Shown here one piece after another: positions 1 to 64,000 of a DNA stretch of 64,000 nucleotides. The first letter of the stretch is position 1. Each line of letters starts with the position of its first letter. The stretch covers positions 434,001 through 498,000 of the forward strand of contig NZ_BAAAXV010000001.1 in assembly GCF_039535785.1 (NCBI RefSeq), in the 5' to 3' direction. The notes under the pieces were generated by a model that was given only the letters and a program-made list of their open reading frames with translations, had not been told where the DNA came from and searched no databases. A program made the position numbers and the translations under genes. Source of the DNA: Nonomuraea helvata. Its GTDB lineage: Bacteria > Actinomycetota > Actinomycetes > Streptosporangiales > Streptosporangiaceae.

Positions 1-412
1 CGGGGAAGCTCGCGCCGACGTCCCCGACGACGCATCCCCAGGGGACCAGCTCGTCGAAGGAGAACGTCCTGGGGCCCGCGGGGCGGACGAACCACTGGTT
101 CCACACCTCGCCGCCGGGACCGGTCAGGACCTCGAACTCCAGCCCCGGCCATGAGGGCAGGGCCCAGCGGGTCACGTCGCAGGTCAGGCTCCCCATGGAG
201 GTCGTGCCGGCGTACGAGGGAGGGCCGAGCAGCCTGCGCGGCCCTTTCGGGGGCCGCGGCGAGTGGAGCATCCTGGTCCACCGGGCGTGGGCGGCACGCA
301 GCTCGGCCCTGGACGCGCCCATGTCGCCCAGCGCCTCCTCCACCCTCTCGGGGTTGAGGTCGCGCATCCGGTGCATCAAGGACAGCTCGAACTCCCGCAC
401 GCCGAATCCCAC
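1..412 (-). CDS. hypothetical protein, N-terminal part (runs off left edge)
   Basis: An open frame of 137 codons runs off the left edge. The GTG at 410-412 is the likely start because an in-frame TAG lies only four codons upstream (422-424). The readable protein begins VGFGVREFELSLMHRM and contains a helical, charged N-terminus followed by a Trp-rich stretch (LPSWPGLEFEV, WNQWFVRPAGP). I do not recognise the family. It lies 37 nt downstream of the truncated GH36 gene on the same strand and is probably co-transcribed with it. The codon pattern is typical GC-rich coding sequence, so the gene is probably real, but the ORF is incomplete and function is unknown. Confidence 0.6.
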   Translation of the reverse strand, partial: MGFGVREFELSLMHRMRDLNPERVEEALGDMGASRAELRAAHARWTRMLHSPRPPKGPRRLLGPPSYAGTTSMGSLTCDVTRWALPSWPGLEFEVLTGPGGEVWNQWFVRPAGPRTFSFDELVPWGCVVGDVGASFP

Positions 413-449
413 CCACCTGTTCTACCTGCTCCCCGGAGCGGGCGGGGGC

Positions 450-1136
450 TCAGCAGGCGCGCAGGCGGACCAGGGCGCTGGCGTAGTCGCCGCGCAGGTC
501 GAGCGGCAGGCCGCGCGACATGAGCCAGGGGTTCACGTGGTGGCTGCTCACCCCGCGCCTGCTGGTGAGCGTCGCCTCCCCCACCACCAGTTCGGTACGG
601 CTCAGCGCGTGCTCCGAGCTCCAGCCGCCCGTGACGTGGCTGAGCCGGTAGCCGTCCAGCATCGGAACGCTCCAGGCCGCCGAGTCGCACCGCAGCACGG
701 TCACCGGCACCTGCGGGCGCAGCACCGTCCAGCGCTTGATCACGTCGCTGTCCTCGTACACCCGGTAGTGCAGCTCCACCAGGAACGGGTGGCGGCGGTC
801 AGAGAAGCGCAGCGTGAGGTGGCCGCCGTCGATGTCGTGACCCTCGTGGCGCCACTCGATCCCGCGGTCACCACCGGAGAAGACGACCTGCAGCGACGGC
901 GTCTCGAACCGCGCGCCGGCCTCGGTGACCAGCTCCTCCTCCCCCGCCGTGCTGTCGAAGCTGCTGGCCCCGAACGCGGCGGGCGCGGGCAGGCCGGCGG
1001 CCTGCTCGGCGGTCAGCACCGGCCCCCAGTGCAGGCAGCGCGGGGCGTCGTCGTCCGCCAGGGCGACGACGTAGCTCGTGGCCGGGGTACGCAGCAACCA
1101 CCTGCGGCCGGAGGCGTCGAAGGTCACTGATCGCAT
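450..1136 (-). CDS. truncated GH36 alpha-galactosidase, N-terminal domain only
   Basis: The 228-residue product matches the N-terminal beta-sandwich of GH36 alpha-galactosidases: an opening that reads as a sugar-hydrolase cap, FRYE-type strands such as LVELHYRVYEDSDVIKRW, and the GWSSEHALSR and SSHHVNPWLM segments that normally precede the catalytic barrel. A full GH36 enzyme is about 700 residues with the nucleophile in a later KxD motif; here the frame stops just after the SSHHVNP motif, so the whole TIM barrel is missing. The sequence beyond the stop encodes an unrelated protein, so this looks like a 3' deletion rather than a simple frameshift. The product should be catalytically inactive. 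The ATG at 1136 lies 6 nt after a likely -10 box, implying a leaderless mRNA. Confidence 0.75.
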   Translation of the reverse strand: MRSVTFDASGRRWLLRTPATSYVVALADDDAPRCLHWGPVLTAEQAAGLPAPAAFGASSFDSTAGEEELVTEAGARFETPSLQVVFSGGDRGIEWRHEGHDIDGGHLTLRFSDRRHPFLVELHYRVYEDSDVIKRWTVLRPQVPVTVLRCDSAAWSVPMLDGYRLSHVTGGWSSEHALSRTELVVGEATLTSRRGVSSHHVNPWLMSRGLPLDLRGDYASALVRLRAC

Positions 1137-1142
1137 GCCGCG

Positions 1143-1171
1143 AGCCTAAGCACGCCCCTGCCCGAATTCAA
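1143..1171 (-). promoter_or_regulatory. promoter of the truncated GH36 gene
   Basis: On the minus strand TTGAAT (1166-1171) is followed after exactly 17 nt by TAGGCT (1143-1148). The start codon follows six nt later, so the transcript is probably leaderless. The -35 box overlaps the 27-bp box that also holds the promoter of the divergent ROK gene. The same layout (TTGAAT-N17-TAGTCT) occurs in front of the GH97 gene. Confidence 0.55.
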
Positions 1172-1203
1172 TTCTTGACGAAGTTAATTACTGCTACTAT
1201 TGC
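1165..1203 (+). promoter_or_regulatory. ROK gene promoter with shared 27-bp box
   Basis: TTGACG (1175-1180) is spaced 17 nt from TATTGC (1198-1203), and the ATG at 1208 follows four nt later, again a leaderless arrangement. Positions 1165-1191 are identical, base for base, to 10111-10137 in front of the GH29/ABC operon. The AT-rich box (core TTGACGAAGTTAATTAC) stands out in GC-rich DNA and contains an imperfect TTC/GAA dyad. It is the best candidate for the operator of the adjacent ROK regulator. Confidence 0.6.
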
Positions 1204-1207
1204 CCTC

Positions 1208-2368
1208 ATGCACCCTCGGCTCACCACGACCCCGGCGGCGGCCACCGTGTTCACCATGGTGCTGACGCAGGGGCCGGTCTCCCGGGTGGAGATCGCCAGG
1301 CGGAGCGGGCTGTCGTCCGCCGCCGTCACCAAGGCCGCCCGACCGTTCATCGAGGCCGGCTACCTGGAGGAGCTGGAGGCCACCGAGCGTACGGCACCGG
1401 GGGCGGGCCGACCGGCCAGTCCGCTGTCCATCCGGCCGGACCGGGAGTTCTTCTGCGGCGTGAAGATCACCCATGAGGAGCTCATCGGCGTGGTCACCGA
1501 CCTGCGCGCCCAGCCGCTCTTCTCGGCGCACCGCCCGCTGGACACCACCTCGGCCGAGGGCGTGGTGGCGGCGCTGGCCGGGCTGGTGTCCGAGCTGCTG
1601 GCCGCCGACCCCGCGTACGGCGAGCGCTGCCACGCGCTGGGCCTGGCGGTGTCGGGCGACGTCGACAAGGCCCACGGGGTGGTGCGTTACTCGCCTTTCC
1701 TGCACTGGCGTCAGGTGCCGCTGGCGCGGCTGGCCGCCGAGGCGACGGGCCTGGCCGTCACGATCGAGAACGACGTCAAGTCGCTCACCGTGGCCGAGCA
1801 GTGGTTCGGCGACGGGGTGGGCGCGGCGTCGTTCGCGCTGGTCACCGTGGGGGTGGGGATCGGCTGCGGGCTGATGGTGAACGACCGGGTGGTGGCCGGC
1901 TCGCACGGCGTGGCCGGGGAGATCGGCCACATTCCCGTCGGGGGTGACAAGCCCGAATGCCACTGCGGCGGGCGCGGCTGCGTCGAGGCCATCGCCGGGA
2001 CCGCGCCCCTGCTGGCGGCCGCCCGCGCGGCGTCCGGCGACGGGTCGCTGACCGTCGAGGCCGCCATCGGCGCGGCTCACGCGGGGGACGCGGCGGTGCG
2101 GGAGGTGTTCGCCCGCGCGGGGCACGCGATCGGGCTGGCCATGGCGGCGATGGCGAACCTGTTCGGGCCCGAGCGGATCGTCGTGACCGGGGACGTGCCG
2201 GGGCTGCTGTCGTACGAGCTGTTCGAGGAGCAGCTCAACCGGTCGTTCACGGCCCAGGCGTTCGGCGCGGCGGCCGGCTGCCGCCTGCTGCTGCGCCCGA
2301 GGTCGTTCGAGCAGTGGGCCCGCGGCGCCGCCGCGGTAGCGATCCAGCAGCATTTCACCCTCGAGTGA
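1208..2368 (+). CDS. ROK-family transcriptional regulator
   Basis: The 386-residue protein has an N-terminal winged helix (VEIARRSGLSSAAVTKAARP) and a C-terminal ROK sugar-kinase fold. The ROK zinc motif is visible as CHCGGRGCVEA, preceded by the glycine-rich GVGIGCGLM loop and by HGVAGEIGHI. Such proteins repress or activate sugar-uptake and glycosidase genes according to bound sugar. I prefer the ATG at 1208 over the upstream in-frame start at 1175, because 1175 would lie inside the -35 box. It is divergent from the truncated GH36 gene and next to a complete GH36 gene, and the operator-like 27-bp box recurs at the GH97/GH29 promoter. It therefore probably controls both clusters. Confidence 0.85.
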   Translation: MHPRLTTTPAAATVFTMVLTQGPVSRVEIARRSGLSSAAVTKAARPFIEAGYLEELEATERTAPGAGRPASPLSIRPDREFFCGVKITHEELIGVVTDLRAQPLFSAHRPLDTTSAEGVVAALAGLVSELLAADPAYGERCHALGLAVSGDVDKAHGVVRYSPFLHWRQVPLARLAAEATGLAVTIENDVKSLTVAEQWFGDGVGAASFALVTVGVGIGCGLMVNDRVVAGSHGVAGEIGHIPVGGDKPECHCGGRGCVEAIAGTAPLLAAARAASGDGSLTVEAAIGAAHAGDAAVREVFARAGHAIGLAMAAMANLFGPERIVVTGDVPGLLSYELFEEQLNRSFTAQAFGAAAGCRLLLRPRSFEQWARGAAAVAIQQHFTLE

Positions 2369-2704
2369 GCGCCGCTGCCTGGACTGAGGAGCGCAGGGAG
2401 CGAAGCGACCGGAGCGACGAGGGAAGGCAGCGGATCCCAGCGAACGAGACGCCTCACGAAGTGAGGCCATGAACACGAGTGAGCGCCGCTGCCTGGACTG
2501 AGGAGCGCAGGGAGCGAAGCGACCGGAGCGACGAGGGAAGGCAGCGGATCCCAGCGAACGAGACGCCTCACGAAGTGAGGCCATGAACACGAGTGAGCGC
2601 CGCTGCCTGGACTGAGGAGCGCAGGGAGCGAAGCGACCGGAGCGACGAGGGAAGGCAGCGGATCCCAGCGAACGAGACGCCTCACGAAGTGAGGCCATGA
2701 ACAC
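2363..2704 (+). repeat. three tandem 114-bp repeats
   Basis: Three head-to-tail copies of a 114-bp unit start at 2363, 2477 and 2591, apparently identical; a fourth begins at 2705 but diverges after a few bases at the next gene start. The first copy begins on the last codons of the ROK gene. Each unit folds into a long stem (CCGCTGCCT pairing with AGGCAGCGG) enclosing GAGCGAAGCGA-rich sequence, then a second hairpin GCCTCAC-GAA-GTGAGGC. Each unit ends with an ATG AAC ACG AGT start-like sequence that opens a 10-codon reading frame. The copies fill the space between the ROK gene and the GH36 gene. Confidence 0.95.
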
Positions 2705-2716
2705 GAGGGAGCTTGA

Positions 2717-4465
2717 GTGACCGCGGCACCTGGCATCTGGCAGCCTCACGATCGAACGTTCGAGCAGCCGGAGGAGGTGCGGGTCGAGGCGGCCGGGCTG
2801 GAGTTCGCGTGCACGGCGGCGGCCGCGCTCACCTGGACCGCCACCGAGCCGTCCCCCGGCGTTCTCGAGCTCCGCGTCACCCCTGACAGGACGGCCGACG
2901 TACGCGTCGCCTGGCAGGTGCCGTGCGTGGACGCGACCGCGTTCTGGGCCGCCGACGGCGGCGAGCACCGGGGGCTGCCGCCGTTCTGGCGCCGTCCCCG
3001 TACGGCGGCGCTGGAGAAGAACGCGCCCGTCGGCTGCCTGGTGGGAGCCGGTGACGTGGCCATCTGCACATTCGCCGCGGGCGAGGTCGTGAGGCCCGTG
3101 CGGACGCGCACCGGCGTGGTGGAGGAGACCGGCGAGTTCGGGTTCTGGGTGGAGCATGAGGCCACCCCGGACGCGGGGCTGCTGCTGCGCCTCGACCTCA
3201 CCCGGCGGCACTTCGCGGCCACGCTGTCCGGCGTGGCGGACTGGTGGCGCGCGCTGCACGGCCCCGTCGCCGACGTGCCGGATGTGGCTCGGATGCCCGC
3301 CTACTCGACCTGGTACGCCATGCAGCAGCACGTCAGCGCCGAGAGCGTGGAGCGGCAGGCGGGACCGGCGGCCGAGCTGGGCTGCGAGGCGATCATCGTG
3401 GACGACGGCTGGCACAGCGACGACCGGGGCCGCGGCTACGGCTACGTCGGCGAGTGGGAGCCGTCCCCCACCTCTTTTCCCGATATTTCGGGACACGTGG
3501 CCAAGGTCCGGGGTGACGGGCTGGCCTACCTGCTCTGGTACGCCCTGCCGTTCGTGGGCCGCCACACGGCGCTCTGGGACCGCGTGGAGCCGTACACGCT
3601 GGCCTACAAGGACCACATGAACGCGGCCATCGTCGACCCCCGCTACCCGTACGTCCGCGACCTCGTCGCGGGCCACCTCACCCGCGCGGTCACGGAGTGG
3701 GGCATGGACGGGCTCAAGATCGACTTCATCGACCAGTTCGCCGTGGAGAACCCGCCGCCGCCCGGTCCCGAGGCGGACTGCGAGACGGTGAACGAGGGCG
3801 TGCGCAGACTCCTGGCCCAGCTTCCCCGCGACTGCCTGGTCGAGCTGCGCCAGCCGTACGTGAGCCCCGGCCTGTGGCCGTTCGCCACGATGGTCCGGGC
3901 CTCGGACTGCCCGCTCAGCCCGGCGCACAACCGGCAGCGCACGGTGGACCTGCGGCTGATCGCGGGACCGCTGGCCGTGCACGCGGACATGCTGATGTGG
4001 CATCCCGGCGAGCGGCCCGCGCGCGTGGCCACCCAGCTCATCAGCGTCCTCTTCGCGGTGCCGCAGATCTCGGTGGACCTGACCTCTCAGACGCCCGAGC
4101 AGGCCGAGGTGCTCCGGTTCTGGCTGGGGTTCTTCCGCGAGCACGCGGAGGTGCTGCAGCGCGGCTCCTTCCGGCCGGCCCGGCCCGACCTGGGCTACCC
4201 GCAGGTGACGGCCCGCTCGGAGGACACCGTCGTCACCGCCCGCTACGCGCCGGTGCCCGTGGCGGTCCCGGCCACCGGCACGCTGTGGCTGGCCAACGGC
4301 GACGCCTCCTCCGACGTGCTCCTGGAGGTCTCGGGGTCGGGTACGGCCCGCGCCACCATCCATGACTGCCAGGGCCGGATCGTCAGCGAGAACACCTTCG
4401 CCCTGCGCCCCGGCATCGCCCAGGTCACCGTGCCGGAGGGCGGCCTGCTGCGCCTGGAGCGCTGA
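2717..4465 (+). CDS. GH36-type alpha-galactosidase (clan GH-D)
   Basis: The 582-residue protein has a beta-sandwich N-terminus (about 1-190), a TIM barrel (about 195-480) and a C-terminal beta domain. Barrel motifs include YSTWYAMQQHVS, EAIIVDDGWH, the nucleophile motif MDGLKIDFID and a possible acid/base Asp in VRASDCPLSP. These are the layout and motifs of GH36 enzymes, which release terminal alpha-galactose. It lacks a signal peptide, so it acts in the cytoplasm on imported oligosaccharides. The GTG at 2717 is chosen because the repeat array ends just upstream and GAGGGAG precedes it. It lies downstream of the ROK gene across the 114-bp repeats and is convergent with the beta-helix gene. 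GH31 or GH27 are less likely. Confidence 0.8.
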   Translation: MTAAPGIWQPHDRTFEQPEEVRVEAAGLEFACTAAAALTWTATEPSPGVLELRVTPDRTADVRVAWQVPCVDATAFWAADGGEHRGLPPFWRRPRTAALEKNAPVGCLVGAGDVAICTFAAGEVVRPVRTRTGVVEETGEFGFWVEHEATPDAGLLLRLDLTRRHFAATLSGVADWWRALHGPVADVPDVARMPAYSTWYAMQQHVSAESVERQAGPAAELGCEAIIVDDGWHSDDRGRGYGYVGEWEPSPTSFPDISGHVAKVRGDGLAYLLWYALPFVGRHTALWDRVEPYTLAYKDHMNAAIVDPRYPYVRDLVAGHLTRAVTEWGMDGLKIDFIDQFAVENPPPPGPEADCETVNEGVRRLLAQLPRDCLVELRQPYVSPGLWPFATMVRASDCPLSPAHNRQRTVDLRLIAGPLAVHADMLMWHPGERPARVATQLISVLFAVPQISVDLTSQTPEQAEVLRFWLGFFREHAEVLQRGSFRPARPDLGYPQVTARSEDTVVTARYAPVPVAVPATGTLWLANGDASSDVLLEVSGSGTARATIHDCQGRIVSENTFALRPGIAQVTVPEGGLLRLER

Positions 4466-4569
4466 CACCGCCGGATCGACGCCGAACCCACGGCCGCTGT
4501 GCACGGGACCGCGCCGCAGACGCGCCAGGGCCATGGGGCGCACAAAAGCCGGGCCCACGGGGTGGCAGA

Positions 4570-4609
4570 GGCGCAGCCGCTCCAGCGCCCGTGAGTCAGC
4601 GGCTGCGCC
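4570..4609. terminator. bidirectional hairpin between convergent genes
   Basis: A perfect 12-bp inverted repeat, GGCGCAGCCGCT (4570-4581) and AGCGGCTGCGCC (4598-4609), has a 16-nt loop. It sits between the convergent GH36 and beta-helix genes and lacks a long U-tract on either side, which is common for actinobacterial terminators. Confidence 0.6.
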
Positions 4610-4619
4610 CCGGTCCTCC

Positions 4620-6083
4620 TCAGGGGCGGAGGCGATCCAGGAACTGGGCCTGGTAGAGCGAGGGCGGGACGAGCCCGGGCTGGTTCGCGCCCTCGATGTA
4701 CCCGGCCGGCTGCTGGAACGGCCCGTCGCCCGTGATCGTGCCGCGGCAGCCGATCGCGTAGTTCTGGGCGGTCGGCGGCTTCTGCACGATCAGCCTGCTG
4801 GTCGACACGTCGCAGTTCCAGGCCACCGAGTGGGCCGCCGACCACCCGTGCGAGGTGCCGTAGCGGCCCCGGTTGTAGAGGCCGAGCGTGTAGTCGTAGT
4901 GCGGGTCGATGTCCTTGTGGCCGTCGAACAGCAGGCCCTGCGACCAGCGCCGGTGGCCCTCGCTGGAGTTGAGCGCGTACTCCGACGTGCCCCGCAGGAA
5001 GACGACTCCGGAGACCGTGCTGTGGCCGTTGGAGACGAACGCGTGCCGGGCCTTGTACGCGTAGCAGTCGCGGAAGAGAACCTGCTGGGAGTAGACGTAG
5101 GCGTTGAAGTTGTAACGCCTGCCGCCGGTGACGATGCTGACCGGATCGACGGCCCGGCAGTTCTCGACCGTGGCGCGGGTGGTCTCCTGGGTGGCGACCC
5201 CGGCCTGGGTGAAGTGGAGCATGGTGCAGTCCCGCACCCAGGAGTCCTCGGTGCGCAGCAGGACGATCGCGTTGTAGGCGTGGTCCTCGTCCTGCTCGGG
5301 GTCTCCGTGATACTCGACGTCCACGCGCAGCCGCTCCACCCCCACCTGGGTGACGAGCCCGGCCCTGTCCCACTTGTAGAGGAAGGACGGGGACAAGGCG
5401 CGGTTGAGGTGGTTGAAGACCGGTACGTCGATCTTCACGATGTTTCCGGAGACTTCGCGAACGTACCGGTTGTAGATGATGGGGTGCTCCCCGACCTGCC
5501 AGGCGGGCCCGACGTCGTGGCCGCCGTAGTCGATGGCCTTCAGCCACTCCTCGGTGCAGGGATGGGTGATCACGATGTTGTCGCCGGGCCGCAGCGAGCC
5601 GGGGCTCGCCACCTCGAACTCCCGCGATCCCACCTGCACGAGGTCGGTGGTGATCTCGGTGCGGGTGCCGGGGACCTCGCCGGTCCAGCCGCCGCCCGCG
5701 CTTCCGCCGGCCACGATCACGTCGCGGTCCTTGGGCGTGTTGCCGGTGGCCTTGATGATCGTGTTGCTCGCCGGGTCCTCGCCGTCGCCCGTGCCGCGCA
5801 GCACCGTGCCGCCGGCCCGTACGTACAGGGTGCCCGCCACCGGGTAGACGCCGGGCAGCAGGAGCAGGGCGCCGCGCCGCTCGCGGGGCAGCGCGGCCAC
5901 CTCGTCCAGGGCCGCCTGGATGTGGGCCGTGTTGTCGCCCTCCACCGGGCGGATCGTCTTGACGACCGGCACGTGGGGGATCGGGCGCTCGCCGTTGCGG
6001 TAGCCGGCGTGGCTGAAGTCCGGGATGCGGTTGCCCTCCGCGTCCTGCTCGTACGCGAGCCGTCCCCACCGGTCGTAGCGCAC
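4620..6083 (-). CDS. secreted right-handed beta-helix protein, pectate-lyase-like
   Basis: The intact frame encodes 487 residues starting at GTG 6083. It has a Pectate_lyase_3-type opening (HIQAALDEVAAL, GALLLLPGVYPVAGTLYVRAGGTVLRG) followed by repeated short strands with Asn/Ser ladders (ENCRAVDPVS, FRDCYAYKAR), typical of parallel beta-helix polysaccharide lyases and GH28-like enzymes. The real gene probably started at ATG 6178. Upstream of 6083 the same frame reads GGALALSATGALPASASA, an excellent signal-peptide core, but an apparent one-base loss near 6150 puts the M-A-H-D-L-S-R-R start in another frame. As it stands the protein may not be exported. It ends the GH97-lyase-lyase operon. 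Exact substrate is not clear from sequence. Confidence 0.75.
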   Translation of the reverse strand: MRYDRWGRLAYEQDAEGNRIPDFSHAGYRNGERPIPHVPVVKTIRPVEGDNTAHIQAALDEVAALPRERRGALLLLPGVYPVAGTLYVRAGGTVLRGTGDGEDPASNTIIKATGNTPKDRDVIVAGGSAGGGWTGEVPGTRTEITTDLVQVGSREFEVASPGSLRPGDNIVITHPCTEEWLKAIDYGGHDVGPAWQVGEHPIIYNRYVREVSGNIVKIDVPVFNHLNRALSPSFLYKWDRAGLVTQVGVERLRVDVEYHGDPEQDEDHAYNAIVLLRTEDSWVRDCTMLHFTQAGVATQETTRATVENCRAVDPVSIVTGGRRYNFNAYVYSQQVLFRDCYAYKARHAFVSNGHSTVSGVVFLRGTSEYALNSSEGHRRWSQGLLFDGHKDIDPHYDYTLGLYNRGRYGTSHGWSAAHSVAWNCDVSTSRLIVQKPPTAQNYAIGCRGTITGDGPFQQPAGYIEGANQPGLVPPSLYQAQFLDRLRP

Positions 6084-6178
6084 CAGGCGGGACTGCCAGA
6101 GCGCCGAGGCACTCGCCGGTAGCGCGCCCGTTGCGGACAGCGCGAGCGCACCGCCCGCCTGCTGAGGTCATGTGCCAT
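6084..6178 (-). other. out-of-frame Tat-like signal peptide of the beta-helix gene
   Basis: From ATG 6178 the frame reads MAHDLSRR, a twin-arginine start with AGGTGG just before it. The hydrophobic core GGALALSATGALPAS continues only in the frame of the 6083 gene, where a TGA (about 6170) blocks upstream starts. A single missing base in the GC run near 6150 explains both halves. A sequencing error is possible. Confidence 0.6.
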
Positions 6179-6184
6179 GTCCAC

Positions 6185-7429
6185 CTACCTGATGACGATC
6201 TTGTCGAGTTCGGGCCCGCGCGCCGTGAAACCGAAGAACCGGATCGTGTTGACCCCGGCCACCAGGTCCACCGGCACCGTCGCGGTCGTCACCGTGTCCT
6301 TGGTCCCGGTCATCGGCACCCGGATCGCGTCGCCGCCGTTGACGCTGACCGAGAACGACTGCGAGCCGTCCACCAGCGCGTGCACGGTCATCTGCCTGGT
6401 CCCGGTGGTCTCCGACAGCACGCCCCTGACGACGGCGTAGTCGTAGACGTTGCCGCCGATGAGGATCACCTTGCGCCCGCCGGAGCAGACGGCGCAGTAC
6501 GCGGGCTCGGCCGCGCCCTCGAAGACGTTCCCGGCCCGCTCGGCCTCGTACGTCCCCGGGCTCCGGTCCGGCGGCGGCAGCTGCACCGGCGGCGTCGCGG
6601 GCCCGAGCTGCTCCGCCTTCAGATCCTTGACCAGCAGGTACGTCTCCTGCAGCCCGGCGCTCTTGATGCTGCGGTAGATGCCCCACTTGGGCCGGTTGTG
6701 CTGCTCCTGCGTCCACCACAGGTCGATGTTCTCGGCCTTCTGGTCCGCGATCGTCCGACGGCCGTCCCGCAGCACCCACCGCAGGTAGCCGGCGTCGCCG
6801 GACTTGAACTCGATGGTGGTCGTGACCCACTTGTTCTGGATCGGCTCGAGGTCGGCCGTCGCGAAGTCGTGCGACTTGTTGTCCTCCAGCGTCCAGTAGC
6901 GGGCCGCGATCTTCTGCACGCCGTTCACCACCGGCAGTGAGATCTGCGCGATCGGGGTGCCGACGTCGGAGTTCTTCAGCTGCCAGATGTGGGTGAAGTT
7001 CGTGGTCGCGTCGAGCGTGTCCGGGATGTACATCTGGTACGTGATCCGCCAGGTCTCGTCCTTGCGGATCTCCAGCGGCGTGCCGTCGGCGGCGCGCATG
7101 CCGCGTACCTCGTTGCGCATGCGGTCGGAGCCGTCGCGGTCCTCCAGATGGGCGTCGAACCGCCAGTAGTTCTTCTCGGCGTGGACGTGCGGCAGCCCCT
7201 CCGGGTGCGAGCCGCGCCGGTCGTCCTCGAGCGCCTCGAACGCGTTGACGCCGTCGCGCCACGGTCTGGGACTCCACCGCGTCTCCCAGCGGCCGGCGGG
7301 AGACGCGGTGGGAGGCGCGGTGGGAGCGGTGGCCGCACCCGCCGTGCCCATCGGCTGCGCCGCGGACGCCGCCACCAGCGCGAGCGCCGACAGGACGCCC
7401 GCCCAGCGCAGGTTGTGCGTTCTCCTCAT
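6185..7429 (-). CDS. secreted polysaccharide lyase-like protein with C-terminal carbohydrate-binding domain
   Basis: The 414-residue product starts MRRTHNLRWAGVLSALALV, a signal peptide ending near PMGTAGAATA. Residues about 45-260 resemble the jelly-roll polysaccharide lyase family (heparin lyase I/PL20-like): RNEVRGM, ETWRITYQMYIPD, FTHIWQLK, PKWGIYRSI. A proline-rich linker leads to a second beta-sandwich (YEAERAGNVFEG to GPELDKIVIR), which looks like a CBM35/CBM6 module. It lies directly downstream of a shorter paralogue (about half the lyase residues conserved) and upstream of the beta-helix gene, whose start nearly abuts its stop. An alternative GTG start at 7441 overlaps the previous stop. 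The lyase fold is well supported; the polymer cut is unknown. Confidence 0.75.
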   Translation of the reverse strand: MRRTHNLRWAGVLSALALVAASAAQPMGTAGAATAPTAPPTASPAGRWETRWSPRPWRDGVNAFEALEDDRRGSHPEGLPHVHAEKNYWRFDAHLEDRDGSDRMRNEVRGMRAADGTPLEIRKDETWRITYQMYIPDTLDATTNFTHIWQLKNSDVGTPIAQISLPVVNGVQKIAARYWTLEDNKSHDFATADLEPIQNKWVTTTIEFKSGDAGYLRWVLRDGRRTIADQKAENIDLWWTQEQHNRPKWGIYRSIKSAGLQETYLLVKDLKAEQLGPATPPVQLPPPDRSPGTYEAERAGNVFEGAAEPAYCAVCSGGRKVILIGGNVYDYAVVRGVLSETTGTRQMTVHALVDGSQSFSVSVNGGDAIRVPMTGTKDTVTTATVPVDLVAGVNTIRFFGFTARGPELDKIVIR

Positions 7430-7437
7430 CCGGCCGC

Positions 7438-8235
7438 TCACTCGCTCGCGCCGGTGAGCTGGTAGGCCTTGAGGTTCCTGATCAACAGGTAGGTGTTCTG
7501 CAGGCCCGAGCTGTTGATGCTGCGGTAGATGCCCCATTTGGGCCGCAGGTACTCGTCGTCGCCGCGCCACAGGTCCGTGTTGTCCAATCGCTTGTCGACG
7601 AGCGTCGTCGAGCCGTCCTTGAGCGTCCAGCGCAGGTAGCCGCTGTCGGACGCCTTGAACTCGAACGTGGTGTCCACCCACTTGCCCTGGATCGGCTCCA
7701 GGTTCGTGCTGCCGACCTCGTGGGTCTGCTCGGACTCGTCCCAGTACCGTACGTTGATCTTCTGGGTGCCGCCGGAGACCGGCAGCGACATCGTGTAGAG
7801 GGGCGCGCCGGAGCCGGGCACCTTCATCTGCGCGATGTGCGAGAAGCCGCTGGTGGCGTCCAGCGAGGTCGGGATGTACAGCTGGTAGCTGATGCGCCAG
7901 GTCTCGTTCTCGAGGATCTTGAGGTACGAGCTGCCGCCGGTCCGCATGCCCTTGACCTCGTTGCGCTGGCGGTCGTCGCCGTCGCGGTCGCGGGTGTGCA
8001 TGTCGAAGCGGTACGCGTCGCCGGAGACGTAGATGTGCGTCACCCCGGGGTGGGAGTCGGAGCGGTCGTCCTCGATGCCCTCGAACGCCTCGGCGACCGT
8101 GTCGTTCGCGGGGTTCGGGCTCCAGCGCAGCGTCCACGCGGCCGCGGCGGCCGGGGTGGCGGGCAGGGTGGCGGCGGGCAGGGCGGCTGCGGTGAGCACC
8201 AGGGCGGCTAAGACGCCTGTGGTTCGCTTGGTCAT
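7438..8235 (-). CDS. secreted polysaccharide lyase-like protein, single domain
   Basis: The 265-residue product has a Sec signal peptide (MTKRTTGVLAALVLTAAALP, cleavage near AAAAA) and one jelly-roll lyase domain. Shared motifs with the downstream gene are RNEVKGM, ETWRISYQLYIP, FSHIAQMKVPGSG and PKWGIYRSINSS. It has no carbohydrate-binding domain. The ATG at 8235 overlaps the GH97 stop (TGATG) and is preceded by GAGGAG, indicating translational coupling. Being a tandem duplicate, the two lyases probably act on the same extracellular acidic polysaccharide, with the longer one anchored to substrate through its binding module. Confidence 0.75.
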   Translation of the reverse strand: MTKRTTGVLAALVLTAAALPAATLPATPAAAAAWTLRWSPNPANDTVAEAFEGIEDDRSDSHPGVTHIYVSGDAYRFDMHTRDRDGDDRQRNEVKGMRTGGSSYLKILENETWRISYQLYIPTSLDATSGFSHIAQMKVPGSGAPLYTMSLPVSGGTQKINVRYWDESEQTHEVGSTNLEPIQGKWVDTTFEFKASDSGYLRWTLKDGSTTLVDKRLDNTDLWRGDDEYLRPKWGIYRSINSSGLQNTYLLIRNLKAYQLTGASE

Positions 8236-9977
8236 CAGAGCTCTCTCCTCAGGTGGAGGGTGAACCCGCCGTTGGGGGGGACGGCGAGGTCGAGCTTGCC
8301 CCCGGCGGAGACGGTGACCGTCTCGGCGAGGATCCGGTCGCCCGGGGCGTCCCGGTAGATCTCGGCCGCCCACTCCCCTTGGTCGAGGAAGTCGAGCGGC
8401 ACGGTGAGCGTGCGGGCCTCGCCCGACACGCCCGCGCCGACGTACCACTCGCCGCCGCTCCTCCTGGCCAGCAGGATGTGGTCGGCGGGGTCGCCGGACA
8501 GCAGCCGCGTCTCGTCCCAGGCGGTGGGGACTGCCGACAGCAGCCGCAGTGCCTCCGGCCGGGCCTCGTAGGCCTCGATGCCGTCGGCGAAGTGCTGGAC
8601 GCCGGACTCGAAGATCACCGACAGCGCGAGCTCGAACCCGGCCGAGATCGTGCGCAGGCCGGTGAACGTGCACGGCGTGAAGTCCATCGGGCCCTGCACG
8701 TTGCGGGTGAAGGCCAGCGACAGGTAGTGAGCGGGCTGGTAGAGCGGCTGCTTGCCGGGCTTGGGCTTGATCCACTCGGCGCCCTTGACCGCTTCGGCGG
8801 TCATGAACTGCGGCCAGGTGCGCTCGGTGCCGCGCGGGATGGTGCCGCCGTGGAAGACCACCATGAGCTTCAGCCGGGCGGTGGCGGCCAGGATGGCGTC
8901 GAACCAGCGCATCCGGTCCTGGCCGTCGGACTCGGTGAAGTCGATCTTCACGCCGACCGCGCCCCACTCCTTCCAGAGCGCGAGCTTCTCGCGGTGCTCC
9001 AGCTCGGTGTCCACGTGCTGCCAGTGCGACCAGAGCCAGATGCCGACGCCCTTCTCGGTGGCGTAGGAGATCAGCTCGGGCATCCACTCCTTGTTCCAGC
9101 CCGCGTCGGCCAGCACGTACGGCCAGCCGTTGCGGGCGGCGAAGTCGACCCAGCGCTTCTGGGCGTCCAGGTCACGGGTGGAAGGGCCGTCGGACCACCA
9201 CGACCAGGCGGCGGCGCCGGGCTTGATCCAGGAGGGGTCCTCGACCTCGGACGGCGCCGCGAGGCTGGTGACCAGGTCGCTCTCCACGATCGTGGCCAGG
9301 TCGCCGACGATCAGCGTGCGCCAGGGGGTGGTCAGCGGGCTGGCCGCGGTCACGTACGGGTCGGGCAGGTCGAGCCGGAACGCGTGGCCGTCGAAGCGCA
9401 GGCGGGAGCCGGCGTAGCCGCTGTCCAGGTTCGACTCGGTGACCAGCAGCCAGGAGCCGCCGACCTCGAAGAGCGAGGGGTAGCCGTACAGGATGGGCTC
9501 GGCGTCGGCGACACTGCCGTGGCGGTGGATCTCCTCGTAGTCGCACCGGCCGTTCTCGTACGGGAGCAGCACCGCGCGGGCCGCGCCCGGCACCACGTAC
9601 TCCGAGACCTCCTCCACGACGGTGACCGGCCCCGTCCACGGCACCACGTACCGGTACGCCACGCCGTGCCCGCCGACCCGGATCTGCAGGTCGAGCCGGT
9701 GCGTGCCCTTGGTGAACGACAGCGTCCACTCGCCGGCCTCGTAGCGGTGCTCGCGCCGCTTGCCGATGACCGTCCGATAGGACTCCTCGATCCGCTGCTC
9801 GGACATCCCGGACAGGACGAGCCCTCGGCTCAGGTCCTCGTGCGCGGTCCTGATCCCGAGCCGGGACGGCTCGATCACCACGCGGCCGGCGTGGCGCACC
9901 TCGAGCGTGAGTTCTCCCGCAGGGGATAGGGCGAGCGCTGCTTCCAGGTCCTCGTCGCTGAGCGTCCAGTTCGGCAC
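8235..9977 (-). CDS. GH97 family glycoside hydrolase
   Basis: The 580-residue protein has the three-part GH97 layout: N-terminal beta-sandwich (about 1-240), TIM barrel (about 245-500) and a small C-terminal beta domain. Barrel motifs are AAWSWWSDG, WPYVLADAGW, VGVKIDFTESDGQ, VVFHGGTIPRGTERTWP and QFMTAEAVKGAEW. The Asp in VKIDF at the nucleophile position suggests the retaining, alpha-galactosidase-type branch rather than the inverting alpha-glucosidase branch. No signal peptide is seen, although most GH97 enzymes in Bacteroidetes are periplasmic. GTG 9977 is preceded by GGAGG. It is the first gene of the minus-strand operon, read from a promoter containing a LacI-type palindrome. Confidence 0.85.
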   Translation of the reverse strand: MPNWTLSDEDLEAALALSPAGELTLEVRHAGRVVIEPSRLGIRTAHEDLSRGLVLSGMSEQRIEESYRTVIGKRREHRYEAGEWTLSFTKGTHRLDLQIRVGGHGVAYRYVVPWTGPVTVVEEVSEYVVPGAARAVLLPYENGRCDYEEIHRHGSVADAEPILYGYPSLFEVGGSWLLVTESNLDSGYAGSRLRFDGHAFRLDLPDPYVTAASPLTTPWRTLIVGDLATIVESDLVTSLAAPSEVEDPSWIKPGAAAWSWWSDGPSTRDLDAQKRWVDFAARNGWPYVLADAGWNKEWMPELISYATEKGVGIWLWSHWQHVDTELEHREKLALWKEWGAVGVKIDFTESDGQDRMRWFDAILAATARLKLMVVFHGGTIPRGTERTWPQFMTAEAVKGAEWIKPKPGKQPLYQPAHYLSLAFTRNVQGPMDFTPCTFTGLRTISAGFELALSVIFESGVQHFADGIEAYEARPEALRLLSAVPTAWDETRLLSGDPADHILLARRSGGEWYVGAGVSGEARTLTVPLDFLDQGEWAAEIYRDAPGDRILAETVTVSAGGKLDLAVPPNGGFTLHLRREL

Positions 9978-10088
9978 GATGCCCTCCAGGAGACAAGAGA
10001 TAGGAGGAGTCGATCGCGCCTCACCATCCGCCCATGCGCGCGGCGCGGCGGTCGCCCAAGACGCCCGATACTCCTCACAGTGCGCTAG

Positions 10089-10117
10089 AGACTAGGGTGA
10101 AAGCGCTTTCAATTCAA
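10089..10117 (-). promoter_or_regulatory. GH97 operon promoter
   Basis: TTGAAT (10112-10117) and TAGTCT (10089-10094) are separated by exactly 17 nt on the minus strand. The 17-nt spacer is filled by the 14-bp palindrome at 10098-10111, so a bound repressor would block this promoter. A leader of about 110 nt precedes GTG 9977. Confidence 0.6.
10098..10111. promoter_or_regulatory. LacI-type operator palindrome
   Basis: TGAAAGCGCTTTCA is a perfect 14-bp palindrome with the central CG typical of LacI-family operators. It occupies the spacer of the GH97 promoter and abuts the -35 side of the divergent promoter. No LacI-family gene is present in the window, so the regulator would act from elsewhere. 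Confidence 0.65.
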
Positions 10118-10149
10118 TTCTTGACGAAGTTAATTACCGGGTCTACGGT
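10111..10149 (+). promoter_or_regulatory. promoter of the GH29/ABC operon with shared 27-bp box
   Basis: TTGACG (10121-10126) is followed after 17 nt by TACGGT (10144-10149); ATG 10156 is six nt beyond, so the mRNA is likely leaderless. Positions 10111-10137 repeat 1165-1191 exactly. Confidence 0.6.
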
Positions 10150-10155
10150 ACGGCC

Positions 10156-10620
10156 ATGTCTCACGGACGGCCGTCAGAACAGCCCAGCAGCTCGTCGATA
10201 CATCCGACCTCTGTCGCCCGGCCGGCCGAGTTCCGTGAGCAACGATTCTGGCGGTTCATCCACTGGGGGCTCTACGCGCTCGCCGCCCGGCACGAGTGGG
10301 TCAAGCAGCGCGAGCGCCTCACCGACGAGCAGTACCAGCCGGTGGCGCCGCCCGCGCAGGTGTGGGAGGCCTGCCAGACGCTCAACGGCAGCTGGGGGTT
10401 CGCCTGGCCGTACAAGCATCTACACCTGCCGGGGCTGGCGGGAAAGGTGCGTTACGCGCAAATGCTCAACGACGCCTCGGAGATCCGCATCCTGGTCCCC
10501 GACCCGGCCGTGGACAGCGGCCACACCCGCCTGGGCGCGTTGCCGCCCGGGACCCTGACCCTGCAGCTCCCGGTGCAGCGCCCGGACGTGGCGGTGCCGG
10601 TGATCGAGCTCTTCCTTTGA
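10156..10620 (+). CDS. internally deleted GH29 alpha-L-fucosidase remnant
   Basis: The 154-residue frame joins pieces that lie far apart in a GH29 fucosidase. FREQRFWRFIHWGLYALAARHEWVKQRERL is split below 20 residues here as FRFIHWGLYALAARHEWVK-type, the normal N-terminus of the barrel; QPVAPPAQVWEACQTLNGSW belongs to a mid-to-late barrel segment; and FAWPYKHLHLPGLAG, AQMLNDASEIRIL and LPVQRPDVAVPVIELFL belong to the C-terminal beta domain. A full enzyme has about 420-450 residues. The nucleophile and acid/base regions are gone, so it cannot hydrolyse fucosides, yet no stop or frameshift has accumulated. It is the first gene of the importer operon and is 10 nt from the SBP gene. The family assignment is from recognised motifs. 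Confidence 0.75.
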   Translation: MSHGRPSEQPSSSSIHPTSVARPAEFREQRFWRFIHWGLYALAARHEWVKQRERLTDEQYQPVAPPAQVWEACQTLNGSWGFAWPYKHLHLPGLAGKVRYAQMLNDASEIRILVPDPAVDSGHTRLGALPPGTLTLQLPVQRPDVAVPVIELFL

Positions 10621-10630
10621 GAGGCCCTCC

Positions 10631-12058
10631 ATGGAGATGAACCGTCGCCAGATGCTGGCCCTGGCGGTGGCGGCCGCGACCGCGCCCGTGCTGTCCGCCT
10701 GCGCGGACACCAGGCAGCAGAAGCAGGCCGCGGCGCCGGTCCAGTCCGGCGCCCAGCTGATCGACCCCGACCGGCCAGGCAGCGACGCCTGGCCGTTCGA
10801 GGCGGCCGAGCAGCTCAACAGCTCGCTGACCTGGCCGAAGACGAACGTGGCCGACCCGGCGTCCAAGGTGACGATCACGGTGGCGATGACCACGGACGCC
10901 GTCACCGAGGTGCGCAACGCCCAGTTCGACTTCTTCTTCAAGAAGCGCCATCCGAACATCGAGATCAAGCGCGAGTCGTCGCCCTTCGACCAGTTCCTGA
11001 CGAAGTACATGGCCCAGGCGGCCGGCGGCACGCTCCCCGACGTGCTCTACAACCACTACTCCTGGACGCAGAACCTCATCGCCAACCAGATGCTGCACCC
11101 CGTGGACGAGTACATCGCCAAGACGCCCGAGTTCGACATGGAGGACATCCCCCAGCGCGGGCTCGGCTACTTCAAGCGCGACGGCAAGCTGTACGGCCTG
11201 CCCACCGACATGGCGCCCAAGCTGCTCTTCTACAACAAGGACCTGTTCGACAAGGCCGGACTCGACTATCCGGACGAGAGCTGGACGTTCGACAAGCTCT
11301 TCGAGACGGCCAGGAAGATGACCAGCGGGTCGGGGGCGGGGAAGATCTACGGCTTCTCCCCCATGCCGGTGCCGGCCCCCGACCTCAGCGCCGTCTTCCT
11401 GATGCCGTTCGGCGGCCGGTTCCTGGACGCCTCCGAGTCCAAGGTGCTGATCAACGAGCCCAAAGCCAGGGAGGCCATGGGGCGCTGGCTGGACCTGCTG
11501 CTCAAGGACAAGGCGGTGCCGAGCCTGGCCGAGCTGCAGCTGCTGGAGAAGGTGGACCCGTTCAAGACCGGGCACGCGGCCATGCTGATCAACGGCGCCT
11601 GGCTGATGCTGGAGCTGTCCAAGCAGAAGGCGTTCAAGTGGGGCGCCACGCACGTGCCCAAGGGCCCCGACGGCCGCTTCACCCCGGCCGTGGGCAGCGC
11701 GCTGGTGATGACGGCCGCGTCGAAGAACAAGGACGCCGCCTGGCTCTACATGCACGAGTTCCTGTCGTCCTCGGGCTACAAGTTCCGCCAGATCACCTCG
11801 CCCGCCCGGCAGTCCGCCTGGGACGCCAACGCCAAGGCCGTCGGCATCCCCGCGGAGACGGCGAAGCTGGTCAAGGACGTCCTGGCCGACTACGCCTCCG
11901 ACGACGGCGTGCTGCGGCTGCCGGCCAACAAGAAGGTCGTCGACACGGCCAAGCCCATCTGGGAACGCGCGATGCTCGGCAAGATCAGCGTGGACGACGC
12001 GCTGAAGGAGATCGCCGACAAGGTCACCCCCATACTGGCCGAGAACAAGATCGCATGA
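10631..12058 (+). CDS. sugar ABC transporter substrate-binding lipoprotein
   Basis: The 475-residue product has a lipoprotein signal with twin-Arg-like start (MEMNRRQMLALAVAAATAP) and lipobox LSAC around residue 24, then the type-1 extracellular solute-binding fold (FFFKKRHPNIEIKRE, DVLYNHYSW, GKLYGLPTDMAPKLLFYNKD). It should bind an oligosaccharide outside the cell and deliver it to the two permeases encoded next. An SD-like GAGGCC precedes ATG 10631, and the stop overlaps the next start (ATGA). No ATPase gene is present, so a shared MsiK-type ATPase is expected, as is usual in actinobacteria. Confidence 0.9.
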   Translation: MEMNRRQMLALAVAAATAPVLSACADTRQQKQAAAPVQSGAQLIDPDRPGSDAWPFEAAEQLNSSLTWPKTNVADPASKVTITVAMTTDAVTEVRNAQFDFFFKKRHPNIEIKRESSPFDQFLTKYMAQAAGGTLPDVLYNHYSWTQNLIANQMLHPVDEYIAKTPEFDMEDIPQRGLGYFKRDGKLYGLPTDMAPKLLFYNKDLFDKAGLDYPDESWTFDKLFETARKMTSGSGAGKIYGFSPMPVPAPDLSAVFLMPFGGRFLDASESKVLINEPKAREAMGRWLDLLLKDKAVPSLAELQLLEKVDPFKTGHAAMLINGAWLMLELSKQKAFKWGATHVPKGPDGRFTPAVGSALVMTAASKNKDAAWLYMHEFLSSSGYKFRQITSPARQSAWDANAKAVGIPAETAKLVKDVLADYASDDGVLRLPANKKVVDTAKPIWERAMLGKISVDDALKEIADKVTPILAENKIA

Positions 12059-12954
12059 CCGCCGTCAGCGTTCCCACCCCGCTGGCACGCCGCGAGGCGC
12101 GCCGCTTCCACCTGTTCGTCTCGCCGTGGGTGGTCGGGTTCGTGCTCTTCAGCGCGGGCCCGATCCTCGCCGCCATCGTGCTGAGCTTCATACAGTGGAA
12201 CCTCCTGCAGGCGCCGAAGTGGGTGGGTTTCGCCAACTACGTACGCATGGTCAACGACCCCGAGTTCTGGGAGTCGATCGGCAACACCGTGGAGTACGGC
12301 CTCGGCTCGGTGGCGCTCGGGGTGACGTTCACGTTCCTGCTGGCGCTGCTGCTCAACCAGCCGCTGCGCTTCCAGGGCCTGTTCCGCACCGTGATGTACC
12401 TGCCCTCGGTGGTCTCGGGCCTGGCCACGGCGCTGCTCTGGCTGAACATCCTGCACCCCGACTACGGGCTGATCAACAAGGTGCTGGCGTCGTTCGGCAT
12501 CCAGGGTCCCGGCTGGCTGGCCTCGCAGGAGTGGGCCATCCCCGGGCTCGTGCTGATGAGCGTGTGGGGGGCGGGCAACACGATCGTCATCTACCTGGCC
12601 GGGCTGCAGGGCATCCCGAGGACGCTGTACGAGGCCGCCGAGATCGACGGGGCGGGGTGGTGGCGCCGGTTCTGGAGCGTGACCGTGCCCATGATGTCGC
12701 CGGTCATCTTCTTCAACGTGGTGACCGGGTTCATCGCGGCGCTGCAGAGTTACGTGCTCATCCTCGTCATGACCGAGGGCGGTCCCGGAAACGCGACGAT
12801 GGTGCTGGGGCTCTACATCTACCGGCACGCGTTCGTCTACTTCGACATGGGCTACGCGGCCACGCTGTCGTGGGCGATGTTCGTGCTGGTCATCGCCGTG
12901 ACCGCGATCCAGTTCAGCCTGGCCGGGCGCTGGGTGCACTACGAGTTCAAGTGA
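12055..12954 (+). CDS. sugar ABC transporter permease (MalF/UgpA type)
   Basis: The 299-residue protein has six predicted membrane helices and the cytoplasmic EAA loop EAAEIDGAGWWRRFW near residue 200, which contacts the ATPase. An N-terminal FHLFVSPWVVGFVLFSAGP helix is typical of MalF-type CUT1 permeases. The ATG overlaps the SBP stop by four bases, and the second permease follows after 8 nt, so the three form one transporter. Confidence 0.92.
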   Translation: MTAVSVPTPLARREARRFHLFVSPWVVGFVLFSAGPILAAIVLSFIQWNLLQAPKWVGFANYVRMVNDPEFWESIGNTVEYGLGSVALGVTFTFLLALLLNQPLRFQGLFRTVMYLPSVVSGLATALLWLNILHPDYGLINKVLASFGIQGPGWLASQEWAIPGLVLMSVWGAGNTIVIYLAGLQGIPRTLYEAAEIDGAGWWRRFWSVTVPMMSPVIFFNVVTGFIAALQSYVLILVMTEGGPGNATMVLGLYIYRHAFVYFDMGYAATLSWAMFVLVIAVTAIQFSLAGRWVHYEFK

Positions 12955-12962
12955 GGTCGCCG

Positions 12963-13868
12963 ATGCTCGTCGAGACCGCGGTCAAGCCCGCGCGCCCCAC
13001 CAGGCCGGGCACGTCCCTGACCTCGGAGCAGGCCGAGCGCGTCAGGAGGGTCCGGCGCTCCGGCGCGTACATCCTGCTGGCCATCAGCTCGGCGGTGTTC
13101 CTGCTGCCGTTCCTGTGGATGGTGACGACCTCGCTCAAGTCGGACGCCGCGAACCTGGCCTTCCCGCCGCAGTGGCTGCCCGACTCCTTCAACTTCGACA
13201 ACTACCTCAAGGGCTGGACCGGGTCGCTGCCGTTCAACCGCTTCCTGCTGAACACCATCGTGATCACCGCGCTGTCCATGGCGGGCAACCTGATCTCGTG
13301 CATCCTGCCCGCGTACGCGTTCGCCAGGCTGCGGGCGCGGGCGGCGGGCGTCATGTTCGCGGCGCTGCTGGCGACCATGATGATCCCGCGCGAGATCACG
13401 CTGGTGCCGAAGTTCGTGATGTTCTCCAAGCTCGGCTGGGTCGACACGTACCTGCCGCTGATCGTGCCGGAGTTCTTCGGCGTCGCGCTCTACATCTTCC
13501 TGCTGCGCCAGTTCTTCACCACGATCCCGCAGGAGCTCATCGACGCCGCCCGCATCGACGGGGCCTCGGAGCTGCGCATCCTGTGGAGCGTCATGCTCCC
13601 GCTGGCCAAGCCCGCGATCGCGGCGATCTGCCTGTTCTCCTTCGTCGCCAACTGGAACCAGTACCTGGAGAACTCGATCTATCTGCGGTCGATGGAGAAG
13701 ATCACCCTCGCGCAGGGGCTCGGCATGTTCAACGGTCAGTACGTGACCCAGTACAACCAGATGATGGCCGTCGCGCTGGTGTCAATGCTGCCCATCCTTA
13801 TCATCTTTTTCCTGGCACAGAAGACGTTCATCCGGGGAGTCACGCTCACCGGAATCGCAGGAAGGTAA
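12963..13868 (+). CDS. sugar ABC transporter permease (MalG/UgpE type)
   Basis: The 301-residue product has six helices and the EAA motif IDAARIDGASELRI. GAGG precedes ATG 12963. The last 120 bp (from 13747) are part of a 166-bp direct repeat; within it the codons CTT ATC ATC TTT TTC are poorer in GC than the rest of the gene, suggesting that the 3' end was exchanged by recombination. The stop at 13868 is three nt from an out-of-context copy of the aldo/keto reductase start. Confidence 0.9.
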   Translation: MLVETAVKPARPTRPGTSLTSEQAERVRRVRRSGAYILLAISSAVFLLPFLWMVTTSLKSDAANLAFPPQWLPDSFNFDNYLKGWTGSLPFNRFLLNTIVITALSMAGNLISCILPAYAFARLRARAAGVMFAALLATMMIPREITLVPKFVMFSKLGWVDTYLPLIVPEFFGVALYIFLLRQFFTTIPQELIDAARIDGASELRILWSVMLPLAKPAIAAICLFSFVANWNQYLENSIYLRSMEKITLAQGLGMFNGQYVTQYNQMMAVALVSMLPILIIFFLAQKTFIRGVTLTGIAGR

Positions 13869-13912
13869 TCGTTGGACTACCAACGTCAGCCGCACCGAAG
13901 GTGCGGCCGCAG
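13747..13912 (+). repeat. direct repeat copy 1 flanking the aminotransferase insertion
   Basis: This 166-bp segment contains the last 40 codons of the permease, its stop, and the first 13-14 codons of an aldo/keto reductase starting TTG at 13872. It matches 15256-15421 without gaps, with 9 mismatches (about 95 % identity). Beyond 13912 the reductase sequence is lost, so this copy carries only a reductase stub. Confidence 0.95.
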
Positions 13913-13973
13913 CCACATCGCGACGGCCCGCGTCCGGGGAAGCCTTGTTCCACTGTTCGAGTCTCGAGTTCGC

Positions 13974-15122
13974 TCAGGAGAGCGCGGCGATTCGCGTGAT
14001 GGCTTCGGTGAGCGTCTCTGCCGAGCAGCCGAAGTTCAGCCTGGCGTGGCCGATCCCGGTAGGGCCGTAGCGGTGTCCCGCGTTCAGGGCGACCTTGGCG
14101 GCGGCGAGGATGTGGTCGGTGGGGTCGTCGCCCCAGCCCAGGGCTCGGAAGTCGATCCAGGCCAGAAAGCCTGCCTGCGGTTGTCTGTAGCGGACGTCGG
14201 GGAGCAGCTTCACCAGCAGTTCCTCCAGCAGTTTCCTGTTGTGGTCGAGGACGGACAGGACCTCGGCGAGCCATGGGTCACCGAGGTTGAACGCGGCTAC
14301 CGTGGCGATCACTCCGAGGTGTCCGGTGCGGTAGAGCGAGTGCGGCGACAGACGGTCGACGTACCGTTTGGGCGCCGGGTCGGCGGTGATGACGGTGGCC
14401 GCTTTGAGTCCGGCCAGGTTCCAGCCCTTGCTGGCCGACAGGAACGAGAATCCCCAACGCCTCGCCTCGTCCGACACCGACAGGAACGGGACGAACTCGG
14501 CCCCAGGGAGGACGAGCGGGGCGTGGATCTCGTCGGAGAGCACGTACACGCCGTACTTGTCGGCCAATCCGGCGAGTGCGACCAGGTCCTCACGCCGGTG
14601 CACGAGGCCGACGGGGTTGTGCGGGTTGCACAGCACGTACGCCGTGACGTGGTCGGCGAACGCGCGTTCCAGGGCGTCCAGGTCGAGCTGCCATCCCTGC
14701 GGTCCTTCGGCCAGCGGCGCCTCGACGACATGGGCTCCTACCTCGCGGATCCACCAGGAGAACGGCTCGTACACCGGTGGGCTGATGGCCACGCGGTCTC
14801 CGGGGCTGACGACGCGGCGCAGGATTTCGACGATGCCGATGCCGACGTCGGTGACGGTCCGCACGTCATCGGGATCGATCTTCCAGTCCCATTCGCGCCG
14901 GGCATAGCGGCTGACCGCGTCGGCAAGGTCGCGGGTTGGTGCCGCGTAGCCGGTGTCGGACCGGTCGACCGCCTCGCGCAGAGCCTTGGCGACCGGTTCG
15001 GCCAGCGGGAAGTCCATCTCCGCGACCGGAAGGGGCAGGACGTCGTCCGGGAAGGTTCGCCATTTCGCGCTCTGGCGCTTCCTCAGTTCGGCGACAGGGG
15101 GAATGGGGAGGGCGCCCGTCAT
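13974..15122 (-). CDS. PatB/MalY-type PLP-dependent aminotransferase (probable C-S lyase)
   Basis: The 382-residue fold-type I enzyme shows LPLPVAEMDFPLAEPV near the N-terminus, CNPHNPVG, SDEIHAPLV and the PLP-lysine motif SASKGWNLAG, followed by the Arg-containing HARLNFGCS near the C-terminus. This pattern is the MalY/PatB group, which cleaves cystathionine-like C-S bonds or transaminates. ATG 15122 gives the usual family length; a longer frame to 15218 would start in the intergenic part. It is read against its neighbours, and lies inside a permease-reductase operon between two 166-bp direct repeats, so it is an insertion. A regulatory role, as for MalY on sugar genes, is possible but unsupported. 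Confidence 0.85.
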   Translation of the reverse strand: MTGALPIPPVAELRKRQSAKWRTFPDDVLPLPVAEMDFPLAEPVAKALREAVDRSDTGYAAPTRDLADAVSRYARREWDWKIDPDDVRTVTDVGIGIVEILRRVVSPGDRVAISPPVYEPFSWWIREVGAHVVEAPLAEGPQGWQLDLDALERAFADHVTAYVLCNPHNPVGLVHRREDLVALAGLADKYGVYVLSDEIHAPLVLPGAEFVPFLSVSDEARRWGFSFLSASKGWNLAGLKAATVITADPAPKRYVDRLSPHSLYRTGHLGVIATVAAFNLGDPWLAEVLSVLDHNRKLLEELLVKLLPDVRYRQPQAGFLAWIDFRALGWGDDPTDHILAAAKVALNAGHRYGPTGIGHARLNFGCSAETLTEAITRIAALS

Positions 15123-15255
15123 CGAGGCCGCCGGGGTGTTCCAAAAACCTGGTCTCGTGTCACCCCTCGATGATCGGTGCCGCAGCAGTCGTCCCGCTTC
15201 CGAGATAAAGCCAGACAATGTCGTAAATCCGCCAAGCGTCAGCGCCCTCGATGCT
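15123..15255. other. right part of the inserted segment, non-coding
   Basis: This 133-bp stretch lies between the aminotransferase start and the second direct repeat. It is less GC-rich than its surroundings, should hold the aminotransferase promoter on the minus strand, and contains no recognised terminal inverted repeat or integrase site. Confidence 0.4.
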
Positions 15256-15421
15256 CCCAGTGGAACCAGATGATGACTGTCGCGCTAGTGTCAATTTTGC
15301 CCATCCTTATCATCTTTTTCCTGGCACAGAAGACGTTCATCCGGGGAGTCACGCTCACCGGAATCGCAGGAAGGTAATCGTTGGACTACGAACGTCAGCC
15401 GTACCGAAGGTGCGGCCGCAG
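15256..15421 (+). repeat. direct repeat copy 2 flanking the aminotransferase insertion
   Basis: This copy matches 13747-13912. It carries an orphan permease tail (NQMMTVALVSILPILIIFF to the stop at 15377) and runs straight into the complete aldo/keto reductase gene. Each repeat thus keeps one intact gene and one stub. Confidence 0.95.
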
Positions 15422-16355
15422 TGGCCTTCTCCTCCCCGCCGTGTCGCTCGGCCTGTGGCACAACTTCGGCGGCGGCAAATCTCTCGACAGCCAGCGCGCC
15501 ATCTTCAACAAGGCGCTCGACCTCGGCATCACGCACTTCGACATCGCCGACCGCTACGGCCCGCCGCTCGGCGCCGCGGAGGAGACGTTCAACCGGCTGC
15601 TGCCACGGTCGCTGCGCGACGAGGTGGTCGTCACCACCAAGGGCAGCAACCCGATGTGGGACGGCCCGTACGGCAAGGGCAACTCACGCAAGCACCTGCT
15701 CGCCACGCTCGAGCGGTCGCTGGGGCGGCTCGGCCTCGACTACGTGGACATCTTCTACCTGCACCGCGACGACGAGGACACGCCGCTGGAAGAGCAGGCG
15801 GCCACGCTCGACCACATGGTCCGCACGGGGCGCGCCCTGTACGTGGGCGTGTCCAACTTCTCGCCCGAGCGCACCGCGCAGATCGCCCGGCTGCTGCGCG
15901 ACCTCGGCACCCCGCTGCTGATCCACCAGCCCTCCTACTCGCTGCTCAAGCGGCAGATCGAGCGCGGCCTGCTGGGCGTGCTCGAGCAGGAGGGCGTCGG
16001 CTGCGTGGTCTACTCGCCGCTGGCCCAGGGCCTGCTCACCGACCGCTACCTCGAGGGCATCCCCGCCGACTCGCGGGCAGCGGAAGGGCGCTTCCTCACG
16101 CCCGACCGGGTCACGCCTGAGGTGCTGACGTTCGTGCGGGCGCTCGCGGAGCTGGCCTCCTCCCGCGGGCAGACGGTGGCCCAGCTCTCCCTGGCCTGGG
16201 CGCTCAGGGACCCGCGCATCACCTCGGTACTGGTCGGCGCCTCCAGCCCCGAGCAGCTCGAGGCGAACGTGGCCGCCGTGGACCGGCTCGACTTCACCGA
16301 GGACGAGCTGGCGACCATCGACCGCGCCGCCAAGGAGGCGGGCATCGAGGCATAG
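15381..16355 (+). CDS. aldo/keto reductase
   Basis: The 324-residue protein starts at TTG 15381, preceded by AGGAAGG at proper spacing. It has the AKR (beta/alpha)8 motifs: FDIADRYGPPLGAAEE with the catalytic Asp/Tyr pair, the Lys in VVTTKGS, DIFYLHRDD with the catalytic His, YVGVSNFS, and a C-terminal NADPH-binding stretch SVLVGASSPEQL. It resembles the YghZ/potassium-channel-beta group that reduces sugar aldehydes. Originally it was probably the fourth gene of the importer operon (three nt after the permease stop); now an antisense gene lies between, so its transcription may depend on read-through or a new promoter. Confidence 0.88.
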   Translation: MDYERQPYRRCGRSGLLLPAVSLGLWHNFGGGKSLDSQRAIFNKALDLGITHFDIADRYGPPLGAAEETFNRLLPRSLRDEVVVTTKGSNPMWDGPYGKGNSRKHLLATLERSLGRLGLDYVDIFYLHRDDEDTPLEEQAATLDHMVRTGRALYVGVSNFSPERTAQIARLLRDLGTPLLIHQPSYSLLKRQIERGLLGVLEQEGVGCVVYSPLAQGLLTDRYLEGIPADSRAAEGRFLTPDRVTPEVLTFVRALAELASSRGQTVAQLSLAWALRDPRITSVLVGASSPEQLEANVAAVDRLDFTEDELATIDRAAKEAGIEA

Positions 16356-16436
16356 GCCCTCTCCCCCGTAACAGGCAGGACCTCCGCTCCTCACGGGGAG
16401 CCGCCGCTGCCCAGGCGACCGGCACGATCGTGGCAT

Positions 16437-16710
16437 GACCACGTGGACCAGCCGACGGATCGCCTGGGCAGTGGCCGCATGGACGCCCCTCCATGTCGCG
16501 TCCAGGATTCACTTCGCCCTCGCCGAGCGCATCGGCGTGTCCGACGGCCCGCCGCTCCGCCGCAACTCGCCGTCGCGGTCGCCGCCGCTTCGGGTCCCGT
16601 CGTCGCCGACTCGGCCTGCTCGACCCTCTTCTGACCGGGCGCCACCGGCGCGCTCCTCGGGGCCGCCATCTCCCCACTGGCCGCTGGGGCGAGAACGGCG
16701 CAGTGCGCGT
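16437..16710 (+). pseudogene. degenerate small membrane protein (tentative)
   Basis: A start at ATG 16437 gives MTTWTSRRIAWAVAAWTPLH, a plausible membrane-protein N-terminus, but after about 40 codons the frame becomes Arg/Pro-rich. Hydrophobic pieces continue in other frames (LAVAVAAASGPVVADSA near 16565-16630 and ATGALLGAAISPLAAGA near 16637-16690). This suggests a frameshifted gene, but I cannot name the family and random hydrophobic frames are possible. Confidence 0.3.
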
Positions 16711-16753
16711 GAACGTCTTCACCTGACTCGATCGCCCAAAGCACATGCGACTG

Positions 16754-16829
16754 TAATGGAACAGACTTCCCGTTAGCGTGCTAGTGTCCTCCTTAAGGGA
16801 ATGATTGACCCGTTAAGGAGTGATTTTTC
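16754..16829 (+). promoter_or_regulatory. operator-rich leader of the second aldo/keto reductase
   Basis: TAATGGAA (16754-16761) and TTCCCGTTA (16767-16775) form an imperfect dyad. CTCCTTAA (16789-16796) and TTAAGGAG (16813-16820) form a perfect 8-bp inverted repeat whose right arm is also the ribosome-binding site, nine nt before ATG 16830. TAGTGT at 16782-16787 is a possible -10 box. The 474-bp gap from 16356 otherwise holds only the doubtful pseudogene. Confidence 0.5.
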
Positions 16830-17879
16830 ATGGAATATCGGCAGTTGGGGGCGTCCGGGCTCAAAGTTCCGGCGTTGAGCTTCGGCGCCGGCACGTTCGC
16901 CGGGAAGGGCGAGCTCTTCGGCGCCTGGGGCGACACCGACGTGGCGCAGGCCCGGCGGCTGGTGGACATCTCCCTGGACGCGGGGGTCACGATGTTCGAC
17001 ACGGCCGACGTCTACTCCGACGGCGCCTCGGAGGAGGTGCTGGGCCAGGCGCTCAAGGGCCGGCGGGACCGGGCCCTCATCTCCACCAAGGCGGGCCTGC
17101 CCACGGGCGACGGCCCCGGTGACGCGGGCACCTCCCGGCCCCGGCTGATCAAGGCGGTCGACGACGCGCTGCGCCGCCTCGAAACCGACCACATCGACCT
17201 CTTCCAGCTGCACGCCTTCGACGCCGCGACCCCGGTGGAGGAGGTGCTGTCCACGCTGGACGACCTGGTCAGGGCGGGCAAGCTGCGCTACGTGGGCGTC
17301 TCGAACTTCTCCGGCTGGCAGCTCATGAAGTCGCTGGCCGCCGCCGAGCGGTACGGCTACCCGCGTTACGTGGCGCACCAGGTGTACTACTCCCTGGTCG
17401 GGCGGGACTACGAGTGGGAGCTGATGCCGCTCGGCCTCGACCAGGGCGTCGGCGCGGTGGTGTGGAGCCCGCTCGGCTGGGGCCGCCTCACCGGACGCGT
17501 CCGCCGCGGCCGGCCCATCCCCGCTGGCAGCCGCCTGCACAAGACCGCCGCTTTCGGGCCGCCGGTGGCGGACGAGCTGCTGTACACGGTGGTGGACGCC
17601 CTGGACGAGATCGCCGCGGAGACCGGCCGCTCTGTGCCCCAGGTCGCCCTGAACTGGCTGCTCCAGCGGCCGACCGTCTCCTCGGTCATCATCGGGGCCC
17701 GCGACGAGTCGCAGCTGCGCGAGAACCTGGGGGCGATCGGCTGGAACCTGACGCCTGACCAGGTGGCGCGGCTGGACGCGGCCGGCTCCACCACGGTGCC
17801 GTACCCCTACTACCCGTACCGGCGGCAGGAGGGCTTCGCCCGGCTCAACCCGCCGCTCGTCGGCGGCGTGGAGTTCTGA
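16830..17879 (+). CDS. aldo/keto reductase
   Basis: The 349-residue protein opens with the classic MEYRQLGASGLKVPALSFG of YajO/AKR12-like enzymes. Catalytic residues are visible in FDTADVYSDG (Asp, Tyr), LISTKAG (Lys) and LFQLHAFD (His), with a C-terminal cofactor segment VIIGARDESQLREN. A strong SD (AAGGAG) precedes the ATG. It is only distantly similar to the reductase at 15381. It faces the clan-A hydrolase gene with five nt between the stops. The context suggests reduction of a monosaccharide or its oxo-form, but the substrate is not determined. Confidence 0.9.
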   Translation: MEYRQLGASGLKVPALSFGAGTFAGKGELFGAWGDTDVAQARRLVDISLDAGVTMFDTADVYSDGASEEVLGQALKGRRDRALISTKAGLPTGDGPGDAGTSRPRLIKAVDDALRRLETDHIDLFQLHAFDAATPVEEVLSTLDDLVRAGKLRYVGVSNFSGWQLMKSLAAAERYGYPRYVAHQVYYSLVGRDYEWELMPLGLDQGVGAVVWSPLGWGRLTGRVRRGRPIPAGSRLHKTAAFGPPVADELLYTVVDALDEIAAETGRSVPQVALNWLLQRPTVSSVIIGARDESQLRENLGAIGWNLTPDQVARLDAAGSTTVPYPYYPYRRQEGFARLNPPLVGGVEF

Positions 17880-17884
17880 ACATT

Positions 17885-19222
17885 TCACCACTCAGCCGCA
17901 CATGTGAACTGAGGCCGGGATGTGAGTGTCGCGCCGTTCCGGACCAGAGCCGGCAGCTCGGGGGCCGAGGGGGACGAGGGGGACGAGGGGCGCAGCCAGG
18001 CCACCTCCACCCCCGTGCCGACCAGCTCGAAGACGTAGGCGTCCGGCCGTCCCGGCACCTCCACGCGGCGCACGTCCGCCGCTCCGGCCAGCCGCGACGA
18101 CAGCTCGGCGAACGCGTCGGCGCAGGGGTGGCGCACGGACAGGCTGTCGCCCTCGAACGCCATGAGCTGGAACTTCGAGAAGAGCAGCTGCAGGAAGTCG
18201 TACGGCTCCGGCGGCTCCGGCGTATCGGGACCGAGCTGCCAGCACACGGTCAGCCGGATGCCGCAGGACAGGGCCAGCATGTTCCTGATGAGCAGGTCGT
18301 CGGCGTTCAGCCGGTGCCGCCGGGCCTCCAGCTCCTCCGGGCAGCCGGTCATGAACATCTGGAGCGCGGGCGGCAGCTCGGCCATCCGGTCGTAGAGCCG
18401 CTTCATCGCCGCGTGCACCGGCTCGGGGGTGAAGGTCCCGTCGAAGAGGTCCTGGACGGTCAGGCGGTGCCACGGCTGGATGGCTCCGGCCTCGATCACC
18501 TCCGTCAGGTGCTCGAACACCTCGGGGAACTGCAGCGGCAGCGGCCCGTTGTACTCGCCCACCACGACGGGCTTGTCCCCCACGGCCGCCCGCGCGTCCT
18601 CGATCGTGCGAGGGATCAGGTAGGGGTCGCCGTAGAGGTGGATGTCGAAGACGTCGTAGGCGTCCCGGCCCTCGTCGATGACCTGCAGGAAGAATTCCCG
18701 CTCGCCGTCGGGCCGGTCCGGGGCGGGGAAGACGCCGGGCGGGCAGCCGCCCAGCACCACCGTGGCGTCCGGGTCGGCGCTCTTGACCGCCTGGTGGAAG
18801 CCCTGGAGGTGGGCGACGTAGTCGGCGGCCGTGCCCGCCCAGAACAGCGCGTTGGACGGCTCGTTCTCGCACTGCCAGTGGCGCACGCGGCCCCGGCAGT
18901 GCCCGACGAGGGCGCGCAGCATGGCCGCGTAGGCCGCCGGGTCGAGGGGCGGCGAGGCGGGCAGCAGGTCGGTGGCGCGGGTGGAGCCCCACGGCGAGGA
19001 CGCGCCGAGTGTGAACCAGAGTTCGGTGCCGTCGTCGACCTGGCCGAGCACGGCGTCCACCGCGGACCAGTCGTAGCGGCCGGGCTCGGGCTCGAGCTGC
19101 GACCAGTAGAAGAACACGCGCACCAGCCCGGCGCCCAGCTCCCTGGCCTGCGGCGCGAACGTGTCGGGCTTGTCGATGAGGCCGTACTGGATGCCTCGTA
19201 CCACTCCAAGTCGGATGTCCAT
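17885..19222 (-). CDS. clan GH-A glycoside hydrolase (GH39/GH5-like)
   Basis: The 445-residue protein has a TIM-barrel pattern: VRVFFYWSQLEPEPGRYDW near the start, then WQCENEPSNALFW with the acid/base Glu after Asn, and VVVGEYNGPLP with the probable nucleophile Glu. This Asn-Glu plus later Glu arrangement is that of clan A retaining enzymes such as GH39 beta-xylosidases. It has no signal peptide and is shorter than typical GH39 enzymes, so I keep the family open. It is the last gene of the SBP-permease-permease-GH106 operon, 47 nt after the previous stop, and should act on imported oligosaccharides. Confidence 0.7.
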   Translation of the reverse strand: MDIRLGVVRGIQYGLIDKPDTFAPQARELGAGLVRVFFYWSQLEPEPGRYDWSAVDAVLGQVDDGTELWFTLGASSPWGSTRATDLLPASPPLDPAAYAAMLRALVGHCRGRVRHWQCENEPSNALFWAGTAADYVAHLQGFHQAVKSADPDATVVLGGCPPGVFPAPDRPDGEREFFLQVIDEGRDAYDVFDIHLYGDPYLIPRTIEDARAAVGDKPVVVGEYNGPLPLQFPEVFEHLTEVIEAGAIQPWHRLTVQDLFDGTFTPEPVHAAMKRLYDRMAELPPALQMFMTGCPEELEARRHRLNADDLLIRNMLALSCGIRLTVCWQLGPDTPEPPEPYDFLQLLFSKFQLMAFEGDSLSVRHPCADAFAELSSRLAGAADVRRVEVPGRPDAYVFELVGTGVEVAWLRPSSPSSPSAPELPALVRNGATLTSRPQFTCAAEW

Positions 19223-19269
19223 GGCCCCACGGTCGCCGGACGCCCTGGCAGAACGCTGGCAGCGCCCTG

Positions 19270-22200
19270 TCAGGACGTGCGCAGGCGGACCGGGCCGAAC
19301 AGGCCGGTGCTGCGCTGGCCGGGGAAGACGAAGTGCGTGGGGCTGACCTCATCCAGGTACGGGGCGAGCGTGCCGAGGACGAGGACCTCGACGGTGTTCT
19401 CACCCTCGTCCAGCAGCACGTCGAAGGTGTAGGGCGAGCAGACCCTGATCCCGCAGGGCCGCCCGTTCACCGTCACCTCGGCCGTCCCCCGGACCCTGCC
19501 GAGGTCGACCACGCCCGGCCCGGCGGCGGCGATCGTGGTGCGGTAGCGGACGCCGCCGCTGTAGCCGGACAGGCCGCGCTCCTCCCAGTCGCCGAGCCGC
19601 ATACGGCCGGGGCCGCAGGTGAAGCGGACGGGGCCGGTCAGCTCCCCGGTGACCTCCAGCTCCCTTCCGCGGATCCGTACCGGACCCGTCGCGTCCGCCT
19701 CGATCCCGGTCACGCCGGGCGGCGGGTCGAACAGGAAGTGCTGGACGGCCGGACGGCCGCCGGGCACGGTGAACGTGGCGGGCAGGGCGGTGGGGAGACC
19801 GTCCAGCCAGCCGGCCTCGGGCAGCGGATGCGGCCGGGTACGCAGGTGGAGCGCGGCCGGGTCGCCGTGCTGGCGCCGCCGTACGCGCGGGCGCGACGTC
19901 CAGCCGGGGCCGGAGACCGCGAGCCCGTCCACGAGCACCCAGCCGTCGGACTCCACGGTGATCGTGTTGTCACCGGGCCGGAGCAGCCGGGTCACGTCGT
20001 AGCGGCGCACCCTGGGGATGTCCGCCTCCTCGTACGGATCGAACCCGCCCTGCCTGCCCGCCTCCTGCCCGTTGACCAGCACCCGGCAGAACGCGGTCGA
20101 GGCCACCTGCACCGGCTCGTACGGCGGCTCGCCGACGCGCACCGTGGCCTCCATGGGAGAGCCGCCGATCCACTCGGGCCAGGCCGCGTCCGCCGGCGAT
20201 GCGACCAGGCAGGCATAGGCCCGCAGGTCGAGCCGCTCGTCAGGGATCAGCCGCAGCTCCAGCAGGTGTTCGCCGGGCGCGACAGGCGAGCGCGAGACCG
20301 CGGCGTACCCGGAGTCGTCCAGCGGCAGCTCCTCGCCGTCCAGCCACACGGTCTTGGCCGCCCCGGCTCCGACCGCCAGCCAGCCGGTGCCCGGGACGGT
20401 GAGCACGCTGCGGAAGCGTGCCTCCTCGCCCGCCTCCACCTGCCCGAACGCCAGGAACTCGCCCGGCACATGGCCCTTCGGCCCGAGGGTCTCCCGGTGG
20501 ATCGGGTCCTTGCGCAGCCCGCGCGAGGGCGACCACACCGAGGGCGTCCACGGCCCGGCACCCACCCGCTGCTCCCCACGGGGCGCGAAGGTGGCGTGCG
20601 CCGGCTCGCCGTCCGGCGTGCGCAGCGTCCAGCGCTCGACGGTGGCCTGCGTGCCGAAGTCCGCCCACGTGTCGTCGAGCGTCGGCACCAGCTCGACGTC
20701 CCACTCGTCACCGAGGTCCACCTCGCGGGGGTACGACGGAGGCGAGGACACCTCGGAGACGGTCCCGTCGAAGATCAGCAGCGCGGCGGGCCCGTCGTCG
20801 AAGGGCACGACCACCTCCACCGCATCGCCGTCGCGGGTGTGCGGCAGCGCCCTGAGCTCTCCGCTGAACGGACTCGTCAGCAGCGGCGTCCCGGACACGC
20901 CCCGGACCTTGACCCGCATCTCCTGGGCGTAGCGCCCCGGGTCGAAGGAGACGGTGGCGTCCAGCCAGCCCAGATCGGCGCCGCGCTCCTCGGGCCGGCC
21001 CACGCCGATCCTGCTGGCCATGGGATGCGTGGCGGTCAGGAACACCAGCGTGGTCTCGCCGATCTCGCGCACCAGCGGCGGCACGGGCGCCTCGACCCGC
21101 CGTTCGAGCCCGGCCAGCGCCTCCCCCAGCTGCTCGCTCGTCTCCACGAAAGCGGCCGGCAGCCCCTCCGGCAGCGTGCCGACCGCGACCAGCAGTCCGC
21201 CGTCGGCGGCGAACTCCTTCAGCCGGGCGGCCACGTCCTCGTCGAGCACGGTGACGGCAGGCAGCACGATCGCCCGGTACGCCTCGGTGGAGACGGACAG
21301 CCGGCCGCCCTTGACGCTCGCCCGACGTACCGAGTCCTCGTCGATCACGTCGGCGTCCAGGCAGAGCCGGTCGAGCACCCCCGGCACGGTCGCGAACCAG
21401 GCCATGTCGCCCACGAGCTCGCGGTAGACCTCCTGGGACCGCGCGGCCTCGGGAGAGACCCCCTCCAGCGAGGTGCCAGCCTGCGACGTCGCGGAGGGCA
21501 GGACAACCGCGACGTCGCAGGCGTGGCGGCCCAGGGAGAGCGCCGCGCACAGGCGGGTGACCGCGTCGGCGAAGACGCGGTGGTGCCGCCAGTACGGCTG
21601 GCGCCAGTCGGTCGAAGGGGGCGCCCACTCCCACCAGCCGCGCCTGGTCGTGTAGTAGACGGCGTGCGGGTTGTAGAGGTTGGCGCCGGCCCGCAGCCAG
21701 GGCAGCAGCCAGTCGAAGGTCTCCTCGAGCGTGCCGCCCCAGCCGCTGGAGTGGAACGCCTCGATCCAGGTGCGCGGCCTGCCGTACAGGTGGGCGAGCG
21801 AGGAGTGCAGGCGCGCGTCGCCGTGGTGGTCGGAGCCGGGCGCGCTGAACCAGCGATGGGTACGCGCGTAGTCGCCGTACAGCCGCACCCCGTCCACGGG
21901 ATGCCCGGCACGGGCCGGGTCCTGCTGGTCGCAGCCGTTGAGCAGGCCGTGGCGCTCGTGCCAGGCGGCCAGCGGCCGGAAGAACGCCTCCTCGGCCAGT
22001 TCGGCGCGGGTGAGCTGGTAGGCGTGCCAGTCCGGCTCGTCGAGTGAGAACGACCGGCCGCGCCGGGCCGCGTACTCCTCGGCGAACGTGGATGACCACG
22101 TGGGCAGGGTGGGCAGTTCGTCCTGGAACGACCCGGCGATCACCTTGCCGAACCAGTGGCCCACCCGGCGCTCGAACTCCCCGTGCACCCGGTCGAGCAG

Positions 22201-22623
22201 CACCGCGCAGGCGTCGCGGGACAGGTAGTCGAAGCCGCGCGTCGAGACGGACCCGTCGGCGGCCAGCCACTGACCGGCGAACTCCGGATGTTCCTGGACG
22301 AGCCGGGCCTGCAGATCGGCGCCGGAGAAACCGAGCTGGTCGTAGAACCACAGGTACGCGCCCAGCTCGAAGGCGTCGGCGCAGACCCCGTCGAGCAGCT
22401 CCCACCACGCCTCGGACAGGAACGGCGGGTCGTCGGCGTCGGCGCCGAACAGCGGCCCCGACGGCGCCAGGTTGAGGATGACGAGGTTGCGCACTCCCCC
22501 GGCGACCAGGCGCTCCATCTGCCAGCGCAGCCGGTCGCGGCGGAGCGGCTCGCCGCTCCACCACCAGATGGCCGCCGGGGAGAACTCCCGCGGCGGGTGG
22601 CGCAGCACCTCGAAGGCGGTCAT
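19270..22623 (-). CDS. large GH106-like hydrolase (alpha-L-rhamnosidase type)
   Basis: The 1,117-residue protein begins with the GH106 pattern FSPAAIWWWSGEPLRRDRL, then VRNLVILNLAPSGPLFG and YLWFYDQLGFSGADLQARL. The barrel includes SFQDELPTLPTWS and IEAFHSSGWGG. Beta-sandwich modules follow, among them a galactose-binding-like fold (FCRVLVNGQEAGRQGG, RYDVTRLLRPGDNTITVESD) and a C-terminal one (AEVTVNGRPCGIRVCSPYTF). Length and order fit GH106 enzymes, which remove alpha-L-rhamnose. No signal peptide is seen. ATG 22623 overlaps the permease stop (TGATG), so it is translated together with the transporter that would supply its substrate. Confidence 0.7.
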   Translation of the reverse strand: MTAFEVLRHPPREFSPAAIWWWSGEPLRRDRLRWQMERLVAGGVRNLVILNLAPSGPLFGADADDPPFLSEAWWELLDGVCADAFELGAYLWFYDQLGFSGADLQARLVQEHPEFAGQWLAADGSVSTRGFDYLSRDACAVLLDRVHGEFERRVGHWFGKVIAGSFQDELPTLPTWSSTFAEEYAARRGRSFSLDEPDWHAYQLTRAELAEEAFFRPLAAWHERHGLLNGCDQQDPARAGHPVDGVRLYGDYARTHRWFSAPGSDHHGDARLHSSLAHLYGRPRTWIEAFHSSGWGGTLEETFDWLLPWLRAGANLYNPHAVYYTTRRGWWEWAPPSTDWRQPYWRHHRVFADAVTRLCAALSLGRHACDVAVVLPSATSQAGTSLEGVSPEAARSQEVYRELVGDMAWFATVPGVLDRLCLDADVIDEDSVRRASVKGGRLSVSTEAYRAIVLPAVTVLDEDVAARLKEFAADGGLLVAVGTLPEGLPAAFVETSEQLGEALAGLERRVEAPVPPLVREIGETTLVFLTATHPMASRIGVGRPEERGADLGWLDATVSFDPGRYAQEMRVKVRGVSGTPLLTSPFSGELRALPHTRDGDAVEVVVPFDDGPAALLIFDGTVSEVSSPPSYPREVDLGDEWDVELVPTLDDTWADFGTQATVERWTLRTPDGEPAHATFAPRGEQRVGAGPWTPSVWSPSRGLRKDPIHRETLGPKGHVPGEFLAFGQVEAGEEARFRSVLTVPGTGWLAVGAGAAKTVWLDGEELPLDDSGYAAVSRSPVAPGEHLLELRLIPDERLDLRAYACLVASPADAAWPEWIGGSPMEATVRVGEPPYEPVQVASTAFCRVLVNGQEAGRQGGFDPYEEADIPRVRRYDVTRLLRPGDNTITVESDGWVLVDGLAVSGPGWTSRPRVRRRQHGDPAALHLRTRPHPLPEAGWLDGLPTALPATFTVPGGRPAVQHFLFDPPPGVTGIEADATGPVRIRGRELEVTGELTGPVRFTCGPGRMRLGDWEERGLSGYSGGVRYRTTIAAAGPGVVDLGRVRGTAEVTVNGRPCGIRVCSPYTFDVLLDEGENTVEVLVLGTLAPYLDEVSPTHFVFPGQRSTGLFGPVRLRTS

Positions 22624-23432
22624 CCCTTCAGCCCGCTGGCGAAGCCCTTGATGACGTAGCGCTGCAGCGCCAGGAAGACCAGCACGATCGGCAGCGCGCC
22701 CAGCACGAGCCCGGCGAAGACCAGGCCGTGGTCGGAGACGTACTGGCCGACGAAGGCGAAGACGCTGACCGGGACCGTCTCGAACCCGGAGCCGCCCAGG
22801 TAGAGCAGCGGGGTGAAGAAGTCGTTCCAGATGAAGACGGCGTTGAGGATGAGCACGGTGCCGGTGATGGGCCGCAGCAGCGGGAAGATCACCCGGGTGA
22901 AGGCGGTCAGGTGCGAGGCGCCGTCGATCTGGGCGGCGCTGGCGTAGTCGCGGGGCAGCGCGCGGATGAAGCCGGTGTAGAGGAAGACCGTGAAGGGCAG
23001 CTGGATGCCGGTGTAGAAGAGGATCATCCCGGCGTGCGTGCCGATCAGCCCCAGGTCGGTCACCAGCTCGTAGAGCGGGATCATGCCGAGCTGGAACGGC
23101 AGCACGATGCCCAGCAGAAAGAGGATGTAGAGGCCGTACCCGAGCCGGGTCTGCACGCGGGCCAGGAAGTAGGCGGCGAACGAGCCGAGCGCGATGAGCG
23201 CGAGCAGGCTGACGACGGTGATCACCGTGCTGTTCACCAGTGAGGGGCCGAGCGCGGCGGCCGTCCACGCCTTGCCGAAGTTGGCCAGCGTGGGCGGGTT
23301 CGGCAGCGCCAGCGGCGTCTGGGAGATCTGCGCCGGGTCCTTCAGCGACAGGGAGACCAGCGTGTAGACGGGGAACAGGAACGCCACCGCCACCGCGATC
23401 ATCACGATCTCCAGCAGGAACGTCCTTCTCAT
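22620..23432 (-). CDS. sugar ABC transporter permease (MalG type)
   Basis: The 270-residue product (start ATG 23432, ATGA overlap with the preceding permease) has six membrane helices and an EAA loop SAAQIDGASHLTAFTRVIFP. It forms the inner-membrane channel with the partner permease. It ends YVIKGFASGLKG, the common C-terminus of MalG-type proteins. Confidence 0.92.
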   Translation of the reverse strand: MRRTFLLEIVMIAVAVAFLFPVYTLVSLSLKDPAQISQTPLALPNPPTLANFGKAWTAAALGPSLVNSTVITVVSLLALIALGSFAAYFLARVQTRLGYGLYILFLLGIVLPFQLGMIPLYELVTDLGLIGTHAGMILFYTGIQLPFTVFLYTGFIRALPRDYASAAQIDGASHLTAFTRVIFPLLRPITGTVLILNAVFIWNDFFTPLLYLGGSGFETVPVSVFAFVGQYVSDHGLVFAGLVLGALPIVLVFLALQRYVIKGFASGLKG

Positions 23433-24340
23433 GCGGTCACCTCGCGGTTGCGCAGGTAGTAGACCTGGATGAGGCTGACGGCCGCCACGAACAGCGCCAG
23501 CACCAGCGCGATGGCGGTGCTGTAGCCGAACTTGCCGAACACGAACGCCTGCTTGTACAGCACCGTGGACAGGGTCTCCGTGGCGTAGCCGGGGCCGCCG
23601 TTGGTGGCGGCGAAGATCTGGTCGAAGAGCTTGAGCCCGCCGATCGTGGAGAGCATGAGATTGATCGTCACGGCCGGGGCGAGCAGCGGCCAGGTGACGT
23701 AGCGGAAGCGCTGGAACGTGCCCGCTCCGTCGATCATCGCCGCCTCGTGCAGCTCCTTGGGCACGCCCTCCAGCCCGGCCAGGAAGATGACCATGGAGTA
23801 GCCGGCGTACTGCCAGACGACCATGCCGGCGATCGACCAGAGCGCGACCGACGGGTCGCCCAGCCAGTCCACCTGCAGGCCGAGCAGGCCGTTGAGGCCG
23901 GCTGACGGGTCGGGGTTGTAGACGTACTTCCACAGGAACGCCACCATGACCGGGCTGACGACCACGGGCGCGAAGAAGATCACCCGCAGCAGCGCCCGGC
24001 TCTTCAGCTTGGCGTTGACGCCCAGGGCGAGCAGCAGGCCGACGCCGTTCTGCACGGCCACGATGGCCACCGTGAGCAGCAGCGTGTTGCCGATCGAGCC
24101 CATGGCCTGCTCGTCGTGCAGGAGCGTGCCGAAGTTGGCCAGCCCGACGAAGGACATGTCCTGGCCGATGCCGCTCCAGTCCGTGAAGGCGTACACCACG
24201 CCGGCAGCGGCCGGGTAGAGCACGACCAGCGCGTAGACGACGAGGGCGGGCGCGGCGAACAGCCAGGACGGGGAGGCGGCGCTGAAGCGCCGCCTGCGCC
24301 GCGAGACCGCCGACCGCCGCCGCATGGTCAGGGAAGTCAC
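23429..24340 (-). CDS. sugar ABC transporter permease (MalF type)
   Basis: The protein has an Arg-rich N-terminus, six helices and an EAA loop (HEAAMIDGAGTFQRFRYV). GTG 24340 overlaps the SBP stop as GTGA and is preferred because the other junctions in this operon are also four-base overlaps; ATG 24325 is an alternative. The motif LFDQIFAATNGGPG before the last helices is characteristic of CUT1 permeases. Confidence 0.9.
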   Translation of the reverse strand: MTSLTMRRRSAVSRRRRRFSAASPSWLFAAPALVVYALVVLYPAAAGVVYAFTDWSGIGQDMSFVGLANFGTLLHDEQAMGSIGNTLLLTVAIVAVQNGVGLLLALGVNAKLKSRALLRVIFFAPVVVSPVMVAFLWKYVYNPDPSAGLNGLLGLQVDWLGDPSVALWSIAGMVVWQYAGYSMVIFLAGLEGVPKELHEAAMIDGAGTFQRFRYVTWPLLAPAVTINLMLSTIGGLKLFDQIFAATNGGPGYATETLSTVLYKQAFVFGKFGYSTAIALVLALFVAAVSLIQVYYLRNREVTA

Positions 24341-25641
24341 TTCTTGTATGCCTCGTCCATCTTCTTCAGAGCCTCGTCGATGCTCGACTTGCCGGCCAGC
24401 AGCTCCTGGATCACCGCGAAGTGCACGGGCTGCACCTCGGCGTTGGGCCAGCGCTGGTCCATGAAGGGCACCGCCCGGTCCTTGGTGAACGGCAGGAACG
24501 ACTCCACGGCCGGGTCGATGGTGGACGAGGCGTCCTGGGTGAGCGGGATGGCGGCGATGGTCTTGGCCCAGGCGTTGATGTTCTCCTGCTTGCCGAGGAA
24601 GTCGATGAACGCCTTGGCCTGCTCGACGTTCTTGCCCTTGGCGTTCGCGCCGAGACCGACGACCACGCCCGCCGGGATCCACACCTGGTTGGCGTCGTCG
24701 GCCCCGGGCACCGGGAACATCGACAGGTCGTCGGGCGAGGAGGCCGCCTTGCGGAAGTCGGGCAGCACGGCCGACACCTGGATCGCCATGCCGGCCTTGC
24801 CGGTGGCCACCATCGAGATCTGCTGCTCGAACGTGGTGCCGTTCGGCTTGTCGTTGAAGAAGCCGCGCTTCTGCAGCTCCAGGTACATCTCCATGGCCTG
24901 CCGCCAGCCCGACTGGGCGAACGTGGTCTGCCCGGCGAGCTGCTTGTCGTCGAACGTCGGGTCCTTGGCGTAGACGGTGGAGGGCACCAGCGCGTACGTG
25001 ATGAGCTGGGTGACCCACGGCGTCTGCGCGCCCAGCGCGATCGGCACGATGCCGGCCTTCTTCAGCTTGTCGCAGACGGACAGGAACTCCGTCCACGTGG
25101 TCGGCGGCGCGTCCACGCCCGCCTTCTGGAAGGCCTTCTTGTTGTAGACGGCGCCGATGACCGACGAGCCGGCGGAGTAGATGTAGGTCTTGCCGTCGAG
25201 CTGGAAGGCGGGCTTGAAGCCGGCCGGGATCGTCTGCGTCCACGCCTGGGCGGACAGGTCGGCCAGCAGCCCGGCCTTGGCGATCTGGCTCATGGACATG
25301 GCGCTGCCGTTGCCCGGATAGACCACGTGCAGGTCGGGGCCGTTGCCCGCGCCGAGCTGGGTGCGTACGGAGGTCTGCACCTGGTCGGTGGGGGCGTACG
25401 AGGCGGTGAGCCGCACATCCGGCTTGACCTTCTGGTACGCGGCGATCAGCTCGTCCAGCGGCGCCTTCTGGTCGGCCACGCCCACGGCCTTCAGGTCGAC
25501 GGCCGCCGCCCCTCCTCCTCCGGTCGTGGCGGTGGTCTCGGGCTTGGTCGAGCAGGCGGTGGCCGCCGCCGCCACCGCGAGGCCCCCCATCATGCGGAAG
25601 AACTGGACCCGGCTCATTCGGGCGTCGCGCAGATCGGTCAT
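24337..25641 (-). CDS. sugar ABC transporter substrate-binding lipoprotein
   Basis: The 434-residue product begins MTDLRDARMSRVQFFRMMGG with a twin-Arg-free export signal and a lipobox-like ATAC (Cys near residue 30), followed by a Gly/Ala linker. The type-1 SBP core shows AGNGPDLHVVYPGNGSA, GKTYIYSAGSSVIG and NAWAKTIAAIPLTQ. SD GAGGAG precedes ATG 25641. It is the first gene of the second sugar operon and binds its (unknown) oligosaccharide; the linked GH106 suggests a rhamnose-containing one. Again no ATPase is encoded nearby. Confidence 0.9.
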   Translation of the reverse strand: MTDLRDARMSRVQFFRMMGGLAVAAAATACSTKPETTATTGGGGAAAVDLKAVGVADQKAPLDELIAAYQKVKPDVRLTASYAPTDQVQTSVRTQLGAGNGPDLHVVYPGNGSAMSMSQIAKAGLLADLSAQAWTQTIPAGFKPAFQLDGKTYIYSAGSSVIGAVYNKKAFQKAGVDAPPTTWTEFLSVCDKLKKAGIVPIALGAQTPWVTQLITYALVPSTVYAKDPTFDDKQLAGQTTFAQSGWRQAMEMYLELQKRGFFNDKPNGTTFEQQISMVATGKAGMAIQVSAVLPDFRKAASSPDDLSMFPVPGADDANQVWIPAGVVVGLGANAKGKNVEQAKAFIDFLGKQENINAWAKTIAAIPLTQDASSTIDPAVESFLPFTKDRAVPFMDQRWPNAEVQPVHFAVIQELLAGKSSIDEALKKMDEAYKK

Positions 25642-25697
25642 GTCATGTCTCCTCGCCCGGCGCTGGGGAGCCGATACGAACGTTTTAATGACGGGCC

Positions 25698-25727
25698 TGT
25701 TAAGTTAACAGCCAACATTGTTAAATC
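25698..25727. promoter_or_regulatory. DeoR-type operator between divergent genes
   Basis: TGTTAAGTTAACA (25698-25710) is a perfect 13-bp palindrome; TTGTTAAAT at 25719-25727 is a further half-site. They stand in the AT-rich 171-bp gap between the SBP operon and the DeoR gene. A third TTGTTAAG lies at 26629-26636, upstream of phoD. Confidence 0.6.
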
Positions 25728-25812
25728 TGAGGGATGTCGGGAGGCTACGAGTCGCCCGAGGCGGGTGTCAAGAGTAGGATCCGCAACCGTCGTAACGAGG
25801 GTGAGGGCTTTG

Positions 25813-26598
25813 GTGAAGTCGCGGCAGCACACCTCCGGCAAGTCCGCCCGGTGGCGGGACATGGCCGAGCACATCGTCCGGCGGGGCTCAGCCACGGTGA
25901 CGGAGCTGGCGGAGAGCTTCGAGGTGAGCGTCATGACCGTGCACCGCGACCTCGACGAGCTCGAGCGCCAGGGCATGGTGCGCAAGGTCCGCGGCGGCGT
26001 CACCGCCCAGGCCTCCAACGTCTGGGAGAGCAACATCGCCTACCGGCTCCAGGCGCACACCGCGGAGAAGGACGCGATCGCCAGGGTGGTGGCCGGGCTG
26101 ATCGAGCCGGGCAGCTCCGTCATGCTCGACGACTCCACCACGGCGCTGGCCGTGGCCCGCCACCTGGGCGAGCTCGCGCCGCTGACCGTCCTGACCAACT
26201 TCCTCGAGGCGATCAGGCTGCTCGCCGGCACCCCCGACATCCGGCTCATCGCGCTCGGCGGCGAGTACCACGCCACCCACGACTCGTTCCTCGGGCTCGG
26301 CTGCGTGGACGCGGTCGAGGCGGTCAGCACGGACGTGGTCGTGGTCTCCACCTCGGCGGTCTCCGACGAGTACGCCTTCCATCAGGAGCAGGAGATCGTG
26401 CTGGTCAAGCGGGCGATGCTGCGCTCCGGCACGCGGCGGATCCTGGCCGTGGACGGCTCCAAGCTGGCCAGGGTGGCCCTGCACAGGGTCGCGCCGCTCG
26501 ACGACTTCGACGTCGTCGTGGTCGACTCGGGCGCGCCCGCCGAGATGCTGCAGCGGCTGCGCGACCGGCACCGGCGGGTCGAGGTCGCCGAGTTGTAA
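25813..26598 (+). CDS. DeoR-family transcriptional regulator
   Basis: The 261-residue protein has an N-terminal DeoR helix-turn-helix (TVTELAESFEVSVMTVHRDL) with the wing ERQGMVRKVRGGV, then the sugar-phosphate sensor domain: MLDDSTTALAVARHL, LTVLTN, IALGGEYHATHDSFLG and a C-terminal VDGSKLARVALHRVAPL. GTG 25813 is chosen for its GAGGG at good spacing; GTG 25801 has no room for an SD. It is divergent from the SBP operon and probably represses it, with release by a phosphorylated sugar intermediate. Size matches the family (about 255). Confidence 0.88.
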   Translation: MKSRQHTSGKSARWRDMAEHIVRRGSATVTELAESFEVSVMTVHRDLDELERQGMVRKVRGGVTAQASNVWESNIAYRLQAHTAEKDAIARVVAGLIEPGSSVMLDDSTTALAVARHLGELAPLTVLTNFLEAIRLLAGTPDIRLIALGGEYHATHDSFLGLGCVDAVEAVSTDVVVVSTSAVSDEYAFHQEQEIVLVKRAMLRSGTRRILAVDGSKLARVALHRVAPLDDFDVVVVDSGAPAEMLQRLRDRHRRVEVAEL

Positions 26599-26628
26599 CA
26601 AGATTCTCTGTGATTTGTAACTTAAGCC

Positions 26629-26636
26629 TTGTTAAG
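26629..26636. promoter_or_regulatory. possible DeoR half-site upstream of phoD
   Basis: TTGTTAAG with nearby CTTAAG (26621-26626) resembles the half-sites at 25698-25727. If used, the DeoR regulator would also control the phosphatase gene. Confidence 0.3.
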
Positions 26637-26701
26637 ACCTTGCCTGCTTGCTACAAAGTGAGGGCTTTCGCCCGCTTTCGCCCCCCATATGAGGAAGCAG
26701 C

Positions 26702-28258
26702 ATGCACACGCGCCGTTCATTCCTCGGTCTCAGCGCTTTAGCCCTGGCGTTCAGCACCGACCTCGCCGACCCGTGGACGGCCGGCGCCACGGTCAAGGGC
26801 GACTATCCCTTCCAGCTCGGCGTCGCCTCCGGAGACCCGCTGCCCGACCGGGTGATCCTCTGGACCCGGCTGGCGGTCAGGCCGCTCGAGCCGCTGGGCG
26901 GGCTGCCGTACAACAAGATCAAGGTTGATTGGGAGATCGCGGAGGACGAGGGCTTCACCCGGCGCGCGGGGCACGGCTCCGTCTGGGCCACCCCCGAGTA
27001 CGGCCACTCGGTCCACGTGGATGCCAAGGGCCTGCGCCCAGGCCGCGAGTACTTCTACCGCTTCCGCACCGGCGGCGAGCTCAGCCCGGTGGGCCGGACC
27101 AGGACGGCGCCCGCGCTGCGGAGCAGCCCCGAGTCGCTCCGGCTGGCCTTCGCCTCGTGCGCGTCCTGGCAGGACGGCTACTACTCGGCCTACCGCCACC
27201 TCGCCGAGGAGAACCCCGACGTGGTCTTCCACCTCGGGGACTACATCTACGAGTACGGCATCGTGCCCTCGGGCGGGAACCGCAACACGCCGGTGCCCGA
27301 GCAGTTCCGGGTGCAGTGCGACACGCTCGACCGCTACCGCGTCCAGTACGGCCTCTACAAGAGCGACCCCGACCTGCAGGCCGCGCACCAGGTGGCGCCG
27401 TGGATCGTCACCTGGGACGACCACGAGGTGCTCGACAACTGGGCGGGCAGGTACGGCCCAGGCGGCGAGGTGACCGAGCAGGACTACCTGGTGATCCGGG
27501 CCAACGCCTTCCGCGCGTACTGGGAGAACATGCCCATCCGGGTGCCCGCCGTGCAGGGGCCCGACGCGCGTATCTACCGCCGCTTCTCCTTCGGGGACCT
27601 GGCCGAGTTCAACGTGCTGGACACCCGCCAGTACCGCGACGACCAGGTCTGCGGCGACGGTCAGCAGATCGACTGCGCGGAGCGGCTCGACCCGGCGCGC
27701 CAGATGCTCGGTGCCGAGCAGGAGAAGTGGCTGCTCGACGGCCTGGGCGCCTCCCGCGCCAAGTGGAACGTGCTGGCCCAGCAGATCGCCATGATCCAGC
27801 TCGACTACGACGCGGGGCCCGCCCAGAAGCTCAGCATGGACCTCTGGGACGGCTACAAGGCCGCCAAGGACCGCGTGCTGAACGGCATGGTCGAGCGGCA
27901 GGTCAGCAACCCCGTCGTGCTGACCGGCGACATCCACTACAACCTGGCCGGCGAGCTCAAGTCGAACTTCGACGACCCCTCGTCGCGCACGGTCGGCGTG
28001 GAGTTCGTCGGCACCTCGGTCACCAGCGGCGGCAACGGCAACGCGAGCACCGGTCTGCCGCCCGGCGGCAGCGACCCGGTCAACCCGCATCTCCGCTTCT
28101 CCAGTTACCAGCGCGGCTACGTGTCCTGTGAGGTCACCAGGAGCCAGTGGCGGGCGGACTTCAAGGTGGTCCCGTACGTGGACCGGCCCGGCGCGCCGGT
28201 CTCCACCAGGGCCAGCCTCGTGACCCTCGACGGCCGGCCCGGCCTGCACGCGCTCTGA
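26702..28258 (+). CDS. phoD: secreted PhoD-type alkaline phosphatase
   Basis: The 518-residue protein has a Tat-like signal (MHTRRSFLGLSALALAFS) and the PhoD core: FPFQLGVASGDP-type opening, FHLGDYIYEYG, WDDHEVLDNW, DTRQYRD and VVLTGDIHYN, which hold the metal-binding Asp, Asn and His residues. PhoD enzymes are Ca/Fe phosphodiesterases that release phosphate outside the cell. GAGGAAG precedes the ATG. Downstream after 16 nt is a discoidin-domain protein. No PHO-box pair is obvious. Length is normal. Confidence 0.92.
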   Translation: MHTRRSFLGLSALALAFSTDLADPWTAGATVKGDYPFQLGVASGDPLPDRVILWTRLAVRPLEPLGGLPYNKIKVDWEIAEDEGFTRRAGHGSVWATPEYGHSVHVDAKGLRPGREYFYRFRTGGELSPVGRTRTAPALRSSPESLRLAFASCASWQDGYYSAYRHLAEENPDVVFHLGDYIYEYGIVPSGGNRNTPVPEQFRVQCDTLDRYRVQYGLYKSDPDLQAAHQVAPWIVTWDDHEVLDNWAGRYGPGGEVTEQDYLVIRANAFRAYWENMPIRVPAVQGPDARIYRRFSFGDLAEFNVLDTRQYRDDQVCGDGQQIDCAERLDPARQMLGAEQEKWLLDGLGASRAKWNVLAQQIAMIQLDYDAGPAQKLSMDLWDGYKAAKDRVLNGMVERQVSNPVVLTGDIHYNLAGELKSNFDDPSSRTVGVEFVGTSVTSGGNGNASTGLPPGGSDPVNPHLRFSSYQRGYVSCEVTRSQWRADFKVVPYVDRPGAPVSTRASLVTLDGRPGLHAL

Positions 28259-28274
28259 CAGGAAAGGACCGATC

Positions 28275-29165
28275 ATGCGACTCCTCACCGCCGCGCTGGC
28301 CGCCGCCACCGTCCTGACCGCCACGGCCGCGGCCTGGCAGCCCACCGACCCCCCGTCGGTCCCCTCGGTCAAGATCAAGCCAGGGACCTCCAAGGGCACC
28401 GGCAGGCTCACCCCGATCGCCGGGTCCGACCGCGTGGTCGCCCCGCTCGGCGTGGACCCCGCCTGCCCTGCCAAGATCGAGATCGGCATGCGCAGCGACG
28501 CGAAGGCTCCCTCGTACGCGAACCTGTCCGTGGAGATCGACCAGCCGCTGACCGCCTCCCGCTCGATGCTGACCAGCTATCTGCCGCCCGGCTACGAGCT
28601 CGGGGCGAAGCTGCTGATCGCCGTCCCGCCCACCACCTCCGAGGGTTCGTACGCGCTACGGCTCAAGACCCCGAGCCAGACGCTGTCCGTTCCGGTGCAG
28701 GTGGTGACCCTCGACCAGCTCGACAACGGCGGCAATGTCGCGCTCCGCCGCCCGGTCACCGCCTCGTCCCAGCACACCAACGCCAACTACCCGCCGTGCA
28801 GCGTCGCGGACGGCGACTCCGGCTCCAACGGCTGGGCCGGCGGCAACGGCTGGAACGACGCCACGGCCAGGGCCTGGCCCGACACAGTGGCGATCGCGCT
28901 CGGCGGCCCCAAGCAGATCTCCCGTGTGGACCTCTACACCCTGCACACCGAGCGCTACCCGGCCTCGATCTTCGGGCTGCGCGACTGGGACGTCCAGGCG
29001 GGGCTGAACGGCCAGTGGCAGACGGTGGCGCAGGTCCGCGGCAACACGGCGGGCTTCGTCCGCTCCGACTTCACGCCGGTGACGGCGGACGCGGTCCGCA
29101 TCGTCGCCCTGGCCTCGAACGGCGCCAACGACTACACCCGCATCACGGAGGTGGAGGTCCGCTGA
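28275..29165 (+). CDS. secreted protein with NEW3-like and F5/8 type C (discoidin) domains
   Basis: The 296-residue product has a Sec signal (MRLLTAALAAATVLTATAAA), a first beta-sandwich (about 45-145) resembling alpha-galactosidase NEW3 domains and a C-terminal discoidin-like domain beginning NVALRRPVTASSQ and including VDLYTLHTERYP. There is no catalytic domain. It lies 16 nt after phoD with an SD (AGGAAAGGA) and is probably co-transcribed. It is likely an extracellular glycan- or surface-binding protein. Confidence 0.75.
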   Translation: MRLLTAALAAATVLTATAAAWQPTDPPSVPSVKIKPGTSKGTGRLTPIAGSDRVVAPLGVDPACPAKIEIGMRSDAKAPSYANLSVEIDQPLTASRSMLTSYLPPGYELGAKLLIAVPPTTSEGSYALRLKTPSQTLSVPVQVVTLDQLDNGGNVALRRPVTASSQHTNANYPPCSVADGDSGSNGWAGGNGWNDATARAWPDTVAIALGGPKQISRVDLYTLHTERYPASIFGLRDWDVQAGLNGQWQTVAQVRGNTAGFVRSDFTPVTADAVRIVALASNGANDYTRITEVEVR

Positions 29166-29193
29166 GAGAAAAATTCTCGCCAAAGCGCTGAAC

Positions 29194-29221
29194 CTGTCCA
29201 TCGGGGGTCTGCCCGTTCGTC
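29194..29221 (+). promoter_or_regulatory. ECF42-type promoter, module 1
   Basis: CTGTCC (29194-29199) and GTTCGTC (29215-29221) are separated by 15 nt. Exactly the same elements with the same spacing occur at 56497-56524 in front of the second ECF42 operon. The TGTC(C) -35 and CGTC -10 agree with the pattern known for ECF42 sigma factors. Confidence 0.65.
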
Positions 29222-29283
29222 GTGAGGGTGTCACGACAACACACGGGGCGCCCCCGAGCGGGCGCTGGACAGGAAGGCGCGTC

Positions 29284-29451
29284 ATGCCCGATTTCCTCGC
29301 AGCCACCTACGCTCTGCGTCCGCGCAACGACTTCGCCCGCTCCGCGCTGCCCGGCTCCCCGGTCGAGGCCGTCAGGCGGCGGAAGACCTGGACGTTCCGG
29401 CTGCCTTTCGCCGGCGTGCTCATCAGGCGTACCGTCGAGCCGGTCAACTAG
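29284..29451 (+). CDS. 55-residue small protein in the ECF42/DGPF operon
   Basis: ATG 29284 is preceded by AGGAAGG at seven nt, and the frame MPDFLAATYALRPRNDFARS continues to a TAG at 29449-29451, eight nt before the DGPF gene. It is basic, with an Arg-rich segment VRRRKTW and an Ile/Val-rich end. It is the first frame behind the ECF42 promoter. I do not recognise it, and it is too short for a homology argument. The SD and position support translation. Confidence 0.6.
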   Translation: MPDFLAATYALRPRNDFARSALPGSPVEAVRRRKTWTFRLPFAGVLIRRTVEPVN

Positions 29452-29459
29452 GAGGAGCC

Positions 29460-29786
29460 ATGCGGTACGTGATGTTCGTCTGCGACAACGACTCCGTCGG
29501 GGTGCCCATGGAGGACGCCGACCCCGCCGCATGGGTGCGGGAGATGGACGGCCGGGGAGTACGCCTGCAGGGTGCCCGTCTGCGGCCCGGCAGTGACGCC
29601 ACGACCGTCCGGGTGCGTGGCGATGAGGTGCTGCTGTCCGACGGGCCGTTCGCCGAGACGAAGGAGCAGATCGGCGGTTTCGACCTGATCGAGTGCGACA
29701 ACCTCGACGAGGCGATCGAGATCGCGTCCAAGCACCCCTCCGCCAGGTTCGGCTGGGTCGAGGTGAGACCGCTTTGGGAGGAGTGA
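29460..29786 (+). CDS. DGPF (YCII-related) protein, module 1
   Basis: The 108-residue YCII-related protein carries the family signature SDGPFAETKE and a ferredoxin-like fold (MRYVMFVCDND at the start, GWVEVRPLWEE at the end). DGPF proteins are constant neighbours of ECF42 sigma factors and probably part of their function. SD GGAGGAG lies directly before the ATG. The sigma gene begins 24 nt downstream. Related to, but clearly diverged from, the DGPF protein at 57141. Confidence 0.9.
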   Translation: MRYVMFVCDNDSVGVPMEDADPAAWVREMDGRGVRLQGARLRPGSDATTVRVRGDEVLLSDGPFAETKEQIGGFDLIECDNLDEAIEIASKHPSARFGWVEVRPLWEE

Positions 29787-29810
29787 ACAGCCGGTCGAGA
29801 GGAGGCTGCT

Positions 29811-31082
29811 TTGGCAGGAGTGACGGCCGAGGTCGAGGCGGCGGTCGCCGAGGCCTTCCACCAGGAGTGGGGCCGCGTCGTCGCGACCCTGATCCGGGTG
29901 ACCGGCGACTGGGATCTGGCCGAGGAGTGCGCGCAGGAGGCCTTCACGCTGGCGCTGGAGCGCTGGCCGCGCGACGGCCTCCCGGGCCGCCCCGGCGCCT
30001 GGCTCACCACGACGGCGCGCAACCGGGCCGTGGACCGGTTGCGCCGCAGGTCGACCGAGGCGGCCAAGCTAAGGGAGGTGGCCGCGACGGCGGCCGTCGA
30101 GGCGTCCGAGGATGACGCCTTCGGCGCCGGAGACAGCGGCGTCCAGGACGACCGGCTACGGTTGATCTTCACCTGCTGCCACCCGGCGCTGCCGCTGGAG
30201 GCGCGGGTGGCGCTGACGCTGCGGACCCTGACCGGCATGACCACGGCCGAGATCGCCCGGGCCTTCCTGGTCACCGAGGCGACGATGGCCAAGCGCCTGG
30301 TCAGGGCCAAGGGCAAGATCAGCAATGCCGGCATCCCGTACCGGGTGCCGCCGGCCCACCTGCTGCCGGAGCGGACCGGCTCGGTGCTGGCCGTCCTGTA
30401 TCTGCTGTTCAACGAGGGCTACTCCGCCAGCACGGGCAGCGACCTGGTGCGGTGGGACCTGTGCGCGGAGGCCATCCGTCTCGCCCGCCTGCTGGCGCGG
30501 CTCATGCCGGACGAGCCCGAGGCGTACGGCCTGCTCGCGCTCATGCTGCTGCACCACTCCCGCCGCGCCACCCGCGTCGACGCCGCCGGCGGGCTGGTGA
30601 CCCTGGAGCGCCAGGACCGTACCCGATGGAACCGGGGCGAGATCGACGAGGGCGTCGCCGTCCTGGAGGCGGCTCTCCGGCATGACCGGGCAGGACCGTA
30701 CCAGCTGCAGGCCGCCATCGCCGCCTGCCACGCCACGGCCGCCGACGCGGCCGACACCGACTGGACGCGGATCGCCGAGCTCTACCGGCAGCTGGTACGG
30801 GTCGTACCGTCGCCGATAGTGCGGCTGAACCAGGCAGTCGCCGTCGCCATGGCCGACGGACCGGCAGCGGGACTCGAGCTGGTGGAGACCCTCCACGCCT
30901 CCGGCGCGCTGACCGGCTACCACCTGCTGCCCGCCACCCGCGCCGACCTGCTCCGCCGCCTCGGCCGCCGCGCCGAGGCCGCCCGCGCCTACCGCGAGGC
31001 GCTCGACCTGGCTCCCACCGAGGCCGAGCGTCGCTACCTGGCCGACCGGCTCGCCGAGACCGTTCCCGGCGGCGGCGACTGA
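29811..31082 (+). CDS. ECF42-group RNA polymerase sigma factor with C-terminal extension, module 1
   Basis: The 423-residue sigma factor has a sigma2 region (AEECAQEAFTLALERWPRDG, RNRAVDRLRRR), a sigma4 helix-turn-helix (MTTAEIARAFLVTEATMAKR) and a helical C-terminal extension of about 200 residues with TPR-like pairs (RRAEAARAYREALDLAP), which is diagnostic for ECF42. No anti-sigma gene is present, as is normal for this group. TTG 29811 follows GAGGAGG by five nt. It should recognise the promoter at 29194 and so control its own operon. The sigma factor at 57483 is a paralogue. Confidence 0.9.
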   Translation: MAGVTAEVEAAVAEAFHQEWGRVVATLIRVTGDWDLAEECAQEAFTLALERWPRDGLPGRPGAWLTTTARNRAVDRLRRRSTEAAKLREVAATAAVEASEDDAFGAGDSGVQDDRLRLIFTCCHPALPLEARVALTLRTLTGMTTAEIARAFLVTEATMAKRLVRAKGKISNAGIPYRVPPAHLLPERTGSVLAVLYLLFNEGYSASTGSDLVRWDLCAEAIRLARLLARLMPDEPEAYGLLALMLLHHSRRATRVDAAGGLVTLERQDRTRWNRGEIDEGVAVLEAALRHDRAGPYQLQAAIAACHATAADAADTDWTRIAELYRQLVRVVPSPIVRLNQAVAVAMADGPAAGLELVETLHASGALTGYHLLPATRADLLRRLGRRAEAARAYREALDLAPTEAERRYLADRLAETVPGGGD

Positions 31083-31108
31083 GAGAGCGGGGTCCGGCGG
31101 AACGAGGC

Positions 31109-31537
31109 TCACCAGGCGGGCCGGACCTCGCTGAACAGCCGGAGCGTCACCGGCCGCAGCCGCCACCTGGGCCAGCGCAGCTGCAGCGGGGAGAACGAGG
31201 CAGCCAGAACGATCTTCAGGTACGAGTCCCCGGCGCGCCCGAAGGGCACCTGGACGCAGAGCCCGGACACCCTGGTGACCGCCTCCCGGCTGCCGAGTCG
31301 CAGCCGGCCGACTCCTCGCACGTCGGGGCCGCCGTCGAGGCTCACCGAGTCCCAGAAGAGGGGCTCAGGCGCCCCCGGGAAGGTGAGCCGCAATTTGAAG
31401 CCCGCCAGCGATCCGGCCGGGCTCAGGTAGAAGGAGCCGTGGAAGGCACGCGTCCCGGCGCCGGTCGACAGGATCGCCTCGCTGGCGTCCATGGCGATCC
31501 GCCAGGCGCCGGGATCGGTGTAGGAAGCTGGGGCCAA
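31109..31537 (-). CDS. hypothetical protein
   Basis: A 142-residue frame starts at TTG 31537, with GAGGTG before it. The sequence is beta-rich (AFHGSFYLSPAGSLAGFKLRL-like strands, FWDSVSLDGG, VSGLCVQVPFG), has no signal peptide or membrane segment and is not recognised. It converges with the ECF42 gene, 26 nt apart. No motif suggests function. Confidence 0.55.
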   Translation of the reverse strand: MAPASYTDPGAWRIAMDASEAILSTGAGTRAFHGSFYLSPAGSLAGFKLRLTFPGAPEPLFWDSVSLDGGPDVRGVGRLRLGSREAVTRVSGLCVQVPFGRAGDSYLKIVLAASFSPLQLRWPRWRLRPVTLRLFSEVRPAW

Positions 31538-31683
31538 GGTTCACCTCGCTGTGGAGTGCGCCGCACCTTTCAGGCCCCGCCCGCTGAGACGACGCCTACT
31601 AGAGAAGACGTCATTCCTCCTTCAAGTGTGACATCTCCCCGGCCTTGGCCCGGTTGCCCCAGCCTTTCCTCGCGCAGGCAAAG

Positions 31684-31725
31684 AAAAACGGGCCTGAGCC
31701 CGCACTGATGCGGACCCAGACCCGT
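31684..31725 (-). terminator. Rho-independent terminator of the cold-shock gene
   Basis: On the minus strand a 17-bp imperfect stem (ACGGGTCTGG side pairing with CTCAGGCCCGT side, CCGCA/TGCGG at the top, TCAG loop) is followed by TTTTTCTTT. It starts 14 nt beyond the csp stop. Confidence 0.85.
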
Positions 31726-31738
31726 GACGCGCGTCAGG

Positions 31739-31945
31739 TCAGGCGGCGACGATGTTCTCCGCCTGCAGGCCCTTCTGGCCCTGGACGACGTCGAAGGACA
31801 CCTTCTGGCCCTCGGTCAGCTCGCGGTAGCCGCCGTTGGCGACGATGTTGGAGTAGTGAGCGAAGACGTCGGCGCCGCCGTCGTCCTGCGCGATGAAGCC
31901 GAAGCCCTTTTCGGCGTTGAACCACTTCACGGTTCCAGTAGCCAT
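31739..31945 (-). CDS. cold-shock protein (CspA family)
   Basis: The 68-residue OB-fold protein reads [20 protein letters not shown] with both RNA-binding motifs (KGFGFI and DVFAHYS) intact. It acts as an RNA chaperone. AAGGAG at six nt fixes ATG 31945; a longer upstream frame has no such support. Its long leader (31946-32110) contains hairpins, as is common for cold-shock genes. Confidence 0.97.
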
Positions 31946-31980
31946 GTCGATCTCCTTCAGATACATGCGTAGACGGGCCA

Positions 31981-31997
31981 GGATTCGACTCGAATCC
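31981..31997 (-). other. hairpin in the csp leader
   Basis: GGATTCG-ACT-CGAATCC is a perfect 7-bp stem with a 3-nt loop, 36 nt before the csp start codon. It may act in leader structure or RNA stability. Confidence 0.5.
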
Positions 31998-32038
31998 CGT
32001 GTCGCCGTGATGAGCCCATCCGGAGATGACCGGTTAAG

Positions 32039-32074
32039 AAAAACGCGCCTGCAGATCATGCTCTGTCAGGCGCG
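32039..32074 (-). terminator. terminator or leader attenuator upstream of csp
   Basis: On the minus strand CGCGCCTG pairs with CAGGCGCG across a 15-nt loop and is followed by TTTTT. It either ends the DUF5994-STAS transcript or interrupts the csp leader. Next to it is a 15-bp palindrome CATAAAGTCTTTATG (32075-32089), and TTGCAG at 32100-32105 could be a -35 box. Confidence 0.75.
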
Positions 32075-32136
32075 CATAAAGTCTTTATGGGTACCACAAC
32101 TGCAACTTCCCTCAGTCTAGCACACGTTCGCCGTGG

Positions 32137-33000
32137 TCACCCCGCCACCGGCAGACTGCGGTCCAGACCGGTGATGCGCAGCAGCTTCGACATGAACGGC
32201 CGGGGCGAGGACAGGGCCACGGTGATGCCCATCGGCCGGGCGCGCTGCTGGATGCCGACCATGACGGCCAGGCCGGAGGCGTCGCAGAACGACACGTCGG
32301 ACAGGTCGAGGATGAGCAGGCTCGTGCTGGACTTCAGGATGTCCAGCAGCCGCGAGCGCAGCGCCGGACTGGTGAACATGTCGAGCTCGCCGGACAGGCG
32401 GACGGTGGTCGGCGCCGACGGATCGCCTCTGCCGAGCGGGAAGGCGTCGACGACGGTCACGCGGTGCTCCGATCGGCGAAGAGACGCGGGCGGCTCCCGG
32501 CGGGGCGCGCCTTCCGTGTCCTGGTCGGCGAGGTGTCCGCCCTCGTTCTCCCATCCGGCCAGGTCGCCGGCCTCCGGTGGGCCGGCGGCCGACCCGGCGG
32601 GCCGGGGAGCGCCGGGCGGGCCCGCCGCCTGGTCGGGCACGGCGCCGCACGGGACGACCAGCAGCCTGACGGATCGACCTCCATCGAGGGTCAGGACGAT
32701 CAGGTGCGGATCGCCCTCGCGCAGGCAGTCCACCCGGACCTGCCGGCCACGGGCCGGGATGCGGTGCGGGATGTCGTCCCAGGCATCGGCATGCAGACCG
32801 ACGCGCAGGGTGGTCCGGCCCAGCCGCTGGTCGGCCGCGGCGATGAGGCCGGGCAGCTCGGCGGCGGCGTCCCCGGAGTACGGCCACCACGTTCCGTCCC
32901 TGGCGCTCTGCGGGTCAAGAACGGGATCCAGCCAGAACCGGACCGTGGAGCGCGCACCGGCGACGGCGCTCGGCGGCGCGGGATGCAGTGTCGAAGTCAT
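32137..33000 (-). CDS. DUF5994-STAS fusion protein (possible anti-sigma-factor antagonist)
   Basis: The 287-residue product has an N-terminal DUF5994-like domain (about 15-135: RFWLDPVLD, DGTWWPYSGD, AAAELPGLIAAADQRLG) and a C-terminal STAS domain (about 185-287: VRLSGELDMFTSPALRSRL, LILDLSDVSFCDASGLAVM). The Ser in DASGL is the position phosphorylated in SpoIIAA-like antagonists. A flexible linker joins them. The ATG at 33000 matches the beginning of the conserved part. An AT-rich region follows upstream. No anti-sigma or sigma gene is adjacent, so its partner lies elsewhere. Confidence 0.8.
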   Translation of the reverse strand: MTSTLHPAPPSAVAGARSTVRFWLDPVLDPQSARDGTWWPYSGDAAAELPGLIAAADQRLGRTTLRVGLHADAWDDIPHRIPARGRQVRVDCLREGDPHLIVLTLDGGRSVRLLVVPCGAVPDQAAGPPGAPRPAGSAAGPPEAGDLAGWENEGGHLADQDTEGAPRREPPASLRRSEHRVTVVDAFPLGRGDPSAPTTVRLSGELDMFTSPALRSRLLDILKSSTSLLILDLSDVSFCDASGLAVMVGIQQRARPMGITVALSSPRPFMSKLLRITGLDRSLPVAG

Positions 33001-33102
33001 GATCGTCGGCCTGTCTGGATATGCCAACGTACGAAAAGTCCTCGGTGTATTCAGAATATCTCCGGATCCCGAAATCATATTCTTTCAGAAGTAAAATGCC
33101 GG

Positions 33103-34305
33103 TCAGCGGTGGTACGCGAGGCTGTGGACGGGGTGCTCGCCCTCCGTCTGCAGGCGGTACTCCTGTCCGGACCTGGCCCGGTTCTCCTCGATGACCCGCT
33201 CGGACGGCGCCTTGTCGCCGCCCATCAGCGCGTCCTGCATCTTCTGGAAACGCTCGTGGGCCTCCTGGACGTACCCGGTCCCCAGGGTGGTGTAGTCGAT
33301 CTGGGTGGCGATCAGCTCGCGCAGGTACGCCTTGTTCGGTTCGAAGGTGACCGGGGCGGGCAGCTCGGAAGCGCACACCTGCTCGGGGTCGCGCCCGTCG
33401 TGCCGCTTGAACAGCTCGCCGGCCAGCCGCAGGTGCTCCAGCTCCATGTTGAGGTGGAGCTCCCAGATGTTCTTCACCCTGGGGTCGGACTCGGTCTCCA
33501 TGAACGAGTAGTACATGTAGCACTCGTTGTACTCATGGTTGAGCAGCATCTCCCACCAGCTCTCGCCCGGGTCCACCAGCGATTCGTAGTGGGTGACGTG
33601 CTCCTCCTCGATCAGGCCGATCTCCTGGTAGAGCCGGCGCGCGATCGGCTCCATGTACATGGGGCCGACGTTCATGTAGAAGTTCATGGTCTGCTGCTCG
33701 GCCGCCATGATCGTGAGCGCGTGCAGCTTGGAGATGGGCGCGGTGGTGCTCCGGTCGTACGGCTCGCGCACGTTGTCCACCGGGTCCCGATGATGCAGGT
33801 ACGTCGGCCGCCCCGGCATCACCTCGGTCAGCCCGTCCACGATCTTCTCGGCCTTGCGGCGCTCGATCATCTCGTACAGGTTCGCGTACCGGTAGAGGTG
33901 GTCGAAGTCCTCCAGCACCCCGAACTGGTAGGCCTGCTTCAGGTACCCGTCCGGCTCCATCCGGGCCACCCACGCCGTCAGGTCCACCGCCACCTGCTCG
34001 TAGGCGAGCGTGGTCTCCAGCACCGACGACACGCCGGGCAGCAGCCAGTTGACCGCCTTCTGCTGCTGCGCCTCGATGTAACGCACGCGTGCCAGCTGCT
34101 GCTTGAGGTCGATGTTGTCGCAGTGGCGGGCCAGGTGGTGGCTGAAGAAGATCGCCTCCGTCTCGATCCCGTTCATCGCGATGATCCGGCACCGCGTGTA
34201 CGGGTCGGCGTGGTCGGGATCGATCGGATCGACGTTCAGCTCCCGCCAGTTACGCAGCTGATCGTCCAGCGGGATGCCCCGCTCCCGCAGTGGGTTGAAG
34301 GTCAT
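33103..34305 (-). CDS. ferritin-like di-iron protein, function unknown
   Basis: The 400-residue all-helical protein has several Glu/His motifs expected for a di-iron four-helix bundle: GIETEAIFFSHHLA, TLAYEQVAVDL, AAEQQTMNFYMN, EIGLIEEEHVTHYE and NMELEHLRLAGE (two ExxH). I take ATG 34305 with AGGAG upstream. Regulation is not evident. Its immediate neighbours (STAS, csp) suggest a stress context only by proximity. An oxidase or peroxidase role is possible, but no specific family is recognised. Confidence 0.65.
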   Translation of the reverse strand: MTFNPLRERGIPLDDQLRNWRELNVDPIDPDHADPYTRCRIIAMNGIETEAIFFSHHLARHCDNIDLKQQLARVRYIEAQQQKAVNWLLPGVSSVLETTLAYEQVAVDLTAWVARMEPDGYLKQAYQFGVLEDFDHLYRYANLYEMIERRKAEKIVDGLTEVMPGRPTYLHHRDPVDNVREPYDRSTTAPISKLHALTIMAAEQQTMNFYMNVGPMYMEPIARRLYQEIGLIEEEHVTHYESLVDPGESWWEMLLNHEYNECYMYYSFMETESDPRVKNIWELHLNMELEHLRLAGELFKRHDGRDPEQVCASELPAPVTFEPNKAYLRELIATQIDYTTLGTGYVQEAHERFQKMQDALMGGDKAPSERVIEENRARSGQEYRLQTEGEHPVHSLAYHR

Positions 34306-34417
34306 GTGAACAGCGCTCCTTCGAGGCAGGCCGACGGACGTCGGATTGCGGCCTACCCGTGGCAATATCCGCACTACACCGCCGATGCCCCCAGAGATGG
34401 CAATGCTCCCGAGACGG

Positions 34418-35095
34418 TCACCACCGCCACATCCCCACCCGTACCGGGACCCCGGGAGAGGCGTGCACGAGCGGCCGCCCAGAAGGCGCGGGCAGCCCGG
34501 CGGCCTGGAGCAGGCTCTGGTCCAGATCGGTCAGCTCGGCCCGGCGCAGCGGCCACGGCGGGTGCTCCACCGGCGCCGCCGCCAGCCGGCCGGCCACGCG
34601 GGTGAACAGCAGGAAACGGGCGGTCAGGAAGCTCGCGATCCCGTCGCGCTCCTCCCTTTCCACGGGCAGTCCCGCCGTCACGTCAGCGTCGCACCACGCC
34701 TCACCGCGCCGCGGCCAGAGCCGGCTGCACCGGTAACGCGTGTGGGCGCCGTCGGAGCGCACCGACATGTCGGACCAGAAGTACGGCAGCCAGTAGCCCG
34801 CGCGGCCTCCGAGCGCGGCGGCGAGCCGGCCGGCGTCCAGCGACAGGAACCAGATCCCGCTGCGCCCCCGGTCGTCGCGGACGTAGGTCCGCACGTTGGT
34901 CTCCGGGAACGTGGACAGCACCGGCAGCGTAGGTGTGCCGGTCAGGCGCACCCCGTCCATGCGGAAAGGCGTCAGCCCCACCCAGGCCGCCCCGTCGTAC
35001 GTCTCGACCGTGAGGCAGCCCGGCACCAGGCGCCGCACGAGGTCCGGCGGGTAGCGCCAATGGATGAAGGTGATGTCCGACCAGCGGTGGTACAT
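34418..35095 (-). CDS. DUF2071 (YqjF-type) protein
   Basis: The 225-residue protein starts [20 protein letters not shown] and continues with [30 protein letters not shown] and [11 protein letters not shown], the pattern of DUF2071, an acetoacetate-decarboxylase-like fold of unknown function. It diverges from the epoxide hydrolase gene with 115 nt between starts and has no signal peptide. Earlier in-frame starts exist, but the family homology begins at 35095. Confidence 0.8.
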
Positions 35096-35210
35096 CACCG
35101 GCCGGGCAACACGAGGAGACGGCACCTCGCATATCTGCCCGTCAACGGCACCGACATTCCCTTGCCAAAGCGGAAAGGAATCTTCCGCATTGGGGCCTAG
35201 CGTTCTTCCC

Positions 35211-36392
35211 ATGGCAGACCAGAGAGAGATCCGCCCCTTCCGTATCGAGATCCCGCAGGCCGACGTGGACGACCTCCGGTCCCGGCTGGCCGCCACGCGC
35301 TGGCCGCGCTCGCCGCAGTCCGGCGACTGGAGCCGCGGCGTTCCCGTCGCCTACCTGAAGCGGCTCGCCGACTACTGGGCCACCGGGTACGACTGGCGCG
35401 CGCAGGAGCGGGCGCTGAACGCGGTCCCGCAGTTCACGACCGAGATCGACGGGCAGACGATCCACTTCTTCCACGCCCGCTCCCCCGAGCCGGACGCGCT
35501 CCCGCTCGTTCTCACGCACGGCTGGCCGAGCTCCCCCGTGGAGTTCCTGAAGCTGATCGGCCCGCTGACCGACCCGCGTGCCCACGGCGGCGACCCGGCG
35601 GACGCCTTCCACGTGGTCGTGCCGTCGCTGCCCGGCTACGGCTTCTCGAACCCCATCGGCGAGGGCGGCTTCAACCTGTTCGGCGTGGCGCGGGCCTGGG
35701 CCGAGCTGATGAGCAGGCTCGGGTATGAGCGGTACGCGGCACAGGGCACCGACGTCGGCACCGGGGTGACCGGAATGCTGCCGATGGTGGATCCGGGCCG
35801 CGTGGCCGGCCTGCACCTCACCGGCACCGGCGCCGCCCCGCCCTTCGGTCCCGCGCTCGAGCTCGATGAGCTCTCGGCCGCCGACCGGGCCCGGGCGGAG
35901 CGGTTCAACAGGTTCAGGGAGGAGGGCATCGGCTACCTGCACATCCAGGCCACCCGGCCGCAGACCCTGGCCTACTCGCTCAACGACTCCCCGGTCGGGC
36001 AGCTCGCCTGGATCGTGGAGAAGTTCGCCGAGTGGACCGACCCGGCCGCGGCGCTCCCCGAGGAGGCCGTCGATCTGGACCAGCTGCTCACCAACGTCAG
36101 CCTCTACTGGTTCACCGGGTCGGGGGCCTCCACCGCCCACGCGGTGTACGAGGGGATGCGGGCCTGGCGGGCCTTCGCGGCGCAGCAGGAGGCGGGGCCG
36201 CAGGCCGAGCACTCCGGCCCGCCGGTGGGGGTGGCCGTCTTCGCCGCGGACTCCACGATCCGCGCTCTCATGGACCCGAAGGGGGAGATCGGGCACTGGT
36301 CGGAGTACGACCGGGGCGGCCATTTCGCCGCGATGGAGGTCCCGGACCTGCTCGTCGACGACATCCGGACCTTCTGCCGGGGCCTGCGCTGA
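35211..36392 (+). CDS. epoxide hydrolase (EHN plus alpha/beta-hydrolase)
   Basis: The 393-residue protein has the N-terminal EHN domain ([37 protein letters not shown]) and an alpha/beta-hydrolase core with [10 protein letters not shown] (oxyanion), the nucleophile Asp in QGTDVGTGV and the catalytic His in RGGHFAAME. It should hydrolyse epoxides to diols in the cytoplasm. ATG 35211 follows a plausible -10 (TAGCGT, 35198) by seven nt, so the mRNA may be leaderless. It converges with the histidine kinase gene. Length is normal for the mEH-like bacterial group. Confidence 0.88.
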
Positions 36393-36400
36393 CCGGAGCC

Positions 36401-38182
36401 TCACGCCGGGCGCCCGCCGTCACGCACGGGCAGCGCCGCCTCGAGCCGGTAATGGCCGTCCCGCGACGCGGTCGTGAGGCGGCCGCCGCGGGCGGCGAGG
36501 CGCTCGGCGAGATTGGCGATCCCCTGGCCGGGTTCGGCGGTGCGGCCGGTCACGCCGTCGCCGGTCACGCCGTCGCCAGTCACGCCGTCGCCAGTCACGC
36601 CGTCGCCAGTCACGCCGTCGCCGGTCACGCCGTCGTTGGTCAGGCGGAGGCGTACCTGGTCGTCGGCGGCTGACAGGGCGATCGTCACGTGGCGTGCCTG
36701 GCTGTGCCGCAGCACGTTGGTGACGGCCTCGCGGACCACGACGGCGAGCAGGGCGTCGTCGGCCTCCTCCGGCACGGGTCCGGCGTCGATCAGGACCGTC
36801 GCGCCGGAGGCCTCGAGGACTTCGCGCGCGGAGTCGAGCTCCGACCGCAGCCGCAGCGCGGGCTCGCGCTCGCCGGGGATGGCACGCAGGTCGGCGAGGG
36901 CGTCGCGGGCCACGGTGACGATGCCGGCCAGCTCGGCCTCGGCACGGGCCGGGTCGCGGGCGGCCAGCTCGGCCTTGACGGTGATCGCGGACAGGCAGTA
37001 GCCGATCAGGTCGTGCACGTCCTGGGCGATCCTGCGCCGCTCCCGAGCCGCGGCCAGCCCGGCGAGCGCGAGCCGCGACTCGCGCACCTGGTAGACCAGC
37101 CGGGTCACCGCGGTCAGCCCGTAGAACATCGCCGACATGCCCGCCACCTCCTGCAGGGCGGCCGGCACGCCCGCGGGCGAGCCGTACCGGATGATGAGCA
37201 CGATCGGCACGCTGCCCACCACGACCGCGTAGAGCGCCCACGCGAGCCGCCACGAGGGGATCACGATCAGCAGCGCGGCGGCGGCCCACCCGACCAGCTG
37301 GTAGTACGGGCGGTGCGGCTCGAGCAGCGGCAGCCACGCGATCACCAGCTGGGCGGGCAGCGTCCAGGCGGCGTGCCGCGGCCACGTGCCGGGAGGGCGC
37401 GGCAGCGCGTGGTACGCCTGCAGGCCGACGACCGCGATGACCGCGGCCCAGTACGCCACCCGCAGCCCGACCGGCACCTGCGCGCGGGCCACGACGATGA
37501 TCGCGGCGACCGGGACCCACAGGTAGACGACCGTCAGGATGGGCACCGCGAGGCGCGGGGTCAGATCGCCGGCCGGCGGCATGGGCGCCGGCTCGGGTCG
37601 CCGCCTGGCCTGCTGCGCGGCCTGCCGGGTCAGCGGCGGGATCTCCGCGGCGCGCCCGGCGGCGGCCAGCCCGATGACGCCGGACAGCGCGGAGCCGAGC
37701 ACGGCCTCCAGGGTGTGACCGGCCCGCTCGCGCTCCTCGGCCACCGTCTGGGCGGCCAGTTCGGCCCGGGTGGCGTGCAGCTCGTCGCGCAGATCGCTGA
37801 GCCGGGTGAGGGCGAAGACGACCAGCCCCTGCGTGGCCGTGTTGCCGACGGCGTTCACCCAGACGTAGGGGTCGGCGCCGAGGTTCAGCAGGCCCGCGGC
37901 GGCTGCCACGCAGGTGAAGAGCGCCCAGCGCACCGGGCCGCGCGCGACCAGCAGCGCGGAGGCGGCGAAGAACGCCGACGGGCCGCCGAACGGCACCGGC
38001 CCCGCCCAGGCGAACAGCACCGCCTGTCCCGCCACCAGCCACCAGCCCCGCAGCCGCCTGGTCCGCGGTAACGAGCACAGGACCTGCAGGCCGAGGGAGA
38101 GCAGGGCCGGCACGCCCGGCAGGCCGCCCGTCGCGGGGATCGTGAGGAGGACGAGCACCACCAGGATGATGAGCGTGGACAC
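36401..38182 (-). CDS. membrane sensor histidine kinase (HisKA_3 type) with internal VTGDG repeat
   Basis: The 593-residue protein has two blocks of membrane helices (about 1-125 and 210-360). The DHp box is ERRRIAQDVHDLIGYCLSAI with His390, followed by VREAVTNVLRHSQA (N box) and GQGIANLAERL (G box). Between the N and G boxes six VTGDG pentapeptides lengthen the ATP-lid region (DNA repeat 36549-36638). Residues about 148-172 (AEERERAGHTLEAV) look like a decayed second DHp helix, suggesting an internal duplication. It probably works with the response regulator at 40241 although a hydrolase gene separates them. Start GTG 38182 has GGGGAAC upstream. Confidence 0.85.
   Translation of the reverse strand: MSTLIILVVLVLLTIPATGGLPGVPALLSLGLQVLCSLPRTRRLRGWWLVAGQAVLFAWAGPVPFGGPSAFFAASALLVARGPVRWALFTCVAAAAGLLNLGADPYVWVNAVGNTATQGLVVFALTRLSDLRDELHATRAELAAQTVAEERERAGHTLEAVLGSALSGVIGLAAAGRAAEIPPLTRQAAQQARRRPEPAPMPPAGDLTPRLAVPILTVVYLWVPVAAIIVVARAQVPVGLRVAYWAAVIAVVGLQAYHALPRPPGTWPRHAAWTLPAQLVIAWLPLLEPHRPYYQLVGWAAAALLIVIPSWRLAWALYAVVVGSVPIVLIIRYGSPAGVPAALQEVAGMSAMFYGLTAVTRLVYQVRESRLALAGLAAARERRRIAQDVHDLIGYCLSAITVKAELAARDPARAEAELAGIVTVARDALADLRAIPGEREPALRLRSELDSAREVLEASGATVLIDAGPVPEEADDALLAVVVREAVTNVLRHSQARHVTIALSAADDQVRLRLTNDGVTGDGVTGDGVTGDGVTGDGVTGDGVTGRTAEPGQGIANLAERLAARGGRLTTASRDGHYRLEAALPVRDGGRPA
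36549..36638 (-). repeat. 15-bp tandem repeat inside the histidine kinase gene
   Basis: Six consecutive 15-bp units (GTCACGCCGTCGCC plus G or A on the plus strand; the last unit is variant) encode VTGDG repeats without disturbing the frame. Unit length is a multiple of three, so copy-number change would alter the lid length and not the frame. Confidence 0.95.
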
Positions 38183-38260
38183 CCGTTCCCCACCGCGACA
38201 CGATCTTCAGCGTTCCCGCCAAAGCATCCCACAGGCCGTGCCGCGCCCCCGCGTACGGGT

Positions 38261-40117
38261 TCAGCCGAAGACGCCTCCGACCATGCCGTAGAGGTAGGCG
38301 ACCACCATGAAGGCCACCGTGACGAGCCCGAACGCCGTGTACGAGATCCGTCCCGCCGGCCCCCACCACCCCTTCCACCAGGCGCACACCGAGCAGGCCG
38401 CGACCCCTCCGCTGAGGACGAACGCCGTCGAGGAGGCGGTCAGGGCCACCGTGAGGAGCGGGGATCCGAGGAAGACCGCGTCGGTGGGCGCGACGGCGAT
38501 CGTGACGGCGAAGCCGTACGCGAAGAGCAGGACGAGCGCGCTGGTGAGCCAGGCGAGCCACCACGCGGGCCGGTGCCGGGCCGGACGCCCGCGGAGCCTG
38601 CGTACGAGCGCGGCCACCGGGATCCCGAGCGCGGCGACCAGGAACGCGGTCAGCCCCGCGTAGACCAGCCACACGTGGAGCGCGGCGCCGGAGCGCTGGA
38701 ACGTGGCCGCCTCCTCCTGGTGGCCGCCGGCGAGCAGGCCGTGGCCGTCGAAGGCGATGCGCTCCTGACCGCCCCGCTCGGCGAACAGGCCGGGGCCGAT
38801 GAGCTGCCACGCCTGGTCCGGCTTGGCGGAGTCACGTGACAGGCCGGTCGTGGTGATCGTCCCGTCGCCCGTGGACTCCACGGTCACGGTCTTGAACAGC
38901 GCCCCGGCCTGCAGGAGGTCGCCGCGGATCCTGGTCGAGGTGTACGTGCCCGCGTACCCGGAGGTGTCCCCGCGCACCGGCCGCGGATCGTCCGCACGGC
39001 CCGGGAAGTAGCGGTCGACGATCTGGTTGATCAGGTCGTGGGCGGCCGTCGTGGGGTCCTCGCCGTTGTAGACGACGTAGACGCCGCTCCTCTGGTCGGG
39101 CAGCAAGGCGAGGACGTGGTGGAAGCCGTTGATGTCGCCGCCCTTGTAGAAGATCCGGTGGCCGTTCCTGGACAGCTCCTCGAGGCCGTACCCGATGCCG
39201 GGGAGCCGCTCGTCCTGCGTGTAGTGGCGGCGCATCATGGTGGCGCCGATGTTCCGGCCCAGCCGGGGGTCGTTGCCGAGCAGCGCGATCATCAGGCGGC
39301 CCATGTCGGCGGCGGTGGTGACGGGTCCCGCCCCGGAGGCGGGCGACCCGTAGTAGCGCTTGTACGGAACGTCCCCGTTGTACCCCTGGGCGAGGGTGGC
39401 GGTCAGCGGGCCGGGCAGCGGCGCGGCGAACGACGTGCCCGTCATGCCGAGCGGCGTCAGGATGTGCTGCCGCACGTACTCGGCGAACGGCTGTCCGGAG
39501 GCCACCTCCACCAGGTGGCCCGCGAGGTTGTAGGCGTAGTTGTCGTAGGCGAGCACGGTCCCCGGCGGGCGCACCCGTTCCGGCTGACCGTCCTCGACCA
39601 CCTTCGCCAGTGGCGGGGCGGCGGCCGGATCGTCCCAGGACGAGCCGAGCACGTCGTCCTCGAACCCGGCCGTGTGGGTCAGCAGGTGCTCCAGGGTGAC
39701 CGGCCGCCCGGGGAAAGTGTCCTTGATCTTGAAGGTCTTCAGGTACGTGTTGACGTCGGCGTGCAGGTCGAGCCTGCCCTGCTCGACCAGCTGGAGCGCG
39801 GCGATCGCGGTGAACGTCTTGGCCGTCGAGGCCGTGAAGAACCCCGTGCGGGCCGCGTCGACCGGTACGCGGCCCGCCAGGTCGGCGTAGCCGTACCCCT
39901 GGGCGAACACCTGCCGCCCGCCCGACACCACCGAGACCGCCGCGCCGGGGATCCCGTGCCCGGCGAGCTGCGCCGGCACCACCTCGTCGACCAGCGTCCC
40001 GACGCCTGCCATATCCGTGGCCATATCTGTGACCAGGTCCGTGGCGGCGGTGGCCGTACCGCAGAGGCCGGACACCAGCAGCGCGGTCATCAGGCCGAGG
40101 AACAGGGCTCTCTTCAT
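38261..40117 (-). CDS. membrane-anchored beta-lactamase-family serine hydrolase
   Basis: The 618-residue product has a Sec signal (MKRALFLGLMTALLVSGLCG), an extracellular serine beta-lactamase/DD-peptidase-like domain and four C-terminal membrane helices (about 485-615). The active-site Ser97-X-X-Lys100 (STAK), the Tyr191-X-Asn193 motif (YDN) and the KGG-type motif YKGGDING are visible. Such proteins can be peptidases, esterases or amidases on cell-envelope substrates; a lactamase role is not implied. It is 78 nt upstream of the kinase and divergent from the response regulator, which suggests a shared envelope-stress module. Confidence 0.85.
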   Translation of the reverse strand: MKRALFLGLMTALLVSGLCGTATAATDLVTDMATDMAGVGTLVDEVVPAQLAGHGIPGAAVSVVSGGRQVFAQGYGYADLAGRVPVDAARTGFFTASTAKTFTAIAALQLVEQGRLDLHADVNTYLKTFKIKDTFPGRPVTLEHLLTHTAGFEDDVLGSSWDDPAAAPPLAKVVEDGQPERVRPPGTVLAYDNYAYNLAGHLVEVASGQPFAEYVRQHILTPLGMTGTSFAAPLPGPLTATLAQGYNGDVPYKRYYGSPASGAGPVTTAADMGRLMIALLGNDPRLGRNIGATMMRRHYTQDERLPGIGYGLEELSRNGHRIFYKGGDINGFHHVLALLPDQRSGVYVVYNGEDPTTAAHDLINQIVDRYFPGRADDPRPVRGDTSGYAGTYTSTRIRGDLLQAGALFKTVTVESTGDGTITTTGLSRDSAKPDQAWQLIGPGLFAERGGQERIAFDGHGLLAGGHQEEAATFQRSGAALHVWLVYAGLTAFLVAALGIPVAALVRRLRGRPARHRPAWWLAWLTSALVLLFAYGFAVTIAVAPTDAVFLGSPLLTVALTASSTAFVLSGGVAACSVCAWWKGWWGPAGRISYTAFGLVTVAFMVVAYLYGMVGGVFG

Positions 40118-40240
40118 ACCTCCAAGATCGCGAGGCCGGACGGTCGCGGACCAGTGCCTGGCACCTCGATCCGGGATGTGAAATACACGAACCGGACACC
40201 GGAAATATCATGGTCCTTTCTGCTTCGGGGGGAGTCGAGG

Positions 40241-40846
40241 GTGATCCGGGTGCTGCTGGCCGAGGACATGCACCTCATCCGGGGCGCGCTGGCCTCGCTC
40301 CTGCGCCTGGAGCCCGACATCGAGGTCGTCTCCGAGGTGCCGTCCGGGGACGCGGTGGTGCCCGCGGCGCTGGAGCACCGGCCCGACGTCGCGGTGCTGG
40401 ACGTGCAGATGCCCGTCATGGACGGGATCGAGGCCGCCGCCGAGCTCGGCAGACGCCTCCCCGGCTGCCGCGTGCTCATGCTCACCCAGCTGGGCCGCCC
40501 CGAGGTCCTGCGCAGGGCGCTCGCAGCCCGGGTCGGCGGCTTCATGCTGAAGGACGCTCCGCCCGCCGACCTCGCCGCGGCCGTGCGCCGCGTCCACGCC
40601 GGGGAGACGGTGATCGATCCCGCCCTCGCCGCGGCGACCATCACGGCCAGGGAGAACCCGCTGTCACCGCGCGAGGTGGACGTGCTGCGCCTGGCCGCCG
40701 GCGGCGACGACCTCGCGGAGATCGCGGCCGCGCTGCACCTGACGAAGGGCACCGTACGCAACTACCTGGGGGCGATCGTCACCAAGCTCGACGCCCGCAA
40801 CCGGCTGGACGCCGTCCGGATCGCCACCGAAGCCGGCTGGCTCTGA
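40241..40846 (+). CDS. NarL/LuxR-type response regulator
   Basis: The 201-residue regulator has a receiver domain (VIRVLLAEDMHLIRGALASL with acidic cluster, phospho-acceptor in VAVLDVQMPVMDG, Lys in FMLKDAPP) and a LuxR-type helix-turn-helix (LSPREVDVLRLAAGGDDLAE, TVRNYLGAIVTKL). GTG 40241 is preceded by GGGGGAG. It is divergent from the beta-lactamase-family gene, which sits between it and the histidine kinase. Confidence 0.92.
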   Translation: MIRVLLAEDMHLIRGALASLLRLEPDIEVVSEVPSGDAVVPAALEHRPDVAVLDVQMPVMDGIEAAAELGRRLPGCRVLMLTQLGRPEVLRRALAARVGGFMLKDAPPADLAAAVRRVHAGETVIDPALAAATITARENPLSPREVDVLRLAAGGDDLAEIAAALHLTKGTVRNYLGAIVTKLDARNRLDAVRIATEAGWL

Positions 40847-40908
40847 ACATTTCGTAAAAGTCCGAAGCATGGCGGTATGAGCGGCGATCAGGGCTAGCCT
40901 GCCGTTCC

Positions 40909-41568
40909 ATGATGTACGGCCCCCAACAGCCACCGTTCAACCCCTCGTATCCCCCGCGCCAGCCGCCGCCCGCCTTCGCGCCGCCTCCCGTGGTGATCGA
41001 CGTCGGCCGTGACGCCAAGGTGAAGGCGCTGATCGGCGGGTCCGTCGCGGGGGCCATCGGCCTCATCTCGATCTTCTCCGCGTTCACCGGGCAGACGACG
41101 GGCGGCTCCGGCTCGGCGGTCGTGGTGCTGATCCTCGGGCTGGTCTTCCTGCTCATCGGGCTGCTGCCGATCATCGCCTGGCGCAAAATCAGCCGGCCTC
41201 GCCGGCTCGTCTTCGACGGCTTCGGCGTGCGCTGGGACGACCCTCAGGGCAGGCCGTGGGCCGTTCCGTGGAACGAGCTGTCCGGGGTGGGCATCTCGCG
41301 TACGCAGCAGCGCCGGGTCAAACTGGCCGACTACCTGATCCGCAGGACGATGGTCCGCCTCGATCTCTTCCCCGCCGACCATGGCTTCCGCGCGCGCCAT
41401 CCGGACATGGAGCCCCTGTGGGAGTTCCACACGGTCAAGAACGGCTACCGGCTCCCGCTGGGCTCGAACCCCAAGTACATCCCGGTCATCGAGCACGCGA
41501 TGCGCCAGTACCGCCCGGCCGTCTACCTGGGCATCCGCGACGAGGGCTTCATGGTGGGCCTCGTCTGA
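40909..41568 (+). CDS. membrane protein with Pro-rich N-terminus and possible PH-like domain
   Basis: The 219-residue protein has a Pro/Gln-rich cytoplasmic start (YGPQQPPFNPSYPPRQPPPA), two membrane helices (about 45-62 and 68-92) and a C-terminal region that looks like a bacterial PH-like fold (RRLVFDGFGVRWDDP, VPWNELSGVGISRT). Function is unknown. It converges with pcaG. Confidence 0.6.
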   Translation: MMYGPQQPPFNPSYPPRQPPPAFAPPPVVIDVGRDAKVKALIGGSVAGAIGLISIFSAFTGQTTGGSGSAVVVLILGLVFLLIGLLPIIAWRKISRPRRLVFDGFGVRWDDPQGRPWAVPWNELSGVGISRTQQRRVKLADYLIRRTMVRLDLFPADHGFRARHPDMEPLWEFHTVKNGYRLPLGSNPKYIPVIEHAMRQYRPAVYLGIRDEGFMVGLV

Positions 41569-41587
41569 GCCCCGGCCCGCCGCCTCC

Positions 41588-42124
41588 TCAGCCGAAGTCG
41601 AGGAAGACGGTCTCCTTCTCGCCCTGCAGGTGGATGTCGAACCGGTAGACACCCTCGCGCTCCTCCACCGGCACCAGCGTCCGCCTGCGCTCCGGGGGCA
41701 GCGAGTCGAGGAAGGCGTCCTGGCCGAAGTAGATGCGGGTGTAGAGGTGGTGGAGCAGGCCGCGGGCGAACACGCAGACGCTGATGTACCCGGTGCCCGG
41801 CGGCAGCGTGCGCAGGGTCCAGCGGCCGTCGCCGTCGGTGGGCACCCGGCCGAAGCCGGTGAAGTCGACGCCGTGCCTGCCGAGCAGCGTGCCGCTCACG
41901 GGGTCGCGCCGGAGCGTGCCCGGCGCCCCCCGCAGGCTGCCGGACAGGTCGGCCTGCCAGAACTCCAGCAGCGCGTCGGGCACCGGCTCGCCCGCGCCGT
42001 CGTACACGTATCCGTGGACGGTGATCCCGCCCCCGTCGCTCGGTGGGGCCAGGTCGCCGCCACGGGGGATCGGGAGCGCGAAGCCGTAGAACGGGCCCAC
42101 GGTCTGGGAGGGGGTGGGGTTCAT
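41588..42124 (-). CDS. pcaG: protocatechuate 3,4-dioxygenase alpha subunit
   Basis: The 178-residue protein begins NPTPSQTVGPFYGFALP and has the intradiol dioxygenase fold (FWQADLSGSLRG, HGVDFTGFGRVPTDGDGRW, VCVFARGLLHHLYTRIYF). The alpha subunit lacks the iron ligands. It pairs with PcaH to convert protocatechuate to beta-carboxymuconate. ATG overlaps the pcaH stop (ATGA). It is the last gene of the pca operon in this window; no pcaB or pcaL follows. Confidence 0.92.
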   Translation of the reverse strand: MNPTPSQTVGPFYGFALPIPRGGDLAPPSDGGGITVHGYVYDGAGEPVPDALLEFWQADLSGSLRGAPGTLRRDPVSGTLLGRHGVDFTGFGRVPTDGDGRWTLRTLPPGTGYISVCVFARGLLHHLYTRIYFGQDAFLDSLPPERRRTLVPVEEREGVYRFDIHLQGEKETVFLDFG

Positions 42125-42873
42125 CGGCCCTCCTCCATCCAGGTCGCGGCGGGGCCGTCCAGCACGATGTCCCACCGGTAGCCGAGCGTCCACTCCGGCA
42201 CGGACAGGCCGTGGTCGTAGGCGCAGACCAGCCGCTGCCTGGCCCGCTCGTCGGTGACGGAGTTGAGCACGGGGTCGTACGGGAACAGCGGATCGTTCGG
42301 GAAGTACATCTGCGTCACCAGCCGCTGCGTGAAGGCCGTGCCGAACACGGAGAAGTGGATGTGCGCGGGCCGCCAGGCGTTGACGTGGTTGCGCCACGGG
42401 TACGCGCCCGGCTTGATCGTGGTGAACGTGTAGCGGCCCTCCTCGTCGGTCAGGCAGCGGCCCACGCCGGTGAAGTTGGGGTCGAGCGGCGCGGGATGGT
42501 CGTCGCGCTGGTGCAGGTACCGGCCGGAGGCGTTGGCCTGCCAGATCTCCACCAGCTGACCGCGCACCGGGCGCCCGTCACGGTCCAGCACCCGCCCCTG
42601 CACAGTGATCCGCTCCCCCAGCGGCTCACCGAGGTGCTGCCTGGTCAGGTCCGAGTCGAACGGGCTGACGTCGGCGACACCGAAGACCGGCCCGGTCAGC
42701 TCGGCCGCCTCCGGATCCTTCAGCGCGACGAGCGGCTGCTTGGGGTGGCGCAGCACGCTGCTGCGGTAGGGGGCGAAGTCCCGATCGGGATGGTCGGCCG
42801 CCGCTCCGCCGCGGGCCGTGTGCACCTCGGCGATCTCGCGGTCGATGTCGGCTTGGGTGAGGGGCGAGGTCAT
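42121..42873 (-). CDS. pcaH: protocatechuate 3,4-dioxygenase beta subunit
   Basis: The 250-residue iron subunit shows the ligand segments GAYPWRNHVNAWRPAHIHFS (Tyr, Tyr, His, His region) and WQANASGRYLHQRDD. It catalyses ring cleavage with PcaG. Its ATG at 42873 overlaps the stop of a 24-codon leader frame, and GGAAGG lies nine nt upstream. Confidence 0.95.
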   Translation of the reverse strand: MTSPLTQADIDREIAEVHTARGGAAADHPDRDFAPYRSSVLRHPKQPLVALKDPEAAELTGPVFGVADVSPFDSDLTRQHLGEPLGERITVQGRVLDRDGRPVRGQLVEIWQANASGRYLHQRDDHPAPLDPNFTGVGRCLTDEEGRYTFTTIKPGAYPWRNHVNAWRPAHIHFSVFGTAFTQRLVTQMYFPNDPLFPYDPVLNSVTDERARQRLVCAYDHGLSVPEWTLGYRWDIVLDGPAATWMEEGR

Positions 42874-42944
42874 GTGCGGCTACCTTCCAGGGCGAATACC
42901 AGGCTCATGTGCGGCCACCTTTCCGGGACGACGGCCACGTTCAT
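42870..42944 (-). CDS. 24-codon leader peptide between pcaF and pcaH
   Basis: ATG 42944 lies six nt after the pcaF stop with GGAAAGG upstream, and the frame (MNVAVVPERWPHMSLVFALE...) ends in TGA that overlaps the pcaH start. It is made of repeated copies of the pcaF end and SD. It may simply couple translation of pcaH to pcaF. Confidence 0.4.
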   Translation of the reverse strand: MNVAVVPERWPHMSLVFALEGSRT

Positions 42945-42971
42945 GTGCGGCTACCTTTCCAGGACGACGGC
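42871..42971 (-). repeat. triplicated pcaF-pcaH junction
   Basis: Three units of 35-36 bp, beginning at 42871, 42906 and 42942 on the plus strand, each read (minus strand) as the last codons of pcaF, GGAA(A)GG, a short spacer and GCCGCACATG. Each therefore carries its own SD and ATG. The third lies inside the pcaF 3' end. Confidence 0.85.
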
Positions 42972-44096
42972 CAGGCCCTGGCCGACGCCTATGCAGAGGG
43001 ACGCGAGCCCGGTGCCGGAGCCGGCGGCGGCGAGCCGGTGGGCCACGGCGCCGGTGATGCGGGCGCCGGAGGCACCGAGCGGATGGCCCAGGGCGATGGC
43101 GCCGCCGTCGGGGTTGACGATGGCGGGATCGAGCTCGGGCAGCTCGGCCAGGCAGCCGAGCACCTGCGCGGCGAACGCCTCGTTCAGCTCGACGGTCGCG
43201 AGGTCCCCGAACTCCTTGCCCGCCTTGGCCAGGGCCTTCCGCGACGCCTCGACCGGGCCGAGCCCGAAGTAGCGGGGCTCGAGCGCGCTGGCGGCGCTCG
43301 CGGTGATCCGCGCGAGCGGCTCGCGGCCGCGCAGTCCGGCCTCGTCGGTCAGCAGCAGCGCCGCCGCGCCGTCGTTGAGCGGCGAGGCGTTGCCCGCGGT
43401 GACGGTGCCGTCCGCCCGGAAGACGGGCTTGAGCCGGGCCAGCTTGTCCAGGCCGGTGTCCTCGCGGATGCCCTCGTCCCTGGTCAATCCGGCGATCGGG
43501 GCGATCTCGCGCTCGAACGACGCCTTGGCCGCCTTCTGGTGGCTGCCCAGCGCGTACGCGTCCTGCTCCGCCCTGGCGATGCCGTGCTTGTCGGCGATCA
43601 GCTCGGCGCCCTCGCCCAGGGACACGGTGTGCTCGGCGGGCATCGCGGGGTTGACCAGCCGCCAGCCGAGCGTGGTGGAGACCAGCTCCTGCCCGCCTGC
43701 GGGGAAGGCCCTGTCCGGCTTGGGCAGCACCCACGGGGCCCGCGTCATCGACTCCACGCCGCCGGCGATCACGGCGGAGGCGTCGCCGAGGGCGATCATC
43801 CGGTACGCCTGGATGACGGCCTCCATGCCGGACCCGCACAGCCGGTTCACGGTCGCGCCCGGCGTGGTCACAGGCAGCCCGGCCAGCAGCGCGGCCATGC
43901 GGGCGACGTTGCGGTTCTCCTCGCCCGCGCCGTTGGCGTTGCCGAGGATCACCTCGTCGGGGGCCTCGACGTCGTTGCGCTCGGCGATGGCTTTGACGAC
44001 GTGCGCGGCCAGGTCGTCGGGGCGGATCCCGGCCAGCGCCCCGCCGTGTCGGCCGAACGGCGTGCGGACGGCGTCCACCACGTACACGGTCTTCAT
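42951..44096 (-). CDS. pcaF: beta-ketoadipyl-CoA thiolase
   Basis: The 381-residue thiolase has the active-site Cys in [12 protein letters not shown], the His in [16 protein letters not shown] and the C-terminal Cys in [10 protein letters not shown]. It cleaves beta-ketoadipyl-CoA to succinyl-CoA and acetyl-CoA, the last step of the pathway. ATG overlaps the pcaJ stop (ATGA). Other thiolases of similar length exist, but the operon fixes the role. Confidence 0.93.
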
Positions 44097-44722
44097 GCGA
44101 GAACCTCCGTCTCCGTACGGTCGCGCAGCTCGGCCACGCTCACCCCGGGCGCGGTCTCCACCAGCCTCAGCCCGTCGCCGGTGACGTCGAGCACGCCGAG
44201 GTCGGTGATGATCCGGTGGACGCACCCCTTCCCCGTGAGCGGCAGCGAGCACTCCTCGACGATCTTCGGCGTGCCGTCCTTGGCGGTGTGCTCCATGATC
44301 ACGACGACCCGCCGCGCGCCGTGGACCAGGTCCATCGCCCCGCCCATGCCCTTGACCAGCTTGCCGGGGACCATCCAGTTGGCCAGGTCGCCGCGTGCGG
44401 AGACCTGCATCGCGCCCAGCACCGCCACGTCGATGTGCCCGCCCCGGATCATCCCGAACGACAGCGACGAGTCGAAGAACGCCGCGCCGGGGAGCACGGT
44501 GACCGTCTCCTTGCCCGCGTTGATCAGGTCGGGGTCCAGCGCGTCGGGGGCCGGGTAGGGGCCGACGCCGAGGACGCCGTTCTCCGAGTGCAGGACCACG
44601 TCCACGTCCGGCGGGAGGAACGACGGGATGCGGGTGGGCAGCCCGATGCCGAGGTTGACGTAGTCGCCGTCGCGCAGCTCGGCGGCGGCCCGCGCGACCA
44701 TCTCGTCCCTGGTCCAGCTCAC
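44093..44722 (-). CDS. pcaJ: 3-oxoadipate CoA-transferase subunit B
   Basis: The 209-residue subunit starts at GTG 44722 (GTGA overlap with pcaI) and has the CoA-transferase B motifs [29 protein letters not shown] with the catalytic Glu, and [18 protein letters not shown]. It forms the succinyl-CoA:3-oxoadipate CoA-transferase with PcaI. Confidence 0.94.
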
Positions 44723-45507
44723 GAGGTGGTCCTCCGCTCGATGCCCTTGTCGGCTGCCTGCTCGGCGGTGAGGACGAGGATCCGCTGGACGAACACGCCG
44801 GGCAGGTGGACCTCGTCCGGGTCCAGCTCGGTCAGCTCCTCGACCTCGGCGATCGTGACCCGCCCGGCCATCGCGGCGAGGGGGTTGAAGTTGCGCGCGG
44901 CCTTGTTGAAGACGAGGTTGCCGTACCGGTCGCCCTTGGCGGCCCTGACCAGGGCGAAGTCGGTGGTGATGCTGCGCTCCAGCACGTACTGGCGGCCGTC
45001 GAACTCGCGGACCTCCTTCGGCGGGGAGGCCGCCGCGACCGTGCCGTCCGGGTGGTGGCGCAGCGGCAGGCCGCCGTCGGCGACCGGCGTGCCGACCCCG
45101 GCGGGGGTGTAGAAGGCAGGGATGCCGGCGCCGCCCGCGCGCAGCCGCTCGGCCAGGCTGCCCTGCGGGGTCAGCTCGACCTCCAGCTCCCCTGCCAGGT
45201 ACTGCCGGGCGAACTCCTTGTTGTCGCCGATGTACGAGGCGGTCACGCGGGCGATGCGCCCGGCCGCCAGCAGGACCCCCAGGCCGCCGCCGTCCACTCC
45301 GCAGTTGTTGGACACCACGCCGATGCCGGTCACGCCGGTGTGGTGCAGAGCCTGGATCAGGACGTTGGGGATGCCGCTGAGGCCGAAGCCGCCGACCGCG
45401 AACGACGCACCGTCGCGCACCCCCGCCAGCGCCTCCTCGGCGGTCGCGACCACCTTGTCTCTCCGCACGACGCTCCATTCACCCGGGAGTGTTCGCATGG
45501 TGAACAT
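44719..45507 (-). CDS. pcaI: 3-oxoadipate CoA-transferase subunit A
   Basis: The 262-residue subunit has the CoA-transferase A glycine-rich motif [17 protein letters not shown] and [12 protein letters not shown], and ends in the usual [13 protein letters not shown] segment. It is the first gene of the operon. ATG 45507 lies inside the operator; ATG 45498 (MRTLPGEW) may be the true start, with TAATGT as a -10 box and a leaderless transcript. Confidence 0.92.
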
Positions 45508-45515
45508 TAGTTCAC
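45500..45515. promoter_or_regulatory. operator between pcaI and its IclR regulator
   Basis: GTGAAC-ATTA-GTTCAC is a perfect 6-bp inverted repeat (16 bp) covering the pcaI start region, 36 nt from the start of the divergent regulator. It is the obvious site for that regulator. Confidence 0.65.
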
Positions 45516-45551
45516 TATTGTGCTGTCGAGTATGCGTACGGGACCGCGTTC

Positions 45552-47048
45552 ATGTCAAAGCCCTTGATCGGGCGGAGAGGGGGCCGGATGGAGGCCGCAG
45601 GCGCCCTGGAACGCGGCCTGACCGTGCTCAGGGCACTGGTCGCCGGCCCGGCCGGGCGGGCGCGCGCCACCGATCTCGTGCGCGCCACCGGCCTGGCCAG
45701 GTCGACCGTCGACCGCGTCCTGGCCACGCTGGTCCGTCTCGGCTACGTCCGAGCCGAGGGGCGGGACATGCTGCCGGCGCCGCCGCTGATGGAGCTGGGC
45801 GAGGCCTATCTCGCCTGTGACGGACTGCGCGACCCGCTCGCGCCGCCGGCGGAGCGGCTCGCGGAGGAGCTGGACGAGTCCGTGTCGCTGGCCGTCCAGG
45901 ACGGTGACGGGGTGCGTTTCATCGCCCAGTTCACCCGGCGGCGCACCATGTCGGTCGCCTTCCGGGTCGGCGACCTGCTGCCCGCCACCCGGTGTGCGGC
46001 CGGCCTGGCCCTGCTCGATCCGTCGGCGCCGTGGGCCGAGGACGACCAGCTCATCGAGCCCGGCCTGATCGCGGTCGCGGTGCCCGTACGGGATCCGGAG
46101 GGGCGAGCGGTCTGCGCGGTGAGCGTCGTCAGCCACACCAGCCGGCACACCGCCGCCGGCCTGCGCGACGCCGTGCTCCCCCGGCTGCGCAAGACGGTCG
46201 CGGCCATGGAGGCGGCCCTGCTGGAGCCGCCGCCCCCGCCCCGCCCGCGGCCCGCCGCCACGGATGCCTCGCGCGCCACCAAGCAGGAGCTGGGTGCGGA
46301 GTTCCTGCAGTCGCTGGCCCGCGGGCTGGCCGTGCTGGTGTCGCTCGGCTCGGCCCGCGGAGGCCTCAGCCTGGCCGACGCCGCCAAGGTCACCGGGCTG
46401 CCGAGGGCCACCGCGAGGCGGTCGCTGCAGGTCCTGGAGCGGATGGGCTACGTCGCCTCCCGCGGCTCCCGCTTCGCGCTGCTCCCCAAGGTCATGGAGC
46501 TGGGCTACGCCTCCCTGTCGGAGCGCACGCTCGGCGAGGTCGTCCAGCCGCACCTGGCCGACCTGGTCGCCCGGGTCCACCAGTCGGCCTCGGTCGCGGT
46601 GCTGTCCGGCGACGACGTCCTGTACGTGGCGCGCGTGCCCACGGCGAGCATCATGACCGTCGACATCACGGTCGGCACCCGCTTCCCGGCGTACGCCACC
46701 TCCATGGGCCGGGTGCTCCTGGCGGACCAGCCCGAGGAGCGCCTGGCCGGCGTCACGCCGGAGCGGCTGACCCGTCACACGATCACGTCACCCGCCGGGC
46801 TGCGTGCCGCCGTCCGGCAGGCCGCCGAGGACGGCTATGCCCTGGTCGACCAGGAGCTGGAGGAGGGAGTGCGGTCGATCGCCGTGCCGGTCCGCGGCCG
46901 GGACGGACGGGTGGTCGCGGCCGTCAACGTCGCCACCCACGCCAGCCGCGCGAGCCGGGACGAACTGCTCCGCGACGTGCTGCCCGCCCTGACCGAGACC
47001 GCCGCCAGGGTGGCGGCCGACCTTCGGCACATCCCCGCGGGGCCGTGA
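45552..47048 (+). CDS. pcaR: double-IclR transcriptional regulator of the pca operon
   Basis: The 498-residue protein contains two complete IclR modules: HTH 1 (ATDLVRATGLARSTVDRVLA) with its effector domain to about 220, a Pro-rich linker, and HTH 2 (SLADAAKVTGLPRATARRSL) with a second effector domain to the end. PcaR/PcaU proteins are usually single modules of about 260 residues. The symbol is inferred from position and family. The first module has a more degenerate effector domain. Confidence 0.85.
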   Translation: MSKPLIGRRGGRMEAAGALERGLTVLRALVAGPAGRARATDLVRATGLARSTVDRVLATLVRLGYVRAEGRDMLPAPPLMELGEAYLACDGLRDPLAPPAERLAEELDESVSLAVQDGDGVRFIAQFTRRRTMSVAFRVGDLLPATRCAAGLALLDPSAPWAEDDQLIEPGLIAVAVPVRDPEGRAVCAVSVVSHTSRHTAAGLRDAVLPRLRKTVAAMEAALLEPPPPPRPRPAATDASRATKQELGAEFLQSLARGLAVLVSLGSARGGLSLADAAKVTGLPRATARRSLQVLERMGYVASRGSRFALLPKVMELGYASLSERTLGEVVQPHLADLVARVHQSASVAVLSGDDVLYVARVPTASIMTVDITVGTRFPAYATSMGRVLLADQPEERLAGVTPERLTRHTITSPAGLRAAVRQAAEDGYALVDQELEEGVRSIAVPVRGRDGRVVAAVNVATHASRASRDELLRDVLPALTETAARVAADLRHIPAGP

Positions 47049-47064
47049 CGCCGGCCTCGGCAGA

Positions 47065-47490
47065 TCAGTCGCGTACGCCCATCGCGCCTCTCGGCGGCGC
47101 GATCAGGCCGTACATGACCAGGGCGCAGAGCGCGATCGAGACTATCGACCACACGGGGAAGGCGGCCATGAAGGCGAAGTGCCCGATCATGGCGAGCCCT
47201 GCCAGGATGACCCCGACCACGCGGGCCCACATCTGCCCGGCCAGGACGCCGATTCCGGTGGCGAACAGCAGCACGCCGAGCGCCAGCCAGATCCAGCCCC
47301 ACGCGGTGTAGTTCCACACCAGCAGCCGGCCGCCGGGCGTGACGAAGAAGTACGTCTTGAACAGGGCGATGACGCCTTCGATGATGTTGAAGACGCCCAG
47401 CACCATGGCGAGCGTGCCGGCGAATCCGAGCCAGCCGGAGAAACCGGCACCAGGGTGAAAGGCCCGTCCGAACGGTGTTGACGTCGTCAT
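47065..47490 (-). CDS. small integral membrane protein (DUF7144-like)
   Basis: The 141-residue protein has four hydrophobic helices (FAGTLAMVLGVFNIIEGV, LVWNYTAWGWIWLALGVLLF, VVGVILAGLAMIGHFAFM, SIVSIALCALVMYGLI), the pattern of a common actinobacterial membrane family of unknown function. AAGGAG precedes ATG 47490 and it converges with the IclR gene. Confidence 0.75.
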   Translation of the reverse strand: MTTSTPFGRAFHPGAGFSGWLGFAGTLAMVLGVFNIIEGVIALFKTYFFVTPGGRLLVWNYTAWGWIWLALGVLLFATGIGVLAGQMWARVVGVILAGLAMIGHFAFMAAFPVWSIVSIALCALVMYGLIAPPRGAMGVRD

Positions 47491-47777
47491 GATCGTCTCC
47501 TTGCCGGTGAGTTGAAACCTCCGGGCGATGCATCCATGCCCGAAATGCCCGGCAGCAACAATGCACGTCGGCAAAGCTATGTCTCCACCTGGGCAAAGGC
47601 GACTCAAAATCAACCAAGTGCCTTTCTGCTCATTTTGCCAAAAAAGGAGAGACCCTTGGCCGACATATCTGTTTGAAAAACGACAAAGTGCAGTGGAAAC
47701 CGTTCACCGAATAATGTGGGTTGTGGAGGCTCGGTCACCGACGCGGTGACCCGAGCACCTGAGTCGTTGGAGCATTC
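47491..47777. other. AT-rich intergenic region before the LuxR-type pair
   Basis: No gene is supported here. It holds CGGTCACCGACGCGGTGACC (a hairpin-like dyad, about 47733-47753) close to the next gene and is less GC-rich than its surroundings, so it probably contains divergent promoters. I cannot assign them. Confidence 0.4.
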
Positions 47778-50105
47778 ATGACCATGACCGCACCGACTGT
47801 TTCGTGCCGGCTGCCCGCGGAGCTCAACACCTTCGTCGGCCGGCGACACGAGATCGCCGAGGTCAAGCGGCTGCTGTCCGAAGCCCGGCTGGTGACACTT
47901 GTGGGCGTGGGCGGCGTCGGCAAGACGCGCCTGGCCCTGCGGACCGCGTACGACCTGCGGCGCAGCTTCCGCGACGGCGTATGGCTGGTCGAGCTCGCGG
48001 CGCTGGAGAGCCCCGAACTGCTGGCGCAGACGGTGGCGGAGTGCCTGGAGATCCAGGACCGTTCCGTACGACCGACCCTCGAGGTGCTCGTCGACCACCT
48101 GCGTGACAAGCAGCTGCTCCTGATCCTGGACAACTGCGAGCACCTGATGGACGAGTGCGCCGTGATGGTGGAGACGCTCATGCGCTCCGTGCCCGGCCTG
48201 CGGATCCTGGCGACCAGCCGGCAGTCGCTCGGCGTCGCCGGAGAGCAGACGATGCCCGTGCCGACGCTGCCCATCCCCGACTGCAACGGCTCGTGTCCCT
48301 CCACCGAGTCGCTGAAGCAGTTCGACGCGATCAGGCTGTTCGAGGAGCGGGCCCAGGCGGTGCTCCCCGGATTCGAGGTGTCCGAGGCCAACCAGGAGAT
48401 CGTGGCGCGCATCTGCTGCCGTCTCGACGGCATCCCGCTGGCCATCGAACTGGCGGCCGTACGGCTGCGGGCGATCTCCGTGGAGCAGCTGCTGGCGCGG
48501 CTCGACGACCGGTTCCGGCTGCTCACGACGGGTTCGCGCACGGCCATGCCCCGCCAGCAGACGCTGCGGGCGCTGATCGAGTGGAGCTACGGACTCTGCA
48601 CCGACCAGGAGCGGCTGCTGTGGGCCCGGCTGTCGGTGTTCTCCGGCGGCCTCGACCTGGAGGCGGCCGAGCAGGTGTGCTCCGGGGACGGCATACTCGC
48701 CGACGAGATCGTCGACCTGGTGGTCGGCCTGGTGGGCAAGTCGGTGCTGGCCCGCGAGGAGCACGGGCCGACGGTGCGCTACCGGTTGCTGGAGACGATC
48801 CGCCAGTACGGCCGCGAACGGCTGCGCGAGTCGGGCGAGGAGGCGGAGCTCAAGGCCCGGCACCGCGACTGGTGCCACGATCTCGTGACGCGCGCGCAGC
48901 ACGAATGGTTCGGCCCCGATCAGGTGAACTGGTTCAAGCGCCTGCGCATCGAGCACGGCAACCTCCGCACGGCGCTCGACCACTGCCTCACGACGCCGGG
49001 CGAGGCGGAGCGCGGCCTGGCCATCGCCACGGCGCTGCGGTTCTACTGGATCGCAGCCGGCTCGCTGCGCGAGGGACGCGGCTGGCTCGACCGCCTGCTC
49101 GTCGCCGACGCCGCACCGACCTCCACCCGCGCCGGCGGCCTGTGCCTCAACGCGCGGCTGGCGGTCCTGCAGAGCGACTTCGCGCCGGCCGCGCGGATGC
49201 TGGAGGAGTGCCACGACCTGGCCAGGCGGCTCGGCGACGCGCGCATCCTCGCCGGCGCCGCGTACGTCTCCGGCCTCGCGGCCCTGATCCGGCGTGACTT
49301 CCCCGGCGCGGTCGCCTACCTCGGCGAGGCGGTCGAGGCCCACCGCGAGTCCGGCGAGGCCATGGGCATGGTGAACGCGCTGCAGTACCTCGCCACCGCC
49401 CACTCGCTGCTGGGCCACTCCGAACAGGCCCGGAGCCAGTACAAGGAGTGCCTGGCGCTCTGCGAGGCACGCGAGGACCACTGGTTCAGGTCGTACACGC
49501 TGTGGTTGTACGGGATCGAGCTGTGGCGGCAGGGCGACACGGCCAGCGCGGTCGAGATGGAGCGGGAGGCCATCCGGCTCAAGCGGCCCTTCGACGACCG
49601 GCTGGGCATCGCCCTGTGCACCGAGGCGCTGGCGTGGATGGCCGCCGACGACACGACGGAGCGGGCCGCGGTGCTGTTCGGCGCCTCGCAGGAGAGCTGG
49701 CGCTCGTTCGGCGCTCCCCTGCTCGAGTACCTGTCCGACTACCACGACGCCGCCGAGGCGGTGGCGCGGGAGCGCCTCGGCGGACGCGCGTTCGAGGCCG
49801 GGTTCCGCAAGGGCACCGGACTCACCTCCGCCGAGGCGATCGCGTACGCCATGTGCGAGAGCGCCCAGGTGGCCGAACCGGCGCGCAAGGCGGTCTCGCC
49901 TCTCACGCGGAGGGAGATGGAGATCGCCCAGCTCGTCGCCCAGGGGATGACGAACAAGGCGATCGCGTCCACGCTGGTCATCGCGCAGCGCACGGCCGAG
50001 GGGCACGTCGAGCACATCCTGAACAAGCTGGGGTTCAACTCCCGCGCCCAGATCGCGGCCTGGGTCGGCGAGCAAGGAGAGCTCCTTCCGGGAGGGACCC
50101 CGTGA
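47778..50105 (+). CDS. STAND/LuxR-family ATPase regulator (with HTH)
   Basis: The 775-residue protein has an NB-ARC-like ATPase: Walker A GVGGVGKTRLALR, Walker B LLLILDNCEHL, then LATSRQSLGVAGEQ and GIPLAIELAAVRLR. A long helical TPR-like region follows (about 380-690), and a C-terminal LuxR HTH (SPLTRREMEIAQLVAQGMTN, AEGHVEHILNKLGF). Such proteins act as signal-dependent activators. The gene overlaps the paralogue downstream (GTGA). The effector is unknown; no metabolic gene cluster lies immediately next to it. Confidence 0.9.
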   Translation: MTMTAPTVSCRLPAELNTFVGRRHEIAEVKRLLSEARLVTLVGVGGVGKTRLALRTAYDLRRSFRDGVWLVELAALESPELLAQTVAECLEIQDRSVRPTLEVLVDHLRDKQLLLILDNCEHLMDECAVMVETLMRSVPGLRILATSRQSLGVAGEQTMPVPTLPIPDCNGSCPSTESLKQFDAIRLFEERAQAVLPGFEVSEANQEIVARICCRLDGIPLAIELAAVRLRAISVEQLLARLDDRFRLLTTGSRTAMPRQQTLRALIEWSYGLCTDQERLLWARLSVFSGGLDLEAAEQVCSGDGILADEIVDLVVGLVGKSVLAREEHGPTVRYRLLETIRQYGRERLRESGEEAELKARHRDWCHDLVTRAQHEWFGPDQVNWFKRLRIEHGNLRTALDHCLTTPGEAERGLAIATALRFYWIAAGSLREGRGWLDRLLVADAAPTSTRAGGLCLNARLAVLQSDFAPAARMLEECHDLARRLGDARILAGAAYVSGLAALIRRDFPGAVAYLGEAVEAHRESGEAMGMVNALQYLATAHSLLGHSEQARSQYKECLALCEAREDHWFRSYTLWLYGIELWRQGDTASAVEMEREAIRLKRPFDDRLGIALCTEALAWMAADDTTERAAVLFGASQESWRSFGAPLLEYLSDYHDAAEAVARERLGGRAFEAGFRKGTGLTSAEAIAYAMCESAQVAEPARKAVSPLTRREMEIAQLVAQGMTNKAIASTLVIAQRTAEGHVEHILNKLGFNSRAQIAAWVGEQGELLPGGTP

Positions 50106-52183
50106 AGGCCGGCTCCCACCTTCTGTACGACAAATCCAGCTTTGTCGGACGGACGCGTGAGCTGTGCGCGGTGCGGAAAGCGCTGAGCAAGACCCGGCTG
50201 CTCACCCTGACCGGCGTGGGCGGCGTCGGCAAGACCCGGCTGGCGCTCAGGACCGCGGAGCTCCTGCGGGAGGTGTACCAGGACGGCGTCGAGGTGGTCG
50301 AGCTCGCCACGCTGGAGACCGGCGACCTGCTCGAGCCGGCGGTCGCCACGGCGCTGGGGCTGCGCGACGGCCGTCCCGACCTCATGGCCGTGCTGCAGGA
50401 CTACCTGGCGGGCCGGCGGATGCTGCTGGTCCTGGACAACTGCGAGCATCTGAGCACGGTCTGCGCCCCGTTCGTGGAACGGCTGCTGCGGACCGCCCCG
50501 CGGCTGCAGATCCTGGCGACCAGCAGGCAGAGCCTGGGGGCCTACGGCGAGCAGGTGCTGAGGGTCGCCCCCATGCCGATCCCGAACCCCGGGGCCACCC
50601 TGCGGGAGGTCGCCCGCCAGGACTCCGTGCGCCTGTTCGTGGAACGCGCGGCGGGCGTCCTGCCCGGCTTCACGCTGCACTCCGGCAACGTGGCGTGCGC
50701 GTCGCGGCTGGTGCAGCGCCTCGAAGGGATCCCGCTGGCGATCGAGCTGGCCGCGGTACGGCTGCGCACCCTGCCGCTCGAGGAGCTCATGCGTGAGCTG
50801 GACGAGCGGTTCGACGTACTGGCCGCGAAGGCTCCCGCCGCACTGCCCCGCCACCAGACGCTGCGCGCGACCATCGACTGGAGCTTCCGCCTCTGCTCGA
50901 CCGGCGAGCGGCGGCTCTGGGGCCGGCTCGGGATGTTCCCCGCCGGAGCCGACCTGGAGACCGCGGAGGCGGTGTGCTCGGGCGAGGGCATCGACCGCCT
51001 CGACGTGCTCGATCACCTGGCCGGGCTGGTGGGCAAGTGCGTTCTGGTCAAGGACGGGCCCTGCTACCGCCTGCCGGAGAGCCTGCGCGCCTACGGCTGC
51101 GAGCAGGTGTCGCCCGCCGAGCTGCGGCAGCTGCGCAGGCGCTACGTCGACCATTACCGCAACCTCGTGGAGCGGCACCGGGTCGACGAGATGGTCCCCG
51201 AGCAGGTGGACCGGTACCTGCTGCTGCAGCGGGAGCTGCCCAACATCCGCGTGGCCCTCGAGGCGTGCGTGAGCGAGCCCGCGCTGGCTCCCGTGGGAGC
51301 GGGCGCCGCGGCGGCGATGTGGTGCTTCTGGCTGCTCGCCGGCTCCCTCACCGAGGGCCGCTACTGGCTGGAGCGCGCCCTCGAGCACGTGCCGGACGAA
51401 CACCCGGTACGGGCGGCCGCGCTCTGGACCGACAGCATGCTCGCCATCCGCCAGTGCGACCTCCTGGCGGGGTTGCCGAAGCTGCACGGCTCCATGGCCA
51501 TGGCCCGCGAGTCGGGCGACCAGAAGCTGCTGGCGCACGCCATCCGCACCGCGGCCGTCGCGGCGTTCCTCGCCCACGACGCCCCGCGCGGCCTCGCGCT
51601 GCTGCGGGAGTCCCTCGATCTCCACCAGTCCATCGACGACCTCGACGGCGTCATGTTCGCCATGTACGTCGGCGCCACGTACGGTTCCAGCGAGGACCCG
51701 CGCCAGGCCGCCGAGTACGGCCGGCAGCTCCTGGCCCTGTGCGAGCGGCAGAACGCCCTGGTCTTCCGCGCGTACGCCCAGCTGGCGCTCGGGGTCGCAC
51801 ACTGGAACCTGGAGAACACCGCGCAGGCCGAGGCGCTGGTCACGACGGCCACTGAGTTCACCGGGGGCATCAACGACAGGTGGTGCCTCACCCAGTGCCT
51901 GGAGGTGCTGGCGTGGATCGCGGGCGCGCGGGAAGAGCATGACAGGGCCGCCGAGCTGCTGGGGGCGGCGCACGCGATGTGGCAGACGGTGGGGGCCTCG
52001 CCCGAGTGGATGAATTATCACATGAAGTCGCACGAGCGCTGCACGCGACAGGCCCGCTGCGCGCTGGGCGGACCGGGGTTCGCGGCGGCCTTCCGCCAGG
52101 GGGCGAGGCTCAGCCCGGAACGCGCCGTGGCGTACGCACTGGGCGGCGCCGCACGGACGCGCACCGGACGACCGGACGTGTGA
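50102..52183 (+). CDS. STAND ATPase paralogue lacking the LuxR HTH
   Basis: The 693-residue protein starts at GTG 50102 and shares the same plan as the previous gene: GVGGVGKTRLALRTAELLRE, MLLVLDNCEHL, LATSRQSLGAYGEQ, GIPLAIELAAVRLRTLPLEE and the helical repeats. It ends at GGAARTRTGRPDV, where the linker to the HTH would begin, so it has no DNA-binding domain. Many homologues of this length are known as orphan AfsR-like/BTAD-free ATPases. It may modulate the first protein by forming mixed oligomers. Confidence 0.85.
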   Translation: MKAGSHLLYDKSSFVGRTRELCAVRKALSKTRLLTLTGVGGVGKTRLALRTAELLREVYQDGVEVVELATLETGDLLEPAVATALGLRDGRPDLMAVLQDYLAGRRMLLVLDNCEHLSTVCAPFVERLLRTAPRLQILATSRQSLGAYGEQVLRVAPMPIPNPGATLREVARQDSVRLFVERAAGVLPGFTLHSGNVACASRLVQRLEGIPLAIELAAVRLRTLPLEELMRELDERFDVLAAKAPAALPRHQTLRATIDWSFRLCSTGERRLWGRLGMFPAGADLETAEAVCSGEGIDRLDVLDHLAGLVGKCVLVKDGPCYRLPESLRAYGCEQVSPAELRQLRRRYVDHYRNLVERHRVDEMVPEQVDRYLLLQRELPNIRVALEACVSEPALAPVGAGAAAAMWCFWLLAGSLTEGRYWLERALEHVPDEHPVRAAALWTDSMLAIRQCDLLAGLPKLHGSMAMARESGDQKLLAHAIRTAAVAAFLAHDAPRGLALLRESLDLHQSIDDLDGVMFAMYVGATYGSSEDPRQAAEYGRQLLALCERQNALVFRAYAQLALGVAHWNLENTAQAEALVTTATEFTGGINDRWCLTQCLEVLAWIAGAREEHDRAAELLGAAHAMWQTVGASPEWMNYHMKSHERCTRQARCALGGPGFAAAFRQGARLSPERAVAYALGGAARTRTGRPDV

Positions 52184-52224
52184 GACCTCTTGCACGAAGG
52201 CCGCGCCGACCGGGGACGCGCCGG

Positions 52225-52740
52225 TCAGGCACGGGGCGAGAGGCGGAAGACGCGCAGCTCGCGGCCCGAGCGGTCGGTGTACCCCTGGTAGAGCGGCCAG
52301 AAGCGGGTGAGCGCCCGCCACGCCTCCTCGCGGTCGGCCCCGGCAAGCAGACTGGCCGTCACAGGGATGACGCGCCCGCGGAAGGTCACCGTGGCCTGCG
52401 GGGTCTTGAGCAGGTTTCCGCTCCAGGCGGGGTGGTGCTCGCGGCCGAAGTTGCTGCCGACCACCAGGAAGGTGCCGCCGTCCTCGGGCAGGCAGGCGAG
52501 CGGGCTCTCGCGGGGCTGCCCCGACTTGCTGCCCGTCGTGGTGAGCAGCAGGTGGGGGATCATCTGGTCGCCCATGAGGACCCGGCCGCCGGTCACGCGG
52601 TTGACGAAGCGGTCGAGAGGCGGGACGATCTTGGGCGCGACCCGGGCGAAGCCCCTGGTCCCCGCGAGCCACTGGAAGAACGGGCGCAGCCCGGCACTGA
52701 CCCGGGCCCTCACCCCGCCGCTGGACTGCTGCTCGACCAC
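52225..52740 (-). CDS. deazaflavin (F420)-dependent nitroreductase family protein
   Basis: The 171-residue protein has the split-barrel Ddn-type core LLLTTTGSKSGQPRESPLAC, FLVVGSNFGREHHPAWSGNL and a C-terminal ALTRFWPLYQGYTDRSGREL. Such proteins use F420 or bind flavins in actinobacteria. It begins at GTG 52740 with GAGG upstream and converges with the STAND gene. Substrate unknown. Confidence 0.88.
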   Translation of the reverse strand: MVEQQSSGGVRARVSAGLRPFFQWLAGTRGFARVAPKIVPPLDRFVNRVTGGRVLMGDQMIPHLLLTTTGSKSGQPRESPLACLPEDGGTFLVVGSNFGREHHPAWSGNLLKTPQATVTFRGRVIPVTASLLAGADREEAWRALTRFWPLYQGYTDRSGRELRVFRLSPRA

Positions 52741-52838
52741 GGTGACCTCACGTCCGGTTCAGGGCTGGCGCTGCTGACGGGGGCCCAGGATACTTCCCAA
52801 CCAAGCGATAGGTCTACTCCGGGTCGGCGCAGCACTCC

Positions 52839-53378
52839 TCAGGTGCCTGGGCGGTCGATCCGGTAGAGGTAGTGAGCGGGCCCGTGGATCGGGTTGTCCG
52901 GTTCGAGCTCGCACTCCGCGATCCGGCGCATCCCGGCCTTCTCCAGCGCCCGCCAGGAGGCGCGGTTGGCGGCGGAGACCGGCACCATCACGCACGAGGC
53001 GTCCGGCAGCTCCTCCCACGTCCGCTCCAGCACCGAACGGATCATCTCCGTCCCGAGTCCCCGGCCGACCTGGCCCGGATCGCCGATGAGGTAGTCGATG
53101 GAGACCGTGCCGTCGGGGACGGGGACGACGGCCGCCAGCTCGTCCACGTAGTGCGGATAGTCCGCCAGCCGCGACCGCTGGACCAGGCCGAGCGGCCGCC
53201 CGTCGAGGAACACGAGCAGGTCCTCGGACGGCTCCTCTCCCCTGGCGGCGGGGCCGAAGTCGCGCGCCACCGCCTCCGCCGAGGTCTCGTGGTTCCACCA
53301 CAGCGCCACGTGCGGCTGCTCCAGCCACGTACGCAGCAGGGGGAAGTCCTCCTGGACGAGTCGACGCCATGTGATCAT
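52839..53378 (-). CDS. GNAT acetyltransferase (AAC(6')-like)
   Basis: The 179-residue protein shows the Acetyltransf_8 pattern: FPLLRTWLEQPHVALWWNHE, IDYLIGDPGQVGRGLGTEMI (acetyl-CoA loop RGLGTE) and NRASWRALEKAGMRRIAECE. This group covers aminoglycoside 6'-N-acetyltransferases and siderophore lysine acylases. Aminoglycoside resistance cannot be claimed from this sequence alone. It starts ATG 53378. Confidence 0.85.
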   Translation of the reverse strand: MITWRRLVQEDFPLLRTWLEQPHVALWWNHETSAEAVARDFGPAARGEEPSEDLLVFLDGRPLGLVQRSRLADYPHYVDELAAVVPVPDGTVSIDYLIGDPGQVGRGLGTEMIRSVLERTWEELPDASCVMVPVSAANRASWRALEKAGMRRIAECELEPDNPIHGPAHYLYRIDRPGT

Positions 53379-53560
53379 CAGAACGCTCCGGGCGTGAGAT
53401 GCCGTCTGTAGTCGCGGGTCTGGCGGTCACGGTGGCCGCACGAGGGATGGCACCACCGCCGACACGAATCCGTGACCCGCTTTACCGGGAGAGGCTCCGT
53501 CCCGAGGATCGGGAGCTCGACAGCCGTCACGACGCTGACGTTAGCAACGCATGCCAACCG

Positions 53561-54049
53561 TCAGCATCCGATTATTTGATCAAAGATCACGCCAGGCCGG
53601 TCAGCGGCGCCGACCAGCTGCAGGGCGGTTTCGGTTGGGGACCCGGCCTCGGCGGTGTAGGTGATGAGCACCTGGTCGGGTTCGTCCGGGATGCGGAGCG
53701 TCTCGTGGTCCAGGGTCAGCTCCCCACCAGCGGGTGGTGGAAGGCCTTGCGGCCGTGAGTCTTGTCGACGACGCCGTGCTCGGCCCACCGGTGGCGGAAG
53801 TCCTCGCTCTTCATCGACAGCTCGCCGACGAGCGCGGCCAGCACCGGGTCGCCGGGGTACGCGCCGGCCTGACCCGCTCCGGCCACGCCACCCAACCCAC
53901 AAACCCTCTACGGCCAACCACCACCGAACACCCCGGTGCACGTGGTCCAGCAGCGTCTGGGGGCCATCGGGCAAGACGCCCCGGCGTAGCGCCTGCGCGG
54001 GATGAGGGGCGAGGAGCCGAAGGGCGGGCCGCCGTGGCCCTTGGCGCAA
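53561..54049 (-). pseudogene. frameshifted MmyB-type XRE regulator fragment
   Basis: The C-terminal ligand-binding part of an MmyB-like regulator is readable but split. YPGDPVLAALVGELSMKSED and WAEHGVVDKTHGRKAFHHPL are in one frame, and LTLDHETLRIPDEPDQVLIT and YTAEAGSPTETALQLVGA are in another. A single lost base in the CCCC run at 53722-53725 explains the switch. The N-terminal HTH is missing or unrecognisable; only a weak PHPAQALRRGVLPDGPQTLL segment is left upstream. The gene is dead. Confidence 0.75.
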
Positions 54050-54057
54050 GGCGGGTT

Positions 54058-55269
54058 CTAGCGCCCCACGTCCGTGGCCGAGGGCCTGGGCCGGGCACCG
54101 AGGGCGCCGAGCAGGTAGTGGCGCTGGCGCAGGGTGAGGTCGCCGATGCTGGCGCCGCTGCCGATCCCGCCCTTCCGCAGCACTCTGGTGATCTCGGCGG
54201 CGCTGCGCCCCGGCAGGGCCCGCAGCAGCGACTCGACGTCCGCGCTGATGGTGGTCAGCTCGCTGCGTGACAGCAGGGCCTCCACGCCGAGCCGCCCGCC
54301 CGCCACAGCGGCGCGCAGCTCGGAGGCCGTCATCGGCATCGGCTCGCGCGTGGGTTCGGGCCGGGGGGACGGAGTGCGGGTGGGCTGGACGAGCGGCACG
54401 TCTGCCTCACCGGCGGCGGCGATGGGGACGGCCAGCTCGGGCATGTCCTCGACGAGAACGGTCTCCGCCGCGACCAGCAGGCCGCCCACGGAGAGCACGC
54501 CCGCCGCGGCGACGGCCACGTGGCGCCGCACCAGCCGGCCGCTGCTGCGGGCGATCTTCAGCCCGATCACGGCAGTACGCACCAGCACGCCGGTGAGCAG
54601 GCCGAGCAGGATCGGCACGCTCTGCGGGGGGATCGGCGCCACCGCGGCCAGCACGACACCGGCCGCGGGGCTGAGGCAGGAGAGCGCCAGCCAGGGAGCG
54701 CGGCGTTTGCTCGCCATGTCGAGCATGGCCGTCATGGCCAGCCCCTCACCGGCCGAGTGGATCATGAGAGCGGCCACGACGATGGCCGACGCCGCCAGCA
54801 CCAGAGTGGCGCCCTCGATCATGCGGTGCAGGCTCAGCGCGACGGCGGTGCCCACGCCTCCGTACACCGCGGCGCTGACGGCCTGCTTGACGCGCCTGTG
54901 CAGGCCGGGGGCGTGCTGCCCACGCTGCCCGGTCTCGTGCGGGTGTCCGTGGCGGGTGAAGTACGTGATGATGGCGAAGCCCACCACCCCGGCCAGCGCC
55001 ACGAGCCACAGCGGCACTTCGGTGGCGTGGGCCTCACGCCAGGCGTCGGGCATCACGTCGGTCAGGGCGGTGACGAGCATGAGCGCCGAGGCGACGGCCA
55101 GCCAGATGCTGATCTTGGCGGCGTTGCGCTGGGCCAGATGGGCTCCGGCCAGCGTGGACAGCGCCACCAGGCCCACGGCGGCCCACACCGTCCAGGCGGG
55201 CATGGCGGCGTCAAGGCCCGTGTCCTGCAGCGCCGACTGCAGTGCCGGCCCCCCGAGCGGCAAGGACAT
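54058..55269 (-). CDS. ZIP-like membrane protein with Pro-rich linker and C-terminal helical domain
   Basis: The 403-residue protein has about eight membrane helices with ZIP-type metal motifs SLHRMIEGATLV and IHSAGEGLAMTA (His and Glu pairs), and a His-rich loop RHGHPHETGQRGQH between helices. A Pro-rich linker (TRTPSPRPEPTREP) leads to a soluble C-terminal helical domain (ITRVLRKGGIGSGASIGDLT). It may transport Zn2+ or another divalent metal, but the family match is by motif only. It lies downstream of the DivIVA-domain gene across a 17-bp repeat array; ATG 55269 is the start that gives the first helix. Confidence 0.55.
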   Translation of the reverse strand: MSLPLGGPALQSALQDTGLDAAMPAWTVWAAVGLVALSTLAGAHLAQRNAAKISIWLAVASALMLVTALTDVMPDAWREAHATEVPLWLVALAGVVGFAIITYFTRHGHPHETGQRGQHAPGLHRRVKQAVSAAVYGGVGTAVALSLHRMIEGATLVLAASAIVVAALMIHSAGEGLAMTAMLDMASKRRAPWLALSCLSPAAGVVLAAVAPIPPQSVPILLGLLTGVLVRTAVIGLKIARSSGRLVRRHVAVAAAGVLSVGGLLVAAETVLVEDMPELAVPIAAAGEADVPLVQPTRTPSPRPEPTREPMPMTASELRAAVAGGRLGVEALLSRSELTTISADVESLLRALPGRSAAEITRVLRKGGIGSGASIGDLTLRQRHYLLGALGARPRPSATDVGR

Positions 55270-55303
55270 GTCACAGCCTTTCTGGCGAGAGTGCGTGCGG
55301 AAC

Positions 55304-55404
55304 GGCACGAACGGAACGGCAGTGCGAACGGAACGGCAGTGCGAACGGAACGGCAGTGCGAACGGAACGGCAGTGCGAACGGAACGGCGGTGCGAACGGA
55401 AGGC
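55304..55404 (-). repeat. 17-bp tandem repeat array
   Basis: Four perfect copies of AGTGCGAACGGAACGGC at 55321, 55338, 55355 and 55372, with imperfect copies on each side (55304 and 55389). The array lies between the DivIVA-domain gene and the ZIP-like gene, in the leader of the latter. The unit is not a multiple of three. Confidence 0.95.
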
Positions 55405-55442
55405 AGCGCATACCGAACGGCAGCGCGTACTGAGCGGCTCGA

Positions 55443-56339
55443 TCAGGGCGCGGCGACGGGACCGGTGCGCGCGCCGTGTCCGCTGTGCGCGACGAGACCG
55501 CCGTGCGGGCCGTCGCCGGGACGCGCGCCGTCGACGATGCGCGCCACGGGACCGGTGTGCGCATCGGCGTCCACGTGCGCCACGGGACCGCTGCGCGCCC
55601 CATCGCCCACGTGCGCGACGGGATCGGCATGCGCGCCGCCGCCCGGGTGGGCGCCAGCGCCGGGCGCGCCAGGGCTGCACGTGGCGAGGCCCGACGTGGC
55701 CTGCCCGGGCAGGGCGTGGCCAGACGTGCCGTGGCCAGACGGAGCGATGTCAGGCATGGCGGGGTCCTCCAGGGCGCCGCGCAGCCGGCCGAGCTGGGCG
55801 CGCAGGCTGTCCTGCAGCTGCCGGCCGTGGTGCGACAGCGCCGCGTCGAACTGGTCGAGCTGCTCCTCGACGGCCTCGCGGTAGGCCACGCGGGCGGTCC
55901 GGGCAAGCGCCTCCGCCACGGCGGCGGCCTCGCGCCGCACCCGCTGAGCCTCGGCGCGAGCCTCGGCGAGGATCTGGCGGGCCTCCTGCCGCGCCGTCTC
56001 CACCGTCTCCTGCGCGGCGCGCTCCGCTTCGGCGAGCGTGTCGGACGGGCTCGGCGGGACGGGGATGTTCGCGAGACGCTCGCGCAGGTGGGCGTTGTCC
56101 TGCCAGAGCAGGCCGAGCGTCGTCTCCACGCTGGCCAGGAACGCGTCCACCTCGGCCAGGTCGTAGCCGGCACGCAGCCGGACCACGCTGAAGACCTGAT
56201 GGTGCACGGCGGCGGGGGTCAGCAGGGCGAGCTGGCCGGGGCCCGCCGCATGGACCGGCAGCGCGCCGGAGTCGTCGCCGACAGCGTGACTGAACGGAAG
56301 CTGGAGGCGATGGTCGTGTTCTTCGTGCTTGACGTGCAT
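55443..56339 (-). CDS. DivIVA-domain protein with low-complexity Gly/His/Ala tail
   Basis: The 298-residue protein has a DivIVA-like core (about 45-95: HHQVFSVVRLRAGYDLAEVD, FLASVETTLGLLWQDNAHLR), a long coiled coil (about 100-190: AQETVETARQEARQILAEAR) and a C-terminal tail of about 90 residues with repeated G-A-R/H-x-G-P-V-A units. DivIVA proteins mark cell poles and septa. An N-terminal HEEHDHRLQ segment is His-rich. ATG 56339. Upstream TATAAG (minus strand) is a possible -10 box. It is followed by the ZIP-like gene, suggesting a shared operon. Confidence 0.8.
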   Translation of the reverse strand: MHVKHEEHDHRLQLPFSHAVGDDSGALPVHAAGPGQLALLTPAAVHHQVFSVVRLRAGYDLAEVDAFLASVETTLGLLWQDNAHLRERLANIPVPPSPSDTLAEAERAAQETVETARQEARQILAEARAEAQRVRREAAAVAEALARTARVAYREAVEEQLDQFDAALSHHGRQLQDSLRAQLGRLRGALEDPAMPDIAPSGHGTSGHALPGQATSGLATCSPGAPGAGAHPGGGAHADPVAHVGDGARSGPVAHVDADAHTGPVARIVDGARPGDGPHGGLVAHSGHGARTGPVAAP

Positions 56340-56496
56340 GGCAGCGCTTCACCGAGCCCTTCGGCGCGACCTTTACCGTTTGACCAGGAAACTTATACGC
56401 TCAGTAGTTGACACGTTACCTTGTGCTTAAACGTCCGGGCAGACGCTTACGGGTAAAGCCACCCGGATGATCTGTGACCGGAGTCACATTCACGGC

Positions 56497-56524
56497 CTGT
56501 CCCCTGAAGGCGTTCTCGTTCGTC
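56497..56524 (+). promoter_or_regulatory. ECF42-type promoter, module 2
   Basis: CTGTCC (56497-56502), 15 nt, GTTCGTC (56518-56524). The two boxes and spacing are identical to 29194-29221. It lies 38 nt before the RibD/DHFR-like gene. Confidence 0.65.
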
Positions 56525-56562
56525 CTGTCGCCGGAAACCGGCTTCAAGGAAGGTTCGAGATC

Positions 56563-57144
56563 ATGAGCCAAGTGATCGTCATCGAGTTCGTCTCGCTCGA
56601 CGGGGTCGTCGAGGACCCGGACGGGCGGGACGGGACGCCCTGGGGAGGATGGGCGTTCCGCTACGGGCCCGAGTCCGTGGCCGGCGACAAGTTCGCCCTC
56701 GGGGAGGTGCTGGACTCCGGCGCCATGCTGCTCGGCCGGCTCACCTGGGAGCGCTTCTCCCGCATCTGGCCTGCCAGGGACGATGAGTTCTCCAGGAAGA
56801 TGAACGCCCTCCCCAAGCTCGTCGTCTCGCGATCCCTGGAGCGCGTCGAGGAGTGGAGCAACTCCGCCCTCCTGCGGGGCGAGCCGGCCGAGGAGGTGGC
56901 CGAGCGGAAGAAGCGCCAGACTATCGTGGTGGCGGGCAGCACCGGCGTCGTCGACGTGCTGAGGGCCCACGACCTGATCGACGAATACCGTCTGCTGGTG
57001 TTCCCGGTGGTGCTCGGCCAGGGGCGCCGCCTGTTCGACCGGCCGGGGCCGCCCGCCGGGCTGAGCCTCGAGTCCGCCGAGCGGGTGGGCCAGGCCGTCC
57101 GCCTGGTCTACCGCCGCGAACCAGCCCAAGGAGACCACCGATGA
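56563..57144 (+). CDS. RibD/dihydrofolate reductase-like protein
   Basis: The 193-residue protein has the RibD_C fold: IVIEFVSLDGVVEDPDG at the start, GAMLLGRLTWERFSRIWP, KLVVSRSLERVEEW, IVVAGSTGVVDVLRAHDLID and LLVFPVVLGQGRRLF. The family binds NADPH and has undefined physiological roles. GGAAGG precedes ATG 56563. It is the first gene behind the ECF42-type promoter and overlaps the DGPF gene by ATGA. Confidence 0.88.
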   Translation: MSQVIVIEFVSLDGVVEDPDGRDGTPWGGWAFRYGPESVAGDKFALGEVLDSGAMLLGRLTWERFSRIWPARDDEFSRKMNALPKLVVSRSLERVEEWSNSALLRGEPAEEVAERKKRQTIVVAGSTGVVDVLRAHDLIDEYRLLVFPVVLGQGRRLFDRPGPPAGLSLESAERVGQAVRLVYRREPAQGDHR

Positions 57145-57479
57145 GATACGCACTGCTCATCAACGAACGCCCCGAGGCCTACGAAGGCCTCAGCGCGGAC
57201 GAGCGCGCTGCCATCAGCGCCGAGTACACCACGCTGATGAAGGACGAGCGCATGCTCGGAGGCGAACGGCTGCAGCCGGCCGAGACCGCGACCACCGTAC
57301 GGGTCCAGGACGGCGAGATGCTGGTGACCGACGGGCCGTTCGCCGACACCAAGGAGATCTTCGGCGGGTTCTACATCGTCGAGGCCGGGGATCTCGACGA
57401 GGCCCTCGAGCTCGCCGCCCGGATCCCGGCCACCCGCCTGGGCGGCTCGGTCGAGGTGCGGCCGCTGGTGGAGCTCTAG
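57141..57479 (+). CDS. DGPF (YCII-related) protein, module 2
   Basis: The 112-residue YCII-related protein has the signature TDGPFADTKEIFGGFYIV and MRYALLINERPEAY at the start. ATG overlaps the previous stop by ATGA and the sigma gene follows three nt after its stop, so all three are translationally linked. Paralogous to the DGPF protein at 29460. Confidence 0.92.
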   Translation: MRYALLINERPEAYEGLSADERAAISAEYTTLMKDERMLGGERLQPAETATTVRVQDGEMLVTDGPFADTKEIFGGFYIVEAGDLDEALELAARIPATRLGGSVEVRPLVEL

Positions 57480-57482
57480 CCG

Positions 57483-58646
57483 GTGCTCGAGGAGATCTTC
57501 CGCGACCAGTGGGCACGCGTGTTCGCCGCCCTGGTGAGCTACAGCGGCGACATCGACGTCGCCGAGGAGGCCGCGCAGGAGGCGTTCGTCATCGCCGCCG
57601 AGCGCTGGGGCCGCGACGGGCTCCCGGACAATCCGGGGGCCTGGCTCGTGGTGACGGCGCGCAACCGGGCGATCGACCGTCTGCGGCGCGACCGTACCCA
57701 TGCGGACAAGCTCCGGCGGCTGGACCGGCCGGAGCCCTCCGAGGAGGTGGCGATGAACGAGACGTCGATCCCCGACGAACGGCTCGAACTGTTCTTCATG
57801 TGCTGCCATCCGGCGCTCGCGGCGGAGGCCCAGGTCGCGCTCACCCTGCGGGCGCTGGGCGGCCTGTCGACGCCGGAGATCGCCCGGGCGTTCCTGGTGA
57901 GCGAGGAGACGATGAAGCGGCGGCTCTCCCGTGCCCGCACCAAGATCCGGGCGGCCGGGATCCCGTTCGCGATCCCCCGCGAGGACCGCCTGCCCGCCCG
58001 GCTGGGCGCGGTGTTCGCGGTCCTCTACCTGATCTTCAATCAGGGGTACGGCGACGGCCGGGCCGACCTGACGGCCGAGGCGATCCGGCTGGCCCGGATA
58101 CTCCTCGACCTCATGCCCGGCGAACCCGAGCCCGCCGGACTGCTGGCGCTGATGCTGCTGCACGACTCGCGGCGCGCGGCCCGGGTCCGCGACGGCGAGA
58201 TCGTCGTGCTCCACGAGCAGGATCGCGCCCTGTGGGACACCGCGCAGCTCGAGGAAGGCCAGGCGCTGCTGGACCGCGCACTCGCGCTCGGTGCTCGCGG
58301 CGCCTACACGGTGCAGGCGGCCATCGCCGCGCTCCAGGCCGAGGAGCGCATCGACTGGCCGGCCGTGGCCGCGCTCTACGACCGGCTGCGTGAGCTGACG
58401 GGCTCCGCGGTCGTGGAGCTCAACCGCGCCGTCGCGATCGCCGAGGTCGAGGGGCCGCGCGCGGCCCTGGCGATCGTCGACGCGCTCCCCCTCGACGGCT
58501 ACCGCTACTTCCACTCCACCCGGGCCGAGCTCCTGCGGCGCCTGGACGACACCGAGGGGGCGCGGGCGGCGTACGAGAGGGCGCTCGCGCTGGCGACGAC
58601 CGAGGCCGAGCGCCGATTCCTGAACCGCCGGCTCGATCAGCTCTGA
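57483..58646 (+). CDS. ECF42-group RNA polymerase sigma factor with C-terminal extension, module 2
   Basis: The 387-residue sigma factor has sigma2 (DVAEEAAQEAFVIAAERWGRD, RNRAIDRLRRDR), sigma4 (STPEIARAFLVSEETMKRRL) and the ECF42 C-terminal extension of about 200 residues (VLYLIFNQGYGDGRADL, GARAAYERALALATTEAERR). It is shorter than the module 1 paralogue but of the same plan. GTG 57483 begins three nt after the DGPF stop with GGTGGAG as SD. The promoter at 56497 is its probable target. No anti-sigma gene is present. Confidence 0.9.
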   Translation: MLEEIFRDQWARVFAALVSYSGDIDVAEEAAQEAFVIAAERWGRDGLPDNPGAWLVVTARNRAIDRLRRDRTHADKLRRLDRPEPSEEVAMNETSIPDERLELFFMCCHPALAAEAQVALTLRALGGLSTPEIARAFLVSEETMKRRLSRARTKIRAAGIPFAIPREDRLPARLGAVFAVLYLIFNQGYGDGRADLTAEAIRLARILLDLMPGEPEPAGLLALMLLHDSRRAARVRDGEIVVLHEQDRALWDTAQLEEGQALLDRALALGARGAYTVQAAIAALQAEERIDWPAVAALYDRLRELTGSAVVELNRAVAIAEVEGPRAALAIVDALPLDGYRYFHSTRAELLRRLDDTEGARAAYERALALATTEAERRFLNRRLDQL

Positions 58647-58664
58647 CGGCTCTTGCCTCGACTT

Positions 58665-58680
58665 TACTGACCTGTCAGTA
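58665..58680. promoter_or_regulatory. TetR operator palindrome
   Basis: TACTGAC-CT-GTCAGTA is a perfect 7-bp inverted repeat immediately upstream of the TetR start at 58688. Confidence 0.75.
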
Positions 58681-58687
58681 TCGGGGC

Positions 58688-59266
58688 GTGAGCGATCAAC
58701 GCGAGCTCAGCGCCGCCGGTCAGCGGCTGCTGGAGGTGGCCACGGAGGTCTTCTACGCCGAAGGCATCCGCGCGACCGGCGTCGACGCGCTGGTGGCCCG
58801 GGCCCAGGTGTCCAAGCCCACGCTGTACGCCCAGTTCGGGTCCAAGGAGCAACTGGTCGCGGCCGTGCTGGACCGGCGGCGGGCCGCGCGGCAGGCGGCC
58901 ATGACCGCGTTCCTCCAGCAGTGCGCGGCGGACGGAGCCGAGCGGCTGCTGGCGGTCTTCGACTGGCTGGCGGAGGGGCACGGCCAGGAGGGTTTCCGCG
59001 GCTGCCCGTTCACCAACGCCGCGGTGGAGCTGCCCGACGCGGGGCATCCCGCGCGCGAGGTCATCTCGGCCTACAAGGACTGGCTGCGCTCCACGCTGAC
59101 CCGCCTGGCGGCCGAGGCCGGCCTGCCGCGGCCGGAGGAGGTCGGCTTCGGGCTGCTCCTTCTCATCGACGGGGCCAACGCGCGGGTGGTGGTCGACGGG
59201 GATCGTACGGCGATGCGCAGGGCCAAGCAGGTGGCGGCCAGGATGATCGGAGCAGACCATGGATGA
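58688..59266 (+). CDS. TetR/AcrR-family regulator
   Basis: The 192-residue protein has the TetR HTH (FYAEGIRATGVDALVARAQV, SKPTLYAQFGSKEQLVAAVL) and a helical C-terminal domain containing GCPFTNAAVELP, typical of the TetR_C_11/YxaF group. GTG 58688 follows a palindromic operator by seven nt, so it is likely autorepressed. Its 3' end overlaps the thioesterase gene by eight nt, so both are expressed together. Confidence 0.9.
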   Translation: MSDQRELSAAGQRLLEVATEVFYAEGIRATGVDALVARAQVSKPTLYAQFGSKEQLVAAVLDRRRAARQAAMTAFLQQCAADGAERLLAVFDWLAEGHGQEGFRGCPFTNAAVELPDAGHPAREVISAYKDWLRSTLTRLAAEAGLPRPEEVGFGLLLLIDGANARVVVDGDRTAMRRAKQVAARMIGADHG

Positions 59267-59678
59267 GCTGAAGCCGGGCCTCGAGCACACGTTCCGGTTC
59301 CGGGTGCCGGAGAGCAAGATCGTCGCGGCGCTCTATCCGGAGTCGCCGGAGTTCGCGGTCATGCCGCCGGTGTTCGCCACCGGGTTCCTCGTCGGGCTGA
59401 TCGAGTGGACGTGCGTCCAGGCCGTCGTGCCGTGCCTGGACTGGCCGCGCGAGCAGACGGTCGGCACGCACGTCGACCTCAGCCACGCGGCCGCCACGCC
59501 GCCCGGCCTCGAGGTGACCTGCCGCGTGCGGCTGACCGGGGTGGAGGGGCGGCGGCTGCGGTTCGAGGTGGCCGCCGACGACGGGTACGACGTGATCAGC
59601 ACCGGCACCCACGAACGCGCCGTCATCGACACCGCCCGCTTCACCGGGCGCGCCCGCTCCAAGGGGGCGCCGGCGTAG
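59259..59678 (+). CDS. hotdog-fold thioesterase (fluoroacetyl-CoA thioesterase-like)
   Basis: The 139-residue protein has the FlK-like pattern: MPPVFATGFLVGLIEWTCVQ, VGTHVDLSHAAATPPGLEVT, LRFEVAADDGYDVISTGTHE. This fold hydrolyses acyl-CoA thioesters; fluoroacetyl-CoA specificity is not implied. It overlaps the TetR gene and so is probably controlled by it. ATG 59259. Confidence 0.85.
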   Translation: MDELKPGLEHTFRFRVPESKIVAALYPESPEFAVMPPVFATGFLVGLIEWTCVQAVVPCLDWPREQTVGTHVDLSHAAATPPGLEVTCRVRLTGVEGRRLRFEVAADDGYDVISTGTHERAVIDTARFTGRARSKGAPA

Positions 59679-59707
59679 GACGTCGACCCGCACCCGCCTC
59701 GCGGGCC

Positions 59708-60313
59708 TCACCGGTTCGTGCTCGCGGTGTCGAGGCACCGGCGGATGGCGGTTCTGGCCCGCTCGTAGGCGTTCGGGTCGTCGTGCAGCAGCGAGACGGC
59801 GTTGGCCGTCTCCATGAACGCGATGAGCTCGAACGCGAGCTGGTCGGGATCCGTGTCGCCGGCGAGCTCGCCGAGCTGGCGGGCGTCGTCGACGGCGCGC
59901 GCCACGAAGCGGGTCCAGTCGAGGCTCGCCGCGGCGGCGGCGTCCCGCACCCGGCCCGGACGGGCGTCGAACTCCGCGTTGACGGCGAAGAAGAAGCAGC
60001 CGCCCGGGAAGACCCGCCGCTGCGAGTAGCTCAGCCAGTTCTCGCACAGCCGGCGCACCCTGCCCAGACCCGGCGGCACGGTCAGCGCGGGCTGGACGAC
60101 CTCCTCGACGTACACGGCCGCCGCGGCGCGGACCGTGGCGAGCTGCAGCTCTTCCTTGGAGCCGAAGTAACCGAACAGGCCGCTCTTGCTCACGCCGAGG
60201 TCCGTGGCCAGCCGGCCGATCGACAGCCCCTCCAGCCCGTCCTGCGAGGCGATGTCCGCCGCCCTGCGCAGGATCACGCTGCGTGTCCGTTCGTCCCGCG
60301 GTCTTCCCGCCAT
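59708..60313 (-). CDS. TetR/AcrR-family regulator
   Basis: The 201-residue protein starts MAGRPRDERTRSVILRRAAD with an HTH (LSIGRLATDLGVSKSGLFGY) and a C-terminal domain with GCFFFAVNAEFDARPGRVRD (TetR_C_13-like). ATG 60313 is preceded by AAGGGGTGG; a longer frame to 60391 would run through the operator. It diverges from the 60416 operon and probably represses it via the two ACGAACGTTCG sites. Confidence 0.9.
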   Translation of the reverse strand: MAGRPRDERTRSVILRRAADIASQDGLEGLSIGRLATDLGVSKSGLFGYFGSKEELQLATVRAAAAVYVEEVVQPALTVPPGLGRVRRLCENWLSYSQRRVFPGGCFFFAVNAEFDARPGRVRDAAAAASLDWTRFVARAVDDARQLGELAGDTDPDQLAFELIAFMETANAVSLLHDDPNAYERARTAIRRCLDTASTNR

Positions 60314-60329
60314 CTCCACCCCTTCATGC

Positions 60330-60401
60330 ACGAACGTTCGGTTCACGATAGCCGCTTGACCTCTGGCTCGGCACGCTCCTATTCTCGGCACGAACGTTCG
60401 T
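60330..60401. promoter_or_regulatory. divergent TetR operator pair and promoter
   Basis: ACGAACGTTCGT (60390-60401) is a perfect 12-bp palindrome and ACGAACGTTCGG (60330-60341) a near copy. Between them TTGACC (60356-60361) and TATTCT (60380-60385) are spaced 18 nt and place the right operator at the start of the 60416 transcript. Confidence 0.75.
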
Positions 60402-60415
60402 ACTTAGAAAGGCGG

Positions 60416-61021
60416 ATGATGGCTGAACTCCCAGCCGAGGACCTCCGGGACCTGCATCGGTGCGCGCTGGACCTCGCCGGAAGAGCGATCGCCCAGGTCG
60501 CCGCCGTGGACCTGGACCGGCCCACGCCGTGCGCGGAATGGAACCTGGGCGACCTGCTGCGGCACATGGTGGGCGAGAACCACGGCTTCGCCGCCGCCGC
60601 GGACCCGCCGGCGCAGCAGTCCGTCCGGGACGGCGGCGACCTCGGCGACGACCCGTTCGGCGCCTTCCACGACTCCGCGGCCGCGGTCATGAAGGCGTTC
60701 GCCGCCCCTGACTTCTACGACCGCCAGGTCGAGATCGGCGGGTTCGGCGTCTTCCCCGGGCGGGTCGCGATCAGCATGCACCTGGTCGACTGCCTCGTGC
60801 ACGGATGGGACGTCGCCACGAGCATCGACACCTTCTACCGGCCCGACCCCGAGCTGGTCGCGTCCGCGCTGGCGATGGCCTCCCGGTGGCCGGACACGCC
60901 GAAAAGCCGCGGTCCAGGCGCCGCGTTCGACACCAGGGTTCCGGTGCCCGACGACGCCCCTGACTTCCACCGGCTGCTCGGCCTGCTGGGCCGCGACCCG
61001 TCGTGGGCGGCGCCATGCTGA
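60416..61021 (+). CDS. TIGR03086-type protein (DinB/mycothiol-dependent maleylpyruvate isomerase-like)
   Basis: The 201-residue protein has the DinB-like four-helix bundle with the metal-binding His signature: PTPCAEWNLGDLLRHMVGEN, and MHLVDCLVHGWDVATSIDTF in the C-terminal half. Members bind a divalent metal and may use mycothiol. Start ATG 60416 (a second ATG follows directly) has AAAGGCGG upstream. It is the first gene of a four-gene operon behind the TetR-controlled promoter. Confidence 0.85.
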   Translation: MMAELPAEDLRDLHRCALDLAGRAIAQVAAVDLDRPTPCAEWNLGDLLRHMVGENHGFAAAADPPAQQSVRDGGDLGDDPFGAFHDSAAAVMKAFAAPDFYDRQVEIGGFGVFPGRVAISMHLVDCLVHGWDVATSIDTFYRPDPELVASALAMASRWPDTPKSRGPGAAFDTRVPVPDDAPDFHRLLGLLGRDPSWAAPC

Positions 61022-61407
61022 CGAGCCGCTGGACACCTGGAGAGGCGGCCGGCACCACCGGGTCGGTGCTGGTCAGTGTCACCGACTTCCAGGCCGACCG
61101 GCTGCGCGACCTGCCCGGCGTCTACCGGGCCGGGCTCTCCCTGCGCCGGGCCTGGCCCGACCTGCCCGGCGCGGTCGGCATGTGGCTCTGGACGGAGCCG
61201 CTGCGCGGCCGGTGCGGCTCGGTGTCGATCTGGCTGGACGAGCAGGCCCTGCGCCGGTTCGTCGGCCTGCCGGAGCACGTCGCCATCGTGCGGCGCTACC
61301 GCGGGCGGGGCCGGCTCAGGTCCACCACGTGGACGACCACACGGTCCGACCGCGGCGTCTGGGCCAAGGCCAGGGCCTACCTGTCCGAAGAGATCAGGAC
61401 TCCGTGA
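61015..61407 (+). CDS. small monooxygenase-like protein
   Basis: The 130-residue product starts at ATG 61015, overlapping the previous stop, and reads SVTDFQADRLRDLPGVYRAG, GAVGMWLWTEPLRGRCGSVS, WLDEQALRRFVGLPEHVAIV. It resembles the ferredoxin-like alpha/beta-barrel of small monooxygenases (spheroidene monooxygenase-like) by spacing only. It overlaps the patatin gene by GTGA. Confidence 0.6.
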   Translation: MLTSRWTPGEAAGTTGSVLVSVTDFQADRLRDLPGVYRAGLSLRRAWPDLPGAVGMWLWTEPLRGRCGSVSIWLDEQALRRFVGLPEHVAIVRRYRGRGRLRSTTWTTTRSDRGVWAKARAYLSEEIRTP

Positions 61408-62417
61408 CCGGCGGGCACGAGGTGCTGCGCGTCCTGGCCGACCGGGTCGGCCGCGGCAGCCGTCCCGGGCAGCGGCAGGACGGCTACCGGGTGGCCCTGG
61501 CCATCGAGGGCGGCGGCATGCGCGGCACGATCTCCGCCGGCATGGCCCTGGCCCTGCACGAGAGCGGGGTGGCGCACGCCTTCGACGCGGTCTACGGAGC
61601 GTCGGCAGGGGCCATCACCGGGGCCTGGCTGCTCAGCGGCACTCCCGAGCGCCTGACCGGCTGGGCCGAACCCGGCTACGCCAAGGCGATGATCCGTCCG
61701 TCCAACCTCCTGCGCGGCCGGCCGATGGTCGACGTGCGCAACCTGGTCGAGCACCTGTACCGCGAGGTGGCCTGGATGGACTTCGACGCCGTCCTGGCCA
61801 ATCCCGTCGAGTACCACCCGCTGGCCACCGACGTCCACACCGGGCGGTCCACCGACCTGCGCCCCTACCTGACCGGTCCCGTGGAACTGCGGCTGGCGCT
61901 GCGGGCCAGTGCCGCGCTGCCGTTCCTCGCCGGTCCGCCGGTCGAGCTGGCCGGCCGGTTCTACTACGACGCGGGACTCGCCGAGTCCATCCCGTACCGC
62001 ACCGCCCTGGCGCAAGGCGCCAGCCATGTCCTGGTCCTGCGGTCGCGTCCCGCCGCGCCCGGGACGGCCGCCCGCCGCGGGGCGCGACCCTCCTACGGAG
62101 CGCGCCTGATCGCCGCGACCGTTCTGCGGGGGTATCCCGAGGCGCTGCACCGGAGTTACCTCACGCGCGCCCACCGCCTGCTGCACGACGACGCGGTGCT
62201 CACGCGGTACGACCAACCGGCTCCCCCGGTGTCCCGCCTGCCCGTCGGCGGCCGGCCCCCGGCGGATCCGGCGGTCCTGTCCGTACGCCCCGGGCCCGGC
62301 ACCCCCCGCATCGGTCGCCTCACCCGCGACGGCGAACCGCTCAGGGCCGCGCTCGAAGCCGGGCGCGCGGCGGTCGACCGTCTGTTACGCCCGCTCGACC
62401 GGCTGACCGCCGGCTGA
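61404..62417 (+). CDS. patatin-like phospholipase
   Basis: The 337-residue protein begins at GTG 61404 and shows the patatin fold: oxyanion loop AIEGGGMRGTISAGM, nucleophile Ser in YGASAGAITG (GxSxG) and catalytic Asp in YYDAGLAESIPY. It should hydrolyse phospholipids or acyl lipids and lacks a signal peptide. It is co-transcribed with the DinB-like and SRPBCC genes. Confidence 0.88.
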   Translation: MTGGHEVLRVLADRVGRGSRPGQRQDGYRVALAIEGGGMRGTISAGMALALHESGVAHAFDAVYGASAGAITGAWLLSGTPERLTGWAEPGYAKAMIRPSNLLRGRPMVDVRNLVEHLYREVAWMDFDAVLANPVEYHPLATDVHTGRSTDLRPYLTGPVELRLALRASAALPFLAGPPVELAGRFYYDAGLAESIPYRTALAQGASHVLVLRSRPAAPGTAARRGARPSYGARLIAATVLRGYPEALHRSYLTRAHRLLHDDAVLTRYDQPAPPVSRLPVGGRPPADPAVLSVRPGPGTPRIGRLTRDGEPLRAALEAGRAAVDRLLRPLDRLTAG

Positions 62418-62451
62418 AGATTCCCCCCGCTACTCCCCTGGAGGTCACACC

Positions 62452-62967
62452 ATGGTCAAGTCGCTGCTGTACACCGGTCCGGCACTCGACGACCTGCACG
62501 AGCAGTACGCCAAGAAGGGCCGCATCGACGAACGGGCGGCGGTGCGCGCCCGCTGCGAGGTCGCCATCGACGCGCCGGTCGAGACGGTCTGGGACGTGCT
62601 GGCCACCCCGGCCGCCTGGTCCCGTATCGAACCGGCGATCCACGACGTGCGGTTGGACGGTGCGGTCGAGCCGGACACGTCGTTCTCGTGGGTCAACGGC
62701 AAGGCGAAGATCCAGTCCCGGTTCGCGGTGGTCCGCCGGGACGAGGAGCTCACGTGGACGGGCGTGAGCTCCGGCGCCCGAGCCGTCCACCGGCACCTGC
62801 TGCTGCGCCGGGCCGACGGCGGCACGGACCTGGAGGTCAGCGAGTCCATGGCCGGGCCGCTGCTCGGCCTGTTCTTCGGCGAGGCCAAGCTGCAGGCGGC
62901 GCTGACGTCCTGGACGGCCGGCATCAAGCGAGCCGCGGAGGACGTCGGGCGCGGCATCGCCTCCTGA
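62452..62967 (+). CDS. SRPBCC-family (START-like) protein
   Basis: The 171-residue protein has the helix-grip pattern RCEVAIDAPVETVWDVLATP, SRIEPAIHDVRLDG, and a C-terminal helix (LFFGEAKLQAALTSWTAGIK). Such proteins bind hydrophobic ligands in a cavity. GGAGG before ATG 62452 is clear. It ends the operon behind the TetR-regulated promoter, 34 nt after patatin. Confidence 0.82.
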   Translation: MVKSLLYTGPALDDLHEQYAKKGRIDERAAVRARCEVAIDAPVETVWDVLATPAAWSRIEPAIHDVRLDGAVEPDTSFSWVNGKAKIQSRFAVVRRDEELTWTGVSSGARAVHRHLLLRRADGGTDLEVSESMAGPLLGLFFGEAKLQAALTSWTAGIKRAAEDVGRGIAS

Positions 62968-62988
62968 ACGCCGACCTCGTCACCGTTG

Positions 62989-63005
62989 GGTGTACGACGT
63001 ACACC
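62989..63005. promoter_or_regulatory. TetR operator palindrome
   Basis: GGTGTAC-GAC-GTACACC is a perfect 7-bp inverted repeat; GTGTACAC (63019-63026) is a second smaller palindrome directly before the start codon. Confidence 0.75.
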
Positions 63006-63027
63006 TTGATGGTTTACTGTGTACACC

Positions 63028-63606
63028 GTGAGCACTTCGAACACAGCGGAGAAGATCGCCGTCGCTGCGCAGACCGTTCTCGTGAGCGAGGGTGTTCGGG
63101 CCGTGACCATGCGGCGGGTGGCCGACATGGTCGGCGTGTCCCCGATGGCCACCTACAAGCACTATCCGAGTCGCCAGGCGCTTCTCGACGCGGTGGCCGA
63201 GCGGGCTTTCCGCGAACTGGCCGAAGGGTGGGGAACCCGGGTCACGGGCGGCTCGTGGGAGGACCGGGCGTTCGGCCTCATGGAGGATTTTCTCGACTTC
63301 GCCCTGGGTCGGCCGCATCTGTACGGCTTCCTCATGACGGAGCGCCGCCCGCAGGCCCGTCGCTTCCCCGACGGCTTCGAAGACGGCGGGTCGCCGTTCA
63401 GCATGCTCGTCGTGCTGGTCGAGGAGGGCATGCGCGAGGGGCTGCTGCGCAAGGACGACCCGCTGGAGGTGACGCTGGCGCTGACGTCGTCCGTCCAAGG
63501 GCTCGTGCAGCTCTACCTCGGTGGCCGCATCGGCCTGGAGGAGGACGGCTTTCGCGGGTTGTGCGAGCGTACGGCGCGGAGGATCTTCGATGGCATCCGG
63601 GAGTGA
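63028..63606 (+). CDS. TetR/AcrR-family regulator
   Basis: The 192-residue protein has the TetR HTH (VTMRRVADMVGVSPMATYKH) and a C-terminal ligand domain of the TetR_C_33/WHG type (FALGRPHLYGFLMTERRPQA). I prefer GTG 63028 because the earlier in-frame GTG (63019) lies in the palindrome. It overlaps the alpha/beta-hydrolase gene by 17 nt, so the two are co-expressed. The operator at 62989 suggests autorepression. Confidence 0.88.
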   Translation: MSTSNTAEKIAVAAQTVLVSEGVRAVTMRRVADMVGVSPMATYKHYPSRQALLDAVAERAFRELAEGWGTRVTGGSWEDRAFGLMEDFLDFALGRPHLYGFLMTERRPQARRFPDGFEDGGSPFSMLVVLVEEGMREGLLRKDDPLEVTLALTSSVQGLVQLYLGGRIGLEEDGFRGLCERTARRIFDGIRE

Positions 63607-64000
63607 GCGGCGGCCCCGCTGGAAGCGCAGGGCGTGGATCGCGGGCGTGGCGGTCCTCGTCATCCTGGTCGCGGCGGCGGGGTACGGGGCCTGGTTCGGC
63701 AGCGAGCAGGCGATCGGGGTCGTGCACTACGGAACGAGCAACACCAGGGTGCTCACCGTGCAGGGTGATCTGGTGACGCTGGAGCAGACGCCGGAGTCCG
63801 GCAAGCCCGGCACGTACTGGCTGGAGTGGAGCGGCACGTACTCGATGCTCGGCGACGTCGTGTCGCGCGCTCCGGGCCGGGTGACGCGCAAGGTGCTGCG
63901 AGGCCCGACCCCTTCCGTGGGCACCCCCGGCTGGTTCGGCAACGTTCCGCCCGGCGATCCCGAAGTCGCCTGGGGGATCGGCTACACCGAGATCATGGTC
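63590..64000 (+). CDS. membrane-anchored alpha/beta hydrolase, N-terminal part (runs off right edge)
   Basis: The frame from ATG 63590 continues to the window end (137 codons). It has a basic N-terminus followed by one membrane helix (IAGVAVLVILVAAAGYG), then YGTSNTRVLTVQGDLVTLEQ, GTYWLEWSGTYSMLGDVVSR and GWFGNVPPGDPEVAWG, which match the region before the alpha/beta-hydrolase core in actinobacterial proteins of this type. The catalytic Ser is beyond the window. It overlaps the TetR gene by 17 nt. Confidence 0.6.
   Translation, partial: MASGSERRPRWKRRAWIAGVAVLVILVAAAGYGAWFGSEQAIGVVHYGTSNTRVLTVQGDLVTLEQTPESGKPGTYWLEWSGTYSMLGDVVSRAPGRVTRKVLRGPTPSVGTPGWFGNVPPGDPEVAWGIGYTEIMV

Follow-up and report, generated by a model that had tools for sequence, protein, structure and literature searches.

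A PatB/MalY-like gene between duplicated copies of a gene junction in a predicted sugar-uptake operon of Nonomuraea helvata

Results and Discussion

Genes and repeats at the locus

The stretch of DNA examined in this study (the window) comprises 64,000 nucleotides of the 11.26-Mb Nonomuraea helvata genome, positions 434001-498000 of contig C1. Part of the window is occupied by an operon predicted to serve sugar uptake through an ABC importer. On its plus strand, genes for a predicted solute-binding protein (10631..12058; PF01547, E 2e-33) and a first permease (12055..12954; PF00528, E 1e-17) are followed by an intact gene for a second permease (12963..13868), whose NCBIfam matches of the UgpE, GlcU and MalG types all fall below their cut-offs and which has no Pfam match at 0.001. 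Farther downstream on the same strand lies a gene for an aldo/keto reductase (15381..16355; PF00248, E 4e-72), with an intact frame and a TTG start. Two direct repeats of 166 bp, both read on the plus strand, mark the region between these genes. The left repeat (13747..13912) consists of the 3' end of the second permease gene and the first 41 bp of the reductase gene, the latter as a dead fragment, and is continuous with the permease gene at 12963-13868. The right repeat (15256..15421) consists of a dead permease 3' fragment and the reductase start, and is continuous with the reductase gene at 15381-16355. The repeats are spaced 1,509 bp apart and align without gaps, with 157 of 166 positions identical (5.4% apart), and the pairwise BLAST E value of 1e-72 between them indicates that their similarity is not due to chance. 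A preliminary description of this DNA had reported an aminotransferase gene between 166-bp direct repeats with nine mismatches and no gaps, which was reproduced when the repeats were recomputed, and had seen a permease 3' end and a reductase 5' end in each repeat, with which both the coordinates and the alignments of relatives agree. That the duplication arose during assembly is scarcely credible, as the two repeats differ at nine sites, the insert is located inside a 3.38-Mb contig, and the assembly consists of only 12 contigs with 100% completeness and 0.76% contamination.

The reductase had also been described as cut off from its operon, which holds for its position, now 1.5 kb further downstream and behind an opposing gene, but not for the gene itself. 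A predicted ribosome-binding site (GGAAGG) and the TTG start are both retained inside the right repeat, so the reading frame of the reductase is whole, and the permease retains its own stop codon. Judging from the reading frames, both proteins remain encoded after the insertion. Promoter and terminator scans, which are weak tests at such GC content, gave no match between 13.6 and 15.6 kb. From the truncated start of the reductase in the left repeat, a frame of 433 codons (13872-15173) extends antisense to the enclosed gene; this frame is probably a meaningless artefact of high GC content. Elsewhere in the window, a tandem repeat of three near-identical copies with a 114-bp period is found at 2362-2712, and a short tandem array with a 15-bp period (unit GCC[G/A]GTCACGCCGTC) at 36530-36664.

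The inserted gene

The 1,343 bp between the repeats (13913..15255), referred to here as the insert, contain one gene, which is intact and encodes a protein of 382 aa on the minus strand (13974..15122). The protein passes the Pfam gathering cut-off for the aminotransferase class I/II fold (PF00155; E 1e-34, 120.6 bits versus 19.7), while its best NCBIfam model, the PatB C-S lyase TIGR04350, was matched at 298.2 bits, below the curated cut-off of 340. The top-scoring solved chain carries the name cystathionine beta-lyase PatB, and the segment SASKGWNLAG resembles the PLP-lysine site. By similarity, the cargo gene can be classed as encoding a PatB/MalY-like PLP enzyme; at such similarity, it is present as a single copy in the 11.26-Mb genome. 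Compared to three homologues from another genus of the same family (genomes G122, G172 and G233), it has a dN/dS of 0.22-0.25, and the codons changed in the window's copy alone include 23 silent and 8 replacing changes, a count in which the time before transfer is included. These values indicate that the cargo gene is under purifying selection.

No transposase, integrase or other mobility gene was identified in the insert, a repeat search of the window found no terminal or inverted repeats at its ends, and no tRNA is present within window positions 10-20 kb. An insertion linked to a tRNA was rejected on the latter ground, and also because the repeats are situated in protein-coding genes. These results agree with the preliminary description, which had seen neither a transposase nor a terminal repeat. 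Integrated elements are flanked by direct repeats and often restore the end of a gene, and the locus could in principle represent a mobile element, placed by site-specific recombination or transposition, of which the cargo alone remains. However, in addition to the missing integrase or transposase, terminal inverted repeats and tRNA, the repeat duplicates the ends of both genes rather than one, and the ends of the fragment are arbitrary when compared to G172 (see below). This explanation is therefore considered very improbable.

The empty site in relatives

A total of 54 genomes of the genus, including that of N. helvata, were searched, and 15 loci at the operon site were compared; further genomes with a permease match, such as G013, G023 and G039, lie outside this 15-locus set. 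Twelve of the 15 loci contain a single junction. In ten genomes (G002, G022, G030, G020, G005, G043, G001, G015, G051 and G040) this junction joins permease and reductase, while in G042 and G050 it is followed by the contig end. The other three (G006, G045 and G046) contain the permease with no reductase beside it. The insert was found at none of the 15 loci. Given the single junction at 12 of them, the inserted state is the derived one. The comparison with relatives lacking the unit, which the preliminary description had suggested, thus favours an empty ancestral site, and an ancestral aminotransferase gene without repeats, which would have spoken for the opposite, was not found at any of the 15 relatives' loci.

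No tandem junction was observed among the relatives compared, which bears on a route in two steps, whereby the junction was first duplicated in tandem and a foreign fragment entered between the copies later. Tandem duplications are common in bacteria, and this route would end in the same structure. It would, however, require the insertion to hit the boundary between the copies, and each of the three like loci described below would require both steps; together with the absence of a tandem intermediate in the relatives compared, this makes the two-step route quite improbable.

The nearest relatives, G002 and G022, are approximately 95% identical to the window over the permease end, with a dS of 0.13 for the permease and 0.20 for the reductase. 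If the dead fragments accumulate changes roughly as fast as silent sites do, the divergence of approximately 5% between the repeats, set against a dS of 0.13-0.20, would place the insertion after the split from G002, a date that agrees with the empty sites. Reversion through recombination between the repeats is possible in principle; however, since the repeats are 5.4% apart and the cargo gene is under purifying selection, the inserted state has lasted.

Origin of the insert

At E <= 1e-60, the cargo protein was found in 15 of the 54 genomes of the genus (own genome included). Within the genus only G029 contains a close match (84%), with all others at 51% or less, and the G029 copy is located at a different locus, where it adjoins an AraC-type gene that passes Pfam cut-offs. 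In another genus of the same family, 4 of the 16 genomes searched had matches, three of them close (G122, G172 and G233), with 88-89% DNA identity across the gene. The similarity to these three genomes extends beyond the gene, as a block at 15151..15237 is homologous, at 77-84%, to the region with the divergent promoter that precedes their copies. Approximately 150 bp between the gene start and this upstream block are absent from the window relative to G122, G172 and G233, and G029 is likewise without most of that stretch. In G172, a divergent AraC-type gene, whose NCBIfam matches fall below cut-offs, starts at the base matching window position 15218, and in the window the start of such a donor-type gene (15218..15255, plus strand, beginning ATG TCG TAA) is cut off by the right repeat. 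Homology to donor-type upstream DNA was detected as far as 15237, short of the start of the right repeat at 15256. Since the insert contains one gene, a divergent promoter and the very start of a neighbouring gene, it is an arbitrary fragment, and when compared to G172 its ends coincide with no gene or element boundary. Judging from these homologues and from the empty sites, the insert is evidently foreign DNA.

Among the matches listed, named proteins of 81-88% identity are scattered over Streptosporangium, Streptomyces and Nonomuraea. In a protein tree of 24 sequences chosen from at least 120 matches, the window's copy belonged to no supported clade and the two Nonomuraea copies were not joined. 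In a plasmid collection, portions of the insert were matched at 60-80% by seven records, and the repeat by one stretch of 53 bp; a phage collection contained two short matches. The whole unit was present in no plasmid or phage record of the collections searched, and no donor with the cargo gene joined to the same junction was identified among the genomes and records searched, which were limited sets.

Differences between the two repeats

The nine mismatches are located at repeat positions 7, 8, 21, 23, 32, 41, 42, 135 and 147. Seven of them thus fall within the first 42 positions and the other two at 135 and 147, so that 92 consecutive bp between them are free of differences (P = 0.005 if the nine differences were random). 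The right-copy bases at positions 7, 8, 21, 41 and 42 are matched by none of the 15 relatives, while at position 23 the right copy agrees with G002 only, and at position 32 it has the state of G002 and G022. Read by codon, the right-copy changes at positions 7, 8, 21, 23, 41 and 42 correspond to Y to W, A to T and M to I. At position 135 the left-copy state is found in G050 too, and at position 147 it is the left copy, here part of the dead reductase fragment, that departs from the aligned relatives. The base unlike that of the relatives is thus in the dead fragment at positions 7, 8, 21, 41, 42 and 147, a rule to which positions 23, 32 and 135 are exceptions. The repeats also have in common an A at 13784, 13817 and 13838 and at the counterparts of these positions, which none of the 15 relatives have. 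These three private bases indicate that both copies came from the host lineage or were made alike within it.

We read this pattern as that of repeats that may have been homogenised in the middle by gene conversion, which cannot reach the edges. Gene conversion from the drifting right copy into the functional permease was not reflected in an excess of lineage changes within the duplicated portion of that gene (4/80 versus 30/747 sites, P = 0.56; 12 relatives), nor were window-unique changes in excess there (2/80 versus 4/747, P = 0.11; 12 relatives). The clustering of the differences is therefore the only argument for a homogenised middle.

The same differences bear on the origin proposed in the preliminary description, namely the integration, through a single crossover of the Campbell type, of a circle carrying the gene and a copy of the junction. 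Such an event yields exactly the observed structure, and a circle model has been drawn for direct repeats around moved genes in Arabidopsis (PMC2869330). In addition, the permease part of the right copy is unlike all 15 relatives at positions 7, 8, 21, 41 and 42, as the junction of a diverged donor could be, although drift also explains these changes. However, with three bases that are common to both repeats and occur in none of the 15 relatives, the donor junction would need to be of the same lineage, and the problem is moved back one step. Differences between host and donor should also be spread along the repeat, yet its 92-bp middle is identical, and conversion would be needed as well. Furthermore, the cargo copies in G172 and G029 have an AraC-type gene rather than this operon as their neighbour, and the plasmid and phage records searched do not contain the unit. 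Integration of a circle is accordingly disfavoured and regarded as unlikely.

Proposed mechanism

From these observations we infer break repair as the cause of the insertion, and we consider it probable, at roughly 60%, that a foreign piece of 1,343 bp was inserted by integrase-free break repair in which the target was copied to either side of the piece. The process would have started with a break, or with two nicks approximately 166 bp apart, at the permease-reductase junction, where a stray linear fragment of foreign DNA would have been joined in, and fill-in or template switching would have left the junction on both sides of it. Ku-type end joining is one candidate machine for the joining, and the genome contains one Ku gene. 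Subsequent conversion between the two repeats would preserve the identity of their middle, and changes would accumulate in the outer parts that are dead. No targeting would be needed, as a duplication spanning a stop codon and the next start would leave both genes whole; insertions that duplicate a whole gene-to-gene junction may persist because neither gene is broken. In Streptomyces ambofaciens, the repair of induced breaks left fragments between 30 bp and 18.8 kb long in the scars; these were DNA of the organism's own genome, and the authors speculate on exogenous DNA (PMC5869714).

Further loci in the same genome

A joined stretch of 2,058,000 bases of contig C1 (1-2,058,000) was scanned for ungapped direct repeats, with settings that varied between scans. 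Seven rows were obtained in the first 858 kb and 18 in 1.658 Mb, while looser settings gave 23 rows for positions 1-1,660,000 and 13 for positions 1,640,001-2,058,000, with one row in both. Three repeat pairs, including that of the window, were counted as insertion-like, a number that is a minimum for the 2.06-Mb stretch and not a rate. A 400-kb stretch of G002 gave one row, of 70 bp.

The repeats of the second locus (C1:348538-348711 and 353378-353552) are identical in 170 of 175 columns and enclose approximately 4.7 kb at 59% GC, compared to 73% in the surroundings. The left copy combines the 3' end of a gene for an FAD/Fe-S oxidase with 98 bp from the upstream region and the start of a sigma-factor gene, and the right copy a broken oxidase fragment with the intact sigma-factor gene. 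Again the differences are at the edges (columns 7, 29, 30, 37 and 172), with a clean run of 134 (P = 0.004). The insert is a patchwork that includes an XRE-type regulator and a 2'-5' RNA ligase-like gene (78% in G032), a 0.6-kb block that is 83% identical to another place in the same genome, and a PCMT-type methyltransferase (88% in G043). No empty site was found for this locus, the oxidase and sigma-factor genes being far apart in G022 and G002.

The repeats of the third locus (C1:1453805-1454051 and 1455134-1455381; 249 columns, 85% identical) cover a portion of the 3' end of a gene for a PucR-type regulator and enclose an insert of 64.7% GC, with a 322-aa gene that belongs to no Pfam family. 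Their differences are unevenly distributed too (KS P = 0.002). In G018, G036, G049 and G044, the regulator and the gene after it are connected through one copy of the PucR 3' end, with matches that overlap by 271-274 bp, and G027 and G047 resemble this empty state, as judged by the search table only. The 322-aa gene is absent from G018, G036, G049, G044, G022 and G002 and present in G030 and G046, so this insertion is older. Beside the 322-aa gene, G030 carries a regulator fragment of 219 bp up to position 1455486 and G046 one of 144 bp, corresponding to 1455522-1455665; since these are other stretches of the regulator, the duplication was longer at first and is now a remnant. The three loci vary in repeat length and cargo, and they need not have one common cause.

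Several other repeat pairs were rejected as insertion scars. The left copy of the pair at 1806086/1807696 sits in a gene that is whole in relatives. In the region C1:1806086-1807848, 155 bp of an intact gene recur at 93% identity in a broken-frame patch 1.6 kb downstream, and this copy looks like the remnant of a paralogue. The pair at 1668903/1670402 represents tandem paralogues (C1:1668903-1671116; kinase-like by eye) that are 84% identical overall, with a near-identical middle of approximately 200 bp, as local gene conversion would leave. The 1236513 pair also consists of paralogues, while the pairs at 891663 and 894649 are gene remnants, and those at 550k, 573k and 599k were judged by sequence to be repeated domains inside genes.

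Significance and comparison with known systems

The locus itself is real, derived and ordinary in its parts, although uncommon as a readable scar, and the recurrence of like loci in one genome is the most interesting part of these results. Since most insertions leave no trace behind, it is difficult to observe how single genes that lack mobility functions enter bacterial chromosomes. Long duplications of the target, on the other hand, form a scar that can be read, as they mark the empty site, the ends of the fragment and a rule of survival, namely that both neighbours are kept. As a tentative generalisation, which is possible but speculative, gene capture without a recombinase may recur in this actinobacterial group, copying approximately 150-250 bp or more of a junction around a random foreign fragment, with operons that gain genes and lose none; long target duplication would then be a general route of transfer rather than a habit of restriction-modification systems. 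With three loci in approximately 2 Mb, and with sequenced relatives, the frequency of this route, its donors and the chemistry of its joints would become measurable.

The founding paper on insertion with long target duplication is said to be that of Nobusato et al. in 2000 (Gene 259:99). The duplications in such insertions are long and variable and frequently accompany restriction-modification genes (PMC1643837, PMC4978471, PMC3031569, PMC3154945), and more than half of the papers listed on the subject deal, by title and opening of the abstract, with Helicobacter pylori or restriction-modification enzymes. No report of this type of insertion in actinobacteria was found among the open-access papers searched. 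As in the cases described there, relatives (12 of the 15 compared) hold the target once and none of the 15 has the gene at the site, two long direct copies flank the insert, and the locus has no transposon signature. Restriction-modification cargo is frequent, though not defining, in long target duplication, of which H. pylori provides an example, whereas the cargo here is a PatB/MalY-like gene and the host an actinobacterium.

There are several other systems with which the locus can be compared. The break repair described in S. ambofaciens likewise concerns an actinobacterium in which stray pieces are found at repaired breaks; however, the pieces there came from its own genome, and long target copies on both sides are not described in the available text of that study (PMC5869714). 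In homology-facilitated illegitimate recombination, foreign DNA enters via one homologous and one illegitimate joint and, according to the available portions of the reports, requires a homologous anchor on the incoming DNA (PMC3240628, PMC2884548), which was not seen in the cargo homologues. Transposed genes of Arabidopsis are also single genes bordered by direct repeats, which correspond to the target site in a relative, and a circle is among the models discussed for them, but this case differs in that it concerns a eukaryote and movement within one genome (PMC2869330). The locus in N. helvata has the structural features of insertion with long target duplication, with a different cargo and in a different host.
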